64,000 nucleotides of DNA from Pasteurella canis (GTDB taxonomy: Bacteria; Pseudomonadota; Gammaproteobacteria; Enterobacterales; Pasteurellaceae), in assembly GCF_900454865.1 (NCBI RefSeq), contig NZ_UGTV01000015.1, forward strand, positions 372,001 to 436,000, in the 5' to 3' direction. A program made the translations under genes and the position numbers. How positions within the stretch are numbered: position 1 is the first letter of the stretch; every line of letters starts with the position of its first letter. Below, one piece after another: positions 1 through 64,000 of this stretch. The notes under the pieces are model-generated. The model had not been told where the DNA came from. It was given only the letters and a program-made list of their open reading frames with translations, and did not search any database.

Positions 1-813
1 TTTTTCCAGCAACAACCATTAACGTCTATTGATCCAGACAAAGTAGTCGCTTTAGGTGCGGGGATTCAAGCAGATATTTTAGTCGGTAATAAGCCAGATA
101 CAGAAATGTTATTACTGGATGTTATTCCGCTTTCATTAGGTATTGAAACAATGGGTGGGTTAGTGGAGAAAATTATTCCACGCAATACCACCATACCTGT
201 TGCACGTGCACAAGAGTTCACGACGTTTAAAGATGGTCAAACAGCTATGTCAGTACATGTTGTGCAAGGCGAACGTGAGATGGTGAATGACTGCCGATCG
301 CTTGCGCGCTTTAGTTTACGTGGTATACCTGCGATGACAGCTGGTGCGGCACATGTTCGTGTAACATATCAAGTTGATGCAGATGGTTTATTAAGTGTTA
401 CCGCGATGGAGAAATCTACAGGGGTACAATCATCTATTCAAGTTAAACCTTCTTATGGACTAACAGATGATGAGATTACGAATATGCTGAAAGCGTCTAT
501 GTTGAATGCAAAAGAAGATATTCAAGTACGTTTATTAGCAGAACAACGTGTTGAAGCTGAACGTGTATTAGAAAGTATAGGTTCTGCATTAAGTTATGAC
601 CAAGATTTATTGAATGATGAAGAGTTAATCGCAGTTAAAAATGCGATAACTTCTTTAGAAAGATTGCAAATAGAAGGGGATACACAAGCAATTAAGCAAG
701 GGATAAAAGCCCTTGACTTAGCAACCCAAGAGTTTGCTTCACGTAGAATGGATAAATCAATTCGCTCAGCATTAGCTGGGAAAGCTGTTGATGATATTGT
801 TAATCAGAAATAA
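1..813 (+). CDS. hscA: Fe-S cluster chaperone HscA, C-terminal part (cut by window edge)
   Basis: C-terminal part of the Hsc70-type chaperone HscA, which with HscB uses ATP to release [2Fe-2S] clusters from the scaffold IscU in the cytoplasm. The frame is open from base 1, so about 270 of the family's roughly 616 residues are here. Visible are the end of the ATPase domain ([13 protein letters not shown]), the linker and start of the substrate domain ([14 protein letters not shown]), the beta-sandwich ([11 protein letters not shown]) and a helical lid. The ATG at 106 is internal, not a start. fdx begins 21 bp downstream, the usual isc operon order. Confidence 0.95.
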
Positions 814-834
814 TATAAAGAAATAGGATAGAAA

Positions 835-1170
835 ATGCCAAAAGTCGTTTTTTTACCCCATGATGATCTTTGCCCAGAAGGCTTGGCTTTAGATGTGGCA
901 GAAGGGGAGAACTTATTAGATGTTGCACTTGATGCAGGAATTGATATTGAGCATGCATGTGATAAGTCTTGTGCATGTACTACTTGCCATGTCATTATCC
1001 GCGAAGGATTTGATAGCTTGAATGAAAGTAGTGAAGATGAGGATGATATGTTAGATAAGGCTTGGGGCCTTGAAGTAGACAGTCGTTTGAGCTGCCAATG
1101 TTTAGTCGGAAAAGAAGATCTCGTTGTAGAAATTCCAAAATACACTATTAATCATGCTCGTGAAGAGTAG
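835..1170 (+). CDS. fdx: [2Fe-2S] ferredoxin of the isc system
   Basis: Adrenodoxin-type [2Fe-2S] ferredoxin of 111 residues that supplies electrons for Fe-S cluster assembly by the ISC machinery. The cluster ligands are visible as Cys42, Cys48 and Cys51 (motif HACDKSCACTTCH) with Cys87 in RLSCQC; Cys46 is also typical of the family. Cys89 looks additional, since I recall Ala there in the E. coli protein. The C-terminal IPKYTINHARE is the usual tail. It is co-oriented with hscA and followed directly by a strong terminator, so iscX, which often follows fdx, is not in the next position. Confidence 0.96.
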   Translation: MPKVVFLPHDDLCPEGLALDVAEGENLLDVALDAGIDIEHACDKSCACTTCHVIIREGFDSLNESSEDEDDMLDKAWGLEVDSRLSCQCLVGKEDLVVEIPKYTINHAREE

Positions 1171-1172
1171 GC

Positions 1173-1203
1173 AAAAGGCTCAACTGGTGTTGAGCCTTTA
1201 TTT
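1173..1203 (+). terminator. Rho-independent terminator after fdx
   Basis: Perfect stem AAAGGCTCAA / TTGAGCCTTT around a short loop (CTGGTG), followed by an AT-rich TTTATT tract. It lies just after the fdx stop and closes the isc operon. Confidence 0.8.
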
Positions 1204-1233
1204 ATTAAAACTTTGTCAAAACAGACCGCACTT

Positions 1234-1971
1234 TTAATCTAATTTTTGTAAATAATTTTTCCCTAATAATTTCATTTGTCGCAAAATTCTCATTTGTTTA
1301 CGCTTAACATAAGCACTAGGTTTGTCTGCTTTAAAGATGATTGGGTTGGGGAGGACTGCGGCAAGTAAGGCTGCCTCGGCTTGAGTAAGCTGTTTAGCAG
1401 ATTTAGCAAAGTAATGTTGGCTTGCGGCTTCTACACCAAAAATACCTTGTCCAAATTCCGCAATATTTAAATAAACTTCAAGGATTCGCTTTTTTGGCCA
1501 AAGCGTTTCTAATAGGAATGTAGTAGGCACTTCAATACCTTTACGTAGCCAGCTTTGTCCATGCCATAAATATAAATTTTTAGCCGTTTGTTGGCTAATA
1601 GTTGAACCTCCGCGAATTGTTCTACTAGATATATTGTGTTGTAGTGCCGTTTGAATTGCATGCCAGTCAAAACCATTATGGAGAGGGAAACGCTGATCCT
1701 CACTTGCAATCACAGCAAGCTGCATTTCCCAAGCAATATTATCCAAATTAATCCATTGATAGTTCAGTGGATAATCAATATTACCTTGCAGTAAATTCTC
1801 TAATTTCTTTTGCACCATATAAGATGAAAAAGGAATAGGAACCACTCGAAATAATAATGTACTTATTACGAGAATAAACAGGAAAAACGCAAAAATGCGG
1901 TAAATAATCGCTTTAGCTCGATGCCAACAGCTTAAGAAAGGAAAATATTTAATCTTTTTTTGCTTGCTCAT
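1234..1971 (-). CDS. mtgA: Monofunctional biosynthetic peptidoglycan transglycosylase
   Basis: GT51-family glycosyltransferase (245 aa) that polymerises lipid II into glycan strands at the outer face of the inner membrane. A short basic N-terminus and one membrane anchor (about residues 22-46) precede the catalytic domain. The catalytic glutamate is in ASEDQRFPLHNGFD (Glu91), followed by RGGSTISQQTAKNL (about 120-133) and KRILEVYLNIAEFG (about 161-174), all GT51 signatures. There is no transpeptidase domain, which separates it from bifunctional PBPs. Its start lies 23 bp inside the end of trpR, which suggests translational coupling. A USS sits immediately past the stop. Confidence 0.95.
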   Translation of the reverse strand: MSKQKKIKYFPFLSCWHRAKAIIYRIFAFFLFILVISTLLFRVVPIPFSSYMVQKKLENLLQGNIDYPLNYQWINLDNIAWEMQLAVIASEDQRFPLHNGFDWHAIQTALQHNISSRTIRGGSTISQQTAKNLYLWHGQSWLRKGIEVPTTFLLETLWPKKRILEVYLNIAEFGQGIFGVEAASQHYFAKSAKQLTQAEAALLAAVLPNPIIFKADKPSAYVKRKQMRILRQMKLLGKNYLQKLD

Positions 1972-2257
1972 CTAATTGTGCTTTAACCCAAGCCATAAAT
2001 TCTGGAGGCATTGTTTTAATCATATTGGAACCACGTGTGATAGTGGCTGCACTGGTATTGAGATTTTGTTGGATTTCACGTTGTGGTATATTTTTATCCA
2101 ATAATTGTGCGACGATCTGTAAGCGTAAACCAACAGAGTCACGTTCGTCAGGGGTAAGTAATAATGTGAGAATATCTTGTTCCTTGCCTTGTTCAAATGC
2201 AATACGTAACATTTCAACAAAAGCATGCCACTGTTCTAGGTCACGACTGAGATACAT
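1949..2257 (-). CDS. trpR: Trp operon repressor TrpR
   Basis: Tryptophan-dependent DNA-binding repressor, 102 aa, close to the E. coli length of 108. The all-helical fold is recognisable, with LLTPDERDSVGLRLQIV followed by the helix-turn-helix at about residues 58-82 (PQREIQQNLNTSAATITRGS). As a family it binds operators before trp genes and often its own gene. It starts 28 bp after the slt stop, behind a strong ribosome site (GGAGGG), and overlaps mtgA by 23 bp. A possible operator of its own lies at 2277-2290. Confidence 0.94.
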   Translation of the reverse strand: MYLSRDLEQWHAFVEMLRIAFEQGKEQDILTLLLTPDERDSVGLRLQIVAQLLDKNIPQREIQQNLNTSAATITRGSNMIKTMPPEFMAWVKAQLDEQAKKD

Positions 2258-2276
2258 AATTTTCCCTCCTTTTTAG

Positions 2277-2290
2277 ACTGTTAAACTAGT
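2277..2290 (-). promoter_or_regulatory. Candidate TrpR operator and promoter of trpR
   Basis: Read on the minus strand, ACTAGTTTAACAGT resembles the trp operator core ACTAGTTAACTAGT, with one inserted T and one lost T. It overlaps the slt stop codon. A possible -10 (TATACT) begins just upstream on the same strand, and the trpR ribosome site follows, so bound repressor would cover the start of transcription. This fits known TrpR autoregulation in enteric bacteria, but the imperfect match keeps it tentative. Confidence 0.4.
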
Positions 2291-4346
2291 ATAATCGATT
2301 ATACTCTTCTGTGCTAAATTTTTGCTGTGAGTGTTGTTGCAAAATTTGATAATAGAGATCGTAAGTTAACACATTTTGTACATAGCCACGTGTCTCATAA
2401 AAAGGAATACTGGCAATAAATTCTGCCATAGTGAGCTGACTATTTGCTTTAGCCAACCAACGATCCACTCGACTTACCCCTGCATTATATGCTGCGGCAA
2501 TTAAAATCCGATTGTTTCCATATTTTTCATACAGCTCTTGTAGATGGGCTGTGCCAAGCATAATATTGTCAAAAGGATCAAATAGTTGGCTTTCATGAGA
2601 ATAAGGTAACTCCGATTTTTGAGCTGTTTGTTTTGCTGTTGTCGGTAATAATTGCATTAAACCACGTGCATTAGCATGAGAGGATACATTATGTTTCCAA
2701 GCACTTTCTTGTCGAGCGATAGCCATAGCAAAAGTACGATCGATATTTTTATTTTTTAAGTGTAAATCAAACCAATCAAGATAAGCATTTGGTAGTCGAA
2801 GAGCAATATGTCCCCAAGCTTTTGCCTGAATTGTAGCTTCAACAGCAAGATCAAACCACTCTTGTGTATCAGCATAATGGGCAAGTGCGAGCTTTTGTTC
2901 AAAAGATGCTTGCTCTAATAATCTTTTCCACTCTAAATTCATGTTGACTAAATCATTAAACCAACGTAGTTCAGCAATACGATTTAACGTTTCGTGAAAA
3001 GCAGCCTGTATCTTTTGTTTAGGGTTTGGGGTGAATGTTTGCATCTTAGGCTGGTATTCAATCCCAAGTTCAGCACTGGCTAACATAGGATAAAAACCTC
3101 GTTGTTGAGCAAGGGATATCAATATCTTTTTAGCTTGAGCCTGTGTGTTTTTATCTGTTGTTAACACCTTTGCTTGCCAGTATCGCCATTCTTCTTTGTT
3201 TTTAGCTGTATCAGATAGTAATGCTAGCCATGGGGTGATGTCTGTTTTCTCTCGAATCGCAGTACGAATTCTGCGTTCAGTTAACGTATCATCTCTCAAT
3301 TCAATGAGAGTTTTATCACGCCATTCTTGGATAGATGAATTATCGCTATCAAATAAATGGCTCATTAAGTGTTTTTTCCATTGATTTTTTTGCGATAAGT
3401 TAAGCTCAAGTCCATTCGCCCAAATTTCATAGGGAGAAAATGGGTTTTGATTGTCTTGTATTGTGCTTTCTTTCAGGGTTTTGATAAAGTTTGGGAAATG
3501 GTTTAATACAATACGTTTCGCTAGCGTATCTTGTGCAGAGATATTGAGTGGATAAAATACAGTACTTGGGTTTTGTAGTTGTTGTGGTACTTGTGCTAGC
3601 TGCGTTAGTGCAATTAACCATTGTTTGAGTTCTTGGTCTTTTGCTTGTTGTTGTAAATGAACCAGTAAGCCTTGATTTTTTTGTTCAAAAGCTAGAACAG
3701 CGCGCGTTTTAAGCTCCTCATCACTTAGATAGCCTTTTTCAATCCATGTTGTTAAAACAGGATCACATTGTTTAGGTAGGCTAGCACCAGTTAACCATAA
3801 TTGTGTCACTTTTTTTTGCCAATTTTCTATTGAAAGTGCGGTCGATTTTGGCAAAGTTTCATATTCTGCTTGTAGGATGATACAACGGGAAGCTATATCT
3901 TGTGGTAGTTTTATGGCATTATCCACAATACTTTGCCAATCTGACTTTATTTGAGCTTGTTGTAGCCATTTCTTTTTTAATTCTGTGGCAAAAGGCAACA
4001 TTGAGTACCGTTTTTGGTAAGCATCAATTTGCTCTAAGGTTAATTTATCTTGTGTAGCATTTAAATATTGGTATTGAGCATAGGGATAGAGTGAATAATC
4101 CTCAATTCGTCTTAATAATTCATTCACAACAGCTAATGTAGCATCACTTTGTGAGCGACTGAGTAATTGCTGGATTTTTTGATAGGCTTGGCGTGCTTTT
4201 TGTTGTTGCGAAACTGTCTGAGAGTATTGTTCCAATAAGGTATTTTCTTTGATTTGGTCTAAATGTTGAGGAGTCTGAGTTTCAGCCCATGTAGAAACTG
4301 AAAGTAGCGAAAATAAACAACTGAGTGTTAACACGTAGAATTTCAT
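2286..4346 (-). CDS. slt: Soluble lytic murein transglycosylase
   Basis: Periplasmic lytic transglycosylase (686 aa; E. coli Slt70 is about 645) that cleaves MurNAc-GlcNAc bonds with 1,6-anhydro product formation. A signal peptide is clear (MKFYVLTLSCLFSLLSVSTWA, cut near residue 21). A long alpha-helical superhelix fills the middle, and a C-terminal goose-lysozyme-like domain carries the catalytic glutamate in AIARQESAW (Glu547), followed by ARGLMQLLPTTA and AAYNAGVSRVDRW. It lies upstream of trpR on the same strand, as slt and trpR do in E. coli. The frame is intact. Confidence 0.94.
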   Translation of the reverse strand: MKFYVLTLSCLFSLLSVSTWAETQTPQHLDQIKENTLLEQYSQTVSQQQKARQAYQKIQQLLSRSQSDATLAVVNELLRRIEDYSLYPYAQYQYLNATQDKLTLEQIDAYQKRYSMLPFATELKKKWLQQAQIKSDWQSIVDNAIKLPQDIASRCIILQAEYETLPKSTALSIENWQKKVTQLWLTGASLPKQCDPVLTTWIEKGYLSDEELKTRAVLAFEQKNQGLLVHLQQQAKDQELKQWLIALTQLAQVPQQLQNPSTVFYPLNISAQDTLAKRIVLNHFPNFIKTLKESTIQDNQNPFSPYEIWANGLELNLSQKNQWKKHLMSHLFDSDNSSIQEWRDKTLIELRDDTLTERRIRTAIREKTDITPWLALLSDTAKNKEEWRYWQAKVLTTDKNTQAQAKKILISLAQQRGFYPMLASAELGIEYQPKMQTFTPNPKQKIQAAFHETLNRIAELRWFNDLVNMNLEWKRLLEQASFEQKLALAHYADTQEWFDLAVEATIQAKAWGHIALRLPNAYLDWFDLHLKNKNIDRTFAMAIARQESAWKHNVSSHANARGLMQLLPTTAKQTAQKSELPYSHESQLFDPFDNIMLGTAHLQELYEKYGNNRILIAAAYNAGVSRVDRWLAKANSQLTMAEFIASIPFYETRGYVQNVLTYDLYYQILQQHSQQKFSTEEYNRLY

Positions 4347-4444
4347 GAAAGTCTCTAAAAATTATTTATCGTTAATTATCATATAGCAGCTTAGACCGTC
4401 TTTTGGGCTAAAAGTGCAGGAGATGGTTTTCTTTGCTTTATACA

Positions 4445-4470
4445 AAATAGGCGAAATTGAATTTCGCCCA
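4445..4470 (-). terminator. Probable terminator after yciI
   Basis: Palindrome GGCGAAATTGAATTTCGCC at 4450-4468 just beyond the yciI stop. On the minus strand it is followed by TATTTTGT, a weak T tract. It would end the yciC-yciB-yciA-yciI transcript. Confidence 0.5.
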
Positions 4471-4493
4471 AGTATGTAATGAAAAGAGATAAG

Positions 4494-4793
4494 TTAGAAT
4501 ACGCGTTTGAAAGGTTTGACCGTCACTTCAGCATAAACACCAGCTTCAATATAAGGATCTTGACTTGCCCACTGTTTGGCATCTTCCAAACTAGCAAACT
4601 TTGCAATCACAGTTGAGCCAGTAAAACCTGCATCGCCTGGATTTTCATCATCAATGGCTGGATTAGGACCTGCAACTAATAAGCGATCTTCTGTTTGAAG
4701 TTGAGTTAAACGAGCAAGATGTTTGTCACGTACAGCTAAACGTTGTGCTAATGTATTTGGTTTATCTTGTGCAAAAATGACGTAGTACATCAT
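4494..4793 (-). CDS. yciI: YciI family protein
   Basis: Small cytoplasmic protein (99 aa) of the YciI family, a ferredoxin-like alpha/beta fold dimer with a conserved putative active site; its reaction is not established. Family features visible are MYYVIFAQD at the start, the conserved histidine in RDKHLARL, and GPNPAIDD. Two ATGs in a row leave the start at 4793 or 4790; a GAGGAAAA ribosome site fits either. It is the last gene of a minus-strand cluster, 16 bp after yciA. Confidence 0.9.
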
Positions 4794-4809
4794 AATTTTT
4801 CCTCATTTA

Positions 4810-5268
4810 TTAATTAAGTTGAGATAAAGCTTTCTCTAATTCAGGATTATTTTCTCTAGGTACTGGACGCGGTCGTCCATCTTTATCAACAGCGACAAAA
4901 GTAAACACAGCTTCAGTCACACAATAACGCTCACCGATAGGTTCACTTGACACCTTCTTGACCCAAACTTCCATTTTTATTTTTATTGATGAACGACCAA
5001 TGCTCAGACATTTACCATAACAACAGACGACATCACCTACTGCAATAGGGCGTATAAATGTCATACTATCTACAGCAATAGTCACTACGCGACCATGAGC
5101 AATTTCTTTAGCTAAAATTGCACCGCCCATATCCATTTGTGACATAATCCAGCCACCAAAAATATCGCCATTAGCATTCGTATCAGAAGGCATTGCCAGT
5201 GTACGTAATAAAAGAGTACCTCTTATATCGCAGTTTTTTGATGTGTCATTAAGCGTGTGCATAATCAT
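4810..5268 (-). CDS. yciA: Acyl-CoA thioesterase YciA
   Basis: Hot-dog fold thioesterase (152 aa) hydrolysing a broad range of acyl-CoAs to free acid and CoA in the cytoplasm. The family signature [21 protein letters not shown] is intact, with the catalytic aspartate in NANGD (Asp35), followed by [15 protein letters not shown] and GDVVCCYG. The start codon overlaps the yciB stop in an ATGA, implying translational coupling. Grouping with envelope-protein genes yciB and yciC suggests a link to membrane lipid homeostasis, which is inference. Confidence 0.94.
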
Positions 5269-5819
5269 TCCTTATTATTTTTATTTACTTGTGGAAGATA
5301 ACGATAAATGTAAATTCCCGTAATAACTGTAGCGATTAATGTCATCCCAAGAATACCAAAGGTTTTAAAATCAACCCAAAGATCGTCGGAGAGATATTGG
5401 CTAATGTAAATATTAATTAACATACATAAAATAAAAAATGCTGCCCAGCCAAGGTTGAGGTTGTGCCAAACACGCTCTGGTAATTCAAGCGCTTGATCTT
5501 TACTTAACATTAATTGAATTAAGTTTTTGTTAAAACCATATCGACTAATAAGTAGTACTAAGGCAAAAATAGCATAGACGATTGTGACTTTCCATTTTAA
5601 ATACTCAAGTTGGTTAAAGTAAGCAGTTAATGCACCAAAGAATACGACGGCGACGCCCATAATCAGTTGTTGTTTCTCTACTTTGCCATATTTTATTTTA
5701 AGAATAAGTAATTGGATAACTGTAGCAATCATTAATGTTAATGCTGCTTCACGGATACCAACCAGTTTATAAACAGCGAAAAATAAAATAAGTGGAATAA
5801 ATTCAAGTAATTGTTTCAT
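5265..5819 (-). CDS. yciB: Inner membrane septation protein YciB (IspZ family)
   Basis: Integral inner-membrane protein, 184 aa, of the YciB/IspZ family linked to cell-envelope synthesis and septation. About five hydrophobic segments are visible, starting with [19 protein letters not shown] and including [15 protein letters not shown] and [30 protein letters not shown], the last a family signature with conserved polar residues. It overlaps yciA by 4 bp and starts 6 bp after the yciC stop, so the three genes are almost certainly one transcript. Confidence 0.93.
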
Positions 5820-5825
5820 AGCAAA

Positions 5826-6587
5826 CTACACCTTTTGCATAAAAATAGTGTAAAAACGATAAGTAAAAATGAGTGAAAATACTGTTAAAAATGAAGTCAT
5901 GACATCAATAATGATTTCAAAGATGAAATTTATACTGAAAGCCGAAATATGGCGGATTAATAACGGTAAAAGAAAATGAATAATTAAGCAGTATAAAAAT
6001 AATGGTGCGGTACGTTTAATTCCCGCTTTCCATGTGGTTTGAAGTGCTTGGTTTATTGTTACATCACGAATTAAATAATGCACTGAAGTAAGACAGAAAC
6101 GAATAAATAAATAAATACCTAATCCTGCGAATAGCAAAGAAAAATTTGAGGGTTGAGTTTTGTTCATGATTAAAGAGAAGAAGATCTCAGAAACACCAAT
6201 AAGGATAGGCATTAATAAAATAATATTGATCAAAATAACACCAATAAAACGCTTGGACACAGTAGTAATAGTCGTATTTAGCGAAAAGTGTTGGTTTTGG
6301 CTTACTTGATGAATCGAAATCAAGCACCAAGATGCGATGAATAAGTAAAGTAATTGATAAGCAATTAAAAGTATCGCAATGTTAGGACTGACAGTACCTA
6401 TACCAAGCACTTGGGCTAATTCATCACTACTATTTGTCGTAATTTCCGTTGTGGGAAATAGGTTAAGCATAAGAGTAATAAATAAATTGCTCAAAAAGAA
6501 AGCGACTATAAATGTTAAAGTAAATTGACGCTGGTTTTGAATAAAATTCCAGCTATCTTGAAAAATTTTTGTGAAATTTATAGGCAT
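5826..6587 (-). CDS. yciC: YciC family inner membrane protein
   Basis: Member of the YciC (UPF0259) family, 253 aa with about six predicted membrane spans: near residues 22-45, 70-90, 115-135, 145-165, 195-215 and 220-250. Function is unknown; the family recurs next to yciB and yciA in gamma-proteobacteria. It is the first gene of the yciC-yciB-yciA-yciI cluster, with its upstream region shared with the divergent ompW. Sequence conservation outside the hydrophobic segments is low, so the assignment rests on topology, length and neighbours. Confidence 0.82.
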   Translation of the reverse strand: MPINFTKIFQDSWNFIQNQRQFTLTFIVAFFLSNLFITLMLNLFPTTEITTNSSDELAQVLGIGTVSPNIAILLIAYQLLYLFIASWCLISIHQVSQNQHFSLNTTITTVSKRFIGVILINIILLMPILIGVSEIFFSLIMNKTQPSNFSLLFAGLGIYLFIRFCLTSVHYLIRDVTINQALQTTWKAGIKRTAPLFLYCLIIHFLLPLLIRHISAFSINFIFEIIIDVMTSFLTVFSLIFTYRFYTIFMQKV

Positions 6588-6754
6588 TGATTAAGACCCA
6601 AATTTAAGCTCAAAAAAGTGAAAAGATTATACCGCTTTTTGTCATAAAATTCATAAAAAACTATGATTTTGATTTGTATCATTTTTTGCGTTTTTTTAAA
6701 CAAACCTAAGAATGCGTTAAATTTATATTTATTTTTTAACAAGTTTTTAAAAAA

Positions 6755-6803
6755 TTGATAAAGATCAGAAAGTGTATACCTGTAAAGTGCTATTCTTCTT
6801 TTG
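6755..6803 (+). promoter_or_regulatory. FNR-type class II promoter of ompW
   Basis: TTGATAAAGATCAG at 6755-6768 matches the FNR consensus TTGAT-N4-ATCAA at 9 of 10 positions. Its centre (6761.5) is 41.5 bp before a start near 6803, with a -10 hexamer TATTCT at 6791-6796. That is the exact geometry of class II FNR activation. OmpW proteins are known to be induced without oxygen in enteric bacteria, which fits. Confidence 0.6.
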
Positions 6804-6869
6804 TCTAAAAAAAGACATGATTTTTTTATGGTTATATTATCCAATGATATAGACAGATGAGGTATTTTT

Positions 6870-7484
6870 ATGAAAAAAGCGATATGTGCATTAAGTATAG
6901 TTGCATCATTAGTTGCTGGTTCGGCAGTCGCGCATGAAGCTGGTAGTGTTATTGTTCGTGGTGGCCCAATTATGGTTGTTCCAAAAGCATCCACTAATAG
7001 TGATACATTCAAGTTTGATGTGAATTCAAATGCACAGTTAGGCTTAACTGCCACTTATATGGCAACAGAGAATATTGGTATTGAGCTTTTAGCCGCAACG
7101 CCATTTAGTCATGAAATTACATTAGGTAATAAACTTGTTGGTAAGACAAAACATCTACCACCAAGTCTTTACGCTCAATACTATTTTTTAAATAAAGATG
7201 CGAGTGCTCGCCCTTATGTAGGTGCTGGTGTGAATTACACAACATTTTTTAGTGAAAAAGCAATATTAGATGGTGTTACTGATCTGAAGCTAAAAGATTC
7301 TTGGGGAATGGCGTTTAATGCGGGTGTTGATATTAAATTAGCAGATAATTTATTTTTAAATACTTCTGTGTGGTATGCAAAGATTAAATCAAAAGCAACC
7401 TTTAAATTAGGTAGTGATGAACATAAAGTTGATGTGAAATTAGATCCAACAGTCTTCTTCTTAGGATTAGGTTATCGCTTTTAA
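6870..7484 (+). CDS. ompW: OmpW family outer membrane protein
   Basis: Eight-stranded outer-membrane beta-barrel, 204 aa. The signal peptide MKKAICALSIVASLVAGSAVA is followed by HEAGSVIVRGGPIMVVP, the OmpW N-terminal pattern, and the protein ends in LGLGYRF with the aromatic C-terminal residue required for BAM assembly. Family markers such as ENIGIELLAATPFSHEI and LPPSLYAQYYF are present. OmpW porins carry small hydrophobic compounds and respond to oxygen and stress. The ribosome site GATGAGG precedes the start. A class II FNR site lies upstream. Confidence 0.93.
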   Translation: MKKAICALSIVASLVAGSAVAHEAGSVIVRGGPIMVVPKASTNSDTFKFDVNSNAQLGLTATYMATENIGIELLAATPFSHEITLGNKLVGKTKHLPPSLYAQYYFLNKDASARPYVGAGVNYTTFFSEKAILDGVTDLKLKDSWGMAFNAGVDIKLADNLFLNTSVWYAKIKSKATFKLGSDEHKVDVKLDPTVFFLGLGYRF

Positions 7485-7502
7485 TCTGTTTTTTCAGTTT
7501 TT

Positions 7503-7533
7503 AAAAATGGGCAATAAACTTGCCCATTTTTTA
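7503..7533. terminator. Bidirectional terminator between ompW and recN
   Basis: Stem AAAATGGGCA / TGCCCATTTT with T-rich tails on both strands, lying between the convergent ends of ompW and recN. Confidence 0.8.
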
Positions 7534-7548
7534 TTCGTTATCGCTATA

Positions 7549-9225
7549 TTAAGAGACTAAATCAAGCATTTCTTGTGCGTTAGCTAATGTAGTATTTGTT
7601 ACCTTACTGCCACCTAATAATTTAGCTAGGGCCTTTACTCGTTGTTGTGGAGAAAGTGCAGTCATTTTTGTTTCAGTTTTGTTTTCTACAATTTGTTTTT
7701 CAACAATAAAATGTTGATGACCATGACAAGCCACTTGTGGAAGATGTGTTACACAAATTATTTGACTATGTTGTCCTAATTTACGTAGTAATTTCCCAAC
7801 AATACTGGCAGTTGCACCGCTTATCCCCACATCAACCTCATCAAAAATTAAAGTAGGAATAGCTGATTTATCGGAGGTTAATACTTGAATCGCTAGGGAT
7901 ATACGAGAAAGCTCACCCCCAGAGGCAATTTTAGTTAATGGCTGTGCTATTTGACCTAAATTACTACGCAGCATGAAAGCTAGGTGATCTGCACCATTCG
8001 AGCCGATTTTATTGTAATCTGTGGTTAGTTCGATGAAAAACTCACCATTTTCCATGGCAAGCTGCCTGATTGAGCGGGTGACATGTTCAGCAAGTTTCAT
8101 TGCACCTGTTTTTCGACTTTGATGTAATGCTAATGCTGTTGTGTGCATTTTGTTATAGGCTGCTTTTTCTTGAGCAATTAATAACGCTTCACTTTCAGAA
8201 AAATCGATTAACTGAGCTAACTCTTGTTTTAAACAGCGATGTAACTCAACTAAGTTTTCTGGTTTCACATGGTGTTTGCGTGCTAATTGTAAAGCATGCC
8301 CTAAACGTTGTTCTATTTCATAAAGTGATGCTGGGTCTTGTTCTATATCAGTAGCCAATTGTTGTACTTCATGTGTTGCTTCTTGCACTTGAATGAGGGC
8401 TTCTTGCAATAAATTAGATATATTGTTATACCGAGAGTCTAATTCACACAGTTCGTCTAAATATTGTGTTGCTCGATAGAGTAGAGAATCAATACTCACT
8501 GTTTCATTTTCACTTAATAATTGTAGAGTTGATTGTGAAAGTGTGGTTAATTGCTCACTGTTGGAGAGACGTTTTTGTTCTTCTTCCAATGTGAGATATT
8601 CATCAGGACGTAAATTAAATTCATCCAACTCCGCAACTTGATATTGTAAAAGCTGCTTTTTGGCTTCACTTTCAGCAACTTTTTGCTGAAAAGTTTGTAC
8701 TTGGTGTTGTAGTGTTTTCCATGCTTGATATTCTTCTTGCATTTGTGCCAGTAAATTTCCATGAGAGCAAAAATTATCGAGTAATTGTAGTTGATAGTCA
8801 GGTTTGAGTAATAATTGAGAAGCATGTTGACCATTAATCTGGATTAAATATTGCCCTAGTTCTTTCAGCTGGGTGGCTGAAACAGGAATACTATTGATAA
8901 AAGCTTTTGAACGTCCATCATGGTTGATAATACGACGTAAAATACATTCATTAGGATTCTCGGCATCTTGTAATTCTTGTATTTGTAGCCATTGGAAAGC
9001 AGGACTGTTTTGCTCAAGGATAAATGTTGCACAAATATCAGCTCGTTCTTGTCCCTCTCGTAACATACTGATTTCTGTTCGTTGACCAAGACAAACACTT
9101 AATGCGTCAATTGCAATGGATTTTCCTGCACCAGTTTCTCCAGTGATGACAGACATCCCTTTAGTCAGTTCAATATTAAGATGACGAACAATAGCAAAAT
9201 TATTAATTGTCAGTTGAATGAGCAT
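7549..9225 (-). CDS. recN: DNA repair protein RecN
   Basis: SMC-like ATPase (558 aa) acting early in double-strand-break repair by recombination. The N-terminus has the Walker A motif GETGAGKS at residues 29-36, the middle is a long coiled coil with many Gln/Glu/Leu heptads, and the C-terminal half has the ABC signature region (LTKIASGGELSRISLA) and Walker B (PTLIFDEVDVGISG). This is full length for the family. A perfect 16-bp LexA box lies 39 bp upstream, so it is part of the SOS response, as in E. coli. Confidence 0.96.
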   Translation of the reverse strand: MLIQLTINNFAIVRHLNIELTKGMSVITGETGAGKSIAIDALSVCLGQRTEISMLREGQERADICATFILEQNSPAFQWLQIQELQDAENPNECILRRIINHDGRSKAFINSIPVSATQLKELGQYLIQINGQHASQLLLKPDYQLQLLDNFCSHGNLLAQMQEEYQAWKTLQHQVQTFQQKVAESEAKKQLLQYQVAELDEFNLRPDEYLTLEEEQKRLSNSEQLTTLSQSTLQLLSENETVSIDSLLYRATQYLDELCELDSRYNNISNLLQEALIQVQEATHEVQQLATDIEQDPASLYEIEQRLGHALQLARKHHVKPENLVELHRCLKQELAQLIDFSESEALLIAQEKAAYNKMHTTALALHQSRKTGAMKLAEHVTRSIRQLAMENGEFFIELTTDYNKIGSNGADHLAFMLRSNLGQIAQPLTKIASGGELSRISLAIQVLTSDKSAIPTLIFDEVDVGISGATASIVGKLLRKLGQHSQIICVTHLPQVACHGHQHFIVEKQIVENKTETKMTALSPQQRVKALAKLLGGSKVTNTTLANAQEMLDLVS

Positions 9226-9263
9226 AGTAATTCCTCGTTTACTGTATATTTATCAGTTTATAA

Positions 9264-9279
9264 CTGTTTTTATATACAG
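9264..9279 (-). promoter_or_regulatory. LexA (SOS) box of recN
   Basis: CTGTTTTTATATACAG fits CTGT-N8-ACAG exactly and is AT-only between the arms, the hallmark of a strong LexA site. A second, degenerate half-match begins at 9242 (CTGTATATTTATCAG, one base short in spacing). recN is a classic SOS gene with multiple operators in E. coli. Confidence 0.85.
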
Positions 9280-9310
9280 TAAAGCGATTTTTAATAATTT
9301 TGAGTGTTTT

Positions 9311-10228
9311 TTATACTAGATTTCTGAGCCAACCTAATTTTGAACTCAGTACTTTGTAATAGTTATAGTTTTTTAGATGCAGTAATCTGAGTTTATGCTG
9401 GCTTTTTTGAATATGTACAATGTCATCTGGAGAGAATTCCAAAGCAATTTGACTGTCGCAACCTACTTCTAATTGTGCTGTGTTATATTCGGCAAAACGG
9501 ATAGAGATTTTACTATCGCCATCAATGACTAAGGGACGTGAGGAGAGGGTATGTGGGAACATTGGCACTAATGCAATTGCATTGAGCTGAGGAGTTAAAA
9601 TAGGACCTCCAGCAGAAAGAGAATAAGCGGTTGAACCTGTTGGCGTAGAAATAATTAAGCCATCAGAACGTTGTGAAAAGGCAAATTTATCATCAATATA
9701 AACATGAAAATCGATCATATGTGCAATTTTGGCAGGGTGAATAACCGCTTCATTGACAGCATTCGCCTTAGCAATAATTTTTCCATCACGTTCTACGCTG
9801 GCTTCTAAGATAAAGCGTTCTTCCACAAAAAATTCACCTTGTTCTAAACAAGCTTGCAACTGTGCATAAGCATTTTTAGGGTCAATATCTGTTAAGAAGC
9901 CTAAATTACCTCGATTAATACCGATTAATGCAATGTCATATTTGGCAAGGATGCGTGCACGTCCTAACATATTGCCATCACCACCAATCACAATTCCTAA
10001 CTGCGCGTTTTGTCCAATATCTTCAATTGAGGCTAAATAATCTTCGCTTAAGCCAAGTTGCTCGCCGATTGGACGCTCTACTAATACTTGATAACCTTTT
10101 TCAATGAGCCACTGAAAAAGATTTTTATGCATTTGTAAAGTCAAATCATGGCGAGGTTTACCTAATAATCCAATGGTTTGAAAGGAGGATTGTAGTGCTT
10201 TAATATCCACTGCATTTTGGTATGTCAT
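9311..10228 (-). CDS. nadK: NAD kinase
   Basis: ATP-dependent NAD kinase making NADP in the cytoplasm. Signatures are the GGDGN motif in [18 protein letters not shown], the NAD-binding segment [43 protein letters not shown] and [17 protein letters not shown]. The frame is open up to ATGs at 10240, 10285 and 10297. I chose the ATG at 10228 (MTYQNAVD) because GGAA lies 7 bases before it and the length (305 aa) is near the family's. If the longer start is used, a USS at 10257-10265 falls in coding sequence. It is divergent from grpE, as in E. coli. Confidence 0.93.
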
Positions 10229-10392
10229 TGCTTGTTCCATTTGATGAAAAAATTTAACCGCACTTGAATTCAAAAAATCAGCCATTATATTACACACAAA
10301 ACCTTTTATTTGTCAGCAAGTATCTATATATGTGTTAACTTTTATATTTTTTGCTAGAATTAGTCAAAATTTTGTTATTAACGGAGAATGTA

Positions 10393-10968
10393 ATGTCTGC
10401 AAAAGAGCAACAAATTGAAAATGAAGAAATGATTCAAGAAGAAGTTGAATTAGAACAACCTGTTGAAGAGGTAGTAGGGGAAGATCCTTTAGAGGAAGCA
10501 ATTGCTCGTGTTCAAGAATTGGAAGCTCAGTTAGAACAAACAATGAAGAAAGAGCAAGATTTATTATTACGTACACGAGCTGAAATTGATAACATTCGTC
10601 GTCGTACAGAACAAGATGTAGAGAAAGCACATAAGTTTGCATTAGAAAAATTTTCTAAAGATATTCTCAATACTATTGATAATTTAGAACGTGCTTTAGC
10701 AACACCAGCAAATTTAGAGGATGAAAGTGTAAAAGCTCTGTTTGATGGTGTTGAGCTGACTTTGAAAGAACTTATTTCCACAGTGGCTCGTTTCGGTGTT
10801 GAACCTGTTGGTATTGTTGGTGAAGTGTTTAATCCCGAATTACATCAAGCAATTTCCATGCAGCCGATGGAAGGATTTGAAGCAAACCAAATTACAGTAG
10901 TATTACAAAAAGGTTATTTATTAAATGGTCGTGTTATTCGTCCAGCAATGGTAATGGTTGCTGCATAG
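10393..10968 (+). CDS. grpE: Nucleotide exchange factor GrpE
   Basis: Co-chaperone that releases ADP from DnaK, 191 aa from the ATG at 10393, which follows an ACGGAG ribosome site; an upstream TTG at 10351 is in frame but lacks support. The order is an acidic N-terminal tail ([13 protein letters not shown]), a long paired helix ([13 protein letters not shown] to [13 protein letters not shown]), then the beta domain with [10 protein letters not shown] and [22 protein letters not shown], the GrpE signature. It is divergent from nadK. No convincing sigma-32 promoter could be picked out. Confidence 0.95.
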
Positions 10969-10984
10969 ATACGAGATATTTTAT

Positions 10985-11034
10985 AAAAAAAGACCGCACT
11001 TTATTTGCTTAAAGCGAAAGTGCGGTCTTTTTAT
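10985..11034 (+). terminator. USS-dyad terminator after grpE
   Basis: Two inverted uptake sequences (10993-11001 and 11018-11026) form a stem of about 16 bp, AAAAGACCGCACTTT with AAAGTGCGGTCTTTT, ending in a T run. Paired USS used as terminators are well known in Haemophilus. Confidence 0.88.
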
Positions 11035-11155
11035 TTTGATTTTGAGATGTTTCATATAATAAAAGATTATAAACCATAGCCAAAAAGTAGTTGTAGTTTA
11101 TTAAAAATTCTCATTTAATCATATGCAGTTTTTTTATTCGTATTGAGAGCAAATT

Positions 11156-12481
11156 ATGAGCGTGATAAATCTGATTATTTTTGTCGCATTACTTGTGTTA
11201 TTAGCATGGATTTTTAAACGTACCCAAAAACTAGGGACAACAGTATTTATCGGATTAGTATTAGGTTTAGTTTGTGGTGCGTTATTGCAGCAATTAGCCG
11301 ATCAAGATGCCGTTAAAAGTACTTTAGATTGGATTAACTTAGTTGGTAGTGGTTATGTGCGTTTACTGCAAATGATTGTAATGCCATTAGTCTTTATTTC
11401 AATTCTCTCAGCAATTACTCGTTTAAATCAGGCAAGTGCTTTGGGGAAAATTAGTTTCAGTGTAATTTCTGTGTTATTAATCACGACTGCAATTGCTGCA
11501 GCAATTGGGATTGCTATGGCTTATATATTCGAACTAAGTGCAGAGGGATTAGTGGCAGGAGAGCGTGAATTAGCGGCTCAAACCCGTGTTGAAGGTCGAG
11601 TAGAAAAAGTGAGTAGTTTGACTATTCCTGCTATGTTATTGTCTTTTATCCCTAAAAATCCATTTTTAGAATTAACGGGTGCAAATCCTACTTCTATTAT
11701 TAGTGTTGTGTTATTTTCAGCATTGCTCGGTGTTGCGGCACTCAGTTTAAGTAAAGAAGATCAGGCATTGGGCGAGCGTATTGCACAAGGTGTAGAAACA
11801 TTGAATAAATTAATTATGCGTTTAGTGCGTATGGTCATTCGTTTAACGCCTTATGGTGTATTTGCACTCATGATTAAAATGGCTACAACATCAAAATGGG
11901 CAGATATTGTTAATTTGGGTTCATTTATTATTGCCTCCTATTTAGCTATTTTATTCATGTTTCTGGTACACGCACTTATATTGGTCCTTTTTAAAGTAAA
12001 CCCTGTGAATTATTTTAAAAAGGTCTTACCCACATTAAGTTTTGCGTTTACTTCTCGTTCTAGTGCCGCCACATTGCCACTCAATATTGAAACACAAACA
12101 AATAAATTAGGTAATAATAGTGTGATTGCGAATTTTGCCGCAACTTTTGGTGCAACAATCGGACAAAATGGCTGTGCGGGTATCTATCCTGCAATGTTAG
12201 CCGTTATGGTTGCGCCAACAGTTGGAATTGATCCTTTCAGTTTTACTTATTTAGCTACATTGATTTTAGTTGTGACGATTTCATCACTAGGTATTGCGGG
12301 TGTGGGTGGTGGTGCGACCTTTGCTGCCATTGTGGTGCTTTCAACGTTGAATCTACCACTTGCGTTAGTAGGGCTATTGATCTCTATTGAGCCTTTAATT
12401 GATATGGGACGTACCGCACTTAACGTGAATGGCTCAATGGTCGCTGGTACAGTGACTAATCAATTGTTAAGCAAAAAATAA
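11156..12481 (+). CDS. tcyP: L-cystine:cation symporter, TcyP/YdjN type (DAACS family)
   Basis: Inner-membrane symporter of the dicarboxylate/amino acid:cation (DAACS) family, 441 aa, closest in memory to E. coli YdjN/TcyP, an L-cystine importer. Shared stretches are SGYVRLLQMIVMPLVFISILSA, LSFIPKNPFLELTGANPTS, FTSRSSAATLPLNIE, ATFGATIGQNGCAGIYPAMLAVMVAPT and LISIEPLIDMGRTALNVNGS, which include the substrate-binding hairpin loops. Around eight helices plus re-entrant loops are expected. It appears monocistronic, flanked by terminators. Cystine is inferred from family resemblance. Confidence 0.88.
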   Translation: MSVINLIIFVALLVLLAWIFKRTQKLGTTVFIGLVLGLVCGALLQQLADQDAVKSTLDWINLVGSGYVRLLQMIVMPLVFISILSAITRLNQASALGKISFSVISVLLITTAIAAAIGIAMAYIFELSAEGLVAGERELAAQTRVEGRVEKVSSLTIPAMLLSFIPKNPFLELTGANPTSIISVVLFSALLGVAALSLSKEDQALGERIAQGVETLNKLIMRLVRMVIRLTPYGVFALMIKMATTSKWADIVNLGSFIIASYLAILFMFLVHALILVLFKVNPVNYFKKVLPTLSFAFTSRSSAATLPLNIETQTNKLGNNSVIANFAATFGATIGQNGCAGIYPAMLAVMVAPTVGIDPFSFTYLATLILVVTISSLGIAGVGGGATFAAIVVLSTLNLPLALVGLLISIEPLIDMGRTALNVNGSMVAGTVTNQLLSKK

Positions 12482-12504
12482 TGCTTCAATAGTGTATTAT
12501 CAAT

Positions 12505-12540
12505 AAAAAAAGAGATAGCATATATAGCTATCTCTTTTTA
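12505..12540. terminator. Bidirectional terminator between the cystine transporter and hgbA
   Basis: Perfect stem AAAAAGAGATAGC / GCTATCTCTTTTT around ATATATA, with A and T tracts at both sides. It separates two convergent genes. Confidence 0.85.
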
Positions 12541-12553
12541 GGTTTAGCCAGTA

Positions 12554-15538
12554 TTAGAAGGTTAATTCAGCGGATAATCTAAAATTTCGACCAGGCGCAT
12601 AAAAACGTTTGATTCCTGCTCCTGTATTTTGATCAATGAGATTAATCGTGCCAATTGAACGAATTGAACGAGCTGAGTCCCAAGTAATATATTTTTTATT
12701 CGTCATATTATATAAACCAGCAGTCAACATTAGATTCTTAAACGGTTTAGCATAAATAATCGTATCGATTGTCATGTAGTGATGATTACGCCATGCTAAT
12801 GTATTATCAGTTACGCTTTTCCCTTGAATTAAAGCCCCATTTTTCTTTTGATCCTCCCAATACATGTTATAAGTTTGATGCCGTTTTTTCTCCGCAACAT
12901 CGGTAATGAAGAAGTCAATTCCGTATTTGTCATCTTCAGTTGCATAGCCAATGTTATATATTGCGGTAGTGGGTTGAATGGCATTCATTGGGATCTTGCT
13001 TTCAATTTTGCCTTTTTGATGCGTCAGTTTATAACCTATTCTGAAGCCAGCTAACTTGTGATAAAGCGTTTTTAATTCTAAGCGAGCATTTATTTCAAGT
13101 CCTGTTACTTTAGCCTTATCTCTATTATGATTTTGGTAGAATGGATAGCTGATTGAGCTGCCTTCATCAACTGCACGTTGTCCAACATAAACTAGATCAA
13201 TAAAATGATCATAATCAGTTTGGAATGCACTTAAAGTAATAAAACTTTGATTTTTATATATTGTCATTGCTACTTCTTTTGTTTTAGCAATTTCAGGCTT
13301 TAAATTGACATTCGGCGTAATTGAGAAACTTGGGTGCTTAAATGTCATGAACATTTCATCGGAAGTTGGCGCCCTAAATCCATTTGAATATTTAAATTGG
13401 ACACGCATCCAATTTAATGGATCGATGTTTAACCCGAAATTGTAAGAATGATGTTTGTATGCTTTGTTTTGCAACATCATTGCAAGGTTTTGTGCGACAT
13501 TTTTATTCATACATTCGGTGTTATAGCCACATTTTGCTCCAATACCGTAAGCGTTCTCAGGTAATGGAATAAAGATACCCGCAATTAGCCCTTTGGGTAC
13601 AGGTACATTAGGATTGTAACTTGGTCGATGTTCTACTTTGTCATAGCGGTAATTGAGATCTAAGTTTAGCCAATTGGTTAGCCTAATATTGTCCCCCAAA
13701 TAAAGAGCTTGGTTTTTGGTTTCTACTGGAATTAGGTAACTATAACGTCCATTAACATTTTCTCTTAAATTACCTGTACAAGAGCCAGTTGGCCAGTAAT
13801 CTGGACGCGGTTCATATTGTATAGGATAAGTGCCACTAATACTTTTATTACAGAAGAACGCATCAGCCCACCATTGAACATTGCCACCTTTATAACCATC
13901 TTTATTGACCATGCTTTTGTGTGTTTTATTATAGAGACCGCCATATTTTAGTTGATGTGCCATTCCCCAAGTTGAGAACTCTTTACCAAAATCTAAATTG
14001 ATTTGTTTGGTGTCCGTGTTGAGATCGCGATCGTTATAATCATTACGGCTATAACCTGCGGAGAAAGGTAAAATAAATTTAACTTCCTCATATTGTTTTC
14101 CTCCCCAATTGTTAGCTTGAGATTTGAGCTCAATTTCACCGTATTGTCGACCATCAGCAAGCGTTTTAAGGGTAATCTCTCTTTCTTCAAATTTGTAGAC
14201 GTCTTCGGATTTTTCATTTTTTTTGACAAAGACTTTAAATTTTTTCTTACAGTTAATTTTAGAGCAATCAATTAATGTTGTCTGTGGTGAATACTCTCGG
14301 TAATCAAATCCTGAAATGACTTCACCTTTAGAATTTTTATATTTGACTTCTTTGCCCCAAGTACCCTCTATTACTTCTGCGGTAATTTCACCACCTTGTT
14401 TATCGGCAATTTTATTGACACCAGTACTGCTATCAAGCGCTAAGCCTTGCTCATTTAATACAGAAACACATTTTGGTCCACTGCAATACTCATCTGTTCT
14501 TGCCTTATTTTTAATTTTTTGTGAGGAAACGGAGACTTTAAAATGATCCCAAAGGGCTGTTTGTGTAAAGTTTTCATAAGCAAACTGGATATTCTTGCGA
14601 TGAGAGCTATCGTTCGTTTTTCTTTCTCCATAGATTTCAGTATTCACATAGCTACTTGGTCTTAATGTATAAGATAAATCTTCTCCACGCGATCTTAGTT
14701 TAGAATCATCTAATGCGACAGTAAAACGATGTTCTTCATGGGGCTGGAAACCAAATTTAATTAAGGTGCTATCTCGAGTTATATCATAAGGATCTGTTTT
14801 TTCACGTGTTTTTCCAACAGCTGATTTATCTTTTTCTTGGTTTGTATAGATATCATAAAAATAGTTTTCGATTTCATGACCTTCACGGCGTGTATTGATG
14901 AATAACAGATCAAACCATTTATATTTTCCTGCTAAAGTGACAGAGGTGATATCTTCGTTATTCATACTTTGATAGCCACGTTTGACACCAATATGGTAAT
15001 TTTTATTAAGGAGATAATCGCGAGCATCTTTAGTTTCAAATATGACAGAACCGCCTAGTGCTCCACTACCTGATTTAATTGAGTCCGCGCCTTTAGTAAT
15101 AGTCGCGACTTTAACATTCTCTATTTCTATGCCATTACGTGTATTATTAAAATTACCATAGCCTTCAAATAGTTCTTTAAATCCTTGTGAGCTTAATGTT
15201 TCAGCCTGACGTAAGCCATCAATCATAATGCCAACACGATTTTCATCAACGCCTCGTACCGCATAGCCACTAGCACCAGTACGTCCTGTTTCAACAACAG
15301 TAATCCCTGTTTCATAGCGGACTAAATCTCGACTATCAGAGACTTGTTGTTTATGTATTGTTTGTGAGTTAATTTGGCTTTCGCCTACTTTGTTTTCTTG
15401 GATATTCATGTGTTCGGTATTTCCACCAGAAACAACAATCGTATCAAGTTGTTCGATATGTTCTACTTCTTCTGCAAGGGAAGGGGGGCTTAATGTTAAA
15501 GCGGCTAGTATTAATGCATACTGCTTATTTAATTGCAT
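12554..15538 (-). CDS. hgbA: TonB-dependent haemoglobin-type receptor (HgbA/Hgp-like)
   Basis: Outer-membrane TonB-dependent receptor, 994 aa, in the haemoglobin/transferrin/lactoferrin receptor family. In order: a signal peptide cut after SPPSLA (about residue 22), a TonB box (LDTIVVSGG, about 31-39), a plug domain with ESQINSQTI, GYAVRGVDENRVGIMIDGLRQ and TKGADSIKSGSGALGGSV, then a 22-strand barrel ending in FRLSAELTF. Cysteine pairs in predicted loops (YCSGPKC, DCSKINC, AKCGYNTEC) are typical of Hgb receptors. Size and plug favour haemoglobin over transferrin, but the ligand is inferred. There is no tetranucleotide repeat, unlike phase-variable Hgp genes. A Fur box lies upstream. Confidence 0.85.
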   Translation of the reverse strand: MQLNKQYALILAALTLSPPSLAEEVEHIEQLDTIVVSGGNTEHMNIQENKVGESQINSQTIHKQQVSDSRDLVRYETGITVVETGRTGASGYAVRGVDENRVGIMIDGLRQAETLSSQGFKELFEGYGNFNNTRNGIEIENVKVATITKGADSIKSGSGALGGSVIFETKDARDYLLNKNYHIGVKRGYQSMNNEDITSVTLAGKYKWFDLLFINTRREGHEIENYFYDIYTNQEKDKSAVGKTREKTDPYDITRDSTLIKFGFQPHEEHRFTVALDDSKLRSRGEDLSYTLRPSSYVNTEIYGERKTNDSSHRKNIQFAYENFTQTALWDHFKVSVSSQKIKNKARTDEYCSGPKCVSVLNEQGLALDSSTGVNKIADKQGGEITAEVIEGTWGKEVKYKNSKGEVISGFDYREYSPQTTLIDCSKINCKKKFKVFVKKNEKSEDVYKFEEREITLKTLADGRQYGEIELKSQANNWGGKQYEEVKFILPFSAGYSRNDYNDRDLNTDTKQINLDFGKEFSTWGMAHQLKYGGLYNKTHKSMVNKDGYKGGNVQWWADAFFCNKSISGTYPIQYEPRPDYWPTGSCTGNLRENVNGRYSYLIPVETKNQALYLGDNIRLTNWLNLDLNYRYDKVEHRPSYNPNVPVPKGLIAGIFIPLPENAYGIGAKCGYNTECMNKNVAQNLAMMLQNKAYKHHSYNFGLNIDPLNWMRVQFKYSNGFRAPTSDEMFMTFKHPSFSITPNVNLKPEIAKTKEVAMTIYKNQSFITLSAFQTDYDHFIDLVYVGQRAVDEGSSISYPFYQNHNRDKAKVTGLEINARLELKTLYHKLAGFRIGYKLTHQKGKIESKIPMNAIQPTTAIYNIGYATEDDKYGIDFFITDVAEKKRHQTYNMYWEDQKKNGALIQGKSVTDNTLAWRNHHYMTIDTIIYAKPFKNLMLTAGLYNMTNKKYITWDSARSIRSIGTINLIDQNTGAGIKRFYAPGRNFRLSAELTF

Positions 15539-15566
15539 AGATACCTCTTTTACTACTAATAAAATT

Positions 15567-15585
15567 GATTATGAAAATCATTTTC
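15567..15585 (-). promoter_or_regulatory. Fur box of the haemoglobin receptor
   Basis: GATTATGAAAATCATTTTC matches the 19-bp Fur consensus GATAATGATAATCATTATC at 16 positions. It lies 28 bp before the receptor start, where bound Fe-Fur would block transcription in iron-rich conditions. Confidence 0.8.
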
Positions 15586-15718
15586 AATTATAGAGGCGAT
15601 GTTTAGAAATGAAAAGGGCAACTTGTAGGATATTCGCCCAAATGGGTAAATTAAGTTAACTATTTAAATTTATTGATGATTTTATAGTATAAATGTCATT
15701 CAAATTGGCTAAATTTTA

Positions 15719-17731
15719 TTATTTTTTGACAATAGTTCCTTTTAATAGTTTACGGATCCAACTCCGATTAGCTTGAAGTTGATGCATAATATCTTGACTC
15801 AAAGGTAAAGGCTCCTGATAAATGAGTGAAGCAAGGGTTTCTCCTAACAAAGGAGCAGAAGTGAGTCCTCTTGAGCCTAAAGCGGCGATTAAGAATAAGT
15901 TATCAAAATTGGCTGCATTTTTTATCGATTGTTTACGGCGGCGCAGATTGTAAAGATGTTGGTAATCATCTAATTGTTGCTCAAATTTTGGTACATTTCC
16001 TAACATAGGAATACGATCGCGTACTGCACAGCGAATACCAACACGCGCTTGATTGCCTGATGTATCAATTTCTTTTGTCCAGTTGACGTTGAGGTTAGTT
16101 TGAATTTTTTGCTGGTTTTCTCGTTGTTCAGCCAAACTAAATTCTCGTGAATCACAATCACGTACATGACTTGCACCAATGCAATGAGTATGGCTTTGTG
16201 CCATAGGAGTGAGATAACCATCATAACATACAACCGTTTTTAGCTGTTTTAAATGTTCAGTCGTCGGGATCTCACTCACTTGCCCACGTACAGGATATAA
16301 AGGCAAATGTGCTGTTTGAGTAAACTCAGTAATTTTATGCCCGTTTGCTAAGATCACAACTTGATGTTTATATTGTTCTCCTTGTGCATTTGTTAGTTGC
16401 CAACCATTTTCTTGCTGTTCAAGTGCGGTCACTTTTTGCTGGGTTTTAATTTCAAGTCCGCATTCAACTAAATAGGCAAACATGTTTTGGACAAATTGGC
16501 GCGGTGCAAGCCAAGCACCTTGTGGAATAAATCCACCAGAACAGGCTAAAGGCAGTCCAACTTTTTCACTCAATTGTACTGGTGAAAGGGGGGAATATAA
16601 GCTTTGAGGCCATTGATAGTGTGAAATTTTCTCTAATTTGACCGCACTTTTATGGTCATAGCTACAAAGTGCTACGCCACAGAACGAATGCTCAAAAGGA
16701 ATCCCTTGCAGGATTGCCTGTTGTAAACGTTGTTGTCCATAAGCAAAGGCATGAATATAAAAGCGAATATTAATCAAATCATCATCACTGAGTTGTGGAT
16801 AGAATGCACCTTGTTTATTACCTGACGCATTGAGAGCAATATCTTCGTCTTCACAATAAAGTGTCACTTTAGCTTGACGCTCTAATAAAGATAAGGCACA
16901 GAATAATGAAGCAATGCCGCCGCCAATAATGGCGATATTTGGTTGTGGAGTAACCTGAGCAGGTTGTGCTAGATACCAAGGGAAGTGAATAGGAGCTTGG
17001 CTAGAATTAGGTTTGTTACCTTGTAAGCATTCGCGTTTTTTTCCATAGCCCTTGCGCTTTTTAACTTCAAAACCTACTTGTTCTAAGCCTTTTCGTACGG
17101 TACTTGCTGCAGTAAAAGTAGCAAACGTGCCTTGTTCTTTGCTGTAGCGATACATATGTCGATAGAGTGTATCATTCCACATTTGTGGATTTTTGCTCGG
17201 AGAAAATCCATCAAGAAACCAGGCATCTATTTTGTTACACATATAATCACCAAGTTGAGGGAGATTATCGATGAGATCGCCAAACCAAAGATCCAATGTG
17301 GTTTCGGCAAAATGGAAGCGATAACAACCCTCAATAGGTTCAAGCCAATATTGCTGTAATTGTTGAGCTAATTGTGTAAATTCAGGGTAAGTTTGATGGG
17401 CAAGCTTGAGTTGTTCAAGTGGAATAGGATATTTTTCAAAAGAAATAAAGAATAAGCGTTTAAGTGGTGCATTTGGATATTGTTGACGAAATTCACGAAA
17501 TAATATTGTTACTGCAAAAAAATTAAGACCCGTACCAAATCCTGTTTCAGCAATGACAAAATGTTCAGATGGATAGTTTTGCCAACGTTGCCACAATTGA
17601 TTGCCTTGTTGAAAGACATAGCGACTTTCAGCAAGTCCGTCTTGGTTAGAAAAGTAGATATCGTCAAATTCAGCAGAAACAGGCGTGTGATCTTGGTTGA
17701 AATGGACTTCTGCAAATTGAATTTTCTTCAT
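15719..17731 (-). CDS. mnmC: tRNA mnm5s2U biosynthesis bifunctional protein MnmC
   Basis: Two-domain enzyme (670 aa) finishing 5-methylaminomethyl-2-thiouridine at the wobble base of tRNA. The C-terminal FAD oxidase (MnmC1; Rossmann motif [10 protein letters not shown] at 266-275) removes the carboxymethyl group from cmnm5s2U. The N-terminal SAM methyltransferase (MnmC2/MnmD; motif [10 protein letters not shown] at 62-71 and [12 protein letters not shown] at 174-185) then methylates the amine. Later FAD-domain motifs are intact ([32 protein letters not shown]). It is divergent from fabB, the arrangement also found in E. coli. Confidence 0.96.
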
Positions 17732-17744
17732 GACTTTTTATTCC

Positions 17745-17773
17745 TTTATAGACAAGCTGAATCGTACTATAAT
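17745..17773 (+). promoter_or_regulatory. Predicted sigma-70 promoter of fabB
   Basis: -35 TTTATA (17745-17750) and a perfect -10 TATAAT (17768-17773) with a 17-bp spacer. The start would be near 17780, about 100 bp before the fabB ATG. A half-match to the FadR site (ACTGGTC at 17789-17795) lies just downstream, too incomplete to call. Confidence 0.5.
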
Positions 17774-17882
17774 AACGAAATTTTCTGTACTGGTCGAATG
17801 ATCGAATTACTACTTGAAATCTTGTAGTTTGGAGGCTATTTTATCGACCATATTTTCATTTCTGAACAAAAAGGAATACTCT

Positions 17883-19103
17883 ATGAAAAGAGCGGTTATT
17901 ACTGGTTTTGGTATTATTTCGAGTATTGGTAACAATAAAGACGAAGTATTAGCGTCATTAAAAGCAGGTAAATCAGGTATTGAAGTAGTGCCTGAGTTTG
18001 TAGAAGTTGGCATGCGTAGTCATGTCGCTGGTACTATTAAGTTAAATCCAAGCGAATTAATCGATCGTAAAATTTATCGTTTCATGGGGGATGCCGCAGC
18101 TTATGCTTATCTTTCTATGAAAGAAGCGATTGAAGACGCGGGTTTAACGGAAGAACAAGTTTCAAATGATCGCACAGGATTAGTTATTGGTGCGGGAACA
18201 GGCTCTGCGCATAATCAACTTATTGCTTGTGATGCGGTGCGTGGTCCACGTGGTGTTAAAGCAGTCGGGCCTTATGCTGTGACAAAAACGATGGCATCTA
18301 GTGTATCTGCTTGTTTAGCAACACCATATAAAATTCGTGGTGTAAACTATAGTATCAGTTCAGCTTGTGCGACATCAGCACACTGTATTGGTCATGCACT
18401 TGAGTTAATTCAGCTGGGTAAACAAGATATTGTCTTTGCTGGTGGCGCAGAAGAACTGTCTTGGGAGTGTGCAACAGAATTTGATGCAATGGGCGCAGTA
18501 TCTACTAAATATAATGAAACACCAGAAAAAGCATCACGTGCTTATGATGCAAATCGTGATGGATTTGTCATTGCTGGGGGTGGTGCAGTTGTAGTTGTTG
18601 AAGAACTAGAACATGCACTTGCACGTGGAGCGAAAATTTATGCAGAAATCGTTGGTTATGGTGCGACTTCTGATGGCTATGATATGGTGGCGCCAAGTGG
18701 TGAAGGTGCTGAGCGTTGTATGAAGCAAGCAATGGCAACAGTAGATACACCTATTGATTATATTAATGTGCATGGTACTTCCACACCAGTTGGTGATGTG
18801 AAAGAGTTAGGGGCAATTAAAAATGTTTTTGGTGATAAGGTGCCTGCGATTTCATCAACTAAGTCAATGACAGGTCACTCTTTAGGTGCTGCTGGTGCTC
18901 ATGAGGCAATTTATACTTTATTAATGTTAGATAATGACTTTATTGCGCCGAGTATCAATATTGACACTTTAGATGAACAGGCTGAGGGTTGTAATATCGT
19001 TACTGAAACAGTTGAGAATGCAGGCTTGCAAACAGTGATGTCGAACAGTTTTGGCTTCGGTGGAACAAACGCAGCGTTAATTTTTAAAAAATATCATGGC
19101 TAA
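17883..19103 (+). CDS. fabB: 3-oxoacyl-[acyl-carrier-protein] synthase I
   Basis: Beta-ketoacyl-ACP synthase I (406 aa) that elongates acyl-ACP in type II fatty acid synthesis and is needed for the unsaturated branch. The start is the ATG at 17883 ([10 protein letters not shown]), as in E. coli; the in-frame extension to 17814 lacks homology. The nucleophile is Cys162 in [12 protein letters not shown], with histidines in [11 protein letters not shown] and [11 protein letters not shown] completing the Cys-His-His triad. The C-terminal [14 protein letters not shown] loop is present. It is followed by two terminator hairpins. Confidence 0.97.
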
Positions 19104-19109
19104 TAACAT

Positions 19110-19140
19110 AAAGGCGGATAATATATTCGCCTTTATTTTT
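19110..19140 (+). terminator. Terminator after fabB
   Basis: Stem AAAGGCGGAT / ATTCGCCTTT (one G-U pair) followed by ATTTTT. Confidence 0.7.
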
Positions 19141-19146
19141 GTATTC

Positions 19147-19175
19147 AAAAAGCTGACGGGGCGTCAGCTTTTTTG
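19147..19175. terminator. Second terminator, shared with cmoB
   Basis: Stem AAAAAGCTGACG / CGTCAGCTTTTT with a GGG loop and T tails on both strands, between the convergent fabB and cmoB genes. It is probably the main stop for putP-cmoB. Confidence 0.85.
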
Positions 19176-19190
19176 TCGTACCTATCCTTA

Positions 19191-20156
19191 TTATTTATTA
19201 GCAAGAATGACAGCCCGAGTAGGAGCTTGGTAGCCTTCTATTGTTTTAGTGTGATCATTAGGATCTAAGAAATCAGCTAAAGATTCATTTTCTAACCAAT
19301 CTGTTTTACGTTGTTCTGCTAATGTAGTTAGCGCAACATCAACACAACGAACATTTTTGAAACCTACTTTTTCTAACCAGTGAATTAAGGCTGGGACAGA
19401 AGGAATAAAGTAAACATTTTTCATTTTGGCGTAGCGATCAGCAGGGACAAGGACGGTATTGATATCGCCATCGACAACTAATGTTTCGAGTACGAGTTCG
19501 CCGCCTTGTATAAGCTGACTTTTTAGTTGTGTTAAATGATCTAATGGTGATTTGCGATGGTAAAGGACGCCCATTGAGAATACTGTGTCAAAAGCAGCAA
19601 GAGGTTGCATTTCTTCAATACCTAAAGGAATGAGATTTACTCGACGATCATTGTTAAGTAATTTACGTACTGCTTCAAATTGACATAAAAATAACTCGGT
19701 TGGATCAATGCCTACGACCATTCTTGCCCCTTCGCCTAACATCCGCCACATATGATAGCCACTGCCACAACCGACATCTAGAATCGTGCGTCCTTGCAGC
19801 GGAGCAAGGTGAGGTAAAACACGCTCCCATTTGAAATCAGAGCGCCATTCACAATCAATATGTATACCATACAAATGATATGGACCTTTGCGCCAAGGCA
19901 TTAATTGTTTTAGATGATAGACAAGGCGTTGTTGCTCTCCTTGTGATAAAGGTGAAATTTGCTCAGATTTGACCGCACTTTTTAGATCAATATGATCAGC
20001 ATGTAAGTGTGGTAAGAAATCAACCACTTTTGCCCATTTGGCATAATCACCATGAGTTTGTTTTTCCCATTGTTTTAATTGTAAGGGTAAAGTTTCTAGC
20101 CATGCAGATAACGGTGTTGTGGCAATTTGTTGATAAAAAGGACGAAAATCAATCAT
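19191..20156 (-). CDS. cmoB: tRNA 5-carboxymethoxyuridine synthase CmoB
   Basis: CmoB (321 aa) transfers a carboxymethyl group from carboxy-SAM to 5-hydroxyuridine at the wobble position of tRNA, giving cmo5U. The nucleotide-binding motif [16 protein letters not shown] sits at about 125-139, with [15 protein letters not shown] and [17 protein letters not shown] after it; [23 protein letters not shown] is a CmoB signature. The start overlaps the putP stop as ATGA. Its usual partner cmoA, which makes carboxy-SAM, is not in this window. Confidence 0.95.
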
Positions 20157-21667
20157 AGTGCATTTTTATAAGCTGTTTTTGCTTGTTCAAACCTGTCAGT
20201 AACTTGTTGTTCAGGTGCCTTTGAAAGGAAAGATACAACGATAATAACTAAACTAGCGAGTAAAAAGCCTGGCACCATTTCATACAGCTGATGTAATTGA
20301 GACTTTTCAGGTGTCCAAGACTTCCAACCAAAAACGACAATCGCTCCAGTTAACATACCACATAATGCAGCACTGGATGTCATGCGTTTCCAAAAAAGGG
20401 AAAAGAGTAAAACTGGACCAAAGGCACAACCAAAACCAGCCCAAGCAAACTCAACAAGTTTCAGAACTTTACTGTGTTCATCTTGTGCAATCCAAATTGC
20501 AATCGCGGCAATAGTGAGAACCATCGCTCGACCTAGCCAAACTAATTCTTTATCAGAGGCCTTAGGACGGATAAAGCCCTTATAGAAATCTTCTGTGATC
20601 GCACTAGAAGAAATTAACAATTGTGCGCTTAATGTACTCATAACTGCCGCTAAAATAGCAGATAATAAAACACCTGCTATCCAAGGATTAAAAAGTAATT
20701 TTGCAAGTTCGATAAAGACTTGTTCAGATTCTTTATTTACTAAACTTGCAACTTGTGGATTAGCGTAGAAGTAAGCAATACCAAAGAAACCAATACCGAT
20801 TGCACCTAACAAGCAAAGTACCATCCATGTCATACTGATTTTGCGAGCGTTATTGAGTGATTTGACCGAATCTGCCGCCATAAAACGTGCAAGAATATGA
20901 GGTTGACCAAAATAACCTAATCCCCAAGCAGCCAAACTTAATAAGCCAAGTGGTGTTGTACTACTGAAAACATCTGTGAAATCCTTTTGCATTACGCTTT
21001 CTGCTTGCTGAAGAGCTAAAGTGAAATTATCTAGTCCTCCCAGATGAAGTAATACAAAAATCGGTGTTAAAATTAAAGCGAAAATCATTAAAGTTGCTTG
21101 AATTGTATCAGTCCAACTAACGGCTAGAAAACCACCAATGAACGTATAAGCAATAGTTGCTAATGCGCCATACCAAAGTGCGGTTGAATATTCAACAGAA
21201 AATAAATTTTGAAAAAGTTTGGCACCTGCAACAACACCTGAAGCACAATAAATTGTGAAAAAAATAAGAATAATACTAGCAGAAACAATTTTTAATGTGT
21301 TATTTGATGTGCCAAAGCGGCTATGGAAGTATTCTGGTAGTGTTAATGCATTATTGTTAAATTCAGTATAAATTCGAAGTCGACCAGCGACAAATAACCA
21401 GTTTAAATAAGCACCAATTGTTAACCCAATTGCTATCCAGCCTTCAATTAAACCTGATACATAAATCGCACCAGGTAAGCCCATTAATAACCAACCAGAC
21501 ATATCCGATGCACCAGCTGACATTGCGGTAACAAAGCTACCTAATCGACGACCACCTAAAATATAATCAGACAAATTATTAGTATAGTGATAAGCGAATA
21601 TGCCAATCAATAACATACCGACAATGTAAATAGTAAATGTAATTATTGTTGGATCTAATCCAAACAT
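20153..21667 (-). CDS. putP: Sodium/proline symporter
   Basis: Na+-coupled proline importer of the solute:sodium symporter family, 504 aa with about 13 membrane spans. Characteristic are the N-terminal [27 protein letters not shown] loop (Na+ and proline site), [26 protein letters not shown] and [20 protein letters not shown]. It is translationally coupled to cmoB downstream and divergent from rng. No putA is near, so proline may serve in osmoprotection or be catabolised by a distant locus. Confidence 0.94.
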
Positions 21668-21819
21668 TCTAACCTCACAAAGATGCTAAAAATATTATTT
21701 TTATGTGCCAAAATTTGAGAAAGCTCACATTTTACCTTATTTGACACTATTATTCTATTTTCCTTTTCGTTAGACTAATGAGCAATTTATTTTTAAAAAT
21801 TATCAAGTTAGGTAAAGTT

Positions 21820-23295
21820 ATGGATTCTGTTGAATTATTAGTCAACGTTACCCCCAACGAGACTCGTATTGCTTTAGTCGATATGGGTATTTTGAAAGAA
21901 GTCCATATTGAACGACAAGCTAAACGTGGAATTGTTGGTAATATTTATAAAGGTCGCGTGACACGAGTATTGCCTGGTATGCAATCTGCTTTTGTTGATA
22001 TTGGCTTAGAGAAAGCGGCTTTTTTGCATGCGTCCGACATTGTTTCACATACAGAATGTGTCGAGGAGAGTGAACAAAAACAATTTGTAGTTAAAGATAT
22101 TGCTGAACTTGTTCGGGAAGGACAAGATATTGTTGTGCAAGTTGTAAAAGATCCTCTTGGTACTAAAGGAGCTCGTTTAACTACGGACATTACGTTGCCT
22201 TCTCGTTATCTTGTGTTTATGCCAGAGAATAGCCATGTTGGTGTGTCTCAACGTATTGAGAGCGAAGAGGAACGAGCAAGACTAAAAGAGTTAGTGCTGC
22301 CATTTTGTGATGAGCTTGGTGGCTTTATTATCCGCACTGCAGCAGAAGGTACAACAGAAGAAGAACTGAAGCAAGATGCTGATTTTTTAAAACGTTTATG
22401 GCGTAAAGTCTTAGAACGGCGCACTAAATATCCAACTAAGTCTATGTTATACGGTGAATTAGCCTTAACACAGCGTATTTTACGTGATTTTATTGGTGCG
22501 GGTTTAGAGAAAATTAGAATTGATTCTAAATTGTGTTTTAGTGAAGTAAAGCAATTTACCGAAGAATTTATGCCAACATTAGTGGATAAGTTAGTACTTT
22601 ATTCAGGTAATCAGCCTTTATTTGATGTTTATGGTGTCGAAACTGCAATTCAGACAGCATTAAATAAGAGAGTTAATTTAAAATCGGGTGGTTATTTAAT
22701 TATTGAGCAGACTGAGGCGATGACCACGATTGACATTAATACTGGCGCATTTGTAGGGCATCGTAATCTTGAGGAGACGATTTTTAATACAAATATTGAG
22801 GCGACAAAAGCGATTGCCCAACAACTACAACTACGTAATCTCGGTGGAATTATCATTATTGATTTTATTGATATGCAAACAGATGAACACCGTCATCGTG
22901 TTTTAGAATCGTTACAAGAAGCCCTTGCAAAAGACCGAGTGAAAACAAATGTTAATGGTTTCACACAGTTAGGTTTAGTCGAAATGACACGTAAACGTAC
23001 TCGAGAAAGTCTTGAGCACGTTTTATGTGGTGATTGTCCTTCTTGTCAAGGACGTGGGCGAGTGAAAACAGTAGAAACCGTTTGCTACGAAATTATGCGT
23101 GAGATTATCCGAGTACATCATTTATTCTCGAGTGAACAATTTTTAGTATATGCGTCAAGAGCGGTAGCTGATTATTTAATTAATGAAGAATCACATGGGT
23201 TGTTGGCTGAATTAGAAGTGTTTATTGGTAAACAAGTACAAATTAAGACAGAAGTTTATTATAACCAAGAACAATTTGATGTTGTCGTTATGTAA
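21820..23295 (+). CDS. rng: Ribonuclease G
   Basis: Endoribonuclease of the RNase E/G family (491 aa) that trims the 5' end of 16S rRNA and degrades some mRNAs. The ATG at 21820 (MDSVELLVNVTPNETRIA) matches the E. coli N-terminus; the extension to 21778 does not. An S1 domain covers about 35-130, the catalytic Mg2+ aspartates lie in TTIDINTGAFVGH and IIIIDFIDM, and the Zn-link is CGDCPSCQGRGR. There is no C-terminal scaffold domain, so this is RNase G rather than RNase E. Confidence 0.96.
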   Translation: MDSVELLVNVTPNETRIALVDMGILKEVHIERQAKRGIVGNIYKGRVTRVLPGMQSAFVDIGLEKAAFLHASDIVSHTECVEESEQKQFVVKDIAELVREGQDIVVQVVKDPLGTKGARLTTDITLPSRYLVFMPENSHVGVSQRIESEEERARLKELVLPFCDELGGFIIRTAAEGTTEEELKQDADFLKRLWRKVLERRTKYPTKSMLYGELALTQRILRDFIGAGLEKIRIDSKLCFSEVKQFTEEFMPTLVDKLVLYSGNQPLFDVYGVETAIQTALNKRVNLKSGGYLIIEQTEAMTTIDINTGAFVGHRNLEETIFNTNIEATKAIAQQLQLRNLGGIIIIDFIDMQTDEHRHRVLESLQEALAKDRVKTNVNGFTQLGLVEMTRKRTRESLEHVLCGDCPSCQGRGRVKTVETVCYEIMREIIRVHHLFSSEQFLVYASRAVADYLINEESHGLLAELEVFIGKQVQIKTEVYYNQEQFDVVVM

Positions 23296-23333
23296 TTAAT
23301 CCTGTAGTTTATTAAAAATAATCTTTGAGAGGT

Positions 23334-23362
23334 AAAAAGATGGACTAAGGTTCATCTTTTAT
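23334..23362 (+). terminator. Terminator after rng
   Basis: Stem AAAGATGGAC / GTTCATCTTT with a TAAG loop and following T residues, 40 bp after the rng stop. Confidence 0.7.
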
Positions 23363-23476
23363 TGCTTTAAACTATCCCATACACAATATTAACATGAGTA
23401 TTACTTCCTTTCATCATGACCAAAAATAACATAAAATACACCGCACTTTTTCTATTATTAATGAACATATAAATTT

Positions 23477-24925
23477 ATGATTAAAACAGTCAGTAACACA
23501 TTACTCGCGCCAACTAACCTTTCATTAAATGACTTGCAAAACACATTTGATTTATTATCACATCGTCATATTGATTATGCAGATTTTTATTTTCAGTTAA
23601 GCCAAGATGAAAATTGGGTATTAGAAGATGGCATTATTAAAGAAGGTGGATTTCATATCGACCGTGGTGTGGGAGTCAGAGCAGTAAGTGGTGAAAAAAC
23701 AGGTTTTGCTTACTCTGATCAAATTAATTTAGCAAGTTTGCAACAATGTGCTGATGCAGTGAAAGGTATTGCGCAATTAAAACAAGGTAACATTATTGTG
23801 CCGAGTGTTTTTAATCCTGTTAAGCCTATTTTACGTTATCAGGCAATTAATCCATTAGAGAGTTTAAGTAAAGAGAAAAAAATTGAACTCTTACATTTAG
23901 TTGATCGTATTGCTCGTAGTGAGGACTCACGCGTAGTACAAGTTTCTGCAAGTTTAAGCTCTGTTTATGAGGAGGTTTTAATTGTTGCAACGGATGGTAC
24001 TTTAGCCGCAGATATTCGTCCTTTAGTCCGTTTATCGATAGCTGTATTAGTAGAGCAAGATGGTAAACGTGAGCGTGGTAGCGCGGGTGTAGGCGGGCGC
24101 TTCAGCTTAGATTGGTTTTTAGAAAGTGAACAAGGTGAAATCAGAGCAGTTTATTTTGCTAAAGAAGCCGTACGTCAGGCTTTAGTTAATTTGAATGCGA
24201 TAGAAGCACCTGCGGGGATGATGCCTGTTGTATTAGGTGCTGGTTGGCCTGGGGTTTTATTGCATGAAGCAGTAGGACATGGCTTAGAAGGGGATTTTAA
24301 TCGTAAAGAAAGCTCTTTGTTTACAGGTAAAATTGGAGAGCTTGTTACTTCACCATTATGTACAATTGTTGATGATGGTACATTACAAAACCGCCGAGGT
24401 TCTATGACAGTGGATGATGAGGGAGTGCCAGGTCAATATAATGTATTGATTAAAGATGGCATTTTAAAAGGCTATATGCAAGATAAAATGAATGCACGTT
24501 TAATGGGGGTAGCACCAACAGGGAATGGTCGCCGCGAATCTTATGCACATTTGCCGATGCCACGTATGACGAATACTTATATGTTAGCAGGACAAAGTCA
24601 GTTTGATGATTTGATTGCTTCTGTAGAGCGTGGGATTTTTGCATCGCATTTTGGTGGAGGTCAGGTAGATATAACGTCTGGTAAATTTGTTTTCTCTACA
24701 TCAGAGGCATATTTAATTGAAAAAGGGAAAATTACTCAGCCAGTAAAAGGGGCCACTTTAATTGGTAGTGGTATTGAAGTAATGCAAAATATCTCTATGG
24801 TGGCGGATCAAGTTGAAATTGATCATGGAGTGGGTGTTTGTGGTAAAGAAGGACAGAGTATCCCAGTTGGTGTTGGCCAACCTGCATTGAAAATTGAGAA
24901 AATTACAGTGGGTGGAACCAATTAA
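23477..24925 (+). CDS. tldD: Metalloprotease TldD
   Basis: TldD (482 aa) forms a heterodimeric zinc protease with TldE/PmbA that degrades unfolded peptides and matures some microcins and CcdA-type antitoxins. The metal-binding HExxxH is at 263-268 ([13 protein letters not shown]); other family stretches are [53 protein letters not shown] and [20 protein letters not shown]. In E. coli yhdP separates rng and tldD; here tldD follows rng directly. The start gives the usual family length. Confidence 0.95.
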
Positions 24926-24928
24926 TAT

Positions 24929-24961
24929 AAAAAATCCAGATGTACTATCTGGATTTTTTAT
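24929..24961 (+). terminator. Terminator after tldD
   Basis: AAAAAATCCAGAT / ATCTGGATTTTTT stem with a short GTACT loop directly after the tldD stop. Confidence 0.85.
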
Positions 24962-24968
24962 ATGTTAA

Positions 24969-25007
24969 TATGAATAATTATTCAAATATATTGACTAAAT
25001 ATTTTTA
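24969..25007 (+). promoter_or_regulatory. Tandem ArgR (ARG) boxes of argD
   Basis: TGAATAATTATTCA at 24971-24984 is a perfect match to the ARG box core TGAATWWWWATTCA. A second core at 24992-25005 (TGACTAAATATTTT) matches 11 of 14 and is exactly 21 bp further on, giving two 18-bp boxes with a 3-bp gap, the standard ArgR hexamer operator. They lie about 40-80 bp before the argD start. Confidence 0.85.
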
Positions 25008-25048
25008 CTAAACTATGCTTTAGAAAAATAAGCAGGAAGGGTAATATA

Positions 25049-26245
25049 ATGACACAACATACGCGTGAAATATTTAATCAAGTCATGATCCAAAACTATA
25101 TACCTGCGGATTTTATCCCAGTTAGAGGCAAAGGCTGCCGAATTTGGGATCAATCAGGTAAAGAATATATTGATTTTACGAGTGGTATTGCGGTAAATAG
25201 TTTAGGACATTGCCCTGATGAGGTCGTAGAGGTATTACAGCGGCAAGGACAAATATTATGGCATTCTAGTAATTGGTTTACGAGTGAGCCGACATTAGCT
25301 TTAGCGAGCAAATTAGTCGAAAAAACTTTTGCAGATCGGGTTATGTTTGTTAACTCAGGCGCAGAAGCAAATGAAGCAGCATTGAAATTAGCTCGTCGCT
25401 ATGCTGTCGATCGTTTTGGTTACCAGAAAAGTAAAATTATCTCATTTAAACAAAGTTTTCACGGTCGTACTTTTTTTACAGTAAGTGTTGGTGGACAAGC
25501 CAAATACTCGGATGGTTTTGGTCCTAAACCTGCAGATATTATTCATCTACCTTTTAATGATTTGGATGCAGTAAAAGCAGTGATTGATGATCAGACTTGT
25601 GCTGTCATTGTTGAGCTTATTCAAGGCGAAAGTGGTGTCATTCCAGCGAATAGCGATTTCTTACTGGGATTACGTGAGTTATGCTCTCAGCATAATGTGC
25701 TATTGATATTCGATGAAGTTCAAACTGGCGTTGGGCGTACAGGGTATTTTTATGCATATATGAAATATGGTGTTGTACCTGATATTTTGACTTCAGCGAA
25801 AGCATTAGGTAATGGGTTTCCAATTGGTGCAATGCTAACGACTGATACTATAGCAAAAAGTTTTGCACCAGGTGTACATGGTACAACGTTTGGCGGAAAT
25901 CCACTGGCTTGTGCAGTGGCGAGCAAAGTCATTGATATTATTTCTCAGCCTACATTTTTAGATAATGTGAAACAAATTTCTGCGCGTTTAGTCGAGGCGT
26001 TAGAGAAAATTAATCAGCAATATCAACTGTTTAAGGATATTCGTGGAGAAGGGCTATTAATTGGGGCAGAGTTAGTTGAAAAATATCAAGGACAAGCAAG
26101 TGAGTTTGTAAAAAAAGCAGCAGATAATGGTTTAATGATCTTAGTTGCGGGTCCGAATGTATTGCGTTTCGCTCCAGCCTTGAATATTACAGAACAGGAA
26201 TTAGCGTTAGGGATTGCAAGATTAGCTGACAGTTTGAGATGCTAA
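25049..26245 (+). CDS. argD: Acetylornithine aminotransferase (also possible DapC)
   Basis: Class III PLP aminotransferase (398 aa) converting N-acetylglutamate semialdehyde to N-acetylornithine; enteric ArgD also serves as succinyl-DAP aminotransferase in lysine synthesis. Visible are [18 protein letters not shown] (PLP phosphate), [30 protein letters not shown] and the PLP lysine at 251 in [14 protein letters not shown]. The ribosome site is GGAAGGG. Tandem ARG boxes upstream place it in the arginine regulon and favour argD over astC or gabT. The gene stands alone. Confidence 0.92.
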
Positions 26246-26308
26246 TAAAATAAATAGAGAGGAAAGTGCGGTCGATATTGACAACATTTATTATTATTTT
26301 TGTTGTTA

Positions 26309-26342
26309 ATAAAAAACCACCTTTGCTTAAAAGGTGGTTATC
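26309..26342 (-). terminator. Terminator after queH
   Basis: Stem AACCACCTTT / AAAGGTGGTT. The T run (TTTTTT) follows on the minus strand, so it serves queH rather than argD. Confidence 0.75.
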
Positions 26343-26394
26343 AAGTTAAAAAGTAGAAACCCAGATAATGAATATTTAGCAGATTTCAGTTTGG

Positions 26395-27093
26395 TTAATC
26401 AGCAGAATAGTAGAGCTTGCCAATTTCGATCTTTTGGCGTCCATTAGCTTCACGCCATCTATTTGTGTCACGTAATGAGTAAACACAACCGCAATATTCT
26501 TGTTGGTAGAAGCGCTCACGTTTACTAATTTCAATCATCCGTTGTGAGCCACCTCCTTTACGCCAGTTATAATCCCAATAAATTACATCATCATATTTTT
26601 CTGCAGCACGGTGCCCGCACCCGTTGATTTGGTTCATATCTTTCCAACGAGAAATACCTAGACAACTTGTGAATACAGGAAAACCATTGTTATGAGCGTA
26701 TTCAGCTGCTTTTTCAAAACGCATATCAAAGCACATAGTACAACGAATACCCCGTTCAGGCTCATCCTCCATTCCTTTTGCACGATCAAACCAGTTTTGA
26801 CGATCATAGTCTGCATCAATAAATGGGATTCCCCATTTTTCAGCAAAACGAATATTTTCCTCTTTGCGAATTAAATATTCCTTTAACGGGTGAATATTCG
26901 GGTTATAGAAGTAAATCGTAAATTCGATGCCTGAAGCATGAATAGCTTCCATGACTTCGCCAGAGCAAGGTGCGCAGCAAGAGTGCAATAACAATTTGTT
27001 ATGTCCATTAGGTAATTCTAATTTGGGACGAACGAAAGGTGCGTTTGGATCTTTACCTTTACGTGTTTTTTTCGTTAGAGTTTGATTAGTCAT
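26395..27093 (-). CDS. queH: Epoxyqueuosine reductase QueH
   Basis: QueH (former DUF208), 232 aa, a [4Fe-4S] enzyme that reduces epoxyqueuosine to queuosine in tRNA, a non-homologous replacement for the cobalamin enzyme QueG. The cysteine motifs are visible: HSCCAPC (Cys39, Cys40, Cys43), [12 protein letters not shown], and YCGCVYS (Cys201, Cys203). The [27 protein letters not shown] stretch is typical of the family. The basic N-terminus ([15 protein letters not shown]) is an extension seen in related Pasteurellaceae proteins. It lies upstream of ispB's 3' end with a 325-bp gap between. Confidence 0.92.
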
Positions 27094-27418
27094 TTTTTAT
27101 AATTCAATTATTGTATATTGTTTTTAGAAATAGGATGAAAATTATCTTCTCTTAGATGTCAATCAGTCGAGAAATCAGCATAAATATCATTCAGTAAATT
27201 ATCAAATATTTAAGATAAAAGGTTATTTTAAATAATCATCAGGTTATCAGTTTCGATGTGTTATAAACAGTAATATATGACAAAAATGTTTTACTAAAAT
27301 TAGCTATAATCTGAAATATAGCTATCCGTCATAACCTGAATATCAAAACTAAAACGGTGACATTTGTCAGATATCAAATAAAGTCAAAAAAATGCTGTGA
27401 TGAAATATTGCCCTTATT
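27094..27418 (-). other. 325-bp spacer with nested inverted repeats
   Basis: No ORF of note; very AT-rich. It holds a perfect 9-bp inverted repeat TCAGGTTAT (27239-27247) / ATAACCTGA (27331-27339), and inside this a second perfect pair TAGCTATA (27301-27308) / TATAGCTA (27317-27324) with an 8-base loop. There is no adjoining T run, so it is not a plain terminator. It may hold the queH promoter side, an operator pair or a small RNA; nothing decides between these. Confidence 0.35.
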
Positions 27419-28390
27419 TTAATAATTTCGGTCTACTGATAAATATGCCAATGAAATTAATGCTTGTTTATATTCGCTATCAGGTAAAATCATAATAGAG
27501 TCAACGGCTTTTTGCGCTTCTTCTTTCGCACGTAACATCGCATAATCTAAAGAGTTGTGTTCAGCCATAATTGCTAATACATCGTTTAAAATATCGCGTT
27601 TGCCACCTTCTTTAATCGCATTGCGAATTAATAGAGCTTGAGAGTCAGAAGCATTATGCATCGCATGTAATAAAGGTAATGTTGGTTTACCTTCAGCCAA
27701 ATCATCTCCTACATTTTTTCCTAGTTCTTGTGCATTGGCACTATAGTCTAAAATATCATCGACTAACTGAAATGCAGTACCTAAATAGCGACCGTAATTT
27801 TGTAATGCTTTCTCTTGTTGTTCTGTTGCTTGAGCAAGGATAGCAGCACAATGAGTTGCAGCCTCAAATAAGCGAGCAGTTTTCCCATAGATAACATTCA
27901 TGTAGTTTTCTTCGGTGGTGTCTGGGTCATTCACATTCATTAATTGTTGAACTTCCCCTTCTGCAATCACATTAGTGGCATCAGACATAATTTTAAGAAT
28001 GCGTAGAGAATCCAATTGTGTCATTAATTGGAATGCTCTTGTATAAATAAAATCACCCACTAATACGCTAGCTGCATTACCAAATTCCGCATTAGCTGTT
28101 GGATTACCTCGACGTAATTGTGACTCATCGACGACATCGTCATGTAATAATGTAGCTGTATGGATAAATTCAATAAATGTTGCACAAGTGACAGGGAGTT
28201 CGCCGTGACAATCCAAAGCACGTGCTGCGAGGATTGCTATCATCGGACGGATACGTTTGCCACCACTTTGAATAATGTAATAGCCAAGCTGATTAATCAA
28301 CGCAACATCAGATTTTAGCTGTGCTAAAATCGTTTCATTTATTTTTTGCATATCGCTGTGTATTAAGCGCTGAATTGCATCAATACTCAT
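27419..28390 (-). CDS. ispB: Octaprenyl diphosphate synthase
   Basis: Trans-polyprenyl diphosphate synthase (323 aa) making the C40-class side chain of ubiquinone and menaquinone. The two aspartate-rich motifs are LLHDDVVDES and QLVDDILDY, with GGKRIRPM and VGDFIYTRAFQLM as further markers. I placed the start at 28390 (MSIDAIQRLIHSD), which aligns with the E. coli N-terminus; an upstream ATG at 28411 adds seven residues, and neither has a clear ribosome site. It is divergent from rplU, the common arrangement. Confidence 0.94.
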   Translation of the reverse strand: MSIDAIQRLIHSDMQKINETILAQLKSDVALINQLGYYIIQSGGKRIRPMIAILAARALDCHGELPVTCATFIEFIHTATLLHDDVVDESQLRRGNPTANAEFGNAASVLVGDFIYTRAFQLMTQLDSLRILKIMSDATNVIAEGEVQQLMNVNDPDTTEENYMNVIYGKTARLFEAATHCAAILAQATEQQEKALQNYGRYLGTAFQLVDDILDYSANAQELGKNVGDDLAEGKPTLPLLHAMHNASDSQALLIRNAIKEGGKRDILNDVLAIMAEHNSLDYAMLRAKEEAQKAVDSIMILPDSEYKQALISLAYLSVDRNY

Positions 28391-28522
28391 TAAATTATGT
28401 TGATTTATCATTGTAATAATTGATTTAAGACCAAATGTGAGGAGATTGTACCGAATTTTCTGTCATTTCTGAAATCAAATCACTCAAATTCATAATTTTT
28501 TTATTTTATTGTAAATAAGCGC

Positions 28523-28551
28523 TTGCTCTTGAGTTATTTTTTGCGTAGAAT
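28523..28551 (+). promoter_or_regulatory. Predicted promoter and leader of rplU-rpmA
   Basis: -35 TTGCTC (28523-28528) and -10 TAGAAT (28546-28551) with a 17-bp spacer. The leader that follows, of about 65 nt, can pair AGTGC with GCACT just before the ribosome site, in the position where L21 leader structures are known in other bacteria. Confidence 0.55.
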
Positions 28552-28624
28552 TTGCGACCTATTTATATGAATTTTTGCAGTGCTAAATGAACAAAACATT
28601 ACGGCACTATATAGCGGAGTATAT

Positions 28625-28936
28625 ATGTACGCAGTTTTTCAAAGTGGCGGTAAACAACACCGAGTAAGCGAAGGTCAAGTAGTTCGTTTAGAAAAACTTG
28701 AAGTAGCAACTGGTGAAACAGTTGAGTTCAACTCAGTGTTAATGATCGTTAACGGTGAAGATGTTAAAATTGGTGCACCATTAGTTAATGGTAGTAAAGT
28801 AGTGGCAGAAGTTGTTGCACACGGTCGTGGCGAAAAAATAAAAATCGTTAAGTTCCGTCGTCGTAAACATAGCCGTAAACAACAAGGTCATCGTCAGTGG
28901 TTCACAGAAGTGAAAATCACTGGGATTCAAGCATAA
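28625..28936 (+). CDS. rplU: 50S ribosomal protein L21
   Basis: Large-subunit protein L21, 103 aa, binding 23S rRNA. The ATG at 28625 ([14 protein letters not shown]) gives the universal N-terminus and length; the in-frame extension to 28580 is not homologous. The basic C-terminal region [19 protein letters not shown] and ending [12 protein letters not shown] are standard. rpmA follows after 20 bp. Confidence 0.98.
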
Positions 28937-28956
28937 TTTCAGGGGAGATCAAGTAG

Positions 28957-29214
28957 ATGGCAACTAAAAAAGCTGGTGGTTCAACTCGTAACGGTCGTGA
29001 TTCTGAAGCTAAACGCCTTGGTGTTAAACGTTTTGGTGGTGAATCTGTATTAGCAGGTAGCATCATTGTTCGTCAGCGTGGTACTAAATTCCATGCTGGT
29101 ACAAACGTTGGTATGGGGCGTGACCACACTTTATTCGCAACTGCTGATGGTAAAGTTAAGTTTGAAGTGAAAGGCGATAAAAATCGTAAATACGTTAGTA
29201 TTATTACTGAGTAA
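28957..29214 (+). CDS. rpmA: 50S ribosomal protein L27
   Basis: L27, 85 aa, whose N-terminal tail reaches the peptidyl transferase centre. [15 protein letters not shown] at the start and [22 protein letters not shown] are diagnostic. There is no N-terminal cleavage extension of the Firmicutes type. It is co-transcribed with rplU and followed by a terminator that separates the ribosomal genes from the DMT-obg genes. Confidence 0.98.
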
Positions 29215-29228
29215 TTTCAAATTCCTAA

Positions 29229-29264
29229 ATAAAAAACGCCTCGCACAAGTTGCGGGGCTTTTTT
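29229..29264 (+). terminator. Terminator after rpmA
   Basis: Stem AACGCCTCGCA / TGCGGGGCTT (one G-U pair) with a CAAGT loop and six T residues. Partial read-through could feed the downstream permease-obgE genes. Confidence 0.75.
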
Positions 29265-29277
29265 GTAGGAGTATTTT

Positions 29278-30210
29278 ATGAATCAACAGCCTTTACTCGG
29301 ATTCTTTTTTGCATTTATCGCCGCTTGTATGTGGGGGTCGTTACCAATAGCTTTACAACAAGTGCTAAAGGTTATGGATGCGCAGACTATTGTGTGGTTC
29401 CGATTTGCTGTGGCAGCAGTAGGTTTGTTTTTTATTTTAAAAATCACTAAAACATTGCCTAATTTAGCGATATTGCACTTTCAGCATTGGCTATTGATTC
29501 TTTTAGGTATTATTGGTTTGTCCGCAAATTTTTTCTTGTATAATGTAGCGTTACAATATATACCTCCAACGACAAGCCAAGTATTTAGCCCCTTTACCTC
29601 TTTCGGTATGATATTAACAGGTGTGTGGTTATTTAAAGAGCATTTTGCATTTCATCAAAAGATAGGTTTGTTACTATTAATTTTAGGATTAATCTTTTTC
29701 TTTAATGAGCGATTTTCTGATTTTTTACATTTCAGTCTGTATTTAAAAGGCATCATTATTTGTATTAGTGCGAGCTTAGTTTGGGTTGCTTATGGTATTT
29801 GCCAAAAACTAATGTCTAAGCGTTTAGCAGCTCAGCAAGTTTTATTACCGATTTATATTGGTTGTAGCATTGTTTTTTTACCTGTATCAACAATATCGCA
29901 AGTCACAAATTTAAATATAATACAAATTGCTTGTTTGATTTATTGTTGTTTGAATACTTTGATCGCTTATGGCGCTTACGCTGAAGCATTGAATCATTGG
30001 GATGTTGCTAAAGTGAGTGCAATAGTGACACAAATTCCGATACTAACATTAATATTTTCAGAGATTTCACAGTGGCTCGCACCAGAACATTTTATGCATG
30101 AAGACTTAAATTGGATAAGCTATATGGGTGCTTTGCTTGTTGTTTCGGGAGCGTTATTTTCTGCAATAGGGCACCGAATTTTAGAAAAAATCACAAATAG
30201 GCAGCAATAA
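29278..30210 (+). CDS. EamA/DMT family permease, copy 1
   Basis: Drug/metabolite transporter superfamily permease, 310 aa with ten predicted spans in two EamA repeats (about 8-150 and 160-295). Substrate unknown; in E. coli the equivalent gene between rpmA and obgE is yhbE. It resembles the next gene closely (for example FFAFIAACMWGSLPIAL against LFALITVMAWGSLPIAL, and YCCLNTLIAYGAYAEALN against YCCLNTLVGYGAYAEALN), so the pair arose by tandem duplication. The ribosome site TAGGAG is good, and one base separates it from copy 2. Confidence 0.88.
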   Translation: MNQQPLLGFFFAFIAACMWGSLPIALQQVLKVMDAQTIVWFRFAVAAVGLFFILKITKTLPNLAILHFQHWLLILLGIIGLSANFFLYNVALQYIPPTTSQVFSPFTSFGMILTGVWLFKEHFAFHQKIGLLLLILGLIFFFNERFSDFLHFSLYLKGIIICISASLVWVAYGICQKLMSKRLAAQQVLLPIYIGCSIVFLPVSTISQVTNLNIIQIACLIYCCLNTLIAYGAYAEALNHWDVAKVSAIVTQIPILTLIFSEISQWLAPEHFMHEDLNWISYMGALLVVSGALFSAIGHRILEKITNRQQ

Positions 30211-30211
30211 G

Positions 30212-32310
<2,099 letters not shown>

Positions 32311-32345
32311 AAAAAGAGCGGTCGGTTTTTACTAAATTTTATTTA

Positions 32346-32376
32346 AAAAGCTAAGGTTAAAACCTTAGCTTTTTTG
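32346..32376. terminator. Bidirectional terminator between obgE and aroA
   Basis: Perfect stem AAAAGCTAAGGTT / AACCTTAGCTTTT ending in a T run, between the convergent genes. A degenerate USS (AGAGCGGTCGG) lies just before it. Confidence 0.85.
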
Positions 32377-33711
32377 TTATGTATTGACTGCTTCTGCTAA
32401 TTTGAGAAACTCTGTAAAAAAAGTAGGGAAGGTTTTTGCCGTACAATTCGGATCCAATATGGTGACTGGACTGTTGGATAGAGCGATTAGCGAAAAACAC
32501 ATTGCTATACGATGATCATTATAGGTTTCGATTTGAGCATGTTGGAATTTGGTTAGTTCTAATGGTTGAATACGAAGAAAATCTTCACCTTCTTCTACGT
32601 CTGCACCAATTTTACGTAATTCGGTAGCCATTGCGGCTAAACGATCTGTTTCTTTAACTCGCCAGTTATAGATATTACGGAGGATTGTTTCTCCTTTGGC
32701 AAAAAGTGCTGTTGTCGCAATCGTCATTGCGGCATCTGGGATATGGTTCATGTCCATATCAATCCCTTTAAGCTCACCTTTTTCGACTTGAATAAAATCG
32801 TCGCCCCATGTAACGTTAGCCCCCATTTGTTCTAATGAATTGGCAAATAGGCGATCGCCTTGGATACTGTTTTTACCAACACCTCTTACTTTGACTTTAC
32901 CTTTAATTGCAGCAGCAGCAAGGAAGTAGGAGGCAGAAGAGGCATCACCTTCAACTAAAAATGTTATAGGTGACCGATATTGCTGATTTCCTTTAATGAA
33001 AAAGCGTTGATAATTTTGATTTTTAACCTCTACACCAAAAGTTTGCATCATATGCAATGTTATATCAATATAAGGCTTTGAAACTAATTCACCGATAACT
33101 TCAATTTCTGTATCTGCTTTTGCCATTGGAGAGACCATCAAAAGTGCGGTCAAAAATTGAGAAGAAATGGAACCCTCTATTTTTATCGTGCCCCCATTTA
33201 GACCTGTATTGCGAATTGTGATGGGAGGATAGCCTTCTTGTTCTAAATATTGGATATCTGCACCAGCTTGTATTAGCGCGTCAACTAAATGTTTAATTGG
33301 GCGCTCTTTCATACGAGGCTCACCAGTGAGAATAATTTCATTTTTTCCTTCAGATTCTGGTGAAGATAAACATAATGCTGCAGCCAGTGGGCGCATTGCA
33401 GTACCTGCATTACCTAAAAATAATGCTAGACCATTTTGCCATTTAAATGGTCCACCTAAACCATCTACTTCACAAATAGATTTATCTTCCGATAGTTGAT
33501 AGTTAACACCTAATTGTTTCAGTGCATTTAGCATGTGGCGTACATCATCACTGTCTAATAAATTAGTGAGAGTGGTTTTACCTTGTGCAAGAGCAGCTAA
33601 GAGTAAAGCTCGGTTAGATAAACTTTTTGAACCGGGTAAAGTGACTTCACCTTCGATAAAATTAATTGGATTTAAAGTAATTGATGTTGCTTGTTGCATG
33701 ATTTGTTTCAT
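32377..33711 (-). CDS. aroA: 3-phosphoshikimate 1-carboxyvinyltransferase (EPSP synthase)
   Basis: EPSP synthase (444 aa) of the shikimate pathway: shikimate-3-phosphate plus PEP gives EPSP. Class I features are [36 protein letters not shown] (the glyphosate-contact glycine is unchanged), [39 protein letters not shown] and [23 protein letters not shown]. The start is ATG 33711 or 33699 (MQQATSITL). It is last in a serC-hisC-aroA series, 20 bp after hisC; E. coli has serC-aroA without hisC. Confidence 0.97.
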
Positions 33712-33731
33712 CCCTTACATTAGAAGTGCTG

Positions 33732-34829
33732 CTAAATATCTAACACTTCGCTTAGTGCTTGAATAAAGCGCTGGTTTTCTTCGGGCAGCCCGATACTAAT
33801 GCGTAAATGGTTTGGTAATCCATATCCACCAACTGGACGAACAATAACACCTTTACGTAGCAATGCATCATAGATCGGCAAAGCAGGTTGTTGTAAATCT
33901 AATAGAACAAAGTTACCTTTTGATGCGATATATTTTAATCCTTTACTAATAAAGAGGTTTTCTAATTGTTTTAATCCTTGAAGGTTATTTTCTGCAACTT
34001 TGGCAATAAATTCTTCATCATTAATGACGGCGGTCGCAGCAGCCAGAGCCAAACTATTACAATTAAATGGTTGACGCACACGGTTAAACAAATCGGCTAT
34101 TTCTGTAGATGAAACTGCATAACCGATACGCAAACCTGCTAAGCCATAGGCTTTAGATAATGTACGACAGACAACAAGGTTTGGATGTTTTGCTAATAAT
34201 TGAAAAGCATCAACTCGTTCTTCAGGTAACGTAAATTCCGTATATGCTTCATCTAGGACAACAATAATATGATGAGGTACCTTATTTAAAAACTCAGCAA
34301 TTTCAGCAGTACTTAAAAATGTCCCTGTTGGATTGTTTGGATTTGCAATATAAATGAGTTTAGTTTTATCGCTAATCGCATTTAAAAAACTATTTAAATC
34401 AGCGCCATAGTTTTTAGCAGGGATTTCAATTTTTTTTGCATTGATAGCTTGTGTTACTAATGGGTAGACGATAAATGCATATTGTGAAAACATGATTTCA
34501 TCGCCTTCCGAAGCAAATGTATGTGCAATAAGCTCTAATAAATCGTTTGAACCATTACCTAACGTAATTTGCTCAGGCGCTAAGCCAAACTTTTTAGCGA
34601 CAGCTTGTTTAAAATAAAATCCATTACTGTCAGGGTAACGAGTTAAATTGTTGAGTTCAGCTTGTATTGCTTGCTTAGCACTTTCAGGTAAACCAAGTGG
34701 GTTTTCATTTGAGGCAAGTTTAATAATGTTTGAAATGCCTAATTCACGTTCTAATTCTTCGATAGGTTTACCTGCTTGATAAGGCTGAAGTTGTTTTACT
34801 CCTTCATTTACGATATTGATATATTGCAT
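33732..34829 (-). CDS. hisC: Histidinol-phosphate aminotransferase (HisC2 type)
   Basis: Class II PLP aminotransferase, 365 aa. Motifs are LASNENPLGLP, YPDSNGFYFKQAVA, NPNNPTGTF, VVLDEAYTEF and the PLP lysine at 226 in RTLSKAYGLAGLRIGYA. It is not in a his operon but between serC and aroA, the position of the second HisC paralogue in Haemophilus as I recall. HisC relatives can also transaminate aromatic amino acids, and the neighbours suggest a role in phenylalanine/tyrosine synthesis; this is inference. The ribosome site is AAGGGAAAA. Confidence 0.9.
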   Translation of the reverse strand: MQYINIVNEGVKQLQPYQAGKPIEELERELGISNIIKLASNENPLGLPESAKQAIQAELNNLTRYPDSNGFYFKQAVAKKFGLAPEQITLGNGSNDLLELIAHTFASEGDEIMFSQYAFIVYPLVTQAINAKKIEIPAKNYGADLNSFLNAISDKTKLIYIANPNNPTGTFLSTAEIAEFLNKVPHHIIVVLDEAYTEFTLPEERVDAFQLLAKHPNLVVCRTLSKAYGLAGLRIGYAVSSTEIADLFNRVRQPFNCNSLALAAATAVINDEEFIAKVAENNLQGLKQLENLFISKGLKYIASKGNFVLLDLQQPALPIYDALLRKGVIVRPVGGYGLPNHLRISIGLPEENQRFIQALSEVLDI

Positions 34830-34898
34830 ATTTTCCCTTTTATTGATGTGGGTAGAGGAGGTATCTACCCATAAAATGTTTAAAAAATTGACCGCACT

Positions 34899-35981
34899 TT
34901 AGCTATTTTCTGATGAGAATCGCTGCATAAATGCGATCAATGCTTCAATCCCTTCAATGGGCATAGCGTTATAAATCGACGCACGCATACCACCTAGTAC
35001 TTTATGACCTTTAAGTGCATGTAGCCCAGCTGCAGTTGCTTCAGCAACAAATTTAGCATTTAACTCATCATGGCCTGTCGTAAAAGTGACATTCATTAAA
35101 GAGCGATTTTGTTTTGCTACTGTATTGTGATAAAAGTCACTTTGGTCTAGATAGTCGTAAAGCAATTTAGCCTTATCTTGGTTATGTTTTTCCATTGCTT
35201 TCATGCCACCCTGAGACAATAAATGTTTGAAAACTAATGCACATAAGTACCAAGCAAAAGTAGGTGGTGTATTGATCATGGAGTCTGCATTTTTTTGTAC
35301 TTCATAATTCCAAATTGTCGGTGTGGTGTTACGCGCACGCCCAATGAGATCATCACGCACGATCACAATAGTAATCCCTGCTGGACCAAGATTTTTCTGT
35401 GCTCCAGCATAAATAAGACCAAATTGACTGATATCAATCTCACGTGACAGAATATTAGATGACATATCAGCAACTAAGATTGCATTGCCAACTTTCGGTA
35501 TATCAAAGATTTCGACACCACTAATCGTTTCATTTGGGCAGTAGTGGACATAATCATATTGAGTGGCAATGTCGCTAAAATCCAAGTTATTTACTTTTAA
35601 TTCATGACCTTGTTCAAGAATATTGATTTCATCAATCTCACCAAATAAACGAGCTTCTTTTGCTGCAGTCGCTGACCAATAACCACTTGTGAGGTAAAGC
35701 GCTTTACCATTTTCGCTGAGTAAATTCATTGGGATTGCCGCAAATTGACCACGAGCACCGCCTTGTAAGAACAGAATCTGGTAGTTTTCTGGTATATTGT
35801 AAAGTTGACGTAAATCATCGACAGATTGTGCTGCCAATTCCATAAATAATTTACCTCGATGACTTACTTCCATGACGGAGGTTTGTTGTTCTTGCCAGTT
35901 AAGCAGCTCAGTTTGTGCTTGTGCTAAAACTGCACTTGGTAGCATGGCAGGTCCTGCACTAAAATTAAATACTTTTGCCAT
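34899..35981 (-). CDS. serC: Phosphoserine aminotransferase
   Basis: PLP enzyme (360 aa) making phosphoserine from 3-phosphohydroxypyruvate in serine synthesis and 4-phosphohydroxythreonine in PLP synthesis. The ATG at 35981 (MAKVFNFSAGPAMLP) follows AAGGAT; the extension to 36026 is not homologous. The PLP lysine is Lys196 in YAGAQKNLGPAG; EVSHRGKLF, FLQGGARGQFAAIPMNL and LGGMRASIYNAMP are typical. A USS sits at the very end. It is the first gene of serC-hisC-aroA. Confidence 0.97.
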   Translation of the reverse strand: MAKVFNFSAGPAMLPSAVLAQAQTELLNWQEQQTSVMEVSHRGKLFMELAAQSVDDLRQLYNIPENYQILFLQGGARGQFAAIPMNLLSENGKALYLTSGYWSATAAKEARLFGEIDEINILEQGHELKVNNLDFSDIATQYDYVHYCPNETISGVEIFDIPKVGNAILVADMSSNILSREIDISQFGLIYAGAQKNLGPAGITIVIVRDDLIGRARNTTPTIWNYEVQKNADSMINTPPTFAWYLCALVFKHLLSQGGMKAMEKHNQDKAKLLYDYLDQSDFYHNTVAKQNRSLMNVTFTTGHDELNAKFVAEATAAGLHALKGHKVLGGMRASIYNAMPIEGIEALIAFMQRFSSENS

Positions 35982-36171
35982 TTTCACATCCTTAAATAGA
36001 GAAAAATAATTCGTTAGTTTTATCACCTCAGTTCATTCTAGGCAATGGTATTTTGTTGAATTTTTGTTATTTTTAGATTTAATGTTGAAAAACTGAATGA
36101 ACGCTTTGACGGGGAAGCGAAAAATAGATAAATTAGGAATAGTTAATTTTTATTTATTGTAAGAGAGTCGT

Positions 36172-36510
36172 ATGATGGAAAATGTGAATAAACAGTCATT
36201 TCAAGAAGTATTAGAGTATGTGCGTATGTATCGTTTAAAAAATAAATTAGCACGAGATCGTGAAGATAATAACCGTAAAATTCGTGATAATCAAAAGCGT
36301 GTGTTGCTATTAGATAACTTAAACCAATATATCCGTGATGATATGTCGATTGCTGATGTACGGGCAATTATTGAAAATATGCGTGATGATTATGAAAGAC
36401 GAGTAGATGATTATATGATTAGAAACGCGGAAATCTCACAACAACGCCGAGATATTCGTGAAAAAATGAAAGAACAAAAACAAGCACATGAAGCATTAAT
36501 GAAGAAATAA
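36172..36510 (+). CDS. Uncharacterised charged coiled-coil protein
   Basis: I do not recognise a characterised family. The 112-residue product is very rich in Arg, Lys, Glu, Asp and Asn, with no signal peptide or membrane segment, and looks wholly helical. [25 protein letters not shown] and [28 protein letters not shown] both suit coiled coil, with a possible turn at [12 protein letters not shown]. Normal codon use, a ribosome site (AAGAGAG) and a dedicated terminator support it as real. Its position next to serC is, from memory, kept in Haemophilus, where it is also a conserved hypothetical. Confidence 0.75.
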
Positions 36511-36520
36511 TAATACAAAA

Positions 36521-36560
36521 AATAAAAGCGGCTTAATTTAAAAAAGAGCCGCTTTTATTT
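36521..36560. terminator. Bidirectional terminator
   Basis: Perfect 13-bp stem AATAAAAGCGGCT / AGCCGCTTTTATT, between the convergent coiled-coil gene and the MFS permease. Confidence 0.85.
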
Positions 36561-36564
36561 TATC

Positions 36565-37782
36565 TTAATCTAATTGCTTTCCTTTTAATTCAGGAATTAA
36601 GAAGATAGTGGCAATCATATCAATGATATAAATGCTCGCCAAGAAAGCAATGGCTAGTTGGAAAGAGTATGTTGAGACTAATGCCCCTACTACAATCGGT
36701 CCAAATCCCCCTACTGCACGTCCTAAATTGAATAATACATTCTGTGCTGTTGCACGCGCTTGAGTTGGATAAGCTTCCGACATTAATGCGCCATATCCAC
36801 CCATCATACCATTCACGAACATACCTAATATGGCACCTGCGAATAGCATATAAGTAGGATCACTCATTTGTGAATAAGTAAAAATACTGATAACAGCACC
36901 GAATTGGAAGAGTAAAAAGCTTGGTTTACGTCCAATACGATCAGCTAGTTGACCAAATAGCCATATACCAAACATCATGCCGCAAATCGTGACAGCCGTC
37001 CACAAACCAGATTTAGTTAAGCTAAAACCTAGTTGCTTTGATAAGAAGTTTGGCATCCAGATCATGATACCGTAGTAACCAAAATTTTGTACTGAAGTTA
37101 AAATGACGATACCAATACTAATTTTAGTTGTTGCTTTGTCTTTTATTAAGAGTCTAAATGGTTCTAAACGAGAGGCTTTTTGACTTTCAAGTGCGGTCTG
37201 TTTTTGTACAAAAATCTCTGGCTCATGTAATTTAGCGCGTAAATACCAAGCAACAAAAGCGGGGAAAATACCGACTAAGAACATGCCTCTCCAGCCAATA
37301 TGTGGAAGTAATAATGGCGTCAATAATGCAGCCCCTAAAACGCCAACTTGCCAACCTAGTGCAACATAAGAAGAGGCCTTTGCACGATGTCGAGCAGGCC
37401 ATGCTTCTGCTGCTAGCGCCATCCCTATACCAAATTCACCACCGAGTCCAATACCTGCAATTGTGCGGTAAATGAGAAGATCCCAATAACCTTGTGCAAA
37501 AGCACAAAGACCTGTGAAAACAGCGAATAAGACGATAGTCCAAGTTAAAACTCGAATGCGACCATATTTATCACTCAATGCACCAAAGATAATACCACCA
37601 GCAACTGCACCAATTAATGTCCAAGTTACTAATGAGCCTGATTGCGCTGGTGTTAGAGCAAGATCAGCTGAAATTGCTGATAACATGAAACCAAGGATAA
37701 GAAGATCGAATCCATCCATAGCATAACCTACAGCAGATCCTAGTAAGGCTTTCCAGCCATCTTTATTGACATTGTCATTCAT
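36565..37782 (-). CDS. MFS transporter, aromatic acid/sialate-type
   Basis: Major facilitator permease, 405 aa with 12 predicted spans. The motif between TM2 and TM3 is GALSDKYGRIRVL and its repeat is GQLADRIGRKPSF; GYAMDGFDLLILGFML in TM1 and IAGIGLGGEFGIGMALAAEAWP in TM4 put it in the aromatic acid/sialic acid/shikimate-like group. The substrate is not known; the Haemophilus relative (HI1104, from memory) is also only a putative metabolite transporter. It is divergent from manXYZ across a 387-bp region with a CRP site, so its substrate may be a sugar acid or related nutrient. Confidence 0.85.
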   Translation of the reverse strand: MNDNVNKDGWKALLGSAVGYAMDGFDLLILGFMLSAISADLALTPAQSGSLVTWTLIGAVAGGIIFGALSDKYGRIRVLTWTIVLFAVFTGLCAFAQGYWDLLIYRTIAGIGLGGEFGIGMALAAEAWPARHRAKASSYVALGWQVGVLGAALLTPLLLPHIGWRGMFLVGIFPAFVAWYLRAKLHEPEIFVQKQTALESQKASRLEPFRLLIKDKATTKISIGIVILTSVQNFGYYGIMIWMPNFLSKQLGFSLTKSGLWTAVTICGMMFGIWLFGQLADRIGRKPSFLLFQFGAVISIFTYSQMSDPTYMLFAGAILGMFVNGMMGGYGALMSEAYPTQARATAQNVLFNLGRAVGGFGPIVVGALVSTYSFQLAIAFLASIYIIDMIATIFLIPELKGKQLD

Positions 37783-38169
37783 TTTTGAACCTTTTGCTAC
37801 TCTCTGGTAGCCCTTTAAAGTTGAAAGAAAGAATTTCTTTGTTTAAGAAATCGGCGCGTAGTTTACGGATTTTTTTGAACTTTGCAAGAAAAACAAATGA
37901 AAAACATATTTTAATTAAATAGTTAATTGTGTTATTAAAATGTTAAAAAATTTGATTGATTTTTTAAATATACAAATGAAGTATTTTATCTTCATTATTA
38001 CTGAAGCAATACTCCATATTTTTGTGTAAAAATGTGACTAACGTTATCTTTTTTTATTATTTATAGACAATAATTGTGATCTAAATCACATCATTGTATT
38101 TGCCTTTACTCTATAATCCGCGATTCAAATAACTCTATTTGATTTTTAATTTTATAAAGGAGTCAAACA
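37783..38169. promoter_or_regulatory. 387-bp divergent regulatory region (MFS permease / manXYZ)
   Basis: No gene. On the MFS side, a palindrome AAAGAATTTCTTT (37828-37840) lies 46 bp before the permease start and could be an operator. The middle (about 37900-38060) is very AT-rich. On the man side are a perfect CRP site and a -10 element, described separately. Confidence 0.5.
38075..38124 (+). promoter_or_regulatory. CRP class II promoter of manXYZ
   Basis: TGTGATCTAAATCACA at 38075-38090 is a perfect CRP palindrome (TGTGA-N6-TCACA). A perfect -10 TATAAT lies at 38112-38117, so the start is near 38124 and the CRP centre is at -41.5. That is textbook class II activation and implies cAMP-CRP control of the mannose PTS. 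Confidence 0.85.
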
Positions 38170-39147
38170 ATGACTATTGCTATTATTATAGCGACTCATG
38201 GTGTTGCAGCAGAGCAGTTATTGAAAACGACAGAGATGTTGATCGGGGAGCAAGAAAATGTTGCGACTATCGATTTTGTTCCTGGCGAAAATGCTGAAAC
38301 GATTATGACCAAATATCAAGAAAAGCTAGCGACAACACTATCACATTGCGATCATGTGCTGTTTTTAGTGGATACTTGGGGCGGTAGCCCATTTAATGCA
38401 GCTAATCGTGTAGCGGAAGGTCAGGATAATATGGATATTGTGACTGGTGTTAATATTCCTATGTTAGTTGAAACGTTTATGGCACGTGATGATGAGCCGA
38501 GTTTACAAGAGCTTGTTGCAATTGCTCTTGAAACAGGTCGTACAGGTGTTCGTGCTCTACGTTATCAAGAAGAGGAGGAATCATCTGCTCAAGACGTTAC
38601 ACCAGCTATTAAGCCTGTTGAGCCAGCTGTAGTAACAGCAAATGGTATTGGACATTTAGAAATCGGTTTGGCACGTATTGATGATCGATTAATTCATGGT
38701 CAAGTTGCGACACGTTGGACAAAAGAAAGTAAAGTCACTCGTATTGTTGTCGTTAATGATGAAGTGGCGAAAGATAGTGTTCGCTCAACTATGTTGAAAA
38801 GTGTTGCACCGCCAGGTGTCACTGCACACGTAGTGAATGTAGAAAAGATGATTCGTGTATATAACAATCCAGAATATGCTGGTGAGCGTATGATGTTATT
38901 GTTTACTAATCCAACAGATGTAGTGCGTTTATCTGAGGCTGGCGTTGAGTTTAAATCAATTAACGTTGGTGGTATGGCATATAAAGAGGGTAAGAAAATG
39001 ATTACCAGTGCTGTTGCTGTAGATGATAAAGATATTGAGGCATTTAAAGTGCTTGATGCGAAGAATATTGAGCTGGATGTGCGTAAAGTATCAAATGATA
39101 GCCGTCAATATATGATGGATTTACTGAAGAAAAATAACCTCATTTAA
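38170..39147 (+). CDS. manX: PTS mannose-family transporter, fused IIA-IIB
   Basis: Cytoplasmic phosphotransfer subunit EIIAB-Man (325 aa) of the mannose/glucose/glucosamine PTS. The IIA domain (about 1-130) has its phosphoryl-accepting His10 in IIATHGVAAEQLL; a hinge (EEEESSAQDVTPAIKPVEPA) leads to the IIB domain (about 160-325) with His176 in ARIDDRLIHGQVATRW. A strong AAAGGAG ribosome site precedes the start. It is first in manXYZ; a class II CRP promoter lies upstream. Confidence 0.96.
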   Translation: MTIAIIIATHGVAAEQLLKTTEMLIGEQENVATIDFVPGENAETIMTKYQEKLATTLSHCDHVLFLVDTWGGSPFNAANRVAEGQDNMDIVTGVNIPMLVETFMARDDEPSLQELVAIALETGRTGVRALRYQEEEESSAQDVTPAIKPVEPAVVTANGIGHLEIGLARIDDRLIHGQVATRWTKESKVTRIVVVNDEVAKDSVRSTMLKSVAPPGVTAHVVNVEKMIRVYNNPEYAGERMMLLFTNPTDVVRLSEAGVEFKSINVGGMAYKEGKKMITSAVAVDDKDIEAFKVLDAKNIELDVRKVSNDSRQYMMDLLKKNNLI

Positions 39148-39175
39148 ATAAAGATGTTCATGAAAGGAAATTAGA

Positions 39176-39979
39176 ATGGAAATTTCAACTTTACAAATCA
39201 TATTAGTCTTCCTTGTTGCCTGTATGTCAGGTATGGGGTCAATTCTCGATGAATGGCAAACACATCGTCCACTAATTGCTTGTACCTTAATTGGTTTGGT
39301 TCTCGGTGATATTAAAACGGGGATCATTGTGGGGGGAACATTAGAGTTATTGGCGTTGGGTTGGATGAACATTGGTGCTGCACTTGCGCCAGATGCAGCA
39401 TTGGCCTCTGTTGTATCTACAATCCTCGTCATTGTGGGAGGACAAGATATTTCTACAGGTATTGCGATTGCCATACCACTTGCTGCAGCAGGTCAAGTAT
39501 TAACTTATGTTGTACGTGCTATTACTGTTGGTTTCCAGCATGCGGCAGATAAAGTCGTTGAAACAGGTGATCTGAACAAGCTAGATTGGATTCATCGCTC
39601 TGCATTATTATTACAAGCAATGCGTATTGCTATTCCTGCCTTAATCGTTGCGATGACCGCGGGTACAGATACAGTACAACAAATGCTTAATGCAATTCCT
39701 CCAGTTGTTACAACAGGTTTAAAAATCGCAGGTGGTTTTATTGCAGTTGTGGGTTATGCAATGGTGATTAACATGATGCGTGCAGGGCATTTAATGCCAT
39801 TCTTTTATGCTGGTTTCGTCATTGCTGCATTTACTGAGTTTAACTTGGTCGCGCTTGGTGTGTTAGGGGCAATTATGGCAGTGCTTTATATCCAGCTTCA
39901 CCCAAAATACAATCAAAGTAAACAAGTGGTGCAAGTTGTGAATAATGGTAACAATGAGCTTGATAACAGATTAGATTAA
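39176..39979 (+). CDS. manY: PTS mannose-family transporter, IIC subunit
   Basis: Membrane subunit EIIC-Man, 267 aa with many hydrophobic segments, which together with IID forms the sugar channel; the pair is also the receptor for some class II bacteriocins and helps phage lambda DNA entry in E. coli. Family patterns are GMGSILDEWQTHRPLIACTLIGLVLGD, GGTLELLALGWMNIGAALAPDAALASV and IPLAAAGQVL. It lies between manX and manZ with short gaps (28 and 14 bp). Confidence 0.95.
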   Translation: MEISTLQIILVFLVACMSGMGSILDEWQTHRPLIACTLIGLVLGDIKTGIIVGGTLELLALGWMNIGAALAPDAALASVVSTILVIVGGQDISTGIAIAIPLAAAGQVLTYVVRAITVGFQHAADKVVETGDLNKLDWIHRSALLLQAMRIAIPALIVAMTAGTDTVQQMLNAIPPVVTTGLKIAGGFIAVVGYAMVINMMRAGHLMPFFYAGFVIAAFTEFNLVALGVLGAIMAVLYIQLHPKYNQSKQVVQVVNNGNNELDNRLD

Positions 39980-39993
39980 TAGGAATTACAACA

Positions 39994-40830
39994 ATGACAA
40001 CTGAAATGAAAAAAGTAACGCAAAGCGATTTAAACGCAGTAGTACGTCGTTCTAATCTTTTCCAAGGTTCTTGGAACTTTGAACGTATGCAAGCATTAGG
40101 ATTCGCTTATTCAATGGTACCTGTTATCAAACGCTTATATCCAGATCCAAATTCACAAGAGCGTAAAGATGCTGTAAAACGCCATTTAGAATTTTTTAAT
40201 ACACAACCATTTGTTGCCGCACCTGTGCTAGGCGTCACTATTGCAATGGAAGAAGAACGGGCAAATGGTAAGCCAATTGATGATGCTGCAATCAATGGTA
40301 TTAAAGTCGGTCTTATGGGACCTCTAGCTGGTGTTGGCGATCCAATTTATTGGGGGACAGCACGCCCTGTATTTGCAGCGTTGGGTGCAGGTCTAGCGAT
40401 TAATGGTAATATTTTAGGACCTATTTTATTCTTTGTGTTATTTAATCTTGTACGTTTAGCAACACGTTACTTTGGTGTTACTTATGGTTATAAAAAAGGT
40501 CTTGATGTTGTGGGTGACATGAGTGGTGGTCTTCTTCAAAAATTAACAGAAGGTGCCTCAATTCTGGGCTTATTTATCATGGGAGCACTTGTTCAAAAAT
40601 GGACAAGTATCAATGTCCCATTTGTTGTTGCTAATATTCAGATGCAAGATGGCACTACTAAAGTAGAAACAATTCAGACCATTTTAGATAGTTTGATGCC
40701 TGGTTTATTGCCTCTTTTACTGACATTTGCGTGTATGTGGTTATTGCGTAACCGAGTGAATGCACTTTGGATTATCATCGGCTTCTTTGCTATTGGTATT
40801 TTTGGTGCATGGACAGGTATTTTAGCGTAG
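39994..40830 (+). CDS. manZ: PTS mannose-family transporter, IID subunit
   Basis: Membrane subunit EIID-Man, 278 aa. The soluble N-terminal part (SDLNAVVRRSNLFQGSWNFERMQALGFAYSM, FFNTQPFVAAPVLGVTIAMEEERA) and MGPLAGVGDPIYWGTARP are diagnostic; hydrophobic spans fill the C-terminal third. It is the last gene of manXYZ, closed by a strong hairpin 34 bp after the stop. Confidence 0.96.
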   Translation: MTTEMKKVTQSDLNAVVRRSNLFQGSWNFERMQALGFAYSMVPVIKRLYPDPNSQERKDAVKRHLEFFNTQPFVAAPVLGVTIAMEEERANGKPIDDAAINGIKVGLMGPLAGVGDPIYWGTARPVFAALGAGLAINGNILGPILFFVLFNLVRLATRYFGVTYGYKKGLDVVGDMSGGLLQKLTEGASILGLFIMGALVQKWTSINVPFVVANIQMQDGTTKVETIQTILDSLMPGLLPLLLTFACMWLLRNRVNALWIIIGFFAIGIFGAWTGILA

Positions 40831-40864
40831 TCATTGATACAACTTACTAAATGATGATTGATAA

Positions 40865-40899
40865 AAAAGAGGATGAATAAGCAGTTCATCCTCTTTTGT
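40865..40899 (+). terminator. Terminator after manZ
   Basis: Perfect 13-bp stem AAAAGAGGATGAA / TTCATCCTCTTTT with a TAAGCAG loop. Confidence 0.85.
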
Positions 40900-40976
40900 T
40901 ATAGGTTAAATTTACTTTTTTACTTTAATGAGTAAGTTTGTTACTATTTTTTGCAATTACAATAGTCTAACGTCTT

Positions 40977-41432
40977 ATGATTAATATATTACTGTTTATT
41001 GGTATCTTATTTTTCTTTGCTTATGCACTTTATGATCAGTTTGGTATGGATTTTTGGAAAGGAAAATCATTACTGAAACTGAATTTAAAAAAACAGGCAA
41101 AGAAAGATGGTGTTATTTTTATTGTGCTGCTCATTGTGATTATCTATCAAACTCAAGCATCGATTACAGCAGTAAGTTTATATTTGCTAGCAACATTGAT
41201 CATTTTAACTATTTATGCAGCGTTTATTCGTTCCCCTGTATTAATTTTGAAGCAACAGGGGTTTTTCTTTGGTAATGTTTATTTCTCATATAAGAACATT
41301 TATCAGATTAACCTTGCAGAAGGAAATATTCTGGTAATTGATATGCAAAGTGGAAAACGTTTATTGGTACATTTGTTGACGGAGAAAGACCGTGAACAAG
41401 TTGTTGAGTTTTTTGGTGGCTATAAAAATTAA
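40977..41432 (+). CDS. yobD: YobD (UPF0266) family membrane protein
   Basis: Inner-membrane protein of unknown function, 151 aa. Three hydrophobic spans are visible (about 3-20, 45-62 and 66-86), then a soluble tail. LKQQGFFFGNVYFSYKNIYQINLAEGNILVI matches the family's conserved block, and the gene follows manXYZ as yobD does in E. coli. The ribosome site is weak. The ManXYZ terminator lies between, so it may have its own promoter, and manA follows after 9 bp, linking it to mannose metabolism by position only. Confidence 0.85.
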   Translation: MINILLFIGILFFFAYALYDQFGMDFWKGKSLLKLNLKKQAKKDGVIFIVLLIVIIYQTQASITAVSLYLLATLIILTIYAAFIRSPVLILKQQGFFFGNVYFSYKNIYQINLAEGNILVIDMQSGKRLLVHLLTEKDREQVVEFFGGYKN

Positions 41433-41441
41433 GGAATCAGC

Positions 41442-42650
41442 ATGGCAATTTATGAATTAACAGGTCAGATACAACATTATGCGTGGGGTGGAAAAGAATA
41501 TATTCCGCAACTACTTAATATAACGGCAAAAAAAGAACAGCATTATGCAGAATGGTGGTTAGGTGCCCATGTGTCTGCTCCTTCTATGATCTCAGTATCA
41601 TCAACATTACAACCTCTCACAGAGTTTTTAGCCCAAAAACCAACCGCACTTGGTCAACGTAGTAGAAATAAATTTGGCATGGATTTACCTTATTTGTTAA
41701 AAATTTTAGATGTAGCTAAACCTCTTTCTATTCAATTACATCCTACAAAACAACAAGCTGAGCAGGGCTTCATACAGGAGAATGCTAAAGGTATCAATTT
41801 GGCAGATCCCAAAAGAACTTATAAAGATAATAACCATAAGCCTGAAATGATGATCGCATTATCAGATTTTTGGTTATTACATGGTTTTAAATCAAAAACA
41901 CAAATTTTAGAGACATTAAAAGCGCGTCCTTCATTGAATGAGCTTGTCGCAAAGCTTGAATTGCAAGATTTACATCGTTTCTATGCGGATATTATGCAAG
42001 CAGATCAAGTCCAATTAGCACGATGGTTATTGCCTATTGTTGAGGAAAATAGAGCTAAATATCAGGCTAACCAGCTTGAATTAAGCAATCCTGATTATTG
42101 GTTGCTATATACTATGGATGCTATGGAGATTTCAGCAGAAAAATTAGATGCAGGACTTGTGTGTTTTTATCTATTTAATATTGTGCACTTAAGAGAAGGT
42201 GAGGGTATTTTTCAAGATGCTGGCATTCCACACGCTTATTTGCGTGGGCAAAATATCGAATTAATGGCTTGCTCAGATAATGTGATTCGTGGAGGTTTAA
42301 CGCCAAAACACGTAGATATTCCCGCGCTATTATCGGTTATTGATTGTCGTGAGGTTGAGCCTAATATTATTCCAATTGCACCAGAAGAAGCGAGAATATT
42401 TACTTATGCAACACCTGCACAAGATTTTGCGTTAACAAACGTTCGTTACACGCAAGGTGAAGTGCATCAATGTCAATCGAACAGTGCAGAAATTTTACTC
42501 GTTATGCAGGGTTCACTTAAAATTTTGCAAAACTCTACCGCACTTTATGTAAAAAAAGGCGAATCTGTATTTATTGAAAGCGATGAAGAATATCAAATCG
42601 AAGGTATTGATACAGGTTATTGTGCGATTGCTCATTTGCCAGCAGAGTAA
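41442..42650 (+). CDS. manA: Mannose-6-phosphate isomerase
   Basis: Type I phosphomannose isomerase (402 aa), a zinc enzyme interconverting mannose-6-phosphate and fructose-6-phosphate, so imported mannose can enter glycolysis. Zinc-site blocks are PLSIQLHPTKQQAEQGF and YKDNNHKPEMMIALSDFWLLHGF; the catalytic region GIPHAYLRGQNIELMACSDNVIRGGLTPKHVDIPAL is intact. The ribosome site is AAGGA. It lies just after yobD and the manXYZ genes. Two USS lie within it. Confidence 0.95.
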   Translation: MAIYELTGQIQHYAWGGKEYIPQLLNITAKKEQHYAEWWLGAHVSAPSMISVSSTLQPLTEFLAQKPTALGQRSRNKFGMDLPYLLKILDVAKPLSIQLHPTKQQAEQGFIQENAKGINLADPKRTYKDNNHKPEMMIALSDFWLLHGFKSKTQILETLKARPSLNELVAKLELQDLHRFYADIMQADQVQLARWLLPIVEENRAKYQANQLELSNPDYWLLYTMDAMEISAEKLDAGLVCFYLFNIVHLREGEGIFQDAGIPHAYLRGQNIELMACSDNVIRGGLTPKHVDIPALLSVIDCREVEPNIIPIAPEEARIFTYATPAQDFALTNVRYTQGEVHQCQSNSAEILLVMQGSLKILQNSTALYVKKGESVFIESDEEYQIEGIDTGYCAIAHLPAE

Positions 42651-42662
42651 TCTATTTATAAG

Positions 42663-42708
42663 AAAAGGCTAACTTACATTGAGCTTTAAAAGTTAGCCTT
42701 TTGTTTTT
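42663..42708. terminator. Bidirectional terminator between manA and argA
   Basis: Stem AAAAGGCTAACTT / AAGTTAGCCTTTT with a T-rich tail on the + strand and T residues after it on the minus strand. Confidence 0.8.
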
Positions 42709-44019
42709 TTAATCAATTTGACGGATTAAGATTTTAGAGCGGCGTTGGTAATTATAATGTTGGCGTTTTTTGAGTGGTAAATCTTCAATATTAGCCAATT
42801 GAAAACCACGTTCTTGGAACCAATGTACAGTACGCGTCGTGAGAACAAAAAGTCTTTCAATACTAAGTTGTTTAGCTCTTTTTTGAATCGCCTCAAGTAA
42901 AATATCACCTCGTGATGAATTTCGGTAATCTGGATGTACTGCAACACAAGCCATTTCAGCCATTTTTTCTACGGGATAACAATTTAATGCTGCACAAGCT
43001 ATAATCACACCATCACGATCGATGATCGTATAATTATGAATATCCATCTCTAATTGTTCCCGTGAACGTTTAACAAGAATACCTTGTTGTTCTAATGGGG
43101 AGATAAGTTCAAGCAATGCGGGAATATCAGTGATATTTGCCAAGCGAATAGTTTCGGATAATTCCATCGATAGTTGAGTTCCTACACCATCACGTGTAAA
43201 TAACTCTTGTAGTAAGGAACCGTCTTCTTCATAACTAATTAAATGAGCACGTTTGATTCCAGATCGACAAGCTTCGATAGCAGCTTGTAAAAAGCGTGCT
43301 TGTGAACAATGATATTGATTTTGTGTGATAAATTTCTGTAAATGTAATTCTGCCTCTTGTGGTAATAAATCACTGATAGTTTGATGGTCATTATCTAGAA
43401 TACCTTGAGTACCAGAAAAACCTATTAGTTTTTCTGCTTTTAATTTTATGGCGACTTGCGTTGCAATTTCCTCAAAAGGTAAATTAAACGTTTCTCCTGT
43501 TACTGAAGGGGCAATTGGGCTGATCAAGACGATTGCATTTCGATCTAATTGCTGTTGAATACTTTCCGTATTGATACGACGGATTTTTCCACTTAGCTGA
43601 TAATCCACCCCGTCGTCCACACCAATTGGCTGTGCTAATACAAAATTACCAGTTACAACATCAATTAACGTCGAATGCGGTAAACGTAATGAAAGGCGAG
43701 ATACAATATCATAAGTCAATTTGCCAACTGCTTGTTTGACTAATTCAAGACTGGTTAAATCAGTGATACGGATATTTTTATGATAAACGGATTGAATTTG
43801 ATGTTGTTGTAATAATGTATTGATTTGATAGCGTGCTCCGAAGACAAGCACAAGTTTAGTGCCTAAACTATGCAATAAACTGATATCATTGATGATATTA
43901 ATAAAATTTGGACAAGCAATAGTATCGCCATCCAGCATAATGATAAAGGTTTTCCCTCTATGCATATTGACATAAGGTGTGGATTGTCTGAACCAATGAA
44001 CTAATTCTGTATTATGCAT
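42709..44019 (-). CDS. argA: N-acetylglutamate synthase
   Basis: First enzyme of arginine synthesis (436 aa): glutamate plus acetyl-CoA gives N-acetylglutamate. The start is the ATG at 44019 ([25 protein letters not shown]), which aligns with E. coli ArgA and has CAGGTG upstream; an ATG at 44067 is in frame but would lie across the operator. The N-terminal amino-acid-kinase-like domain (about 20-280) binds arginine for feedback; the C-terminal GNAT domain has [26 protein letters not shown]. Tandem ARG boxes lie upstream. Confidence 0.95.
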
Positions 44020-44029
44020 ATTACACCTG

Positions 44030-44068
44030 AATTTATAATTATTCATATTTTTTGAATTTATATTCATT
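44030..44068 (-). promoter_or_regulatory. Tandem ArgR (ARG) boxes of argA
   Basis: TGAATTTATATTCA at 44053-44066 is a perfect ARG core. A second core at 44032-44045 (TTTATAATTATTCA) matches 12 of 14, and the two are exactly 21 bp apart. They begin 11 bp upstream of the chosen argA start. Confidence 0.88.
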
Positions 44069-44114
44069 TTTGTGAATATGCAAGTAAAAATTTATGTTTG
44101 TTTCATGAGCATAA

Positions 44115-44142
44115 AAAATGCGATGAGTTTTCATCGCATTTT
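44115..44142 (-). terminator. Terminator after grxA
   Basis: Stem AAAATGCGATGA / TCATCGCATTTT; on the minus strand a T run follows (TTTTTTATG). The same ATGCGATG stem recurs after dps at 53440. Confidence 0.8.
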
Positions 44143-44156
44143 GGGAGTACTATCTT

Positions 44157-44420
44157 TTATGCAATCACATTAAATTGTGCTTTCATTAAGGCTTCAAAAT
44201 CAGTACAGCCACCAATTGGTTTTTCATCAATAAAAATTTGTGGCACAGTCTCTACAGGCTTACCAACTGACTTAGATAAGTCAGCTTTAGTGATGCCTTC
44301 TGCGACGATATCAACATAGCGATAATCAAAATCAGTAACCGTTTCTTTTAATTTTTCAGCTAAATTTTTAGCACGTACACAATATGGGCAACCAGAGCGA
44401 CCGAAAATAACAACAAACAT
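44157..44420 (-). CDS. grxA: Glutaredoxin 1
   Basis: Dithiol glutaredoxin (87 aa) using glutathione to reduce protein disulfides, including in ribonucleotide reductase. The active site is FGRSGCPYCVRAK (Cys11, Cys14), with TVPQIFIDEKPIGGCTDFEAL forming the glutathione site. The start at 44420 has AGAGGAAA upstream; an ATG at 44453 would add eleven unsupported residues. It is divergent from rimK, close to the E. coli grxA/rimK neighbourhood. Confidence 0.94.
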   Translation of the reverse strand: MFVVIFGRSGCPYCVRAKNLAEKLKETVTDFDYRYVDIVAEGITKADLSKSVGKPVETVPQIFIDEKPIGGCTDFEALMKAQFNVIA

Positions 44421-44576
44421 ATGATTTCCTCTTTTGGGTTGAAAATAATTCATCTAATTTAAGGTTGCTTATTTTACCTTAATGTAAAGAAAAAGAATAA
44501 ACTATTTTTTAGTATAAGCTGGATGAGTATAATAGAACAATTTCTCATGTGACTTTTCTTTTCCAGTAAACTCGTT

Positions 44577-45491
44577 ATGAAATTATTAATGCTATGCCGC
44601 GAACCTCGCTTATATAGTTGCCAACGTTTAAAAGAAGCTGCTGAAAGTAGTGGACATCAAATGGATATATTGGATCCCAATCGTTGTTTATTAAAATTAA
44701 CTGAAAATAGACCGCACTTTGAGTTGTACTATCAAGCGAATATGGAGGTTGAACCAATACTTTTACCACAATATGATGCAGTTATTCCTCGTTTTGGTAC
44801 ATTAAGTACTAAAATGGGATGTGCCGTATTACGTCATTTATCGGCTAAAAAGGTACCTTGTTTAAATTCAGAAAGCGCATTTTTAACTGCAAGAGACAAA
44901 TGGCTGAGTCTACAAGTTTTAGCTGAAAATGGCGTTGCGATTCCTCAGTCACTATTATCTGGTCCAGAGTTTCAGGCTATTCCAGCTTTAGAGAAAATGA
45001 CATCACCTATGATTTTAAAAACTTTAGCTGGCGCACAGGGCATAGGTGTTATTTTGGCCGAAAAGAAACAAAGTGCGGTGAGTATTTTAGAAACATTAAG
45101 ACAAGCAGATGTCCCCGTGCTTGCTCAAGAGTTTATTGAAGAGGCTAAAGGGTGTGATATTCGTTGTTTTGTGATTGGAGATCGTGTTGTAGCTTGTATG
45201 CAACGTATTGGGCAGAATGGTGAGTTTCGCGCTAATTTTCATCGAGGTGGTTTAGCTGAAAAGGTCGTTTTATCTGAGCAAGAAAAACAGATGGCGATAC
45301 AAGCAGCACAAATATTAGGCTTAGATGTGGCTGGTGTTGATTTAATTCGTTCAAAACGTGGCCCATTAGTATTAGAAGTCAATGCCAGTCCTGGTTTAGA
45401 AATGATCGAGAAAACTAGCGGCCTTGATATTGCGTTGCAAATGATCGTTTATCTTGAAAAGAAATGCAAAATAGCGCAAAGTGCGGTATAA
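44577..45491 (+). CDS. rimK: Ribosomal protein S6 modification enzyme (RimK family)
   Basis: ATP-grasp ligase (304 aa) adding glutamates to the C-terminus of ribosomal protein S6. Key parts are [15 protein letters not shown] at the start, the ATP-grasp core [20 protein letters not shown] and [22 protein letters not shown], and the metal site [21 protein letters not shown]. RimK relatives also make beta-citrylglutamate or tetrahydrosarcinapterin, but the N-terminus fits RimK. Unusually, three USS lie in the gene (44711, 45071, 45479). Confidence 0.92.
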
Positions 45492-45523
45492 CATTCAGTA
45501 ATGTTAATGATTAGGAGTCATAA

Positions 45524-46063
45524 ATGATTATTTATTTACATGGTTTTGATTCAAGCAGCCCAGGTAATCATGAGAAAGTAATGCAATTAAAGTTTATTGA
45601 CGATGATGTTCGTTTTATTAATTACAGTACGCTACATCCTCGTCATGATATGCAATTTTTGTTAAAAGAAGTGCATAAATTAGTGTCGGAAAGCAAAGAC
45701 CCAATGCCTTTAATTTGTGGTGTAGGTTTAGGTGGTTATTGGTCTGAACGTATTGGTTTTTTATGTGGTATTAAACAGGCTATTTTTAATCCAAATCTAT
45801 TTCCTTATGAAAATATGCAGGGCAAAATAGATCGTCCTGAAGAATACGAAGATATTGCAACAAAATGTGTTGAGAACTTTCGTGAGAAAAATCGTGGTGA
45901 CTGTTTAGTTTTTTTATCAAAAGATGATGGCGTGCTTGATTCACGACGCAGTGCTGATGTGTTATCCCCATTCTATGAAATTATATGGGATGAAGTGGAA
46001 ACACATAAATTTAAGAAAATTTCTCATCATTTACAAAAGATTAAAGCATTTAAGCAAAGTTAG
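45524..46063 (+). CDS. ycfP: YcfP family esterase-like protein
   Basis: Protein of the YcfP (UPF0227) family, 179 aa, with an alpha/beta-hydrolase-like fold: [19 protein letters not shown] at the start, [10 protein letters not shown], and [27 protein letters not shown] as a very conserved block. At the nucleophile elbow the sequence is CGVGLGGYW, with Leu where a hydrolase would have Ser, as also in E. coli YcfP, so ordinary serine esterase chemistry is doubtful. Function is unknown. It follows rimK by 32 bp. Confidence 0.9.
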
Positions 46064-46086
46064 TTAATAGGTCAAGCCTGAATATA

Positions 46087-46118
46087 AAAAGGACGAAACT
46101 TTATCGTCCTTTTATTTT
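46087..46118. terminator. Bidirectional terminator after ycfP
   Basis: Stem AAAAGGACGA / TCGTCCTTTT followed by ATTTT; lies between two convergent genes. Confidence 0.8.
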
Positions 46119-46732
46119 AACTGTGAAAATTCGTTATTCCTATTTTCTAATTGGTAATTGGGCGGTAATTCTGGATTGGCTGAATCCTCTGTGAGTGGGG
46201 CGACTTTGGGTGTCGCATTCGGTGCTTTTTCATCGCTTGCTTCTTGTTTTTCATCACCTAATAACTTAGGTTGTAACTTAGGAAAACTTGTATTAGGAGA
46301 GAGCCAAATACTAATTAATGCTTGTGTAAATTGAGTATCAAATTCTTTGTCCAAAATTGTGTCATTCAGTACAAAATAGCCACGATCGTCAAGAGCAATA
46401 TAATTTAGAACATCATTTGGTGAAATATCAGGTAAAATTTCTTTGAGTGCAGTGAGATATTGCTTACTATCAATTTCTTTTAGCTTCAAATTGTCGATTT
46501 CTTTTATCAGGCTAATCGCAAAATTTTTTCCTTCAATTGGTTTTGCATAGTTAAAAGTTAACATCAATGGGCGTAAATTTTCTTCATAATGCCCTGTTTC
46601 TGTATAAAGGCTAATTGTATAAACATGAAAAGGTCCCCAGTTATAATCGGCTTTACCGACATTTAGCCATTGTGCAGAAATTGCCGTTGAAAATAAGCAT
46701 AAAAATGAAAATATTAATGCATTAAATCTCAT
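46112..46732 (-). CDS. Secreted chalcone-isomerase-like domain protein
   Basis: Putative periplasmic protein of 206 aa from the ATG at 46732, where a clear signal peptide begins (MRFNALIFSFLCLFSTAISA). The body (WLNVGKADYNWGPFHVYTISLYTETGHY, LMLTFNYAKPIEGKNF, DRGYFVLNDTILDKEFDTQF) resembles the bacterial chalcone-isomerase-like family, whose role in bacteria is unknown. The last 55 residues are low-complexity and polar (DEKQEASDEKAPNATPK), probably disordered. The in-frame extension to 46780 would bury the signal peptide. It lies downstream of fumC, separated by a terminator. Confidence 0.7.
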   Translation of the reverse strand: MRFNALIFSFLCLFSTAISAQWLNVGKADYNWGPFHVYTISLYTETGHYEENLRPLMLTFNYAKPIEGKNFAISLIKEIDNLKLKEIDSKQYLTALKEILPDISPNDVLNYIALDDRGYFVLNDTILDKEFDTQFTQALISIWLSPNTSFPKLQPKLLGDEKQEASDEKAPNATPKVAPLTEDSANPELPPNYQLENRNNEFSQLK

Positions 46733-46787
46733 TATAAACTCGTCATAAACCTGTAATAGTGTCTGATTATAACAAAACAAATAAAAA

Positions 46788-46813
46788 AAAGGCGAACTTT
46801 AGGTTCGCCTTTG
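46788..46813 (-). terminator. Terminator after fumC
   Basis: Stem AAAGGCGAAC / GTTCGCCTTT; eight A residues at the left become the T run on the minus strand. Confidence 0.85.
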
Positions 46814-46829
46814 TATGAAATTTAATAGT

Positions 46830-48224
46830 TTATTTTAAGCTTCCCACCATATCTTCTGGACGAACCCACTCATCAAATTGTTCAGCGGTGACTAAACCTA
46901 AATTGATCGCTTCTTCTTTTAATGTCGTGCCATTTTTATGGGCTGTTTTAGCAATTTTTGCTGCATTTTCATAACCAATATGCGTATTCAGTGCAGTGAC
47001 TAGCATTAAAGATTGCTCTAACTGTTGTTTAATACGCGGATAGTTTGGCTCAATACCTATAGCACAATGTTCATCAAATGATACACAAGCATCACCTAAT
47101 AGTTGTGCAGATTGTAAAAAGTTAGCTGCCATGACAGGTTTATACACGTTGAGTTGGAAATGACCTTGTGTACCAGCAAATGAAATTGTCACATCATTAC
47201 CTAATACTTGTGCACAAACCATTGTCATTGCTTCACACTGTGTTGGGTTAACTTTACCTGGCATAATAGAAGAACCTGGTTCATTTTCAGGAATTAAAAT
47301 TTCGCCAATACCAGAACGAGGGCCTGAAGCTAAAAGGCGAACGTCATTAGCAATTTTGTACAATGACACAGCAAGTTGTTTTAAGGCACCATGTGTTTCG
47401 ACAACTGCATCATGTGTTGCTAAAGCTTCAAATTTATTTTGTGCAGTCACAAAAGGTAAGCCTGTAAATTCAGCAATATAGTTTGCGACTTTAACATCAT
47501 AACCTTTTGGTGTATTTAAGCCAGTCCCTACTGCAGTACCGCCTAATGCTAATTCAGCTAAGTGTGGTAGGGTGTTTTCTAATGCTTTAATACCAAAAGA
47601 GAGTTGTGCAGCATAAGCAGAAAACTCTTGACCTAATGTTAATGGAGTGGCATCCATTAAGTGTGTACGTCCAATTTTTACCACATCTTGGAATGCTGCT
47701 GCTTTTTCCGCTAATGTTTTTTGTAAACGTTTGACACATGGTAGAGTATGCTCAACGACTTTTTTATAGGCTGCAATGTGCATTGCTGTTGGGTAGGTAT
47801 CATTTGATGACTGTGATTTATTTACATCATCATTGGGATGAATAATTGACTTTTCACCCAATTTTCCACCATTAAGTACATGTGCTCGATTCGCAACAAC
47901 TTCATTCACGTTCATATTAGATTGTGTACCTGAACCTGTTTGCCAAATCACGAGTGGAAATTGATCATCTAATTTTTTTGCTAAGATTTCATCACAGGCT
48001 TGGGCAATTAAATCGCGTTTCTCTAAAGGTAATACACCTAAATCATGGTTCGCATAAGCTGCTGCTTTTTTCAGATAACCAAAGGCTTCGATAATTTCTT
48101 GTGGCATGGAAGCTTCAGGTCCAATTTTAAAATTATTACGAGAGCGTTCAGTTTGTGCAGCCCAGTATTTATCGGCAGGTACTTGTACTTCGCCCATAGT
48201 GTCTTTTTCGATACGGAATGTCAT
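46830..48224 (-). CDS. fumC: Fumarate hydratase class II
   Basis: Iron-independent fumarase (464 aa) interconverting fumarate and malate. Landmarks are [56 protein letters not shown] and the superfamily signature [15 protein letters not shown]. The start at 48224 ([13 protein letters not shown]) has AGAGGTAA upstream; the frame extends to 48275 without homology. A near-perfect CRP-like site lies about 100 bp upstream. Single-copy context; class I fumarase is not in the window. Confidence 0.97.
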
Positions 48225-48321
48225 AGTGTTACCTCTTGTTGAAAAATATAAAAATGAATAATGAAATTCTAACACTTGAGTGTTATTTGTGGAACGCTAT
48301 GCCTCAAGCAAAACTTGGTTT

Positions 48322-48337
48322 TGTGATTTAGATCATA
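48322..48337 (-). promoter_or_regulatory. CRP-like site between fumC and holC
   Basis: TGTGATTTAGATCATA fits TGTGA-N6-TCACA at 9 of 10 arm positions. It is about 100 bp upstream of fumC and 124 bp upstream of holC. No -10 element falls at a class II distance in either direction, so the target is uncertain; fumC is the likelier one by function. Confidence 0.4.
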
Positions 48338-48460
48338 AAGTGCGGTTTGTTTTATAAAAGTTTTGAAAAAACTAAAGTGAAAAGTCGCAATGACTTTATC
48401 TTCGCATGCTTTTTCGTTAGAATCCTACAGTTATACCTTTTATAAAGGATTTATTGCAAA

Positions 48461-48889
48461 ATGTCTAAAAATGCGCAATTTTACTTGTTAAATACTGATG
48501 CTCAAGCTGAAAAAATAGCTTGTGATTTAGCTGCTTCTGCATGGCGTTTAGGTAAACGAGTTTTAATTGCTTGTGAAACGGAACAACAAGCATTAGATAT
48601 TGATGAAGCACTTTGGGCGAGAGAGCCTGATGAGTTTGTTCCTCATAATTTATCTGGTGAAGTGACAACATATGCAACCCCAATCGAGATCAGTTGGAAA
48701 GGAAAGCGGAATGCACAACGACGAGATTTATTGATCAACTTACAAGTTGCAGTACCAGATTATATTGGAAGCTTTAATCAACTGATCGATTTTGTTCCTG
48801 TTGAAGAGCATCTAAAAGTTTTAGCAAGGGAACGTTATAAACAGCTTCGACAACTTGGTTGGACATTATCGACAGAACAGATGAAATAA
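48461..48889 (+). CDS. holC: DNA polymerase III chi subunit
   Basis: Chi subunit of the clamp loader (142 aa), which links the replicase to SSB on lagging-strand DNA. Features are AQFYLLNTDAQAEKIACDLAASAWRLGKRVLIACE, ALWAREPDEFVPHNLSGE and YIGSFNQLIDFVPVEEHL, standard for HolC. AAAGGA precedes the start. In many gamma-proteobacteria valS follows directly; here 1.6 kb of other DNA lies between. Confidence 0.94.
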   Translation: MSKNAQFYLLNTDAQAEKIACDLAASAWRLGKRVLIACETEQQALDIDEALWAREPDEFVPHNLSGEVTTYATPIEISWKGKRNAQRRDLLINLQVAVPDYIGSFNQLIDFVPVEEHLKVLARERYKQLRQLGWTLSTEQMK

Positions 48890-48900
48890 AGAGAGATAAC

Positions 48901-49353
48901 ATGAAACTAGCTGAAGCTCTTATGCAGCGAGCAGATGCACAGCGTCGCCTTGCACAACTGAATCAACGCTTACAACAAAATGCAAAATATCAAGAGGGTG
49001 AAAAACCAGCAGAAAACCCGATAGAGCTATTGATGGAATATCGCCAAGTTGCAGATAGTTTAGAAAAATTAGTAGTACAAATCAATCAAACGAATAACCT
49101 AATAGCCCTATCAAATGGGATGAAAATGGTAGAAGCTCTTGCAAAACGCGATCGCTTGAAAGATGAGCATTCTGCGCTGATTAAGCTAGCAGAATCAGCT
49201 TTACCAGAGCAAGATCGTTATAGCCGTAGTGAAATTAAAATGCTTTCTGCGGTAGATATTAAAGCAATTCGTCAACAAGCAGATCAGGTTGCTAAAGCAC
49301 ATCGTGAACTTGATGTGTTTATTCAGCAAGCAAATTGGCAATACGATTTGTAG
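48901..49353 (+). CDS. DIP1984 family protein
   Basis: Soluble helical protein, 150 aa, resembling the DIP1984 (septicolysin-like) family, of unknown function. Family-like stretches are KLAEALMQRADAQRRLAQLNQRL, NPIELLMEYRQVADSLEKLVVQINQTN and MVEALAKRDRLKDEHSALIKLAESA. Almost entirely alpha-helical, with heptad patterns but no membrane segment or signal peptide. The start at 48901 has AAGAGAGA upstream and is 11 bp from the holC stop; a possible start at 48859 overlaps holC. Probably co-transcribed with holC. Confidence 0.78.
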   Translation: MKLAEALMQRADAQRRLAQLNQRLQQNAKYQEGEKPAENPIELLMEYRQVADSLEKLVVQINQTNNLIALSNGMKMVEALAKRDRLKDEHSALIKLAESALPEQDRYSRSEIKMLSAVDIKAIRQQADQVAKAHRELDVFIQQANWQYDL

Positions 49354-49375
49354 AAAGTGCGGTTCGTTTTAGGTA

Positions 49376-49513
49376 TTTTTAGTCAGGGGCGAACACAAAA
49401 CACACTCATGGGAACGAAGAGCCGTTCATTTCTCTGAACAACTTCTGCTCCGTACAAGTGAAATCGTACAAAAACATTGTACTGTAACAACCCTGTGTTG
49501 ATCTGACTAAAAA
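49376..49513. mobile_element. 138-bp element with terminal inverted repeats (MITE-like or structured RNA)
   Basis: Bounded by a perfect 11-bp inverted repeat, TTTTTAGTCAG (49376-49386) and CTGACTAAAAA (49503-49513), with weaker pairing beyond (GAACACA against TGTGTTG). Inside are a hairpin GAAG...GTTCA / TGAAC...CTTC (49416-49445) and three GTAC copies (49452, 49466, 49479). It is visibly richer in G+C than its surroundings and codes for nothing convincing. No target-site duplication is seen, so a structured leader RNA is an alternative to a transposon remnant. Confidence 0.5.
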
Positions 49514-49560
49514 TGGGTGGGATAGGGGATTTAATCTGATGAATAGAAGAGGACAAGATT

Positions 49561-50058
49561 ATGAGTAAAATTACATTGGCTGGCACAGAAATTGAGGTTG
49601 CAGGCGTATTTCCACAAGTTGGCGATGTGGTTGCAGATTTCACTACAGTGAGTGCAAAATTAGAGGACACCACTTTAGCAAGCTTTGCTGGTAAACGTAA
49701 AATTTTAAACATTTTCCCAAGTATTGATACGGGTATTTGTGCGACATCCGTACGAAAATTCAATGAGCAAGCATCAAAATTAACAAATACCGCTGTATTA
49801 TGCCTTTCAGCAGACTTACCATTTGCTCAAACACGTTTTTGTGGTGCAGAAGGACTTGAAAATGTTGTGACACTATCGACTTTTCGTAATAAAGCAGTTC
49901 ATCAGCAATTAGGGGTGGATATAACAGAGGGACCGCTAGCAGGTTTAACGGCACGTGCAGTGATTGTGTTAGATGAAAATAACTGTGTATTGCACAGCGA
50001 GTTAGTCTCTGAAGTCAAGCAAGAGCCGAATTATGAAGCAGCTTTAGCTGTTTTATAA
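49561..50058 (+). CDS. tpx: Thiol peroxidase Tpx
   Basis: Periplasm/cytoplasm-type 2-Cys peroxiredoxin of the Tpx subfamily, 165 aa, reducing alkyl and hydrogen peroxides with thioredoxin. The peroxidatic Cys60 is in [14 protein letters not shown] and the resolving Cys94 in [15 protein letters not shown], the Tpx spacing. There is no signal peptide, so it is cytosolic. AGAGGA precedes the start. The 138-bp inverted-repeat element lies directly upstream, where it could affect expression. Confidence 0.96.
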
Positions 50059-50224
50059 ACTCTGCTATAGCGATAGTAGTGAGTTCAAATATTAAAAGAT
50101 GCTTTAAGTAATTAGCTTGAGCACAGCTGTATTTTTAGTAAATATTATTGATGTGATCAGCATAATAATTACTCAAATATAAATGAAAGGTAATTGTACA
50201 AAGAAATAAAACGGGAGTGAAACC

Positions 50225-50398
50225 ATGGAAATGCGTTTTTCTTGGTTAAAAATTGCGATACTTTTGGGCGGAGGTTTTTTTGCCTTCCAACAATTAGATA
50301 GAAGTAATTTTGATTTGCTTTGGTTTAGATTTAATTCACTGTTAAATCGTTATTTTTTAGATTTTATGAGTGAGTTTGATTTATTTCTTTTTTGGTAG
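50225..50398 (+). CDS. Small putative membrane protein (57 aa)
   Basis: A 57-codon ORF with a good ribosome site (GGGAG, 50213-50217, seven bases before ATG). The product begins MEMRFSWLKIAILLGGGFF, giving one hydrophobic span (about residues 6-22), then an aromatic-rich tail (LLWFRFNSLLNRYFLDF) ending in FLFW. I recognise no family. Position between tpx and valS, start signal and composition like a small single-span protein support it. It lacks a terminator of its own. Confidence 0.5.
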   Translation: MEMRFSWLKIAILLGGGFFAFQQLDRSNFDLLWFRFNSLLNRYFLDFMSEFDLFLFW

Positions 50399-50505
50399 TC
50401 AATTTATATATTAATACGCATTGAGAGCATAAACGTTCTATGCTTGTATTTAAACTTAAGAAAAAAATAGTTTAAATTAAGATTTACATCATACAGAGAA
50501 CTAAA

Positions 50506-53370
50506 ATGACAAAACAATTTGAAATGGCAGATCGTTTTACACCATCTGCAGTGGAACAGGCACTTTATAAACACTGGGAAGAAAGTGGTTATTTTAAACC
50601 GTCAGAAGATACGACAAAACCAAGTTATTCAATTGCAATCCCGCCACCAAATGTGACGGGTAGCTTACATATGGGGCACGCTTTCCAACAGACATTGATG
50701 GATATTTTAATTCGTTTCAATCGTATGGAAGGGCATAACACCTTATGGCAAACAGGCACTGATCATGCGGGTATCGCAACTCAAATGGTGGTGGAGCGTA
50801 AAATCGCTGCTGAAGAAGGGAAAACTCGTCACGATTATGGACGTGAAGCGTTCATTAATAAAATTTGGGATTGGAAAGCGTATTCAGGCGGCACGATCAG
50901 TCAGCAAATGCGCCGTTTAGGTAATTCTATCGACTGGGATCGTGAACGTTTCACAATGGACGAAGGCTTGTCTGAAGCGGTAAAAGAAGTGTTTGTTCGT
51001 TTGCACGAAGAAGGCTTAATTTATCGTGGTAAACGCTTAGTGAACTGGGATCCAAAATTACATACGGCGATTTCTGATCTTGAAGTAGAAAATAAAGAGA
51101 GCAAAGGTTCACTTTGGCATTTCCGTTATCCATTAGCAAACGGTGCGAAAACTACTGATGGTAAAGATTATTTAGTGGTGGCGACAACGCGTCCTGAAAC
51201 AATGCTAGGTGATACCGCGGTGGCAGTTCACCCTGAAGATGAGCGTTATCAGTCGCTTATCGGTAAAACTGTTGTGTTACCCTTAGCTAATCGTGAAATC
51301 CCAATTATCGCAGATGATTATGTGGATCGTGAATTTGGAACAGGTGTAGTAAAAATTACTCCAGCCCATGATTTCAATGACTACGAAGTGGGTAAACGTC
51401 ACCAATTACCAATGGTGAACGTGATGACTTTGAATGCAGATATTCGTGCTGAAGCAGAAATTATCGGTTCAGATGGCAAAATTCTTGAAAATTACACCGC
51501 ACTTATTCCAGCAAAATACCAAGGTATGGAACGTTTTGCAGCGCGTAAACAAATCGTGGCAGATTTTGAGGAATTAGGTTTATTAGACGAAATCAAACCA
51601 CATGATTTGAAAGTGCCTTACGGCGATCGTGGTGGTGTGCCAATCGAGCCAATGTTAACCGACCAATGGTATGTGAGCGTAAAACCGCTTGCTGAAGTGG
51701 CTGTGAAAGCGGTAGAAGACGGCGAAATCCAATTCGTACCAAAACAATATGAAAATCTGTATTTCTCTTGGATGCGTGATATTCAAGACTGGTGTATTTC
51801 TCGCCAATTATGGTGGGGGCACCGTATTCCAGCTTGGTATGATGAGGAAGGCAATGTATATGTGGCACGTGATGAAGATGAAGTACGCCAAAAACATAAT
51901 TTATCTGCTGATGTAGCCTTAAAACAAGATGAAGATGTGCTTGATACTTGGTTCTCATCTGGTTTATGGACATTCTCGACATTAGGTTGGCCGAAACAAA
52001 CACCTGATCTGAAAATGTTCCACTCAACAGATGTGTTGATCACGGGATTTGACATCATTTTCTTCTGGGTTGCACGTATGATTATGTTCACAATGCATTT
52101 TGTGAAAGATGAAAATGGCAAACCACAAGTACCATTTAAAACGGTGTATGTCACAGGTCTGATTCGTGATGAACAAGGACAAAAAATGTCCAAGTCAAAA
52201 GGTAATGTGATCGATCCATTAGATATGATTGATGGTATTGATCTCGAAAGCTTGTTAGAAAAACGTACTGGCAACATGATGCAGCCACAATTGGCGGAGA
52301 AAATTTCTAAAGCCACAGTTAAAGCGTTTCCAGAAGGGATTGCAGAACACGGTACCGATGCGTTACGTTTCACATTAACTGCGTTAGCGACTAATGGTCG
52401 TGATATTAACTGGGATATGAAACGCTTAGAAGGTTACCGCAATTTCTGTAACAAATTATGGAATGCAAGCCGCTTTGTTTTAACTAATGATAAATTAGAT
52501 TTGAGCGAAGGCTCTGTAGAATATTCGGTAGCAGATCGTTGGATTCAATCGGAATTTAATCGCACGGTAGACACATTCCGTAATGCCTTAGCACAATTCC
52601 GCTTTGATTTATGCGCAACTGCGCTTTATGAGTTCACTTGGAATCAATTCTGTGACTGGTATTTAGAATTGACTAAACCTGTTTTTGCCAATGGTACAGT
52701 GGCGCAAAAACGTGCTGCAAGTCAAACATTGATCAACGTGTTGGAAAAGTTATTGCGTTTAAGTCATCCTGTAATGCCATTTATTACTGAAGAAATTTGG
52801 CAAAAAGTGAAAGAGTTCGCTGGCGTAAATGGTGATACTATTATGTTGCAAGCATTCCCGAAATTTGAACAAAATGCATTGGATTATCAAGCGGAAGCGG
52901 AAATAAACTGGATGAAAGATGTGATTGTGGCGGTACGTAACATTCGTGCAGAAAGCAATATTCCACCAAGCAAAGGTTTAGATTTATTGCTGCGCAATCT
53001 TTCAGACACCGATCAAAACTCATTGGAAAACAACCGCACTTTAATTCAAGCAATGGCAAAATTGGACTCTATTCGTGTGCTCAAAGTAGATGAAAATGCG
53101 CCACTTTCTGTGACAAAATTAGTGAATAATGCTGAATTATTAGTACCAATGGCTGGTTTTATCAATAAAGAGGCTGAGCTTACTCGTCTAAATAAAGAAA
53201 TTGAAAAATACCAAGGTGAAATCCAACGTATTGAAAATAAACTTGCTAACGAGGCCTTTGTTGCCAAAGCACCTCCAGCAGTTATCGAAAAAGAGCGTGC
53301 TAAAATGGCGGAATATGCTGAAGGATTGAATAAACTCAAACAACAGTATCAGGCAATTGAAGCATTGTAA
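50506..53370 (+). CDS. valS: Valyl-tRNA synthetase
   Basis: Class Ia synthetase (954 aa) charging tRNA-Val, with editing of threonine. The HIGH motif is HMGH at 55-58 in [15 protein letters not shown], the editing CP1 domain includes [22 protein letters not shown] and [17 protein letters not shown], and KMSKS lies at about 560 ([14 protein letters not shown]). The C-terminal coiled coil ([25 protein letters not shown]) is present. The valS region is full length. Two USS occur within it. Confidence 0.98.
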
Positions 53371-53374
53371 TATG

Positions 53375-53407
53375 AATAAGAGGCAAATTTATTTGCCTCT
53401 TATTTTA
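53375..53407 (+). terminator. Terminator after valS
   Basis: AATAAGAGGCAAAT / ATTTGCCTCTTATT, a 14-bp perfect stem, then TTT. Confidence 0.85.
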
Positions 53408-53439
53408 GCTTTCTATAAATTGTTTTGGCATGCTCATAA

Positions 53440-53475
53440 AAAAATGCGATGACTCGAATATCCATCGCATTTTTT
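53440..53475. terminator. Terminator after dps
   Basis: AAAAATGCGATG / CATCGCATTTTT stem, symmetrical, between valS and dps. It shares its stem with the grxA terminator at 44115. Confidence 0.8.
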
Positions 53476-53494
53476 ATATTCAGTGTTGTTTAGA

Positions 53495-53974
53495 TTACGC
53501 GTTGCAGCTTTCACAAGCAGCAGTAAACATCCAAATTAACTTCTCTTGTTCTTTGATGTAATCACTCATTTGAGATGCAGTACCTTCATCATCAGCATCA
53601 CCAGCAAGCACTAAAATTTCACGTTGTTGTTTTAATAAAATTTTGAAACCTTCTAATGTTCCTTTCAAGCATTCTTTTGCTGTGCTAACGCCAATGTCTT
53701 CTTTAATAGTAGAAACGCTAAGGTATTGGCTATAGGCGTTATTTGGTGTATGGCCTAAAGTTAAAATACGCTCTGCAATTTCATCGACTTTTACTACTAA
53801 ATCATTGTAAATTTCTTCAAATTTTGCGTGTAACTCAAAGAAGTTCACACCTTTGATATTCCAGTGATAACCACGTACATTAGTGTAAAAAACTTGATAA
53901 TTAGCTAATAAATTATTCAATTCTTTAGCGAGTTTTTCAGATGAGGTTGCGCATAAACCAATAGCTGTTGTCAT
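53495..53974 (-). CDS. dps: Dps family DNA-binding ferritin-like protein
   Basis: Dodecameric mini-ferritin (159 aa) that oxidises and stores iron and shields DNA from oxidative damage. The ferroxidase signature spans VFYTNVRGYHWNIKGVNFFELHAKFEEIYNDLVVKVDEIAERI, and KEDIGVSTAKECLKGTLEGFKILLKQQREILVLAGDADDEGTASQM follows. The start at 53974 has GGAGAAA upstream; the in-frame extension to 54061 lacks support. The short N-terminus lacks the Lys-rich DNA-binding tail of E. coli Dps, so DNA binding may be weak. Confidence 0.93.
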   Translation of the reverse strand: MTTAIGLCATSSEKLAKELNNLLANYQVFYTNVRGYHWNIKGVNFFELHAKFEEIYNDLVVKVDEIAERILTLGHTPNNAYSQYLSVSTIKEDIGVSTAKECLKGTLEGFKILLKQQREILVLAGDADDEGTASQMSDYIKEQEKLIWMFTAACESCNA

Positions 53975-54157
53975 GGGTATTTCTCCAATAATTAAAATTT
54001 TATTTAAATTTCTGTCATATTTTATAAAACCAAGCTCATTACATGAGCGATATGGAGTCATAATACAACTTATGGGTCAAGAAAGGAAATTGTTAGAAAT
54101 AATGACTTTGATAGGTAATATAAATTAATGCCTATTTTTTAAAAGGGTATTTTGTGT

Positions 54158-54199
54158 AAAAAGTGCGGTCTATATTGCTCAATGTTGACCGCACTTATG
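54158..54199 (-). terminator. USS-dyad terminator after prfC
   Basis: Inverted USS at 54161-54169 and 54188-54196 pair as AAGTGCGGT / ACCGCACTT; on the minus strand a T run (TTTTTACAC) follows. It lies just past the prfC stop. Confidence 0.75.
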
Positions 54200-54205
54200 A
54201 ATAAG

Positions 54206-55795
54206 TTAGTGTTCTCTAGTTTTGAAGAATTGCACGTCAGGATAACGTTCTTGTGCAAGATTTAAATTCACCATTGTTGGGGCAATATAGGTTAAGTTAT
54301 CACCACCATCTAAGGCTAAGTTTTGTTCATTCTTGCGCTTAAATTCTTCAAATTTTTTGCTGTCAGTACATTCAACCCAACGTGCTGTAGCTACATTAAT
54401 ATTTTCATAAATAGCTTCTACGTTATATTCAGATTTTAAACGTGATACTACAACATCAAATTGTAGTACACCTACTGCACCAACAATCAAATCATTGTTC
54501 ATTAATGGACGAAATACTTGCACTGCGCCTTCCTCTGAAAGCTGCACAAGACCTTTTAATAGTTGCTTCTGTTTGAGTGGATCTTTTAAGCGAATGCGGC
54601 GGAATAATTCTGGAGCAAAGTTGGGAATTCCTGTGAATTTTATCTCTTCACCTTGAGTGAAGGTATCGCCAATTTGAATTGTACCATGATTATGTAAACC
54701 AATAATATCACCTGCATAAGCCTCTTCAGCATGAGTACGATCGCCCGCCATAAAAGTAAGTGCATCAGAAATGACCACATCTTTACCAATACGCACATGG
54801 CGAAGTTTCATACCTTTTTCATATTTACCTGAAACTACACGCATAAACGCGACACGGTCGCGGTGTTTTGGATCCATATTGGCTTGAATTTTAAAGACAA
54901 AGCCCGTGAGTTTTTGTTCGGAGCTTTCCACTGTGCGACTATCGGCTTGGCGAGCTTGTGGTGCGGGTGCCCATTGTGTTAAACCATCTAGAAAATGATC
55001 AACACCAAAGTTACCTAATGCGGTACCAAAAAAGACAGGGGTCAATTCACCATTTAAAAATGCCTCAAGATCAAATTCATTGGACGCACCTTGCACTAAT
55101 TCTAATTCATCACGTAATTGTTGAGCTAAATCATCGCCTACAGCCATATCAAGTTCAGGGTTATTTAAGCCTTTTACAACACGCACTTCTTGGATAGTGT
55201 GTCCTTGTCCAGTTTGATATAAATAAGTTTCATCTTTATATAAATGATAAACGCCTTTAAACAACTTACCGCACCCTATTGGCCAAGTAATAGGTGCACA
55301 ATGAATATTAAGCACGCTTTCTACTTCATCAAGTAATTCCATTGGATCACGAATATCACGATCTAATTTGTTCATAAAAGTGAGGATTGGTGTATCACGT
55401 AATCGAGCCACTTCCATCAATTTAATTGTACGCTCTTCAACCCCTTTAGCACTATCGATCACCATTAAGCAACTATCTACTGCTGTTAAAGTGCGGTAAG
55501 TATCTTCAGAGAAATCTTCGTGTCCTGGTGTATCTAATAAATTGACTAAGCAATCATGATAAGGAAATTGCATAACAGAAGTGGTAATTGAAATTCCACG
55601 TTGTTTCTCCATCTCCATCCAGTCTGATTTAGCATGTGCACTTGAACCTTTCCCTTTTACAGAACCTGCAGTTTGGATTGCTTGTCCGTAGAGGAGAACT
55701 TTTTCTGTGATTGTAGTTTTACCTGCATCGGGGTGAGAGATAATTGCAAAAGTGCGGCGTTTATTAACTTGTTGTGGGTAATCGTTTAATGACAT
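54206..55795 (-). CDS. prfC: Peptide chain release factor 3
   Basis: Translational GTPase RF3 (529 aa) that recycles RF1/RF2 and takes part in post-peptidyl-transfer quality control. G motifs are SHPDAGKTT (P-loop), DTPGHEDF and [22 protein letters not shown] is the switch I/G2 region. The start at 55795 ([16 protein letters not shown]) aligns with E. coli; another ATG at 55810 adds five residues. Neither has a strong ribosome site. Confidence 0.97.
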
Positions 55796-55887
55796 GGTCT
55801 GTGTATTCATTTATGAGATTAAAAAATAATGGCGTATTTTCGCTTATTTTAGCGTTGTTCTCAAATTTATTTATAGAATTATAAAAA

Positions 55888-55903
55888 ATGCAAACGTTTG
55901 CTT
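55888..55903 (+). promoter_or_regulatory. PurR box of purC
   Basis: The perfect 12-bp palindrome GCAAACGTTTGC (55890-55901) is the core of the PurR operator ACGCAAACGTTTGCGT. It is 67 bp before the purC start. Confidence 0.88.
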
Positions 55904-55969
55904 ATCTTTCAGAGTAAAGTGCGTTACAATACTTCGCAATTTTATAATACAAAAACAAGGTGTAAACAC

Positions 55970-56830
55970 ATGACACAGCTAAGTCTAAACAAAATCTATT
56001 CAGGTAAGGTACGTGATCTATATGAGATAGATGAGAAGCGTATGTTAATGGTAGCAACTGACCGCTTATCCGCATTTGATGTGATTTTAGACGATCCTAT
56101 TCCTCGTAAAGGGGAGATTTTGACGCAAATTTCTAATTTTTGGTTTCAGAAATTAGCACATATTATGCCGAATCATTTCACAGGTGAAACAGTATATGAT
56201 GTGCTACCCAAAGCTGAAGCTGACTTGATAAAAGACCGTGCAGTAGTCTGCAAACGCTTGAAGCCAATTAAAATTGAATCTATCGTTCGTGGTTATTTAA
56301 CGGGGAGTGGATTAAAAGATTATCAGAAAACGGGCACGATCTGTGGATTAGTATTACCAGCAGGTTTAGTTGAAGCAAGCAAATTACCTGAGCCGATTTT
56401 TACGCCTTCAAGTAAAGCCGAAGTAGGCGATCATGATATTAATATTAGCTATGAAGAATGTGAAAAACTAATTGGTCAAGAGTTAGCTGCTCAAGTCAAA
56501 GAAAAGGCTATTGCACTTTATAAAGCTGCTGCAGACTATGCTTTGACGAAGGGGATTATTATTTGTGACACTAAATTTGAATTTGGTTTAGATGAAAATG
56601 GTAAATTAACTCTCATGGATGAAGTATTGACGCCAGACTCAAGCCGTTTTTGGTCAGTTGATACTTATCAAGAAGGGATTAATCCTCCGTCATTTGATAA
56701 ACAATTTATTCGAGATTGGTTAGAAAATAGCGGTTGGAATAAAGAACCTCCAGCGCCTAAAGTGCCTATGGAGGTCATTCAAAAAACTGTTGATAAATAC
56801 CAGGAAGCATTGGATTTGTTAACGAAATAA
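55970..56830 (+). CDS. purC: Phosphoribosylaminoimidazole-succinocarboxamide synthase
   Basis: SAICAR synthetase (286 aa) of purine synthesis: CAIR plus aspartate plus ATP. The start at 55970 ([21 protein letters not shown]) has AAGGTG upstream; the frame continues back to 55898 without homology. Landmarks are [52 protein letters not shown]. It is of the longer, yeast-like type (E. coli has about 237 aa), with [16 protein letters not shown] and a C-terminal extension. PurR box upstream. Confidence 0.96.
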
Positions 56831-56839
56831 GTGGAAAAT

Positions 56840-56871
56840 AGGCTTTCTTCCTTTGGGAAGAAAGCTTTTTT
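56840..56871 (+). terminator. Terminator after purC
   Basis: Stem GGCTTTCTTCC / GGGAAGAAAGC with a TTT loop and a TTTTTT tail. Confidence 0.85.
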
Positions 56872-56895
56872 CAATATAAAAATGCAAGGAGAATT

Positions 56896-57756
56896 ATGAA
56901 ATCGGTTTCAATAGTGGGGTTGGGTTGGCTAGGCTTACCTTTAGCTCGCCATTTGAAAAATTTAGGTTGGGAAGTGAAAGGAAGTAAACGGACACATGAA
57001 GGTGCAGAACAAATGCGGCTTATTCGTCTTGAATCTTACCCATTGGAGCTTACTCCTGAAATTAATGCCGATCCTGATGATTTGACTATGCTTTTATCAG
57101 TAGATTCGTTAGTGATCAACATTCCACCAAGCCAGTATTTTTTTAATCCACAACATTATGTATTAGGGATTCAAAATTTAGTTAATGAAGCCTTGTTACA
57201 GGGCGTTAATCATATTATTTTCATTAGTTCAACCTCTGTTTTTCCTGAAATTACAGGACAGTTTGATGAGTCTTCTATACCGCAGCCAAATTCTGAAATA
57301 ACAAAAGCGCTTATCGAAGTTGAGCAATGGCTTTTCCAGTTAGACAATATTGATTGTGATATTATTCGATTTGGTGGGTTGGTAGGTGATGATCGTCATC
57401 CTGTTTATTCGTTAGCAGGAAAAGAAGTCAAAGCAGGCAACTCACCTGTCAATTTAGTCCATTTTGATGATTGTGCGCGAGCGATTCAATTATTACTCGA
57501 AACGCCAAGTCATCAGCGCTTATATCATGTCGTTGCGCCAGAGCATCCACGTAAAGCGGAATATTATTCCATAATGGCGAAAAAACTGGGTGTAGAAGCA
57601 CCGCATTTCATTTCTTCTGACGACGATCCTGTACGTATCATTCTTGCAAATAAAATTTGTCAGGAAATTGATTTTGTTTATCAATATCCTGATCCTTATT
57701 CAATGCTACCAAATAAAGAAAAGTATAGTGGACTTTCTGACGAATTTTTGAAATAA
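56896..57756 (+). CDS. NAD(P)-dependent epimerase/dehydratase-like protein (YeeZ-like)
   Basis: Rossmann-fold protein (286 aa) of the extended SDR type. The nucleotide-binding motif is VGLGWLGLPLARHL (about 7-20), and FISSTSVFPEITGQFDESS carries the Thr/Ser region. YeeZ/NAD(P)-binding proteins of E. coli have the same style; no substrate is known. The classical YxxxK catalytic pair is not obvious, so enzymatic activity is uncertain. RBS AAGGAG. A terminator separates it from purC, and another lies before argG. Confidence 0.8.
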   Translation: MKSVSIVGLGWLGLPLARHLKNLGWEVKGSKRTHEGAEQMRLIRLESYPLELTPEINADPDDLTMLLSVDSLVINIPPSQYFFNPQHYVLGIQNLVNEALLQGVNHIIFISSTSVFPEITGQFDESSIPQPNSEITKALIEVEQWLFQLDNIDCDIIRFGGLVGDDRHPVYSLAGKEVKAGNSPVNLVHFDDCARAIQLLLETPSHQRLYHVVAPEHPRKAEYYSIMAKKLGVEAPHFISSDDDPVRIILANKICQEIDFVYQYPDPYSMLPNKEKYSGLSDEFLK

Positions 57757-57757
57757 T

Positions 57758-57785
57758 AAAGTGATTATTTAATCACTTTTTTTGC
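57758..57785 (+). terminator. Terminator before argG, overlapping its operator
   Basis: Perfect palindrome AAAGTGATTA / TAATCACTTT around a TT core (57758-57779) followed by a run of T. It is also the first half of the argG operator. Confidence 0.8.
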
Positions 57786-57798
57786 GTAATTATTTAGT
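57760..57798 (+). promoter_or_regulatory. Tandem ArgR (ARG) boxes of argG
   Basis: Cores at 57762-57775 (TGATTATTTAATCA, 12 of 14) and 57783-57796 (TGCGTAATTATTTA, 11 of 14) stand exactly 21 bp apart, the same layout as before argA and argD. Each is weak alone; the spacing is the main argument. They lie 14-52 bp before the argG ATG. Confidence 0.6.
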
Positions 57799-57802
57799 TT
57801 AA

Positions 57803-59152
<1,350 letters not shown>

Positions 59153-59168
59153 TACAAACTCTTTTTAA

Positions 59169-59219
59169 AAATAAACCGCACTTTTCTATGATGTAACATT
59201 GAAAGTGCGGTTATTTTTG
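59169..59219 (+). terminator. USS-dyad terminator after argG
   Basis: Inverted USS at 59175-59183 and 59203-59211 form AAAACCGCACTTTC / GAAAGTGCGGTT-type pairing followed by ATTTTTG. Confidence 0.8.
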
Positions 59220-59269
59220 ATTAGAATTTGCCCTTAAATTTTTCCTTTCTCACCAGTTTTAGTGTTGTT

Positions 59270-60136
59270 ATGTCTAATATATTCTCATTTCCTAACTTTT
59301 CTCAGATGTATCCTAATGAAAAGCGTTTTTTAAAACGTTTACGTGAGTTTTTACGTTATATGGGTAGAATGGCTTTATGCTATAAGCAGACAAAAAGGTT
59401 AGAATCATTTCTAAATCAGCAAACTCTATGGGCAAGGCTTTTTAATCAACACTTGTATCGTGTGAATACTTTGCTGTATGTTTATTGTGATAAAAGATTT
59501 AATGCACAACAACGCTTAGACGCAATAACACAGCACTTTACCTTGGCAGAACAAAAGCTAGGAGCAACACTCTGTGAGCAATTAATTACACAGAAATCAA
59601 TTACGTTATCTCATTTAACTGAAAATTTATCATTGCAATTGAATATTAATAATATTGATCCATTGGAAGGTTTTTTTTCATTAAATATTCAAGACCATGA
59701 AACTGGACAAAGTGTTTATGATGCTTCATTTACTTTTTTAGCCTCAAATCAACTCTTAATCACTTCAATACAGGGACCTAAAGGAGAAAATTCACAAGAA
59801 CTTGTACGTATTGCGACAAAACAGTTACATGGTGTGAGACCAATGTTTATGTTAGTGAATGCCTTTAAAATGTTAGCACAAACATGGAATTGTGAATTAA
59901 CAGGAATTCCACATAAGAAGCAAGCAAAGTATCGTTGGAATGACTCTGCCCGTTTATTATTTAATTATGATGAATTTTGGCAAGAGAATAAAGCTCAATT
60001 AGCCCAGTATTGGTGGATTCCAGTAGAAATAGAACGTAAACCATTAGATGAGATTCAGAGTAAAAAGCGTTCAATGTATCGAAAACGCTATGAGATGTAT
60101 GACAAAGTATTACTCGATATACAAACTCGTTATTAA
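59270..60136 (+). CDS. VirK/YbjX (DUF535) family protein
   Basis: Member of the VirK/YbjX (DUF535) family, 288 aa from the ATG at 59270; a TTG start at 59228 is possible. Family blocks are TSIQGPKGENSQELVRIATKQLHGVRPMFMLVNAFKMLAQTW and the preceding YDASFTFLA. In Shigella and Salmonella relatives (VirK, YbjX) are linked to surface protein display and peptide resistance, though the mechanism is unknown. No signal peptide is evident. An eight-T run (59671-59678) lies inside the coding sequence. Confidence 0.82.
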   Translation: MSNIFSFPNFSQMYPNEKRFLKRLREFLRYMGRMALCYKQTKRLESFLNQQTLWARLFNQHLYRVNTLLYVYCDKRFNAQQRLDAITQHFTLAEQKLGATLCEQLITQKSITLSHLTENLSLQLNINNIDPLEGFFSLNIQDHETGQSVYDASFTFLASNQLLITSIQGPKGENSQELVRIATKQLHGVRPMFMLVNAFKMLAQTWNCELTGIPHKKQAKYRWNDSARLLFNYDEFWQENKAQLAQYWWIPVEIERKPLDEIQSKKRSMYRKRYEMYDKVLLDIQTRY

Positions 60137-60142
60137 TCATGA

Positions 60143-60180
60143 ACTCTCCAAAAGTGCGGTATATTTTTGGAGAGTTTTTT
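60143..60180 (+). terminator. Terminator after the VirK/YbjX gene, with USS in the loop
   Basis: Stem ACTCTCCAAAA / TTTTGGAGAGT with a TTTTTT tail; a single USS (60152-60160) fills the top of the stem and the loop. Confidence 0.85.
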
Positions 60181-60207
60181 ATGCGTAAATAAGATATTCG
60201 TTTTTAG

Positions 60208-61212
60208 TTAATTACCTAAAGTTGCGACCATGACCGCTTTAATTGTATGTAAACGATTTTCTGCTTCATCAAAGACAATAGATGCTTCTGATTCAAAGAC
60301 ATCGTCTGTGACTTCTAAACCATTCATACCATATTTCGCTGCCATTTCTTTTCCAATGGTTGTATTTTCATCATGGAATGCAGGTAAACAGTGCATGAAT
60401 TTTACTTTTGGGTTTCCTGTTTTCATTAATAATTCATGATTGATTTGATAAGGTTTCATTAAATTAATACGTTGTTCCCATGCTTCCTCTGGTTCGCCCA
60501 TTGATACCCAAATATCGGTATAAAGGAAATCTACGTCTTTTACACCTTCTTCTACATTTTCTGTACAAGTGATGCGAGCTCCCGTTTTTTGTGCCATTTC
60601 TGCAACCTCATCAAGTAGTTTCTGTTCTGGCCAATATGCTTTTGGTGCAACTAGTCGTAAATCCAGCCCCATTAATGCAGCTCCCTCTACGAAAGAGTTA
60701 CCCATATTGTTTCTTGCATCTCCCAAATATGCCATTTTCATCTGATTTAAACGTTTACCTTCACCATGTTCAAGCATAGTAAGGAAATCAGCGAGTATCT
60801 GTGTTGGGTGAAAATCATCAGTCAATCCATTCCAAACAGGCACACCAGAGTAATTAGCAAGTGTTTCTACAAGTGTCTGACCATATCCTCGATATTGAAT
60901 ACCATCATACATTCTTCCTAAGACTCTAGCGGTATCTTTCATGGATTCTTTATGACCAATTTGAGAACCACTTGGTCCAATATAAGTGACGTTTGCACCT
61001 TGATCGTAAGCGGCCACTTCAAAAGCACAGCGTGTACGAGTAGAGGTTTTTTCAAAAATCAATGCAATATTTTTTCCTTTTAGGCGAGGTTGTTCTGTCC
61101 CTGTATATTTTGCTTTTTTTAGATTTGTAGAAAGGTCAAGTAAGAATTGAATTTCAGTTGGAGTAAAATCCATTAAGCGTAAGAAATGACGATTATGTAA
61201 ATTGACTGGCAT
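60208..61212 (-). CDS. argF: Ornithine carbamoyltransferase (ArgF/ArcB)
   Basis: Transfers carbamoyl phosphate to ornithine, giving citrulline (334 aa). [20 protein letters not shown] is the carbamoyl-phosphate site, [12 protein letters not shown] and [12 protein letters not shown] the ornithine/catalytic sites. Very close to E. coli ArgF/ArgI; in Haemophilus the same protein has been named ArcB. argG, argA and argD in the window point to the anabolic role. Unlike them it has a PurR box and no clear ARG box. It neighbours potE-speF but has its own promoter region after the potE terminator. Confidence 0.94.
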
Positions 61213-61250
61213 ATATTCTCCTAATTTGAATTGATTTATGGTGGGATTTT

Positions 61251-61266
61251 AAGCAAACGTTTGCGT
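61251..61266 (-). promoter_or_regulatory. PurR box upstream of argF
   Basis: AAGCAAACGTTTGCGT matches the PurR operator ACGCAAACGTTTGCGT at 15 of 16 positions and contains the perfect core GCAAACGTTTGC, the same core as before purC. It lies 39 bp before the argF start and can only serve argF, since potE ends on the far side. Confidence 0.8.
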
Positions 61267-61346
61267 AGAAAATTATACTCTAATTTTTTGAAAAGGCTAG
61301 AGAGAAAATTGAGTAAATAGAAAGAGATAGTAAGGGAAAAACAAAA

Positions 61347-61380
61347 TAAAAAAATGCGGCTTAACAATATAAGCCGCACA
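61347..61380 (-). terminator. Terminator after potE
   Basis: Stem TGCGGCTT / AAGCCGCA (61355-61378); the A run at the left end gives a T run on the minus strand. It closes speF-potE ahead of argF. Confidence 0.85.
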
Positions 61381-61397
61381 ATAAAAAGATGTATGAT

Positions 61398-62711
61398 TTA
61401 TGCTTTTGCTTTCATATCGAATTTATATGAGACAAAACCATATAATGTCCAACCAATGAAGGTAGCAATAGAACCATATAACATTGCTTGTTCACCAGCA
61501 GCATATAGCGCGTATAAGCTATAAACAGAGCCGATAAATGCAACAATTGTGGTGATTTTTGCCTTGTTTTCTGGTACTTTTTCTACTTTTTGTAATACCA
61601 TTAATGCAGCCATAGATAATAAATATGGAATGACATTAGTGACTACGGCTAAATCAACGAGCACATTGAATTGTTTATTTAATGATGGGCTGATTGTCAT
61701 TAGTGAAAGCAAACTTTGAATTGTAGTAATTGTTACCATACCTACAATTGGAGCATCTTTACTTGTAACTTTTTTGAAGAACGCAGGGAAATAGCCTTCT
61801 TCGGCAGAGCTTTTAAAGACCTGTGCAATTGTAAACTGCCAGCCTAAAAGTGAGCCGAAACAAGACATAACCATTAATCCCATGACAATTTTACCAGCTG
61901 TTTCTTCAAACATATGTGCGAATGCGAGACCGAATGGCGCAGTTGAGTTTGCAAGCTCCATGTTTGGTACAATACCTGCAATCACATTTGTTGAAACGAT
62001 ATAAATAACCGCAGCACCTAGCGTTCCACCTAACACAGCAATTGGTACATTACGTTCTGGATTTTCAACAACATCAGTATTAGCACAAGCAGATTCTAGC
62101 CCTAAGAATGCCCATAATGTCATTGAAATTGAAACACCGATGGCTTCAAATGTTGGAACATTGTGTGGATTCCACGCACTAACGTACATTTCACCATCAA
62201 ACCAATACCAACCAATTAAACAGATACCGACGACTGGAATAATGACACCCCAAATGGTAAATGAACTGATATTCCCCGTGATTCTTGCACCACCAAAGTT
62301 TAATACTGTGGCTAACCATAAAGTAAAAATTGTCCATCCAGCAATGGCAGTCGGAGAGAGTGTTACCTCAAGTAGCTCTGAACCATAGCCTACAGCAGAT
62401 ATTGCAATTGCGGTATTAGCAATAACAAGTGATACCCCATAGGTATAGTTTGCCATAAAGTTTCCTGCTTTACCGAAGGAATATTCAGCGTAGCCGCCCA
62501 TCCCGCCAGATTTTTTACTGAACATCCCACATTGTGCGAAAGCATAAGCAAGTGCGGTTGATCCTACTGCTGTAACTAACCAAGAAACAATTGAAATTGT
62601 ACCAATTTCAGCAAGTTTAGTTGGTAACATGATAATACCTGAACCCATCATGTTTACCATTGTAAGAATGGTGAGTTGGACAACGCCAATTTTATTATTT
62701 TTTGCACTCAT
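61398..62711 (-). CDS. potE: Putrescine/ornithine antiporter PotE
   Basis: APC-family antiporter (437 aa, 12 predicted spans) exchanging internal putrescine for external ornithine. The start MSAKNNKIGVVQLTILTMVNMMGSGIIMLPTKLAEIG matches E. coli PotE, and FLGLESACANTDVVENPERNVPIAVLGGTLGAAVIYI follows. With SpeF upstream it forms the inducible, acid-responsive ornithine decarboxylase system. A USS hairpin lies in the gap between speF and potE. RBS GAGGAC. Confidence 0.95.
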   Translation of the reverse strand: MSAKNNKIGVVQLTILTMVNMMGSGIIMLPTKLAEIGTISIVSWLVTAVGSTALAYAFAQCGMFSKKSGGMGGYAEYSFGKAGNFMANYTYGVSLVIANTAIAISAVGYGSELLEVTLSPTAIAGWTIFTLWLATVLNFGGARITGNISSFTIWGVIIPVVGICLIGWYWFDGEMYVSAWNPHNVPTFEAIGVSISMTLWAFLGLESACANTDVVENPERNVPIAVLGGTLGAAVIYIVSTNVIAGIVPNMELANSTAPFGLAFAHMFEETAGKIVMGLMVMSCFGSLLGWQFTIAQVFKSSAEEGYFPAFFKKVTSKDAPIVGMVTITTIQSLLSLMTISPSLNKQFNVLVDLAVVTNVIPYLLSMAALMVLQKVEKVPENKAKITTIVAFIGSVYSLYALYAAGEQAMLYGSIATFIGWTLYGFVSYKFDMKAKA

Positions 62712-62726
62712 AATTTTGTCCTCACA

Positions 62727-62754
62727 AAAGTGCGGTAGATTTATACCGCACTTT
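62727..62754 (-). terminator. USS-dyad hairpin in the speF-potE gap
   Basis: USS at 62728-62736 and 62745-62753 pair as AAAGTGCGGTA / TACCGCACTTTT around GATTTA. On the minus strand the hairpin is followed by TGTGAGGAC, not a T run, so it is more likely an attenuating or mRNA-stabilising stem than a full stop. Confidence 0.6.
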
Positions 62755-62765
62755 TAATTAATAGT

Positions 62766-64000
62766 TTAGTTTTCAGTTAATACATATCCATAAGCACGAG
62801 TACGACCATCAGGATCTTTTTGTAAATAAACGCCTTGAATTTCTGGGGCAAAACCAGGTAATACGTTGATACCTTCTTCTAAAGCAAGGAAGTATTCTTG
62901 CGCAGTTTTACTCCATTTTTCTCCTGGTACAACACAAAGAACACCTGGAGGATATGGTAAAGCACCTTCTGCAGCAATACGACCAACGATATCTGTTAAC
63001 GGAACAAGCTCGACTTTATTACGTACAAACTCAAGGTTAGCTTCATGTGGGTTCATTGCATATTCAGGTAATGTTGCTTTACGGAATAAGTTGCGTTGTA
63101 AAGTTTTCACATTACGGCTTACATAAAGATCGTGCATTTCTTGGCAGAGACGACGGATGGTATAGCCTTCATAACGTTCTTCATTATTTTTATAGACAGT
63201 TGGTAAAACATCTTTTAATAATGAATCGTTTTTAATGTGTTGTTCAAATGCAGCGATTTGAGCAACTAAGCTTTGCATTTTTGTTAGTGTTTCTGCTGGA
63301 GTTAATAAAAAGAGAATTGAATTTAAGTCACATTTCTCAGGAATAATGCCGTTTTCACGTAAATAGTTAGCTAAGATAGTTGCTGGCACACCGAAGCTTT
63401 CATATTCGCCTGTTTCAATGTCAATACCTGGTGTTGTTAACATGAATTTACAAGGGTCTACAAAATATTGATTATCGACATAACCTTCAAATTTATGCCA
63501 TTTATCTTCGGCATGGAATTTAAAGAATTCTAAGCTATTAGCCATTTCTTCAGTGTCATAATCTTGCCATTTTTTACCATTCACATAAGGTGGGATGAAT
63601 GGTTTGATTAAATCACAACTATTTAACACCATTTTACGGGCTTCAATACCAATTTTGACACAGTCATGCCATAAGCGGATACCTGCAGGAGTACCTTGGA
63701 TTCTTGCATTAACATCTAATGTTGCAAATAATGGATAGAATGGACTTGTTGAAGCATGTAACATAAAGGCATTATTGAAACGTTTATGATTACAATAACG
63801 ATCTTGTCCTTTGATGTGTTTATCTTTTTTATGGATTTGAGAGGCTTGTGAGAAACCTGCTTGTTGTTTATGAACAGATTGTGTAACAAAGATACCAGGA
63901 TCGTTTTCATTTAACTCTAATAATAATGGAGTACAATCTCTCATCATTGGAATGAATTGCTCATAGCCAACCCAAGCAGAGTCAAATAAGATGTAATCAC
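62766..64000 (-). CDS. speF: Ornithine decarboxylase, inducible (C-terminal part, cut by window edge)
   Basis: PLP-dependent decarboxylase of the Orn/Lys/Arg fold I group, converting ornithine to putrescine and CO2. About 411 codons are present of the roughly 720-730 in the full protein; the frame stays open to base 64000 (reading DYILFDSAWVGYEQFIP before the ATG at 63947, so that ATG is internal). The PLP lysine is in TQSVHKQQAGFSQASQ. The C-terminal domain ends PGFAPEIQGVYLQKDPDGRTRAYGYVLTEN. potE follows after 54 bp. Any leader (such as the speF leader ORF of enterics) lies outside the window. Confidence 0.95.
   Translation of the reverse strand, partial: DYILFDSAWVGYEQFIPMMRDCTPLLLELNENDPGIFVTQSVHKQQAGFSQASQIHKKDKHIKGQDRYCNHKRFNNAFMLHASTSPFYPLFATLDVNARIQGTPAGIRLWHDCVKIGIEARKMVLNSCDLIKPFIPPYVNGKKWQDYDTEEMANSLEFFKFHAEDKWHKFEGYVDNQYFVDPCKFMLTTPGIDIETGEYESFGVPATILANYLRENGIIPEKCDLNSILFLLTPAETLTKMQSLVAQIAAFEQHIKNDSLLKDVLPTVYKNNEERYEGYTIRRLCQEMHDLYVSRNVKTLQRNLFRKATLPEYAMNPHEANLEFVRNKVELVPLTDIVGRIAAEGALPYPPGVLCVVPGEKWSKTAQEYFLALEEGINVLPGFAPEIQGVYLQKDPDGRTRAYGYVLTEN

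What the first reader, a model, noticed from the sequence alone, without database searches (positions are those of the whole stretch)
49376..49513. 138-bp inverted-repeat element directly before tpx
A compact block with perfect 11-bp terminal inverted repeats, internal hairpins, three GTAC copies and a base composition unlike its neighbours lies in the tpx promoter region. It codes for no convincing protein. It looks like a miniature inverted-repeat element or a structured RNA leader and may be dispersed in related genomes.
Basis: seen in the sequence. Interest (0 to 1): 0.6.

Follow-up and report, generated by a model that had tools for sequence, protein, structure and literature searches.

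The report
New structured RNA beside DIP1984 gene
The short repeat-flanked block before the tpx gene is not a mobile repeat but a member of an apparently uncatalogued, heavily folded RNA that sits directly behind the gene for a protein of unknown function (DIP1984) in very different bacteria, on plasmids and in viral contigs, now and then beside RNA-repair or tRNA genes, so the two probably work together.

Summary
The block is real but belongs to the gene before it, not to tpx. A 12-bp perfect inverted repeat closes a ~157-nt structured RNA (49372-49528), single-copy, starting 18 nt after the stop of a DIP1984/DUF6847 gene. Gene-first: RNA directly downstream in 48 of 49 DIP1984-positive genomes (Pasteurellaceae 25/25, other Pseudomonadota 2/2, Cyanobacteria 4/5, Firmicutes 17/17; three by eye). 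RNA-first: a pattern scanned over 84,980 species genomes gives 29 hits, 28 with DIP1984 beside them. The closing helices covary: at least 11 of 13 Watson-Crick pairs in 54 of 72 loci, 6 of 720 shuffles. Two H-type pseudoknots recur (40 and 33 of 67 loci; 1.3 and 3.2 expected). G-U/A-C asymmetry (34:7), tRNA-type T-arms (15 of 47 against 0) and gene order put the RNA on the + strand, although in Pasteurella the minus strand alone folds better. The 3' tail keeps its G-runs while spacers vary. No Rfam match. A few neighbourhoods elsewhere hold rtcB/rtcA, a Ro60-like gene or tRNA arrays. Best reading: an RNP in which a tRNA-mimicking RNA works with DIP1984 in tRNA/RNA repair or conflict, analogous to Ro-Y RNA but with another protein. 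Expression, binding and function are untested.

The parts
48901..49353 (+). DIP1984-family gene (PF20935 DUF6847 / NF038048), constant partner of the RNA
   Evidence: Pfam E 6e-53, NCBIfam E 2.7e-55; AF2 model with four helices, mean pLDDT 93.5; solved relative 3kdq
49372..49528 (+). structured noncoding RNA; ends inferred from conservation, not from transcript data
   Evidence: conserved block; strand and gene order
49375..49386 (+). P1 closing helix, 5' strand (pairs with 49503-49514)
   Evidence: family-wide pairing
49503..49514 (+). P1 closing helix, 3' strand
49389..49392 (+). conserved GCGA of the internal loop between P1 and P2
49393..49397 (+). P2 helix, 5' strand (pairs with 49494-49498)
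49494..49498 (+). P2 helix, 3' strand
49499..49501 (+). conserved UGA of the internal loop
49412..49427 (+). pseudoknot A hairpin GAAC (49412-49415) / GUUC (49424-49427) with GAGC (49419-49422) in its loop; here only 8 pairs, below the cut-off of the count, so assigned by homology
   Evidence: letters; relatives
49447..49450 (+). GCUC, partner of loop GAGC 49419-49422 (second stem of pseudoknot A); by homology
   Evidence: letters; relatives
49424..49439 (+). hairpin GUUCA-UUUCUC-UGAAC, at the place where relatives in other phyla carry a tRNA-type T-arm; overlaps the pseudoknot A stem, so the two exclude each other
   Evidence: sequence, same hairpin in the consensus fold of the complementary strand; T-arms of relatives
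49515..49528 (+). G-run tail GGG-U-GGG-AUA-GGGG (possible part of a G-quadruplex)
   Evidence: GGGYGGG in 64 of 74 loci, spacers variable
49561..50058 (+). tpx, downstream neighbour in this genus only; not part of the module

Best explanation
The block is the gene of a structured noncoding RNA on the + strand, transcribed behind or with the DIP1984 gene, and it acts together with the DIP1984 protein. Shown by comparison: the RNA-gene pairing across phyla, the closing helices P1/P2, two H-type pseudoknots in about half of the loci each, tRNA-type T-arms in part of the members, a G-run tail in most, and (from several lines, none of them transcript data) the strand. Inferred: (1) DIP1984, a small four-helix protein, binds the RNA and forms an RNP; (2) the pseudoknot/T-arm end imitates part of a tRNA and recruits or occupies tRNA-handling enzymes (RtcB/RtcA ligase and cyclase, nucleases, modification enzymes); (3) the module helps cells, plasmids and phages to cope with tRNA or RNA damage, as has been proposed for bacterial Ro-Y RNA particles, but with DIP1984 in place of, or beside, Ro. 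Probability of the first part (real + strand RNA functionally tied to DIP1984) about 0.95; of the tRNA/RNA-repair role about 0.5.
For: RNA pattern scan: 29 loci, 28 with DIP1984 beside (for L052 and L053 the gene lies beyond the locus end and is known). DIP1984-first: 48 of 49 genomes (with 61, 74, 79). Family: RNA model hits in 22 of 25 DIP1984 genomes and 0 of 115 others. P1+P2: at least 11 of 13 Watson-Crick pairs in 54 of 72 loci against 6 of 720 dinucleotide shuffles put through the same search; P1 425 of 495 cells against a mean of 160 with partners shuffled among loci. G-U 34 against A-C 7 read on the + strand, p 2.5e-5. T-arms 15 of 47 on +, 0 on -, 0.14 expected. Pseudoknots 40 and 33 of 67 loci, 1.3 and 3.2 expected. 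Same strand in rtcB-DIP1984-RNA-rtcA of Acinetobacter and DIP1984-RNA-rtcB of a cyanobacterium; Ro60-like gene 7 nt before DIP1984 in another cyanobacterium; tRNA arrays in Leptolyngbya-type genomes and 18 tRNA genes before it on a 100-kb viral contig.
Against: No expression or binding data were available. In the window's genus the minus strand folds better than the + strand (z -4.28 against -2.12) and no T-arm passed the test in 25 Pasteurellaceae loci. A first, looser strand count gave G-U 42 against A-C 21. RtcB is absent from every DIP1984-carrying Pasteurellaceae genome (present in 1 of 140, which lacks DIP1984) and TROVE/Ro from all 140, so these partners are not needed there. Repair-type neighbours were seen in few loci: RtcB in 2 of those held, by phmmer. 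One cyanobacterium (L120, only 220 bases to the contig end) and one viral contig (L164) have DIP1984 with no RNA in view.
Confidence: 0.6

Rival explanations
1. RNA-antitoxin system: DIP1984 is a toxin (some records label it 'septicolysin') and the pseudoknotted RNA keeps it inactive, as in type III toxin-antitoxin pairs; this would explain plasmid and phage carriage.
For: Pairing of one small protein gene with one pseudoknotted RNA; sporadic distribution; DIP1984 on 370 plasmid records, 342 of them Acinetobacter; viral contigs.
Against: The RNA lies after, not before, the protein gene and is single, not a repeat array; no PADLOC model matches at E up to 1; the only confident structural match is the family's own 3kdq; conserved in all six same-genus genomes; DIP1984 without visible RNA exists (L164, perhaps L120).
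Confidence: 0.15
2. Cis element: the structure is a 3' untranslated region that stabilises the DIP1984 message or lets the protein regulate its own message, with no role in trans.
For: It starts 18 nt after the stop here; across loci the GCGA of the RNA lies 18 to 96 nt after the stop in most, on the same strand.
Against: About 150-200 nt with two pseudoknots, T-arms and conserved loops is more than a stabiliser or simple autoregulatory site usually needs (inference); in Enterococcus faecium a terminator-like hairpin follows the tail, so a complete domain would be transcribed (by eye), which does not by itself exclude a cis role.
Confidence: 0.15
3. A minus-strand small RNA starting near 49528, divergent from tpx, with its C-rich 5' end CCCCUAUCCCACCC as a pairing seed.
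For: Better single-sequence fold of the minus strand in the window; AT-rich stretch just before the C-runs in Pasteurella.
Against: G-U/A-C 34:7 for +, T-arms only on +, gene order with rtcB and rtcA, terminator-like hairpin on + in E. faecium, no consistent -10 box before the C-runs across genera (by eye).
Confidence: 0.05
4. Miniature inverted-repeat element.
For: Perfect terminal inverted repeat.
Against: Single copy, fixed position behind DIP1984, arms that differ between genomes but stay complementary.
Confidence: 0.01

Closest known systems
Bacterial Y RNA (YrlA, Rfam RF02553) with Ro60/Rsr in rsr-yrlBA-rtcBA operons
   Same: A small structured RNA next to the gene of a partner protein, with a tRNA-imitating part; beside rtcB/rtcA in two lineages here and once beside a Ro60-like gene. 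Operon facts from PMC7790460 (passages read).
   Different: No YrlA match over the RNA; the constant partner is DIP1984; no TROVE gene in 140 Pasteurellaceae genomes; two H-type pseudoknots and a G-run tail (not recalled for YrlA; not tested).
Type III toxin-antitoxin RNAs (ToxI type; features recalled)
   Same: Protein gene paired with a pseudoknotted RNA; plasmid and phage carriage.
   Different: RNA behind the gene, single copy; no PADLOC match for the protein.
tmRNA (features recalled)
   Same: Several pseudoknots and a T-arm in one RNA.
   Different: No tmRNA model match over the RNA and no ARAGORN tmRNA there.
3kdq, Corynebacterium diphtheriae protein of unknown function
   Same: Same protein family as DIP1984 (E 1.5e-51; TM 0.89 on the model).
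   Different: Titled as functionally unknown; no RNA named in the title.

Membership tests
MITE | several dispersed copies | tested here: not met
   one copy in the own genome, one per genome in 22 of 140
MITE | target-site duplication / empty sites | not tested
   moot with a single fixed copy
YrlA / bacterial Y RNA | match to the Rfam YrlA model | tested here: not met
   none over the RNA at E up to 1 in 16+8+12 loci or at E up to 10 in the window; one weak YrlA hit in L163 (26 bits, E 0.25) lies on tRNA genes
YrlA / bacterial Y RNA | Ro60/Rsr partner in the genome | tested here: not met
   PF05731 in 0 of 140 Pasteurellaceae genomes; not tested for the other phyla as a whole; a divergent Ro60-like neighbour in one cyanobacterium
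YrlA / bacterial Y RNA | tRNA-like domain with T-arm | tested here: inconclusive
   T-arm in 15 of 47 non-Pasteurellaceae loci, at least one (L123) doubtful; 0 of 25 Pasteurellaceae under the stricter test
Type III toxin-antitoxin | RNA repeats upstream of the toxin gene | tested here: not met
   single RNA downstream
Type III toxin-antitoxin | protein toxic without the RNA | not testable with these tools
   needs an experiment
tpx leader / riboswitch | conserved position before tpx | tested here: not met
   next gene varies: tpx, holC, valS, others
tmRNA / tRNA | match to covariance models or ARAGORN | tested here: not met
   none over the RNA
DIP1984 family (PF20935 / NF038048), for the protein | profile match above the curated cut-off | tested here: met

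The most novel reading that the evidence does not exclude
A new, phylum-crossing ribonucleoprotein: a double-pseudoknot tRNA-mimic RNA whose two ends are clamped by an intramolecular G-quadruplex (5' GG plus 3' GGG-n-GGG-n-GGG, or two runs on each side as in Enterococcus), bound by DIP1984, working as a Ro-independent counterpart of Y RNA particles in tRNA repair or tRNA-directed conflict between phages, plasmids and hosts.
Probability: 0.25. Interest if true: 0.92.

Novelty: categorically new. Interest (0 to 1): 0.8.

Why it matters
It turns a domain of unknown function, with a crystal structure from 2009, into the protein half of a protein-RNA pair seen in at least six bacterial phyla (phyla partly assigned from organism names, recalled) and in two viral contigs. 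The protein gene is on 342 Acinetobacter plasmid records; the RNA was checked and found in the two of these that were fetched (L091, L098). That makes the function of DUF6847/DIP1984 directly testable, adds a structured RNA class with no match in Rfam 15, and suggests that Ro-Y RNA-like particles may have a second, unrelated protein solution. The conserved G-runs also offer a natural candidate for a bacterial RNA G-quadruplex.

Tried and rejected
MITE and tpx leader: rejected as above. Minus-strand small RNA: my first working model; alignments A2-A6 and covariance model R1 were made in minus orientation. Abandoned after the T-arm, gene-order and G-U evidence. Hits of R1 concern the same DNA, so the counts stand, but R1's structure is not the final one. 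RtcB as obligatory partner: rejected for Pasteurellaceae. G-quadruplex, test for a 5' GG in a fixed 10-nt window: 35 of 60 tail-bearing and 3 of 7 tail-less loci, against 0.31 per window inside the RNAs; P1 length varies, so placement is crude and the test inconclusive. Fold search: after 3kdq (Z 15.4) the next rows include TasH of TIGR systems at Z 8.8, but unrelated helical proteins score up to 8.6, so no claim. PHROGs: best match E 0.0012 to a family of unknown function. The RNA pattern in viral contigs: 0 matches. K-turn reading of the internal loop: did not fit (by eye). The promoter/terminator scan was not run. First T-arm test with five of five stem pairs: 7 of 42 on +, 0 on -; relaxed: 15 of 47. 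First strand count with five P2 pairs and a lower cut-off: G-U 42, A-C 21. The shuffled-partner control is generous, because the register was chosen for each locus to maximise Watson-Crick pairs and was not chosen anew for the shuffles; one search is the fair control. Papers: 'DIP1984' 1 paper, only listed; 'DUF6847' none; 'septicolysin' with Acinetobacter 17, only listed; passages of PMC8632094, PMC11090510 and PMC9741440 gave nothing on this RNA; two papers sought by DOI (Burroughs and Aravind 2016; Chen et al. 2014; recalled) and PMC6182133 are not held, so prior mention there cannot be excluded.

Full report
What was checked. The region 48000-51000 reads holC (48461-48889), a DIP1984-family gene (48901-49353; PF20935 E 6e-53, NF038048 E 2.7e-55), the block, then tpx (49561-50058), all on the + strand. 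The inverted repeat is 12 bp and perfect; 1 of 1000 dinucleotide shuffles of the 207-bp intergenic region has one as long. Base composition is ordinary. Rfam gives nothing at gathering score for the whole window and two chance-level matches for the region at E up to 10.

Not a mobile repeat. The own genome has one copy. By DNA similarity the block is found once in each of the five other same-genus genomes and in three further genomes; with the own one, 9 of 100. A covariance model from eight of these nine (R1, minus orientation) finds one copy in 22 of 140 family genomes, 14 of 43 genera.

The constant neighbour is DIP1984. PF20935 is present in 25 of 140 family genomes. All 22 RNA-positive genomes are among these 25; none of the 115 others is RNA-positive. 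The remaining three (L068, L069, L089) also carry the RNA, read by eye and by the helix search. The gene on the other side is tpx in the own genus; elsewhere it is holC, valS or another gene.

Across phyla, from the RNA side. One pattern taken from the RNA alone, CCCCNNNCCCRCCCN{6,16}ATCAAYANNNGGTNRT (minus-strand reading), was scanned over one genome for each of 84,980 species: 29 loci. Eleven are Pasteurellaceae. The other 18 are Cyanobacteria, Paenibacillus, Brevibacillus, Fervidibacillus, Neofamilia, Paracoccus, Anaerolinea, a Trueperaceae, Candidatus Uabimicrobium and a Chthoniobacterales MAG. 17 of these 18 genomes have PF20935, one match each, at the RNA; the 18th (L056) is a chance match inside a reading frame. 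For L052 and L053 the DIP1984 gene lies beyond the end of the fetched locus; it is known (G106, same RNA and score as L052). In L044 only part of the RNA remains. PF20935 over its cut-off is rare in samples drawn by kinship: 3 of 299 Pseudomonadota, 6 of 146 in the cyanobacterial and 18 of 299 in the Firmicutes sample; the last two include the genome used as centre, which had been chosen through its RNA.

Across phyla, from the protein side. Leaving out those two centres, the RNA lies directly downstream on the same strand in 25 of 25 Pasteurellaceae, 2 of 2 other Pseudomonadota, 4 of 5 Cyanobacteria and 17 of 17 Firmicutes genomes: 48 of 49. Three Firmicutes (L128-L130) were recognised by eye only; in one (L137) the DIP1984 match is a short fragment. 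The exception, L120, has only 220 bases between the gene and the contig end, so the RNA is missing at its usual place but could not be sought further. Matches below the family cut-off were not counted. Tandem DIP1984 neighbours in two Firmicutes (L140, L141) have a degenerate RNA and were left out. All eight plasmid or phage-collection records fetched (L091-L098; L094 and L095 by eye) have it; they are eight of 370 plasmid and 4 phage-collection records with DIP1984. Of four viral-contig loci two have it (L163, L165), L164 shows none, and L166 holds only the end of the gene (by eye).

Structure. 77 loci were taken; five were set aside beforehand (L114, L120, L138, L140, L141). The 72 left have 71 distinct sequences but include close relatives. 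In the same helix search, at least 11 of 13 P1+P2 pairs are Watson-Crick in 54 of 72 loci and in 6 of 720 dinucleotide shuffles; all 13 in 23 loci and no shuffle. In 67 loci with a clear result (L094, L095, L128-L130 dropped), 55 non-redundant, P1 is Watson-Crick in 425 of 495 cells against a mean of 160 (sd 11.5, maximum 194) with partners shuffled among loci, and all four Watson-Crick types occur at each of the nine positions, some in a single locus; P2 has 210 of 220 against 121. That second control is generous, because the register was fitted to the true partners. An H-type pseudoknot directly after P2 (at least 8 Watson-Crick pairs) is found in 40 of 67 loci, 1.3 expected from letter shuffles searched alike, with both stems changing together. 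A second one, a hairpin whose G-rich loop pairs downstream, is found in 33 of 67, 3.2 expected. Neither reaches the cut-off in the window's own sequence; the second is there with eight pairs. GCGA and UGA between P1 and P2 are conserved. The tail GGGYGGG is present in 64 of 74 loci (16 of the 74 came through the pattern, which demands it), with many different spacers. It is missing in the Acinetobacter, Psychrobacter and two other gammaproteobacterial loci, in the two tandem copies, in L096 (which has GGGAGGG) and in the Enterococcus faecium record, where the runs are split, GGGUGGG before P1 and GGUGGG after it. This suggests a G-quadruplex joining both ends; my test for the fourth run was inconclusive.

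Strand. Read on the + strand, P1 and P2 contain 34 G-U and 7 A-C cells (p 2.5e-5; without Pasteurellaceae 29 and 7); on the minus strand these would swap. A looser first count gave 42 and 21. Cells of related loci are not independent. The register was chosen by Watson-Crick pairs only. tRNA-type T-arms (loop UUCRNNY) occur in 15 of 47 non-Pasteurellaceae loci on the +, none on the minus strand, 0.14 expected; several of the 15 are close relatives and L123 is doubtful. Some cyanobacterial members show a seven-base anticodon-like loop on the + strand (by eye). In Acinetobacter the order is rbn, rtcB, a 166-aa unknown, DIP1984, RNA, rtcA, all one way; in a cyanobacterial MAG DIP1984, RNA, rtcB. 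In E. faecium a terminator-like hairpin follows the tail (by eye). Against this, in the window the minus strand alone folds better (z -4.28 against -2.12).

What it probably does. DIP1984 is a small helical protein (mean pLDDT 93.5) whose only confident structural match is its own family member 3kdq, titled functionally unknown. No PADLOC model matches. A few neighbourhoods outside Pasteurellaceae point to tRNA or RNA repair: rtcB/rtcA as above; a Ro60-like protein (phmmer to TROVE-domain structures 9l5y and 9kop over residues 64-426, E 0.0049; no Pfam TROVE hit) seven bases before DIP1984 in a cyanobacterium; an RMMBL-type nuclease before it in one Firmicute; 21, 13, 4, 3, 2 and 1 tRNA genes in six Leptolyngbya-type loci; and 18 tRNA genes before it on a 100-kb viral contig. 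Most Firmicutes loci showed no tRNA nearby. Known rsr-yrlBA-rtcBA operons place a Ro protein and tRNA-like Y RNAs beside rtcB and rtcA and are induced when tRNA fragments accumulate (PMC7790460, passages read). In A. baumannii AB0057 rtcB and the gene directly downstream rise 252-fold with tigecycline (PMC7652931, passages read), and an rtcBA island is variable among strains (PMC3224125, one passage read); whether those strains carry DIP1984 there I did not test. Hence the proposal of a Y RNA-like particle with DIP1984, weighed against the absence of RtcB and TROVE proteins from the DIP1984-carrying Pasteurellaceae and the small number of such neighbourhoods.

Novelty. No Rfam 15 family matches the RNA above chance in the window or in 36 related loci. 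Full-text searches for DIP1984 and DUF6847 gave one incidental paper and none; searches on Pasteurellaceae small RNAs, Y RNAs, RtcB and structured RNAs showed nothing under these names in the listed titles and abstract openings. The library lacks most subscription papers and two that might mention the gene neighbourhood.

Noticed in passing
L163:310-4720 (viral contig, 100 kb): Eighteen tRNA genes in a row on one strand end directly before DIP1984 and its RNA, on a phage-type contig.
   Followed up: partly
L097:708-4265: Acinetobacter operon rtcB - 166-aa protein without Pfam match - DIP1984 - RNA - rtcA; the 166-aa protein may be the gene reported as co-induced with rtcB by tigecycline (guess).
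   Followed up: partly
L162:6476-7993: Divergent Ro60-like protein seven bases before DIP1984 in a cyanobacterium; no Pfam TROVE hit.
   Followed up: partly
L143, L149: Two Firmicutes genomes carry DIP1984 twice in tandem; the RNA behind one copy has lost its G-run tail.
   Followed up: partly
L095:2873-3060: Enterococcus faecium plasmid: G-runs are split two and two around the closing helix, and a terminator-like hairpin follows (by eye).
   Followed up: partly
L044 / L114: Phormidesmis MAG with only part of the RNA left behind DIP1984, a deletion or an assembly fault.
   Followed up: no
L132:2261-2435: c-di-AMP riboswitch (RF00379) just beyond the RNA of a Firmicute.
   Followed up: no
L023, L026, L029, L030, 60 bases before the match (minus orientation): DNA-uptake-type inverted repeats (AAGCGGT / ACCGCTT; motif recalled) sit directly after the G-run tail in several Pasteurellaceae and could act as terminators of the + strand RNA.
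   Followed up: no
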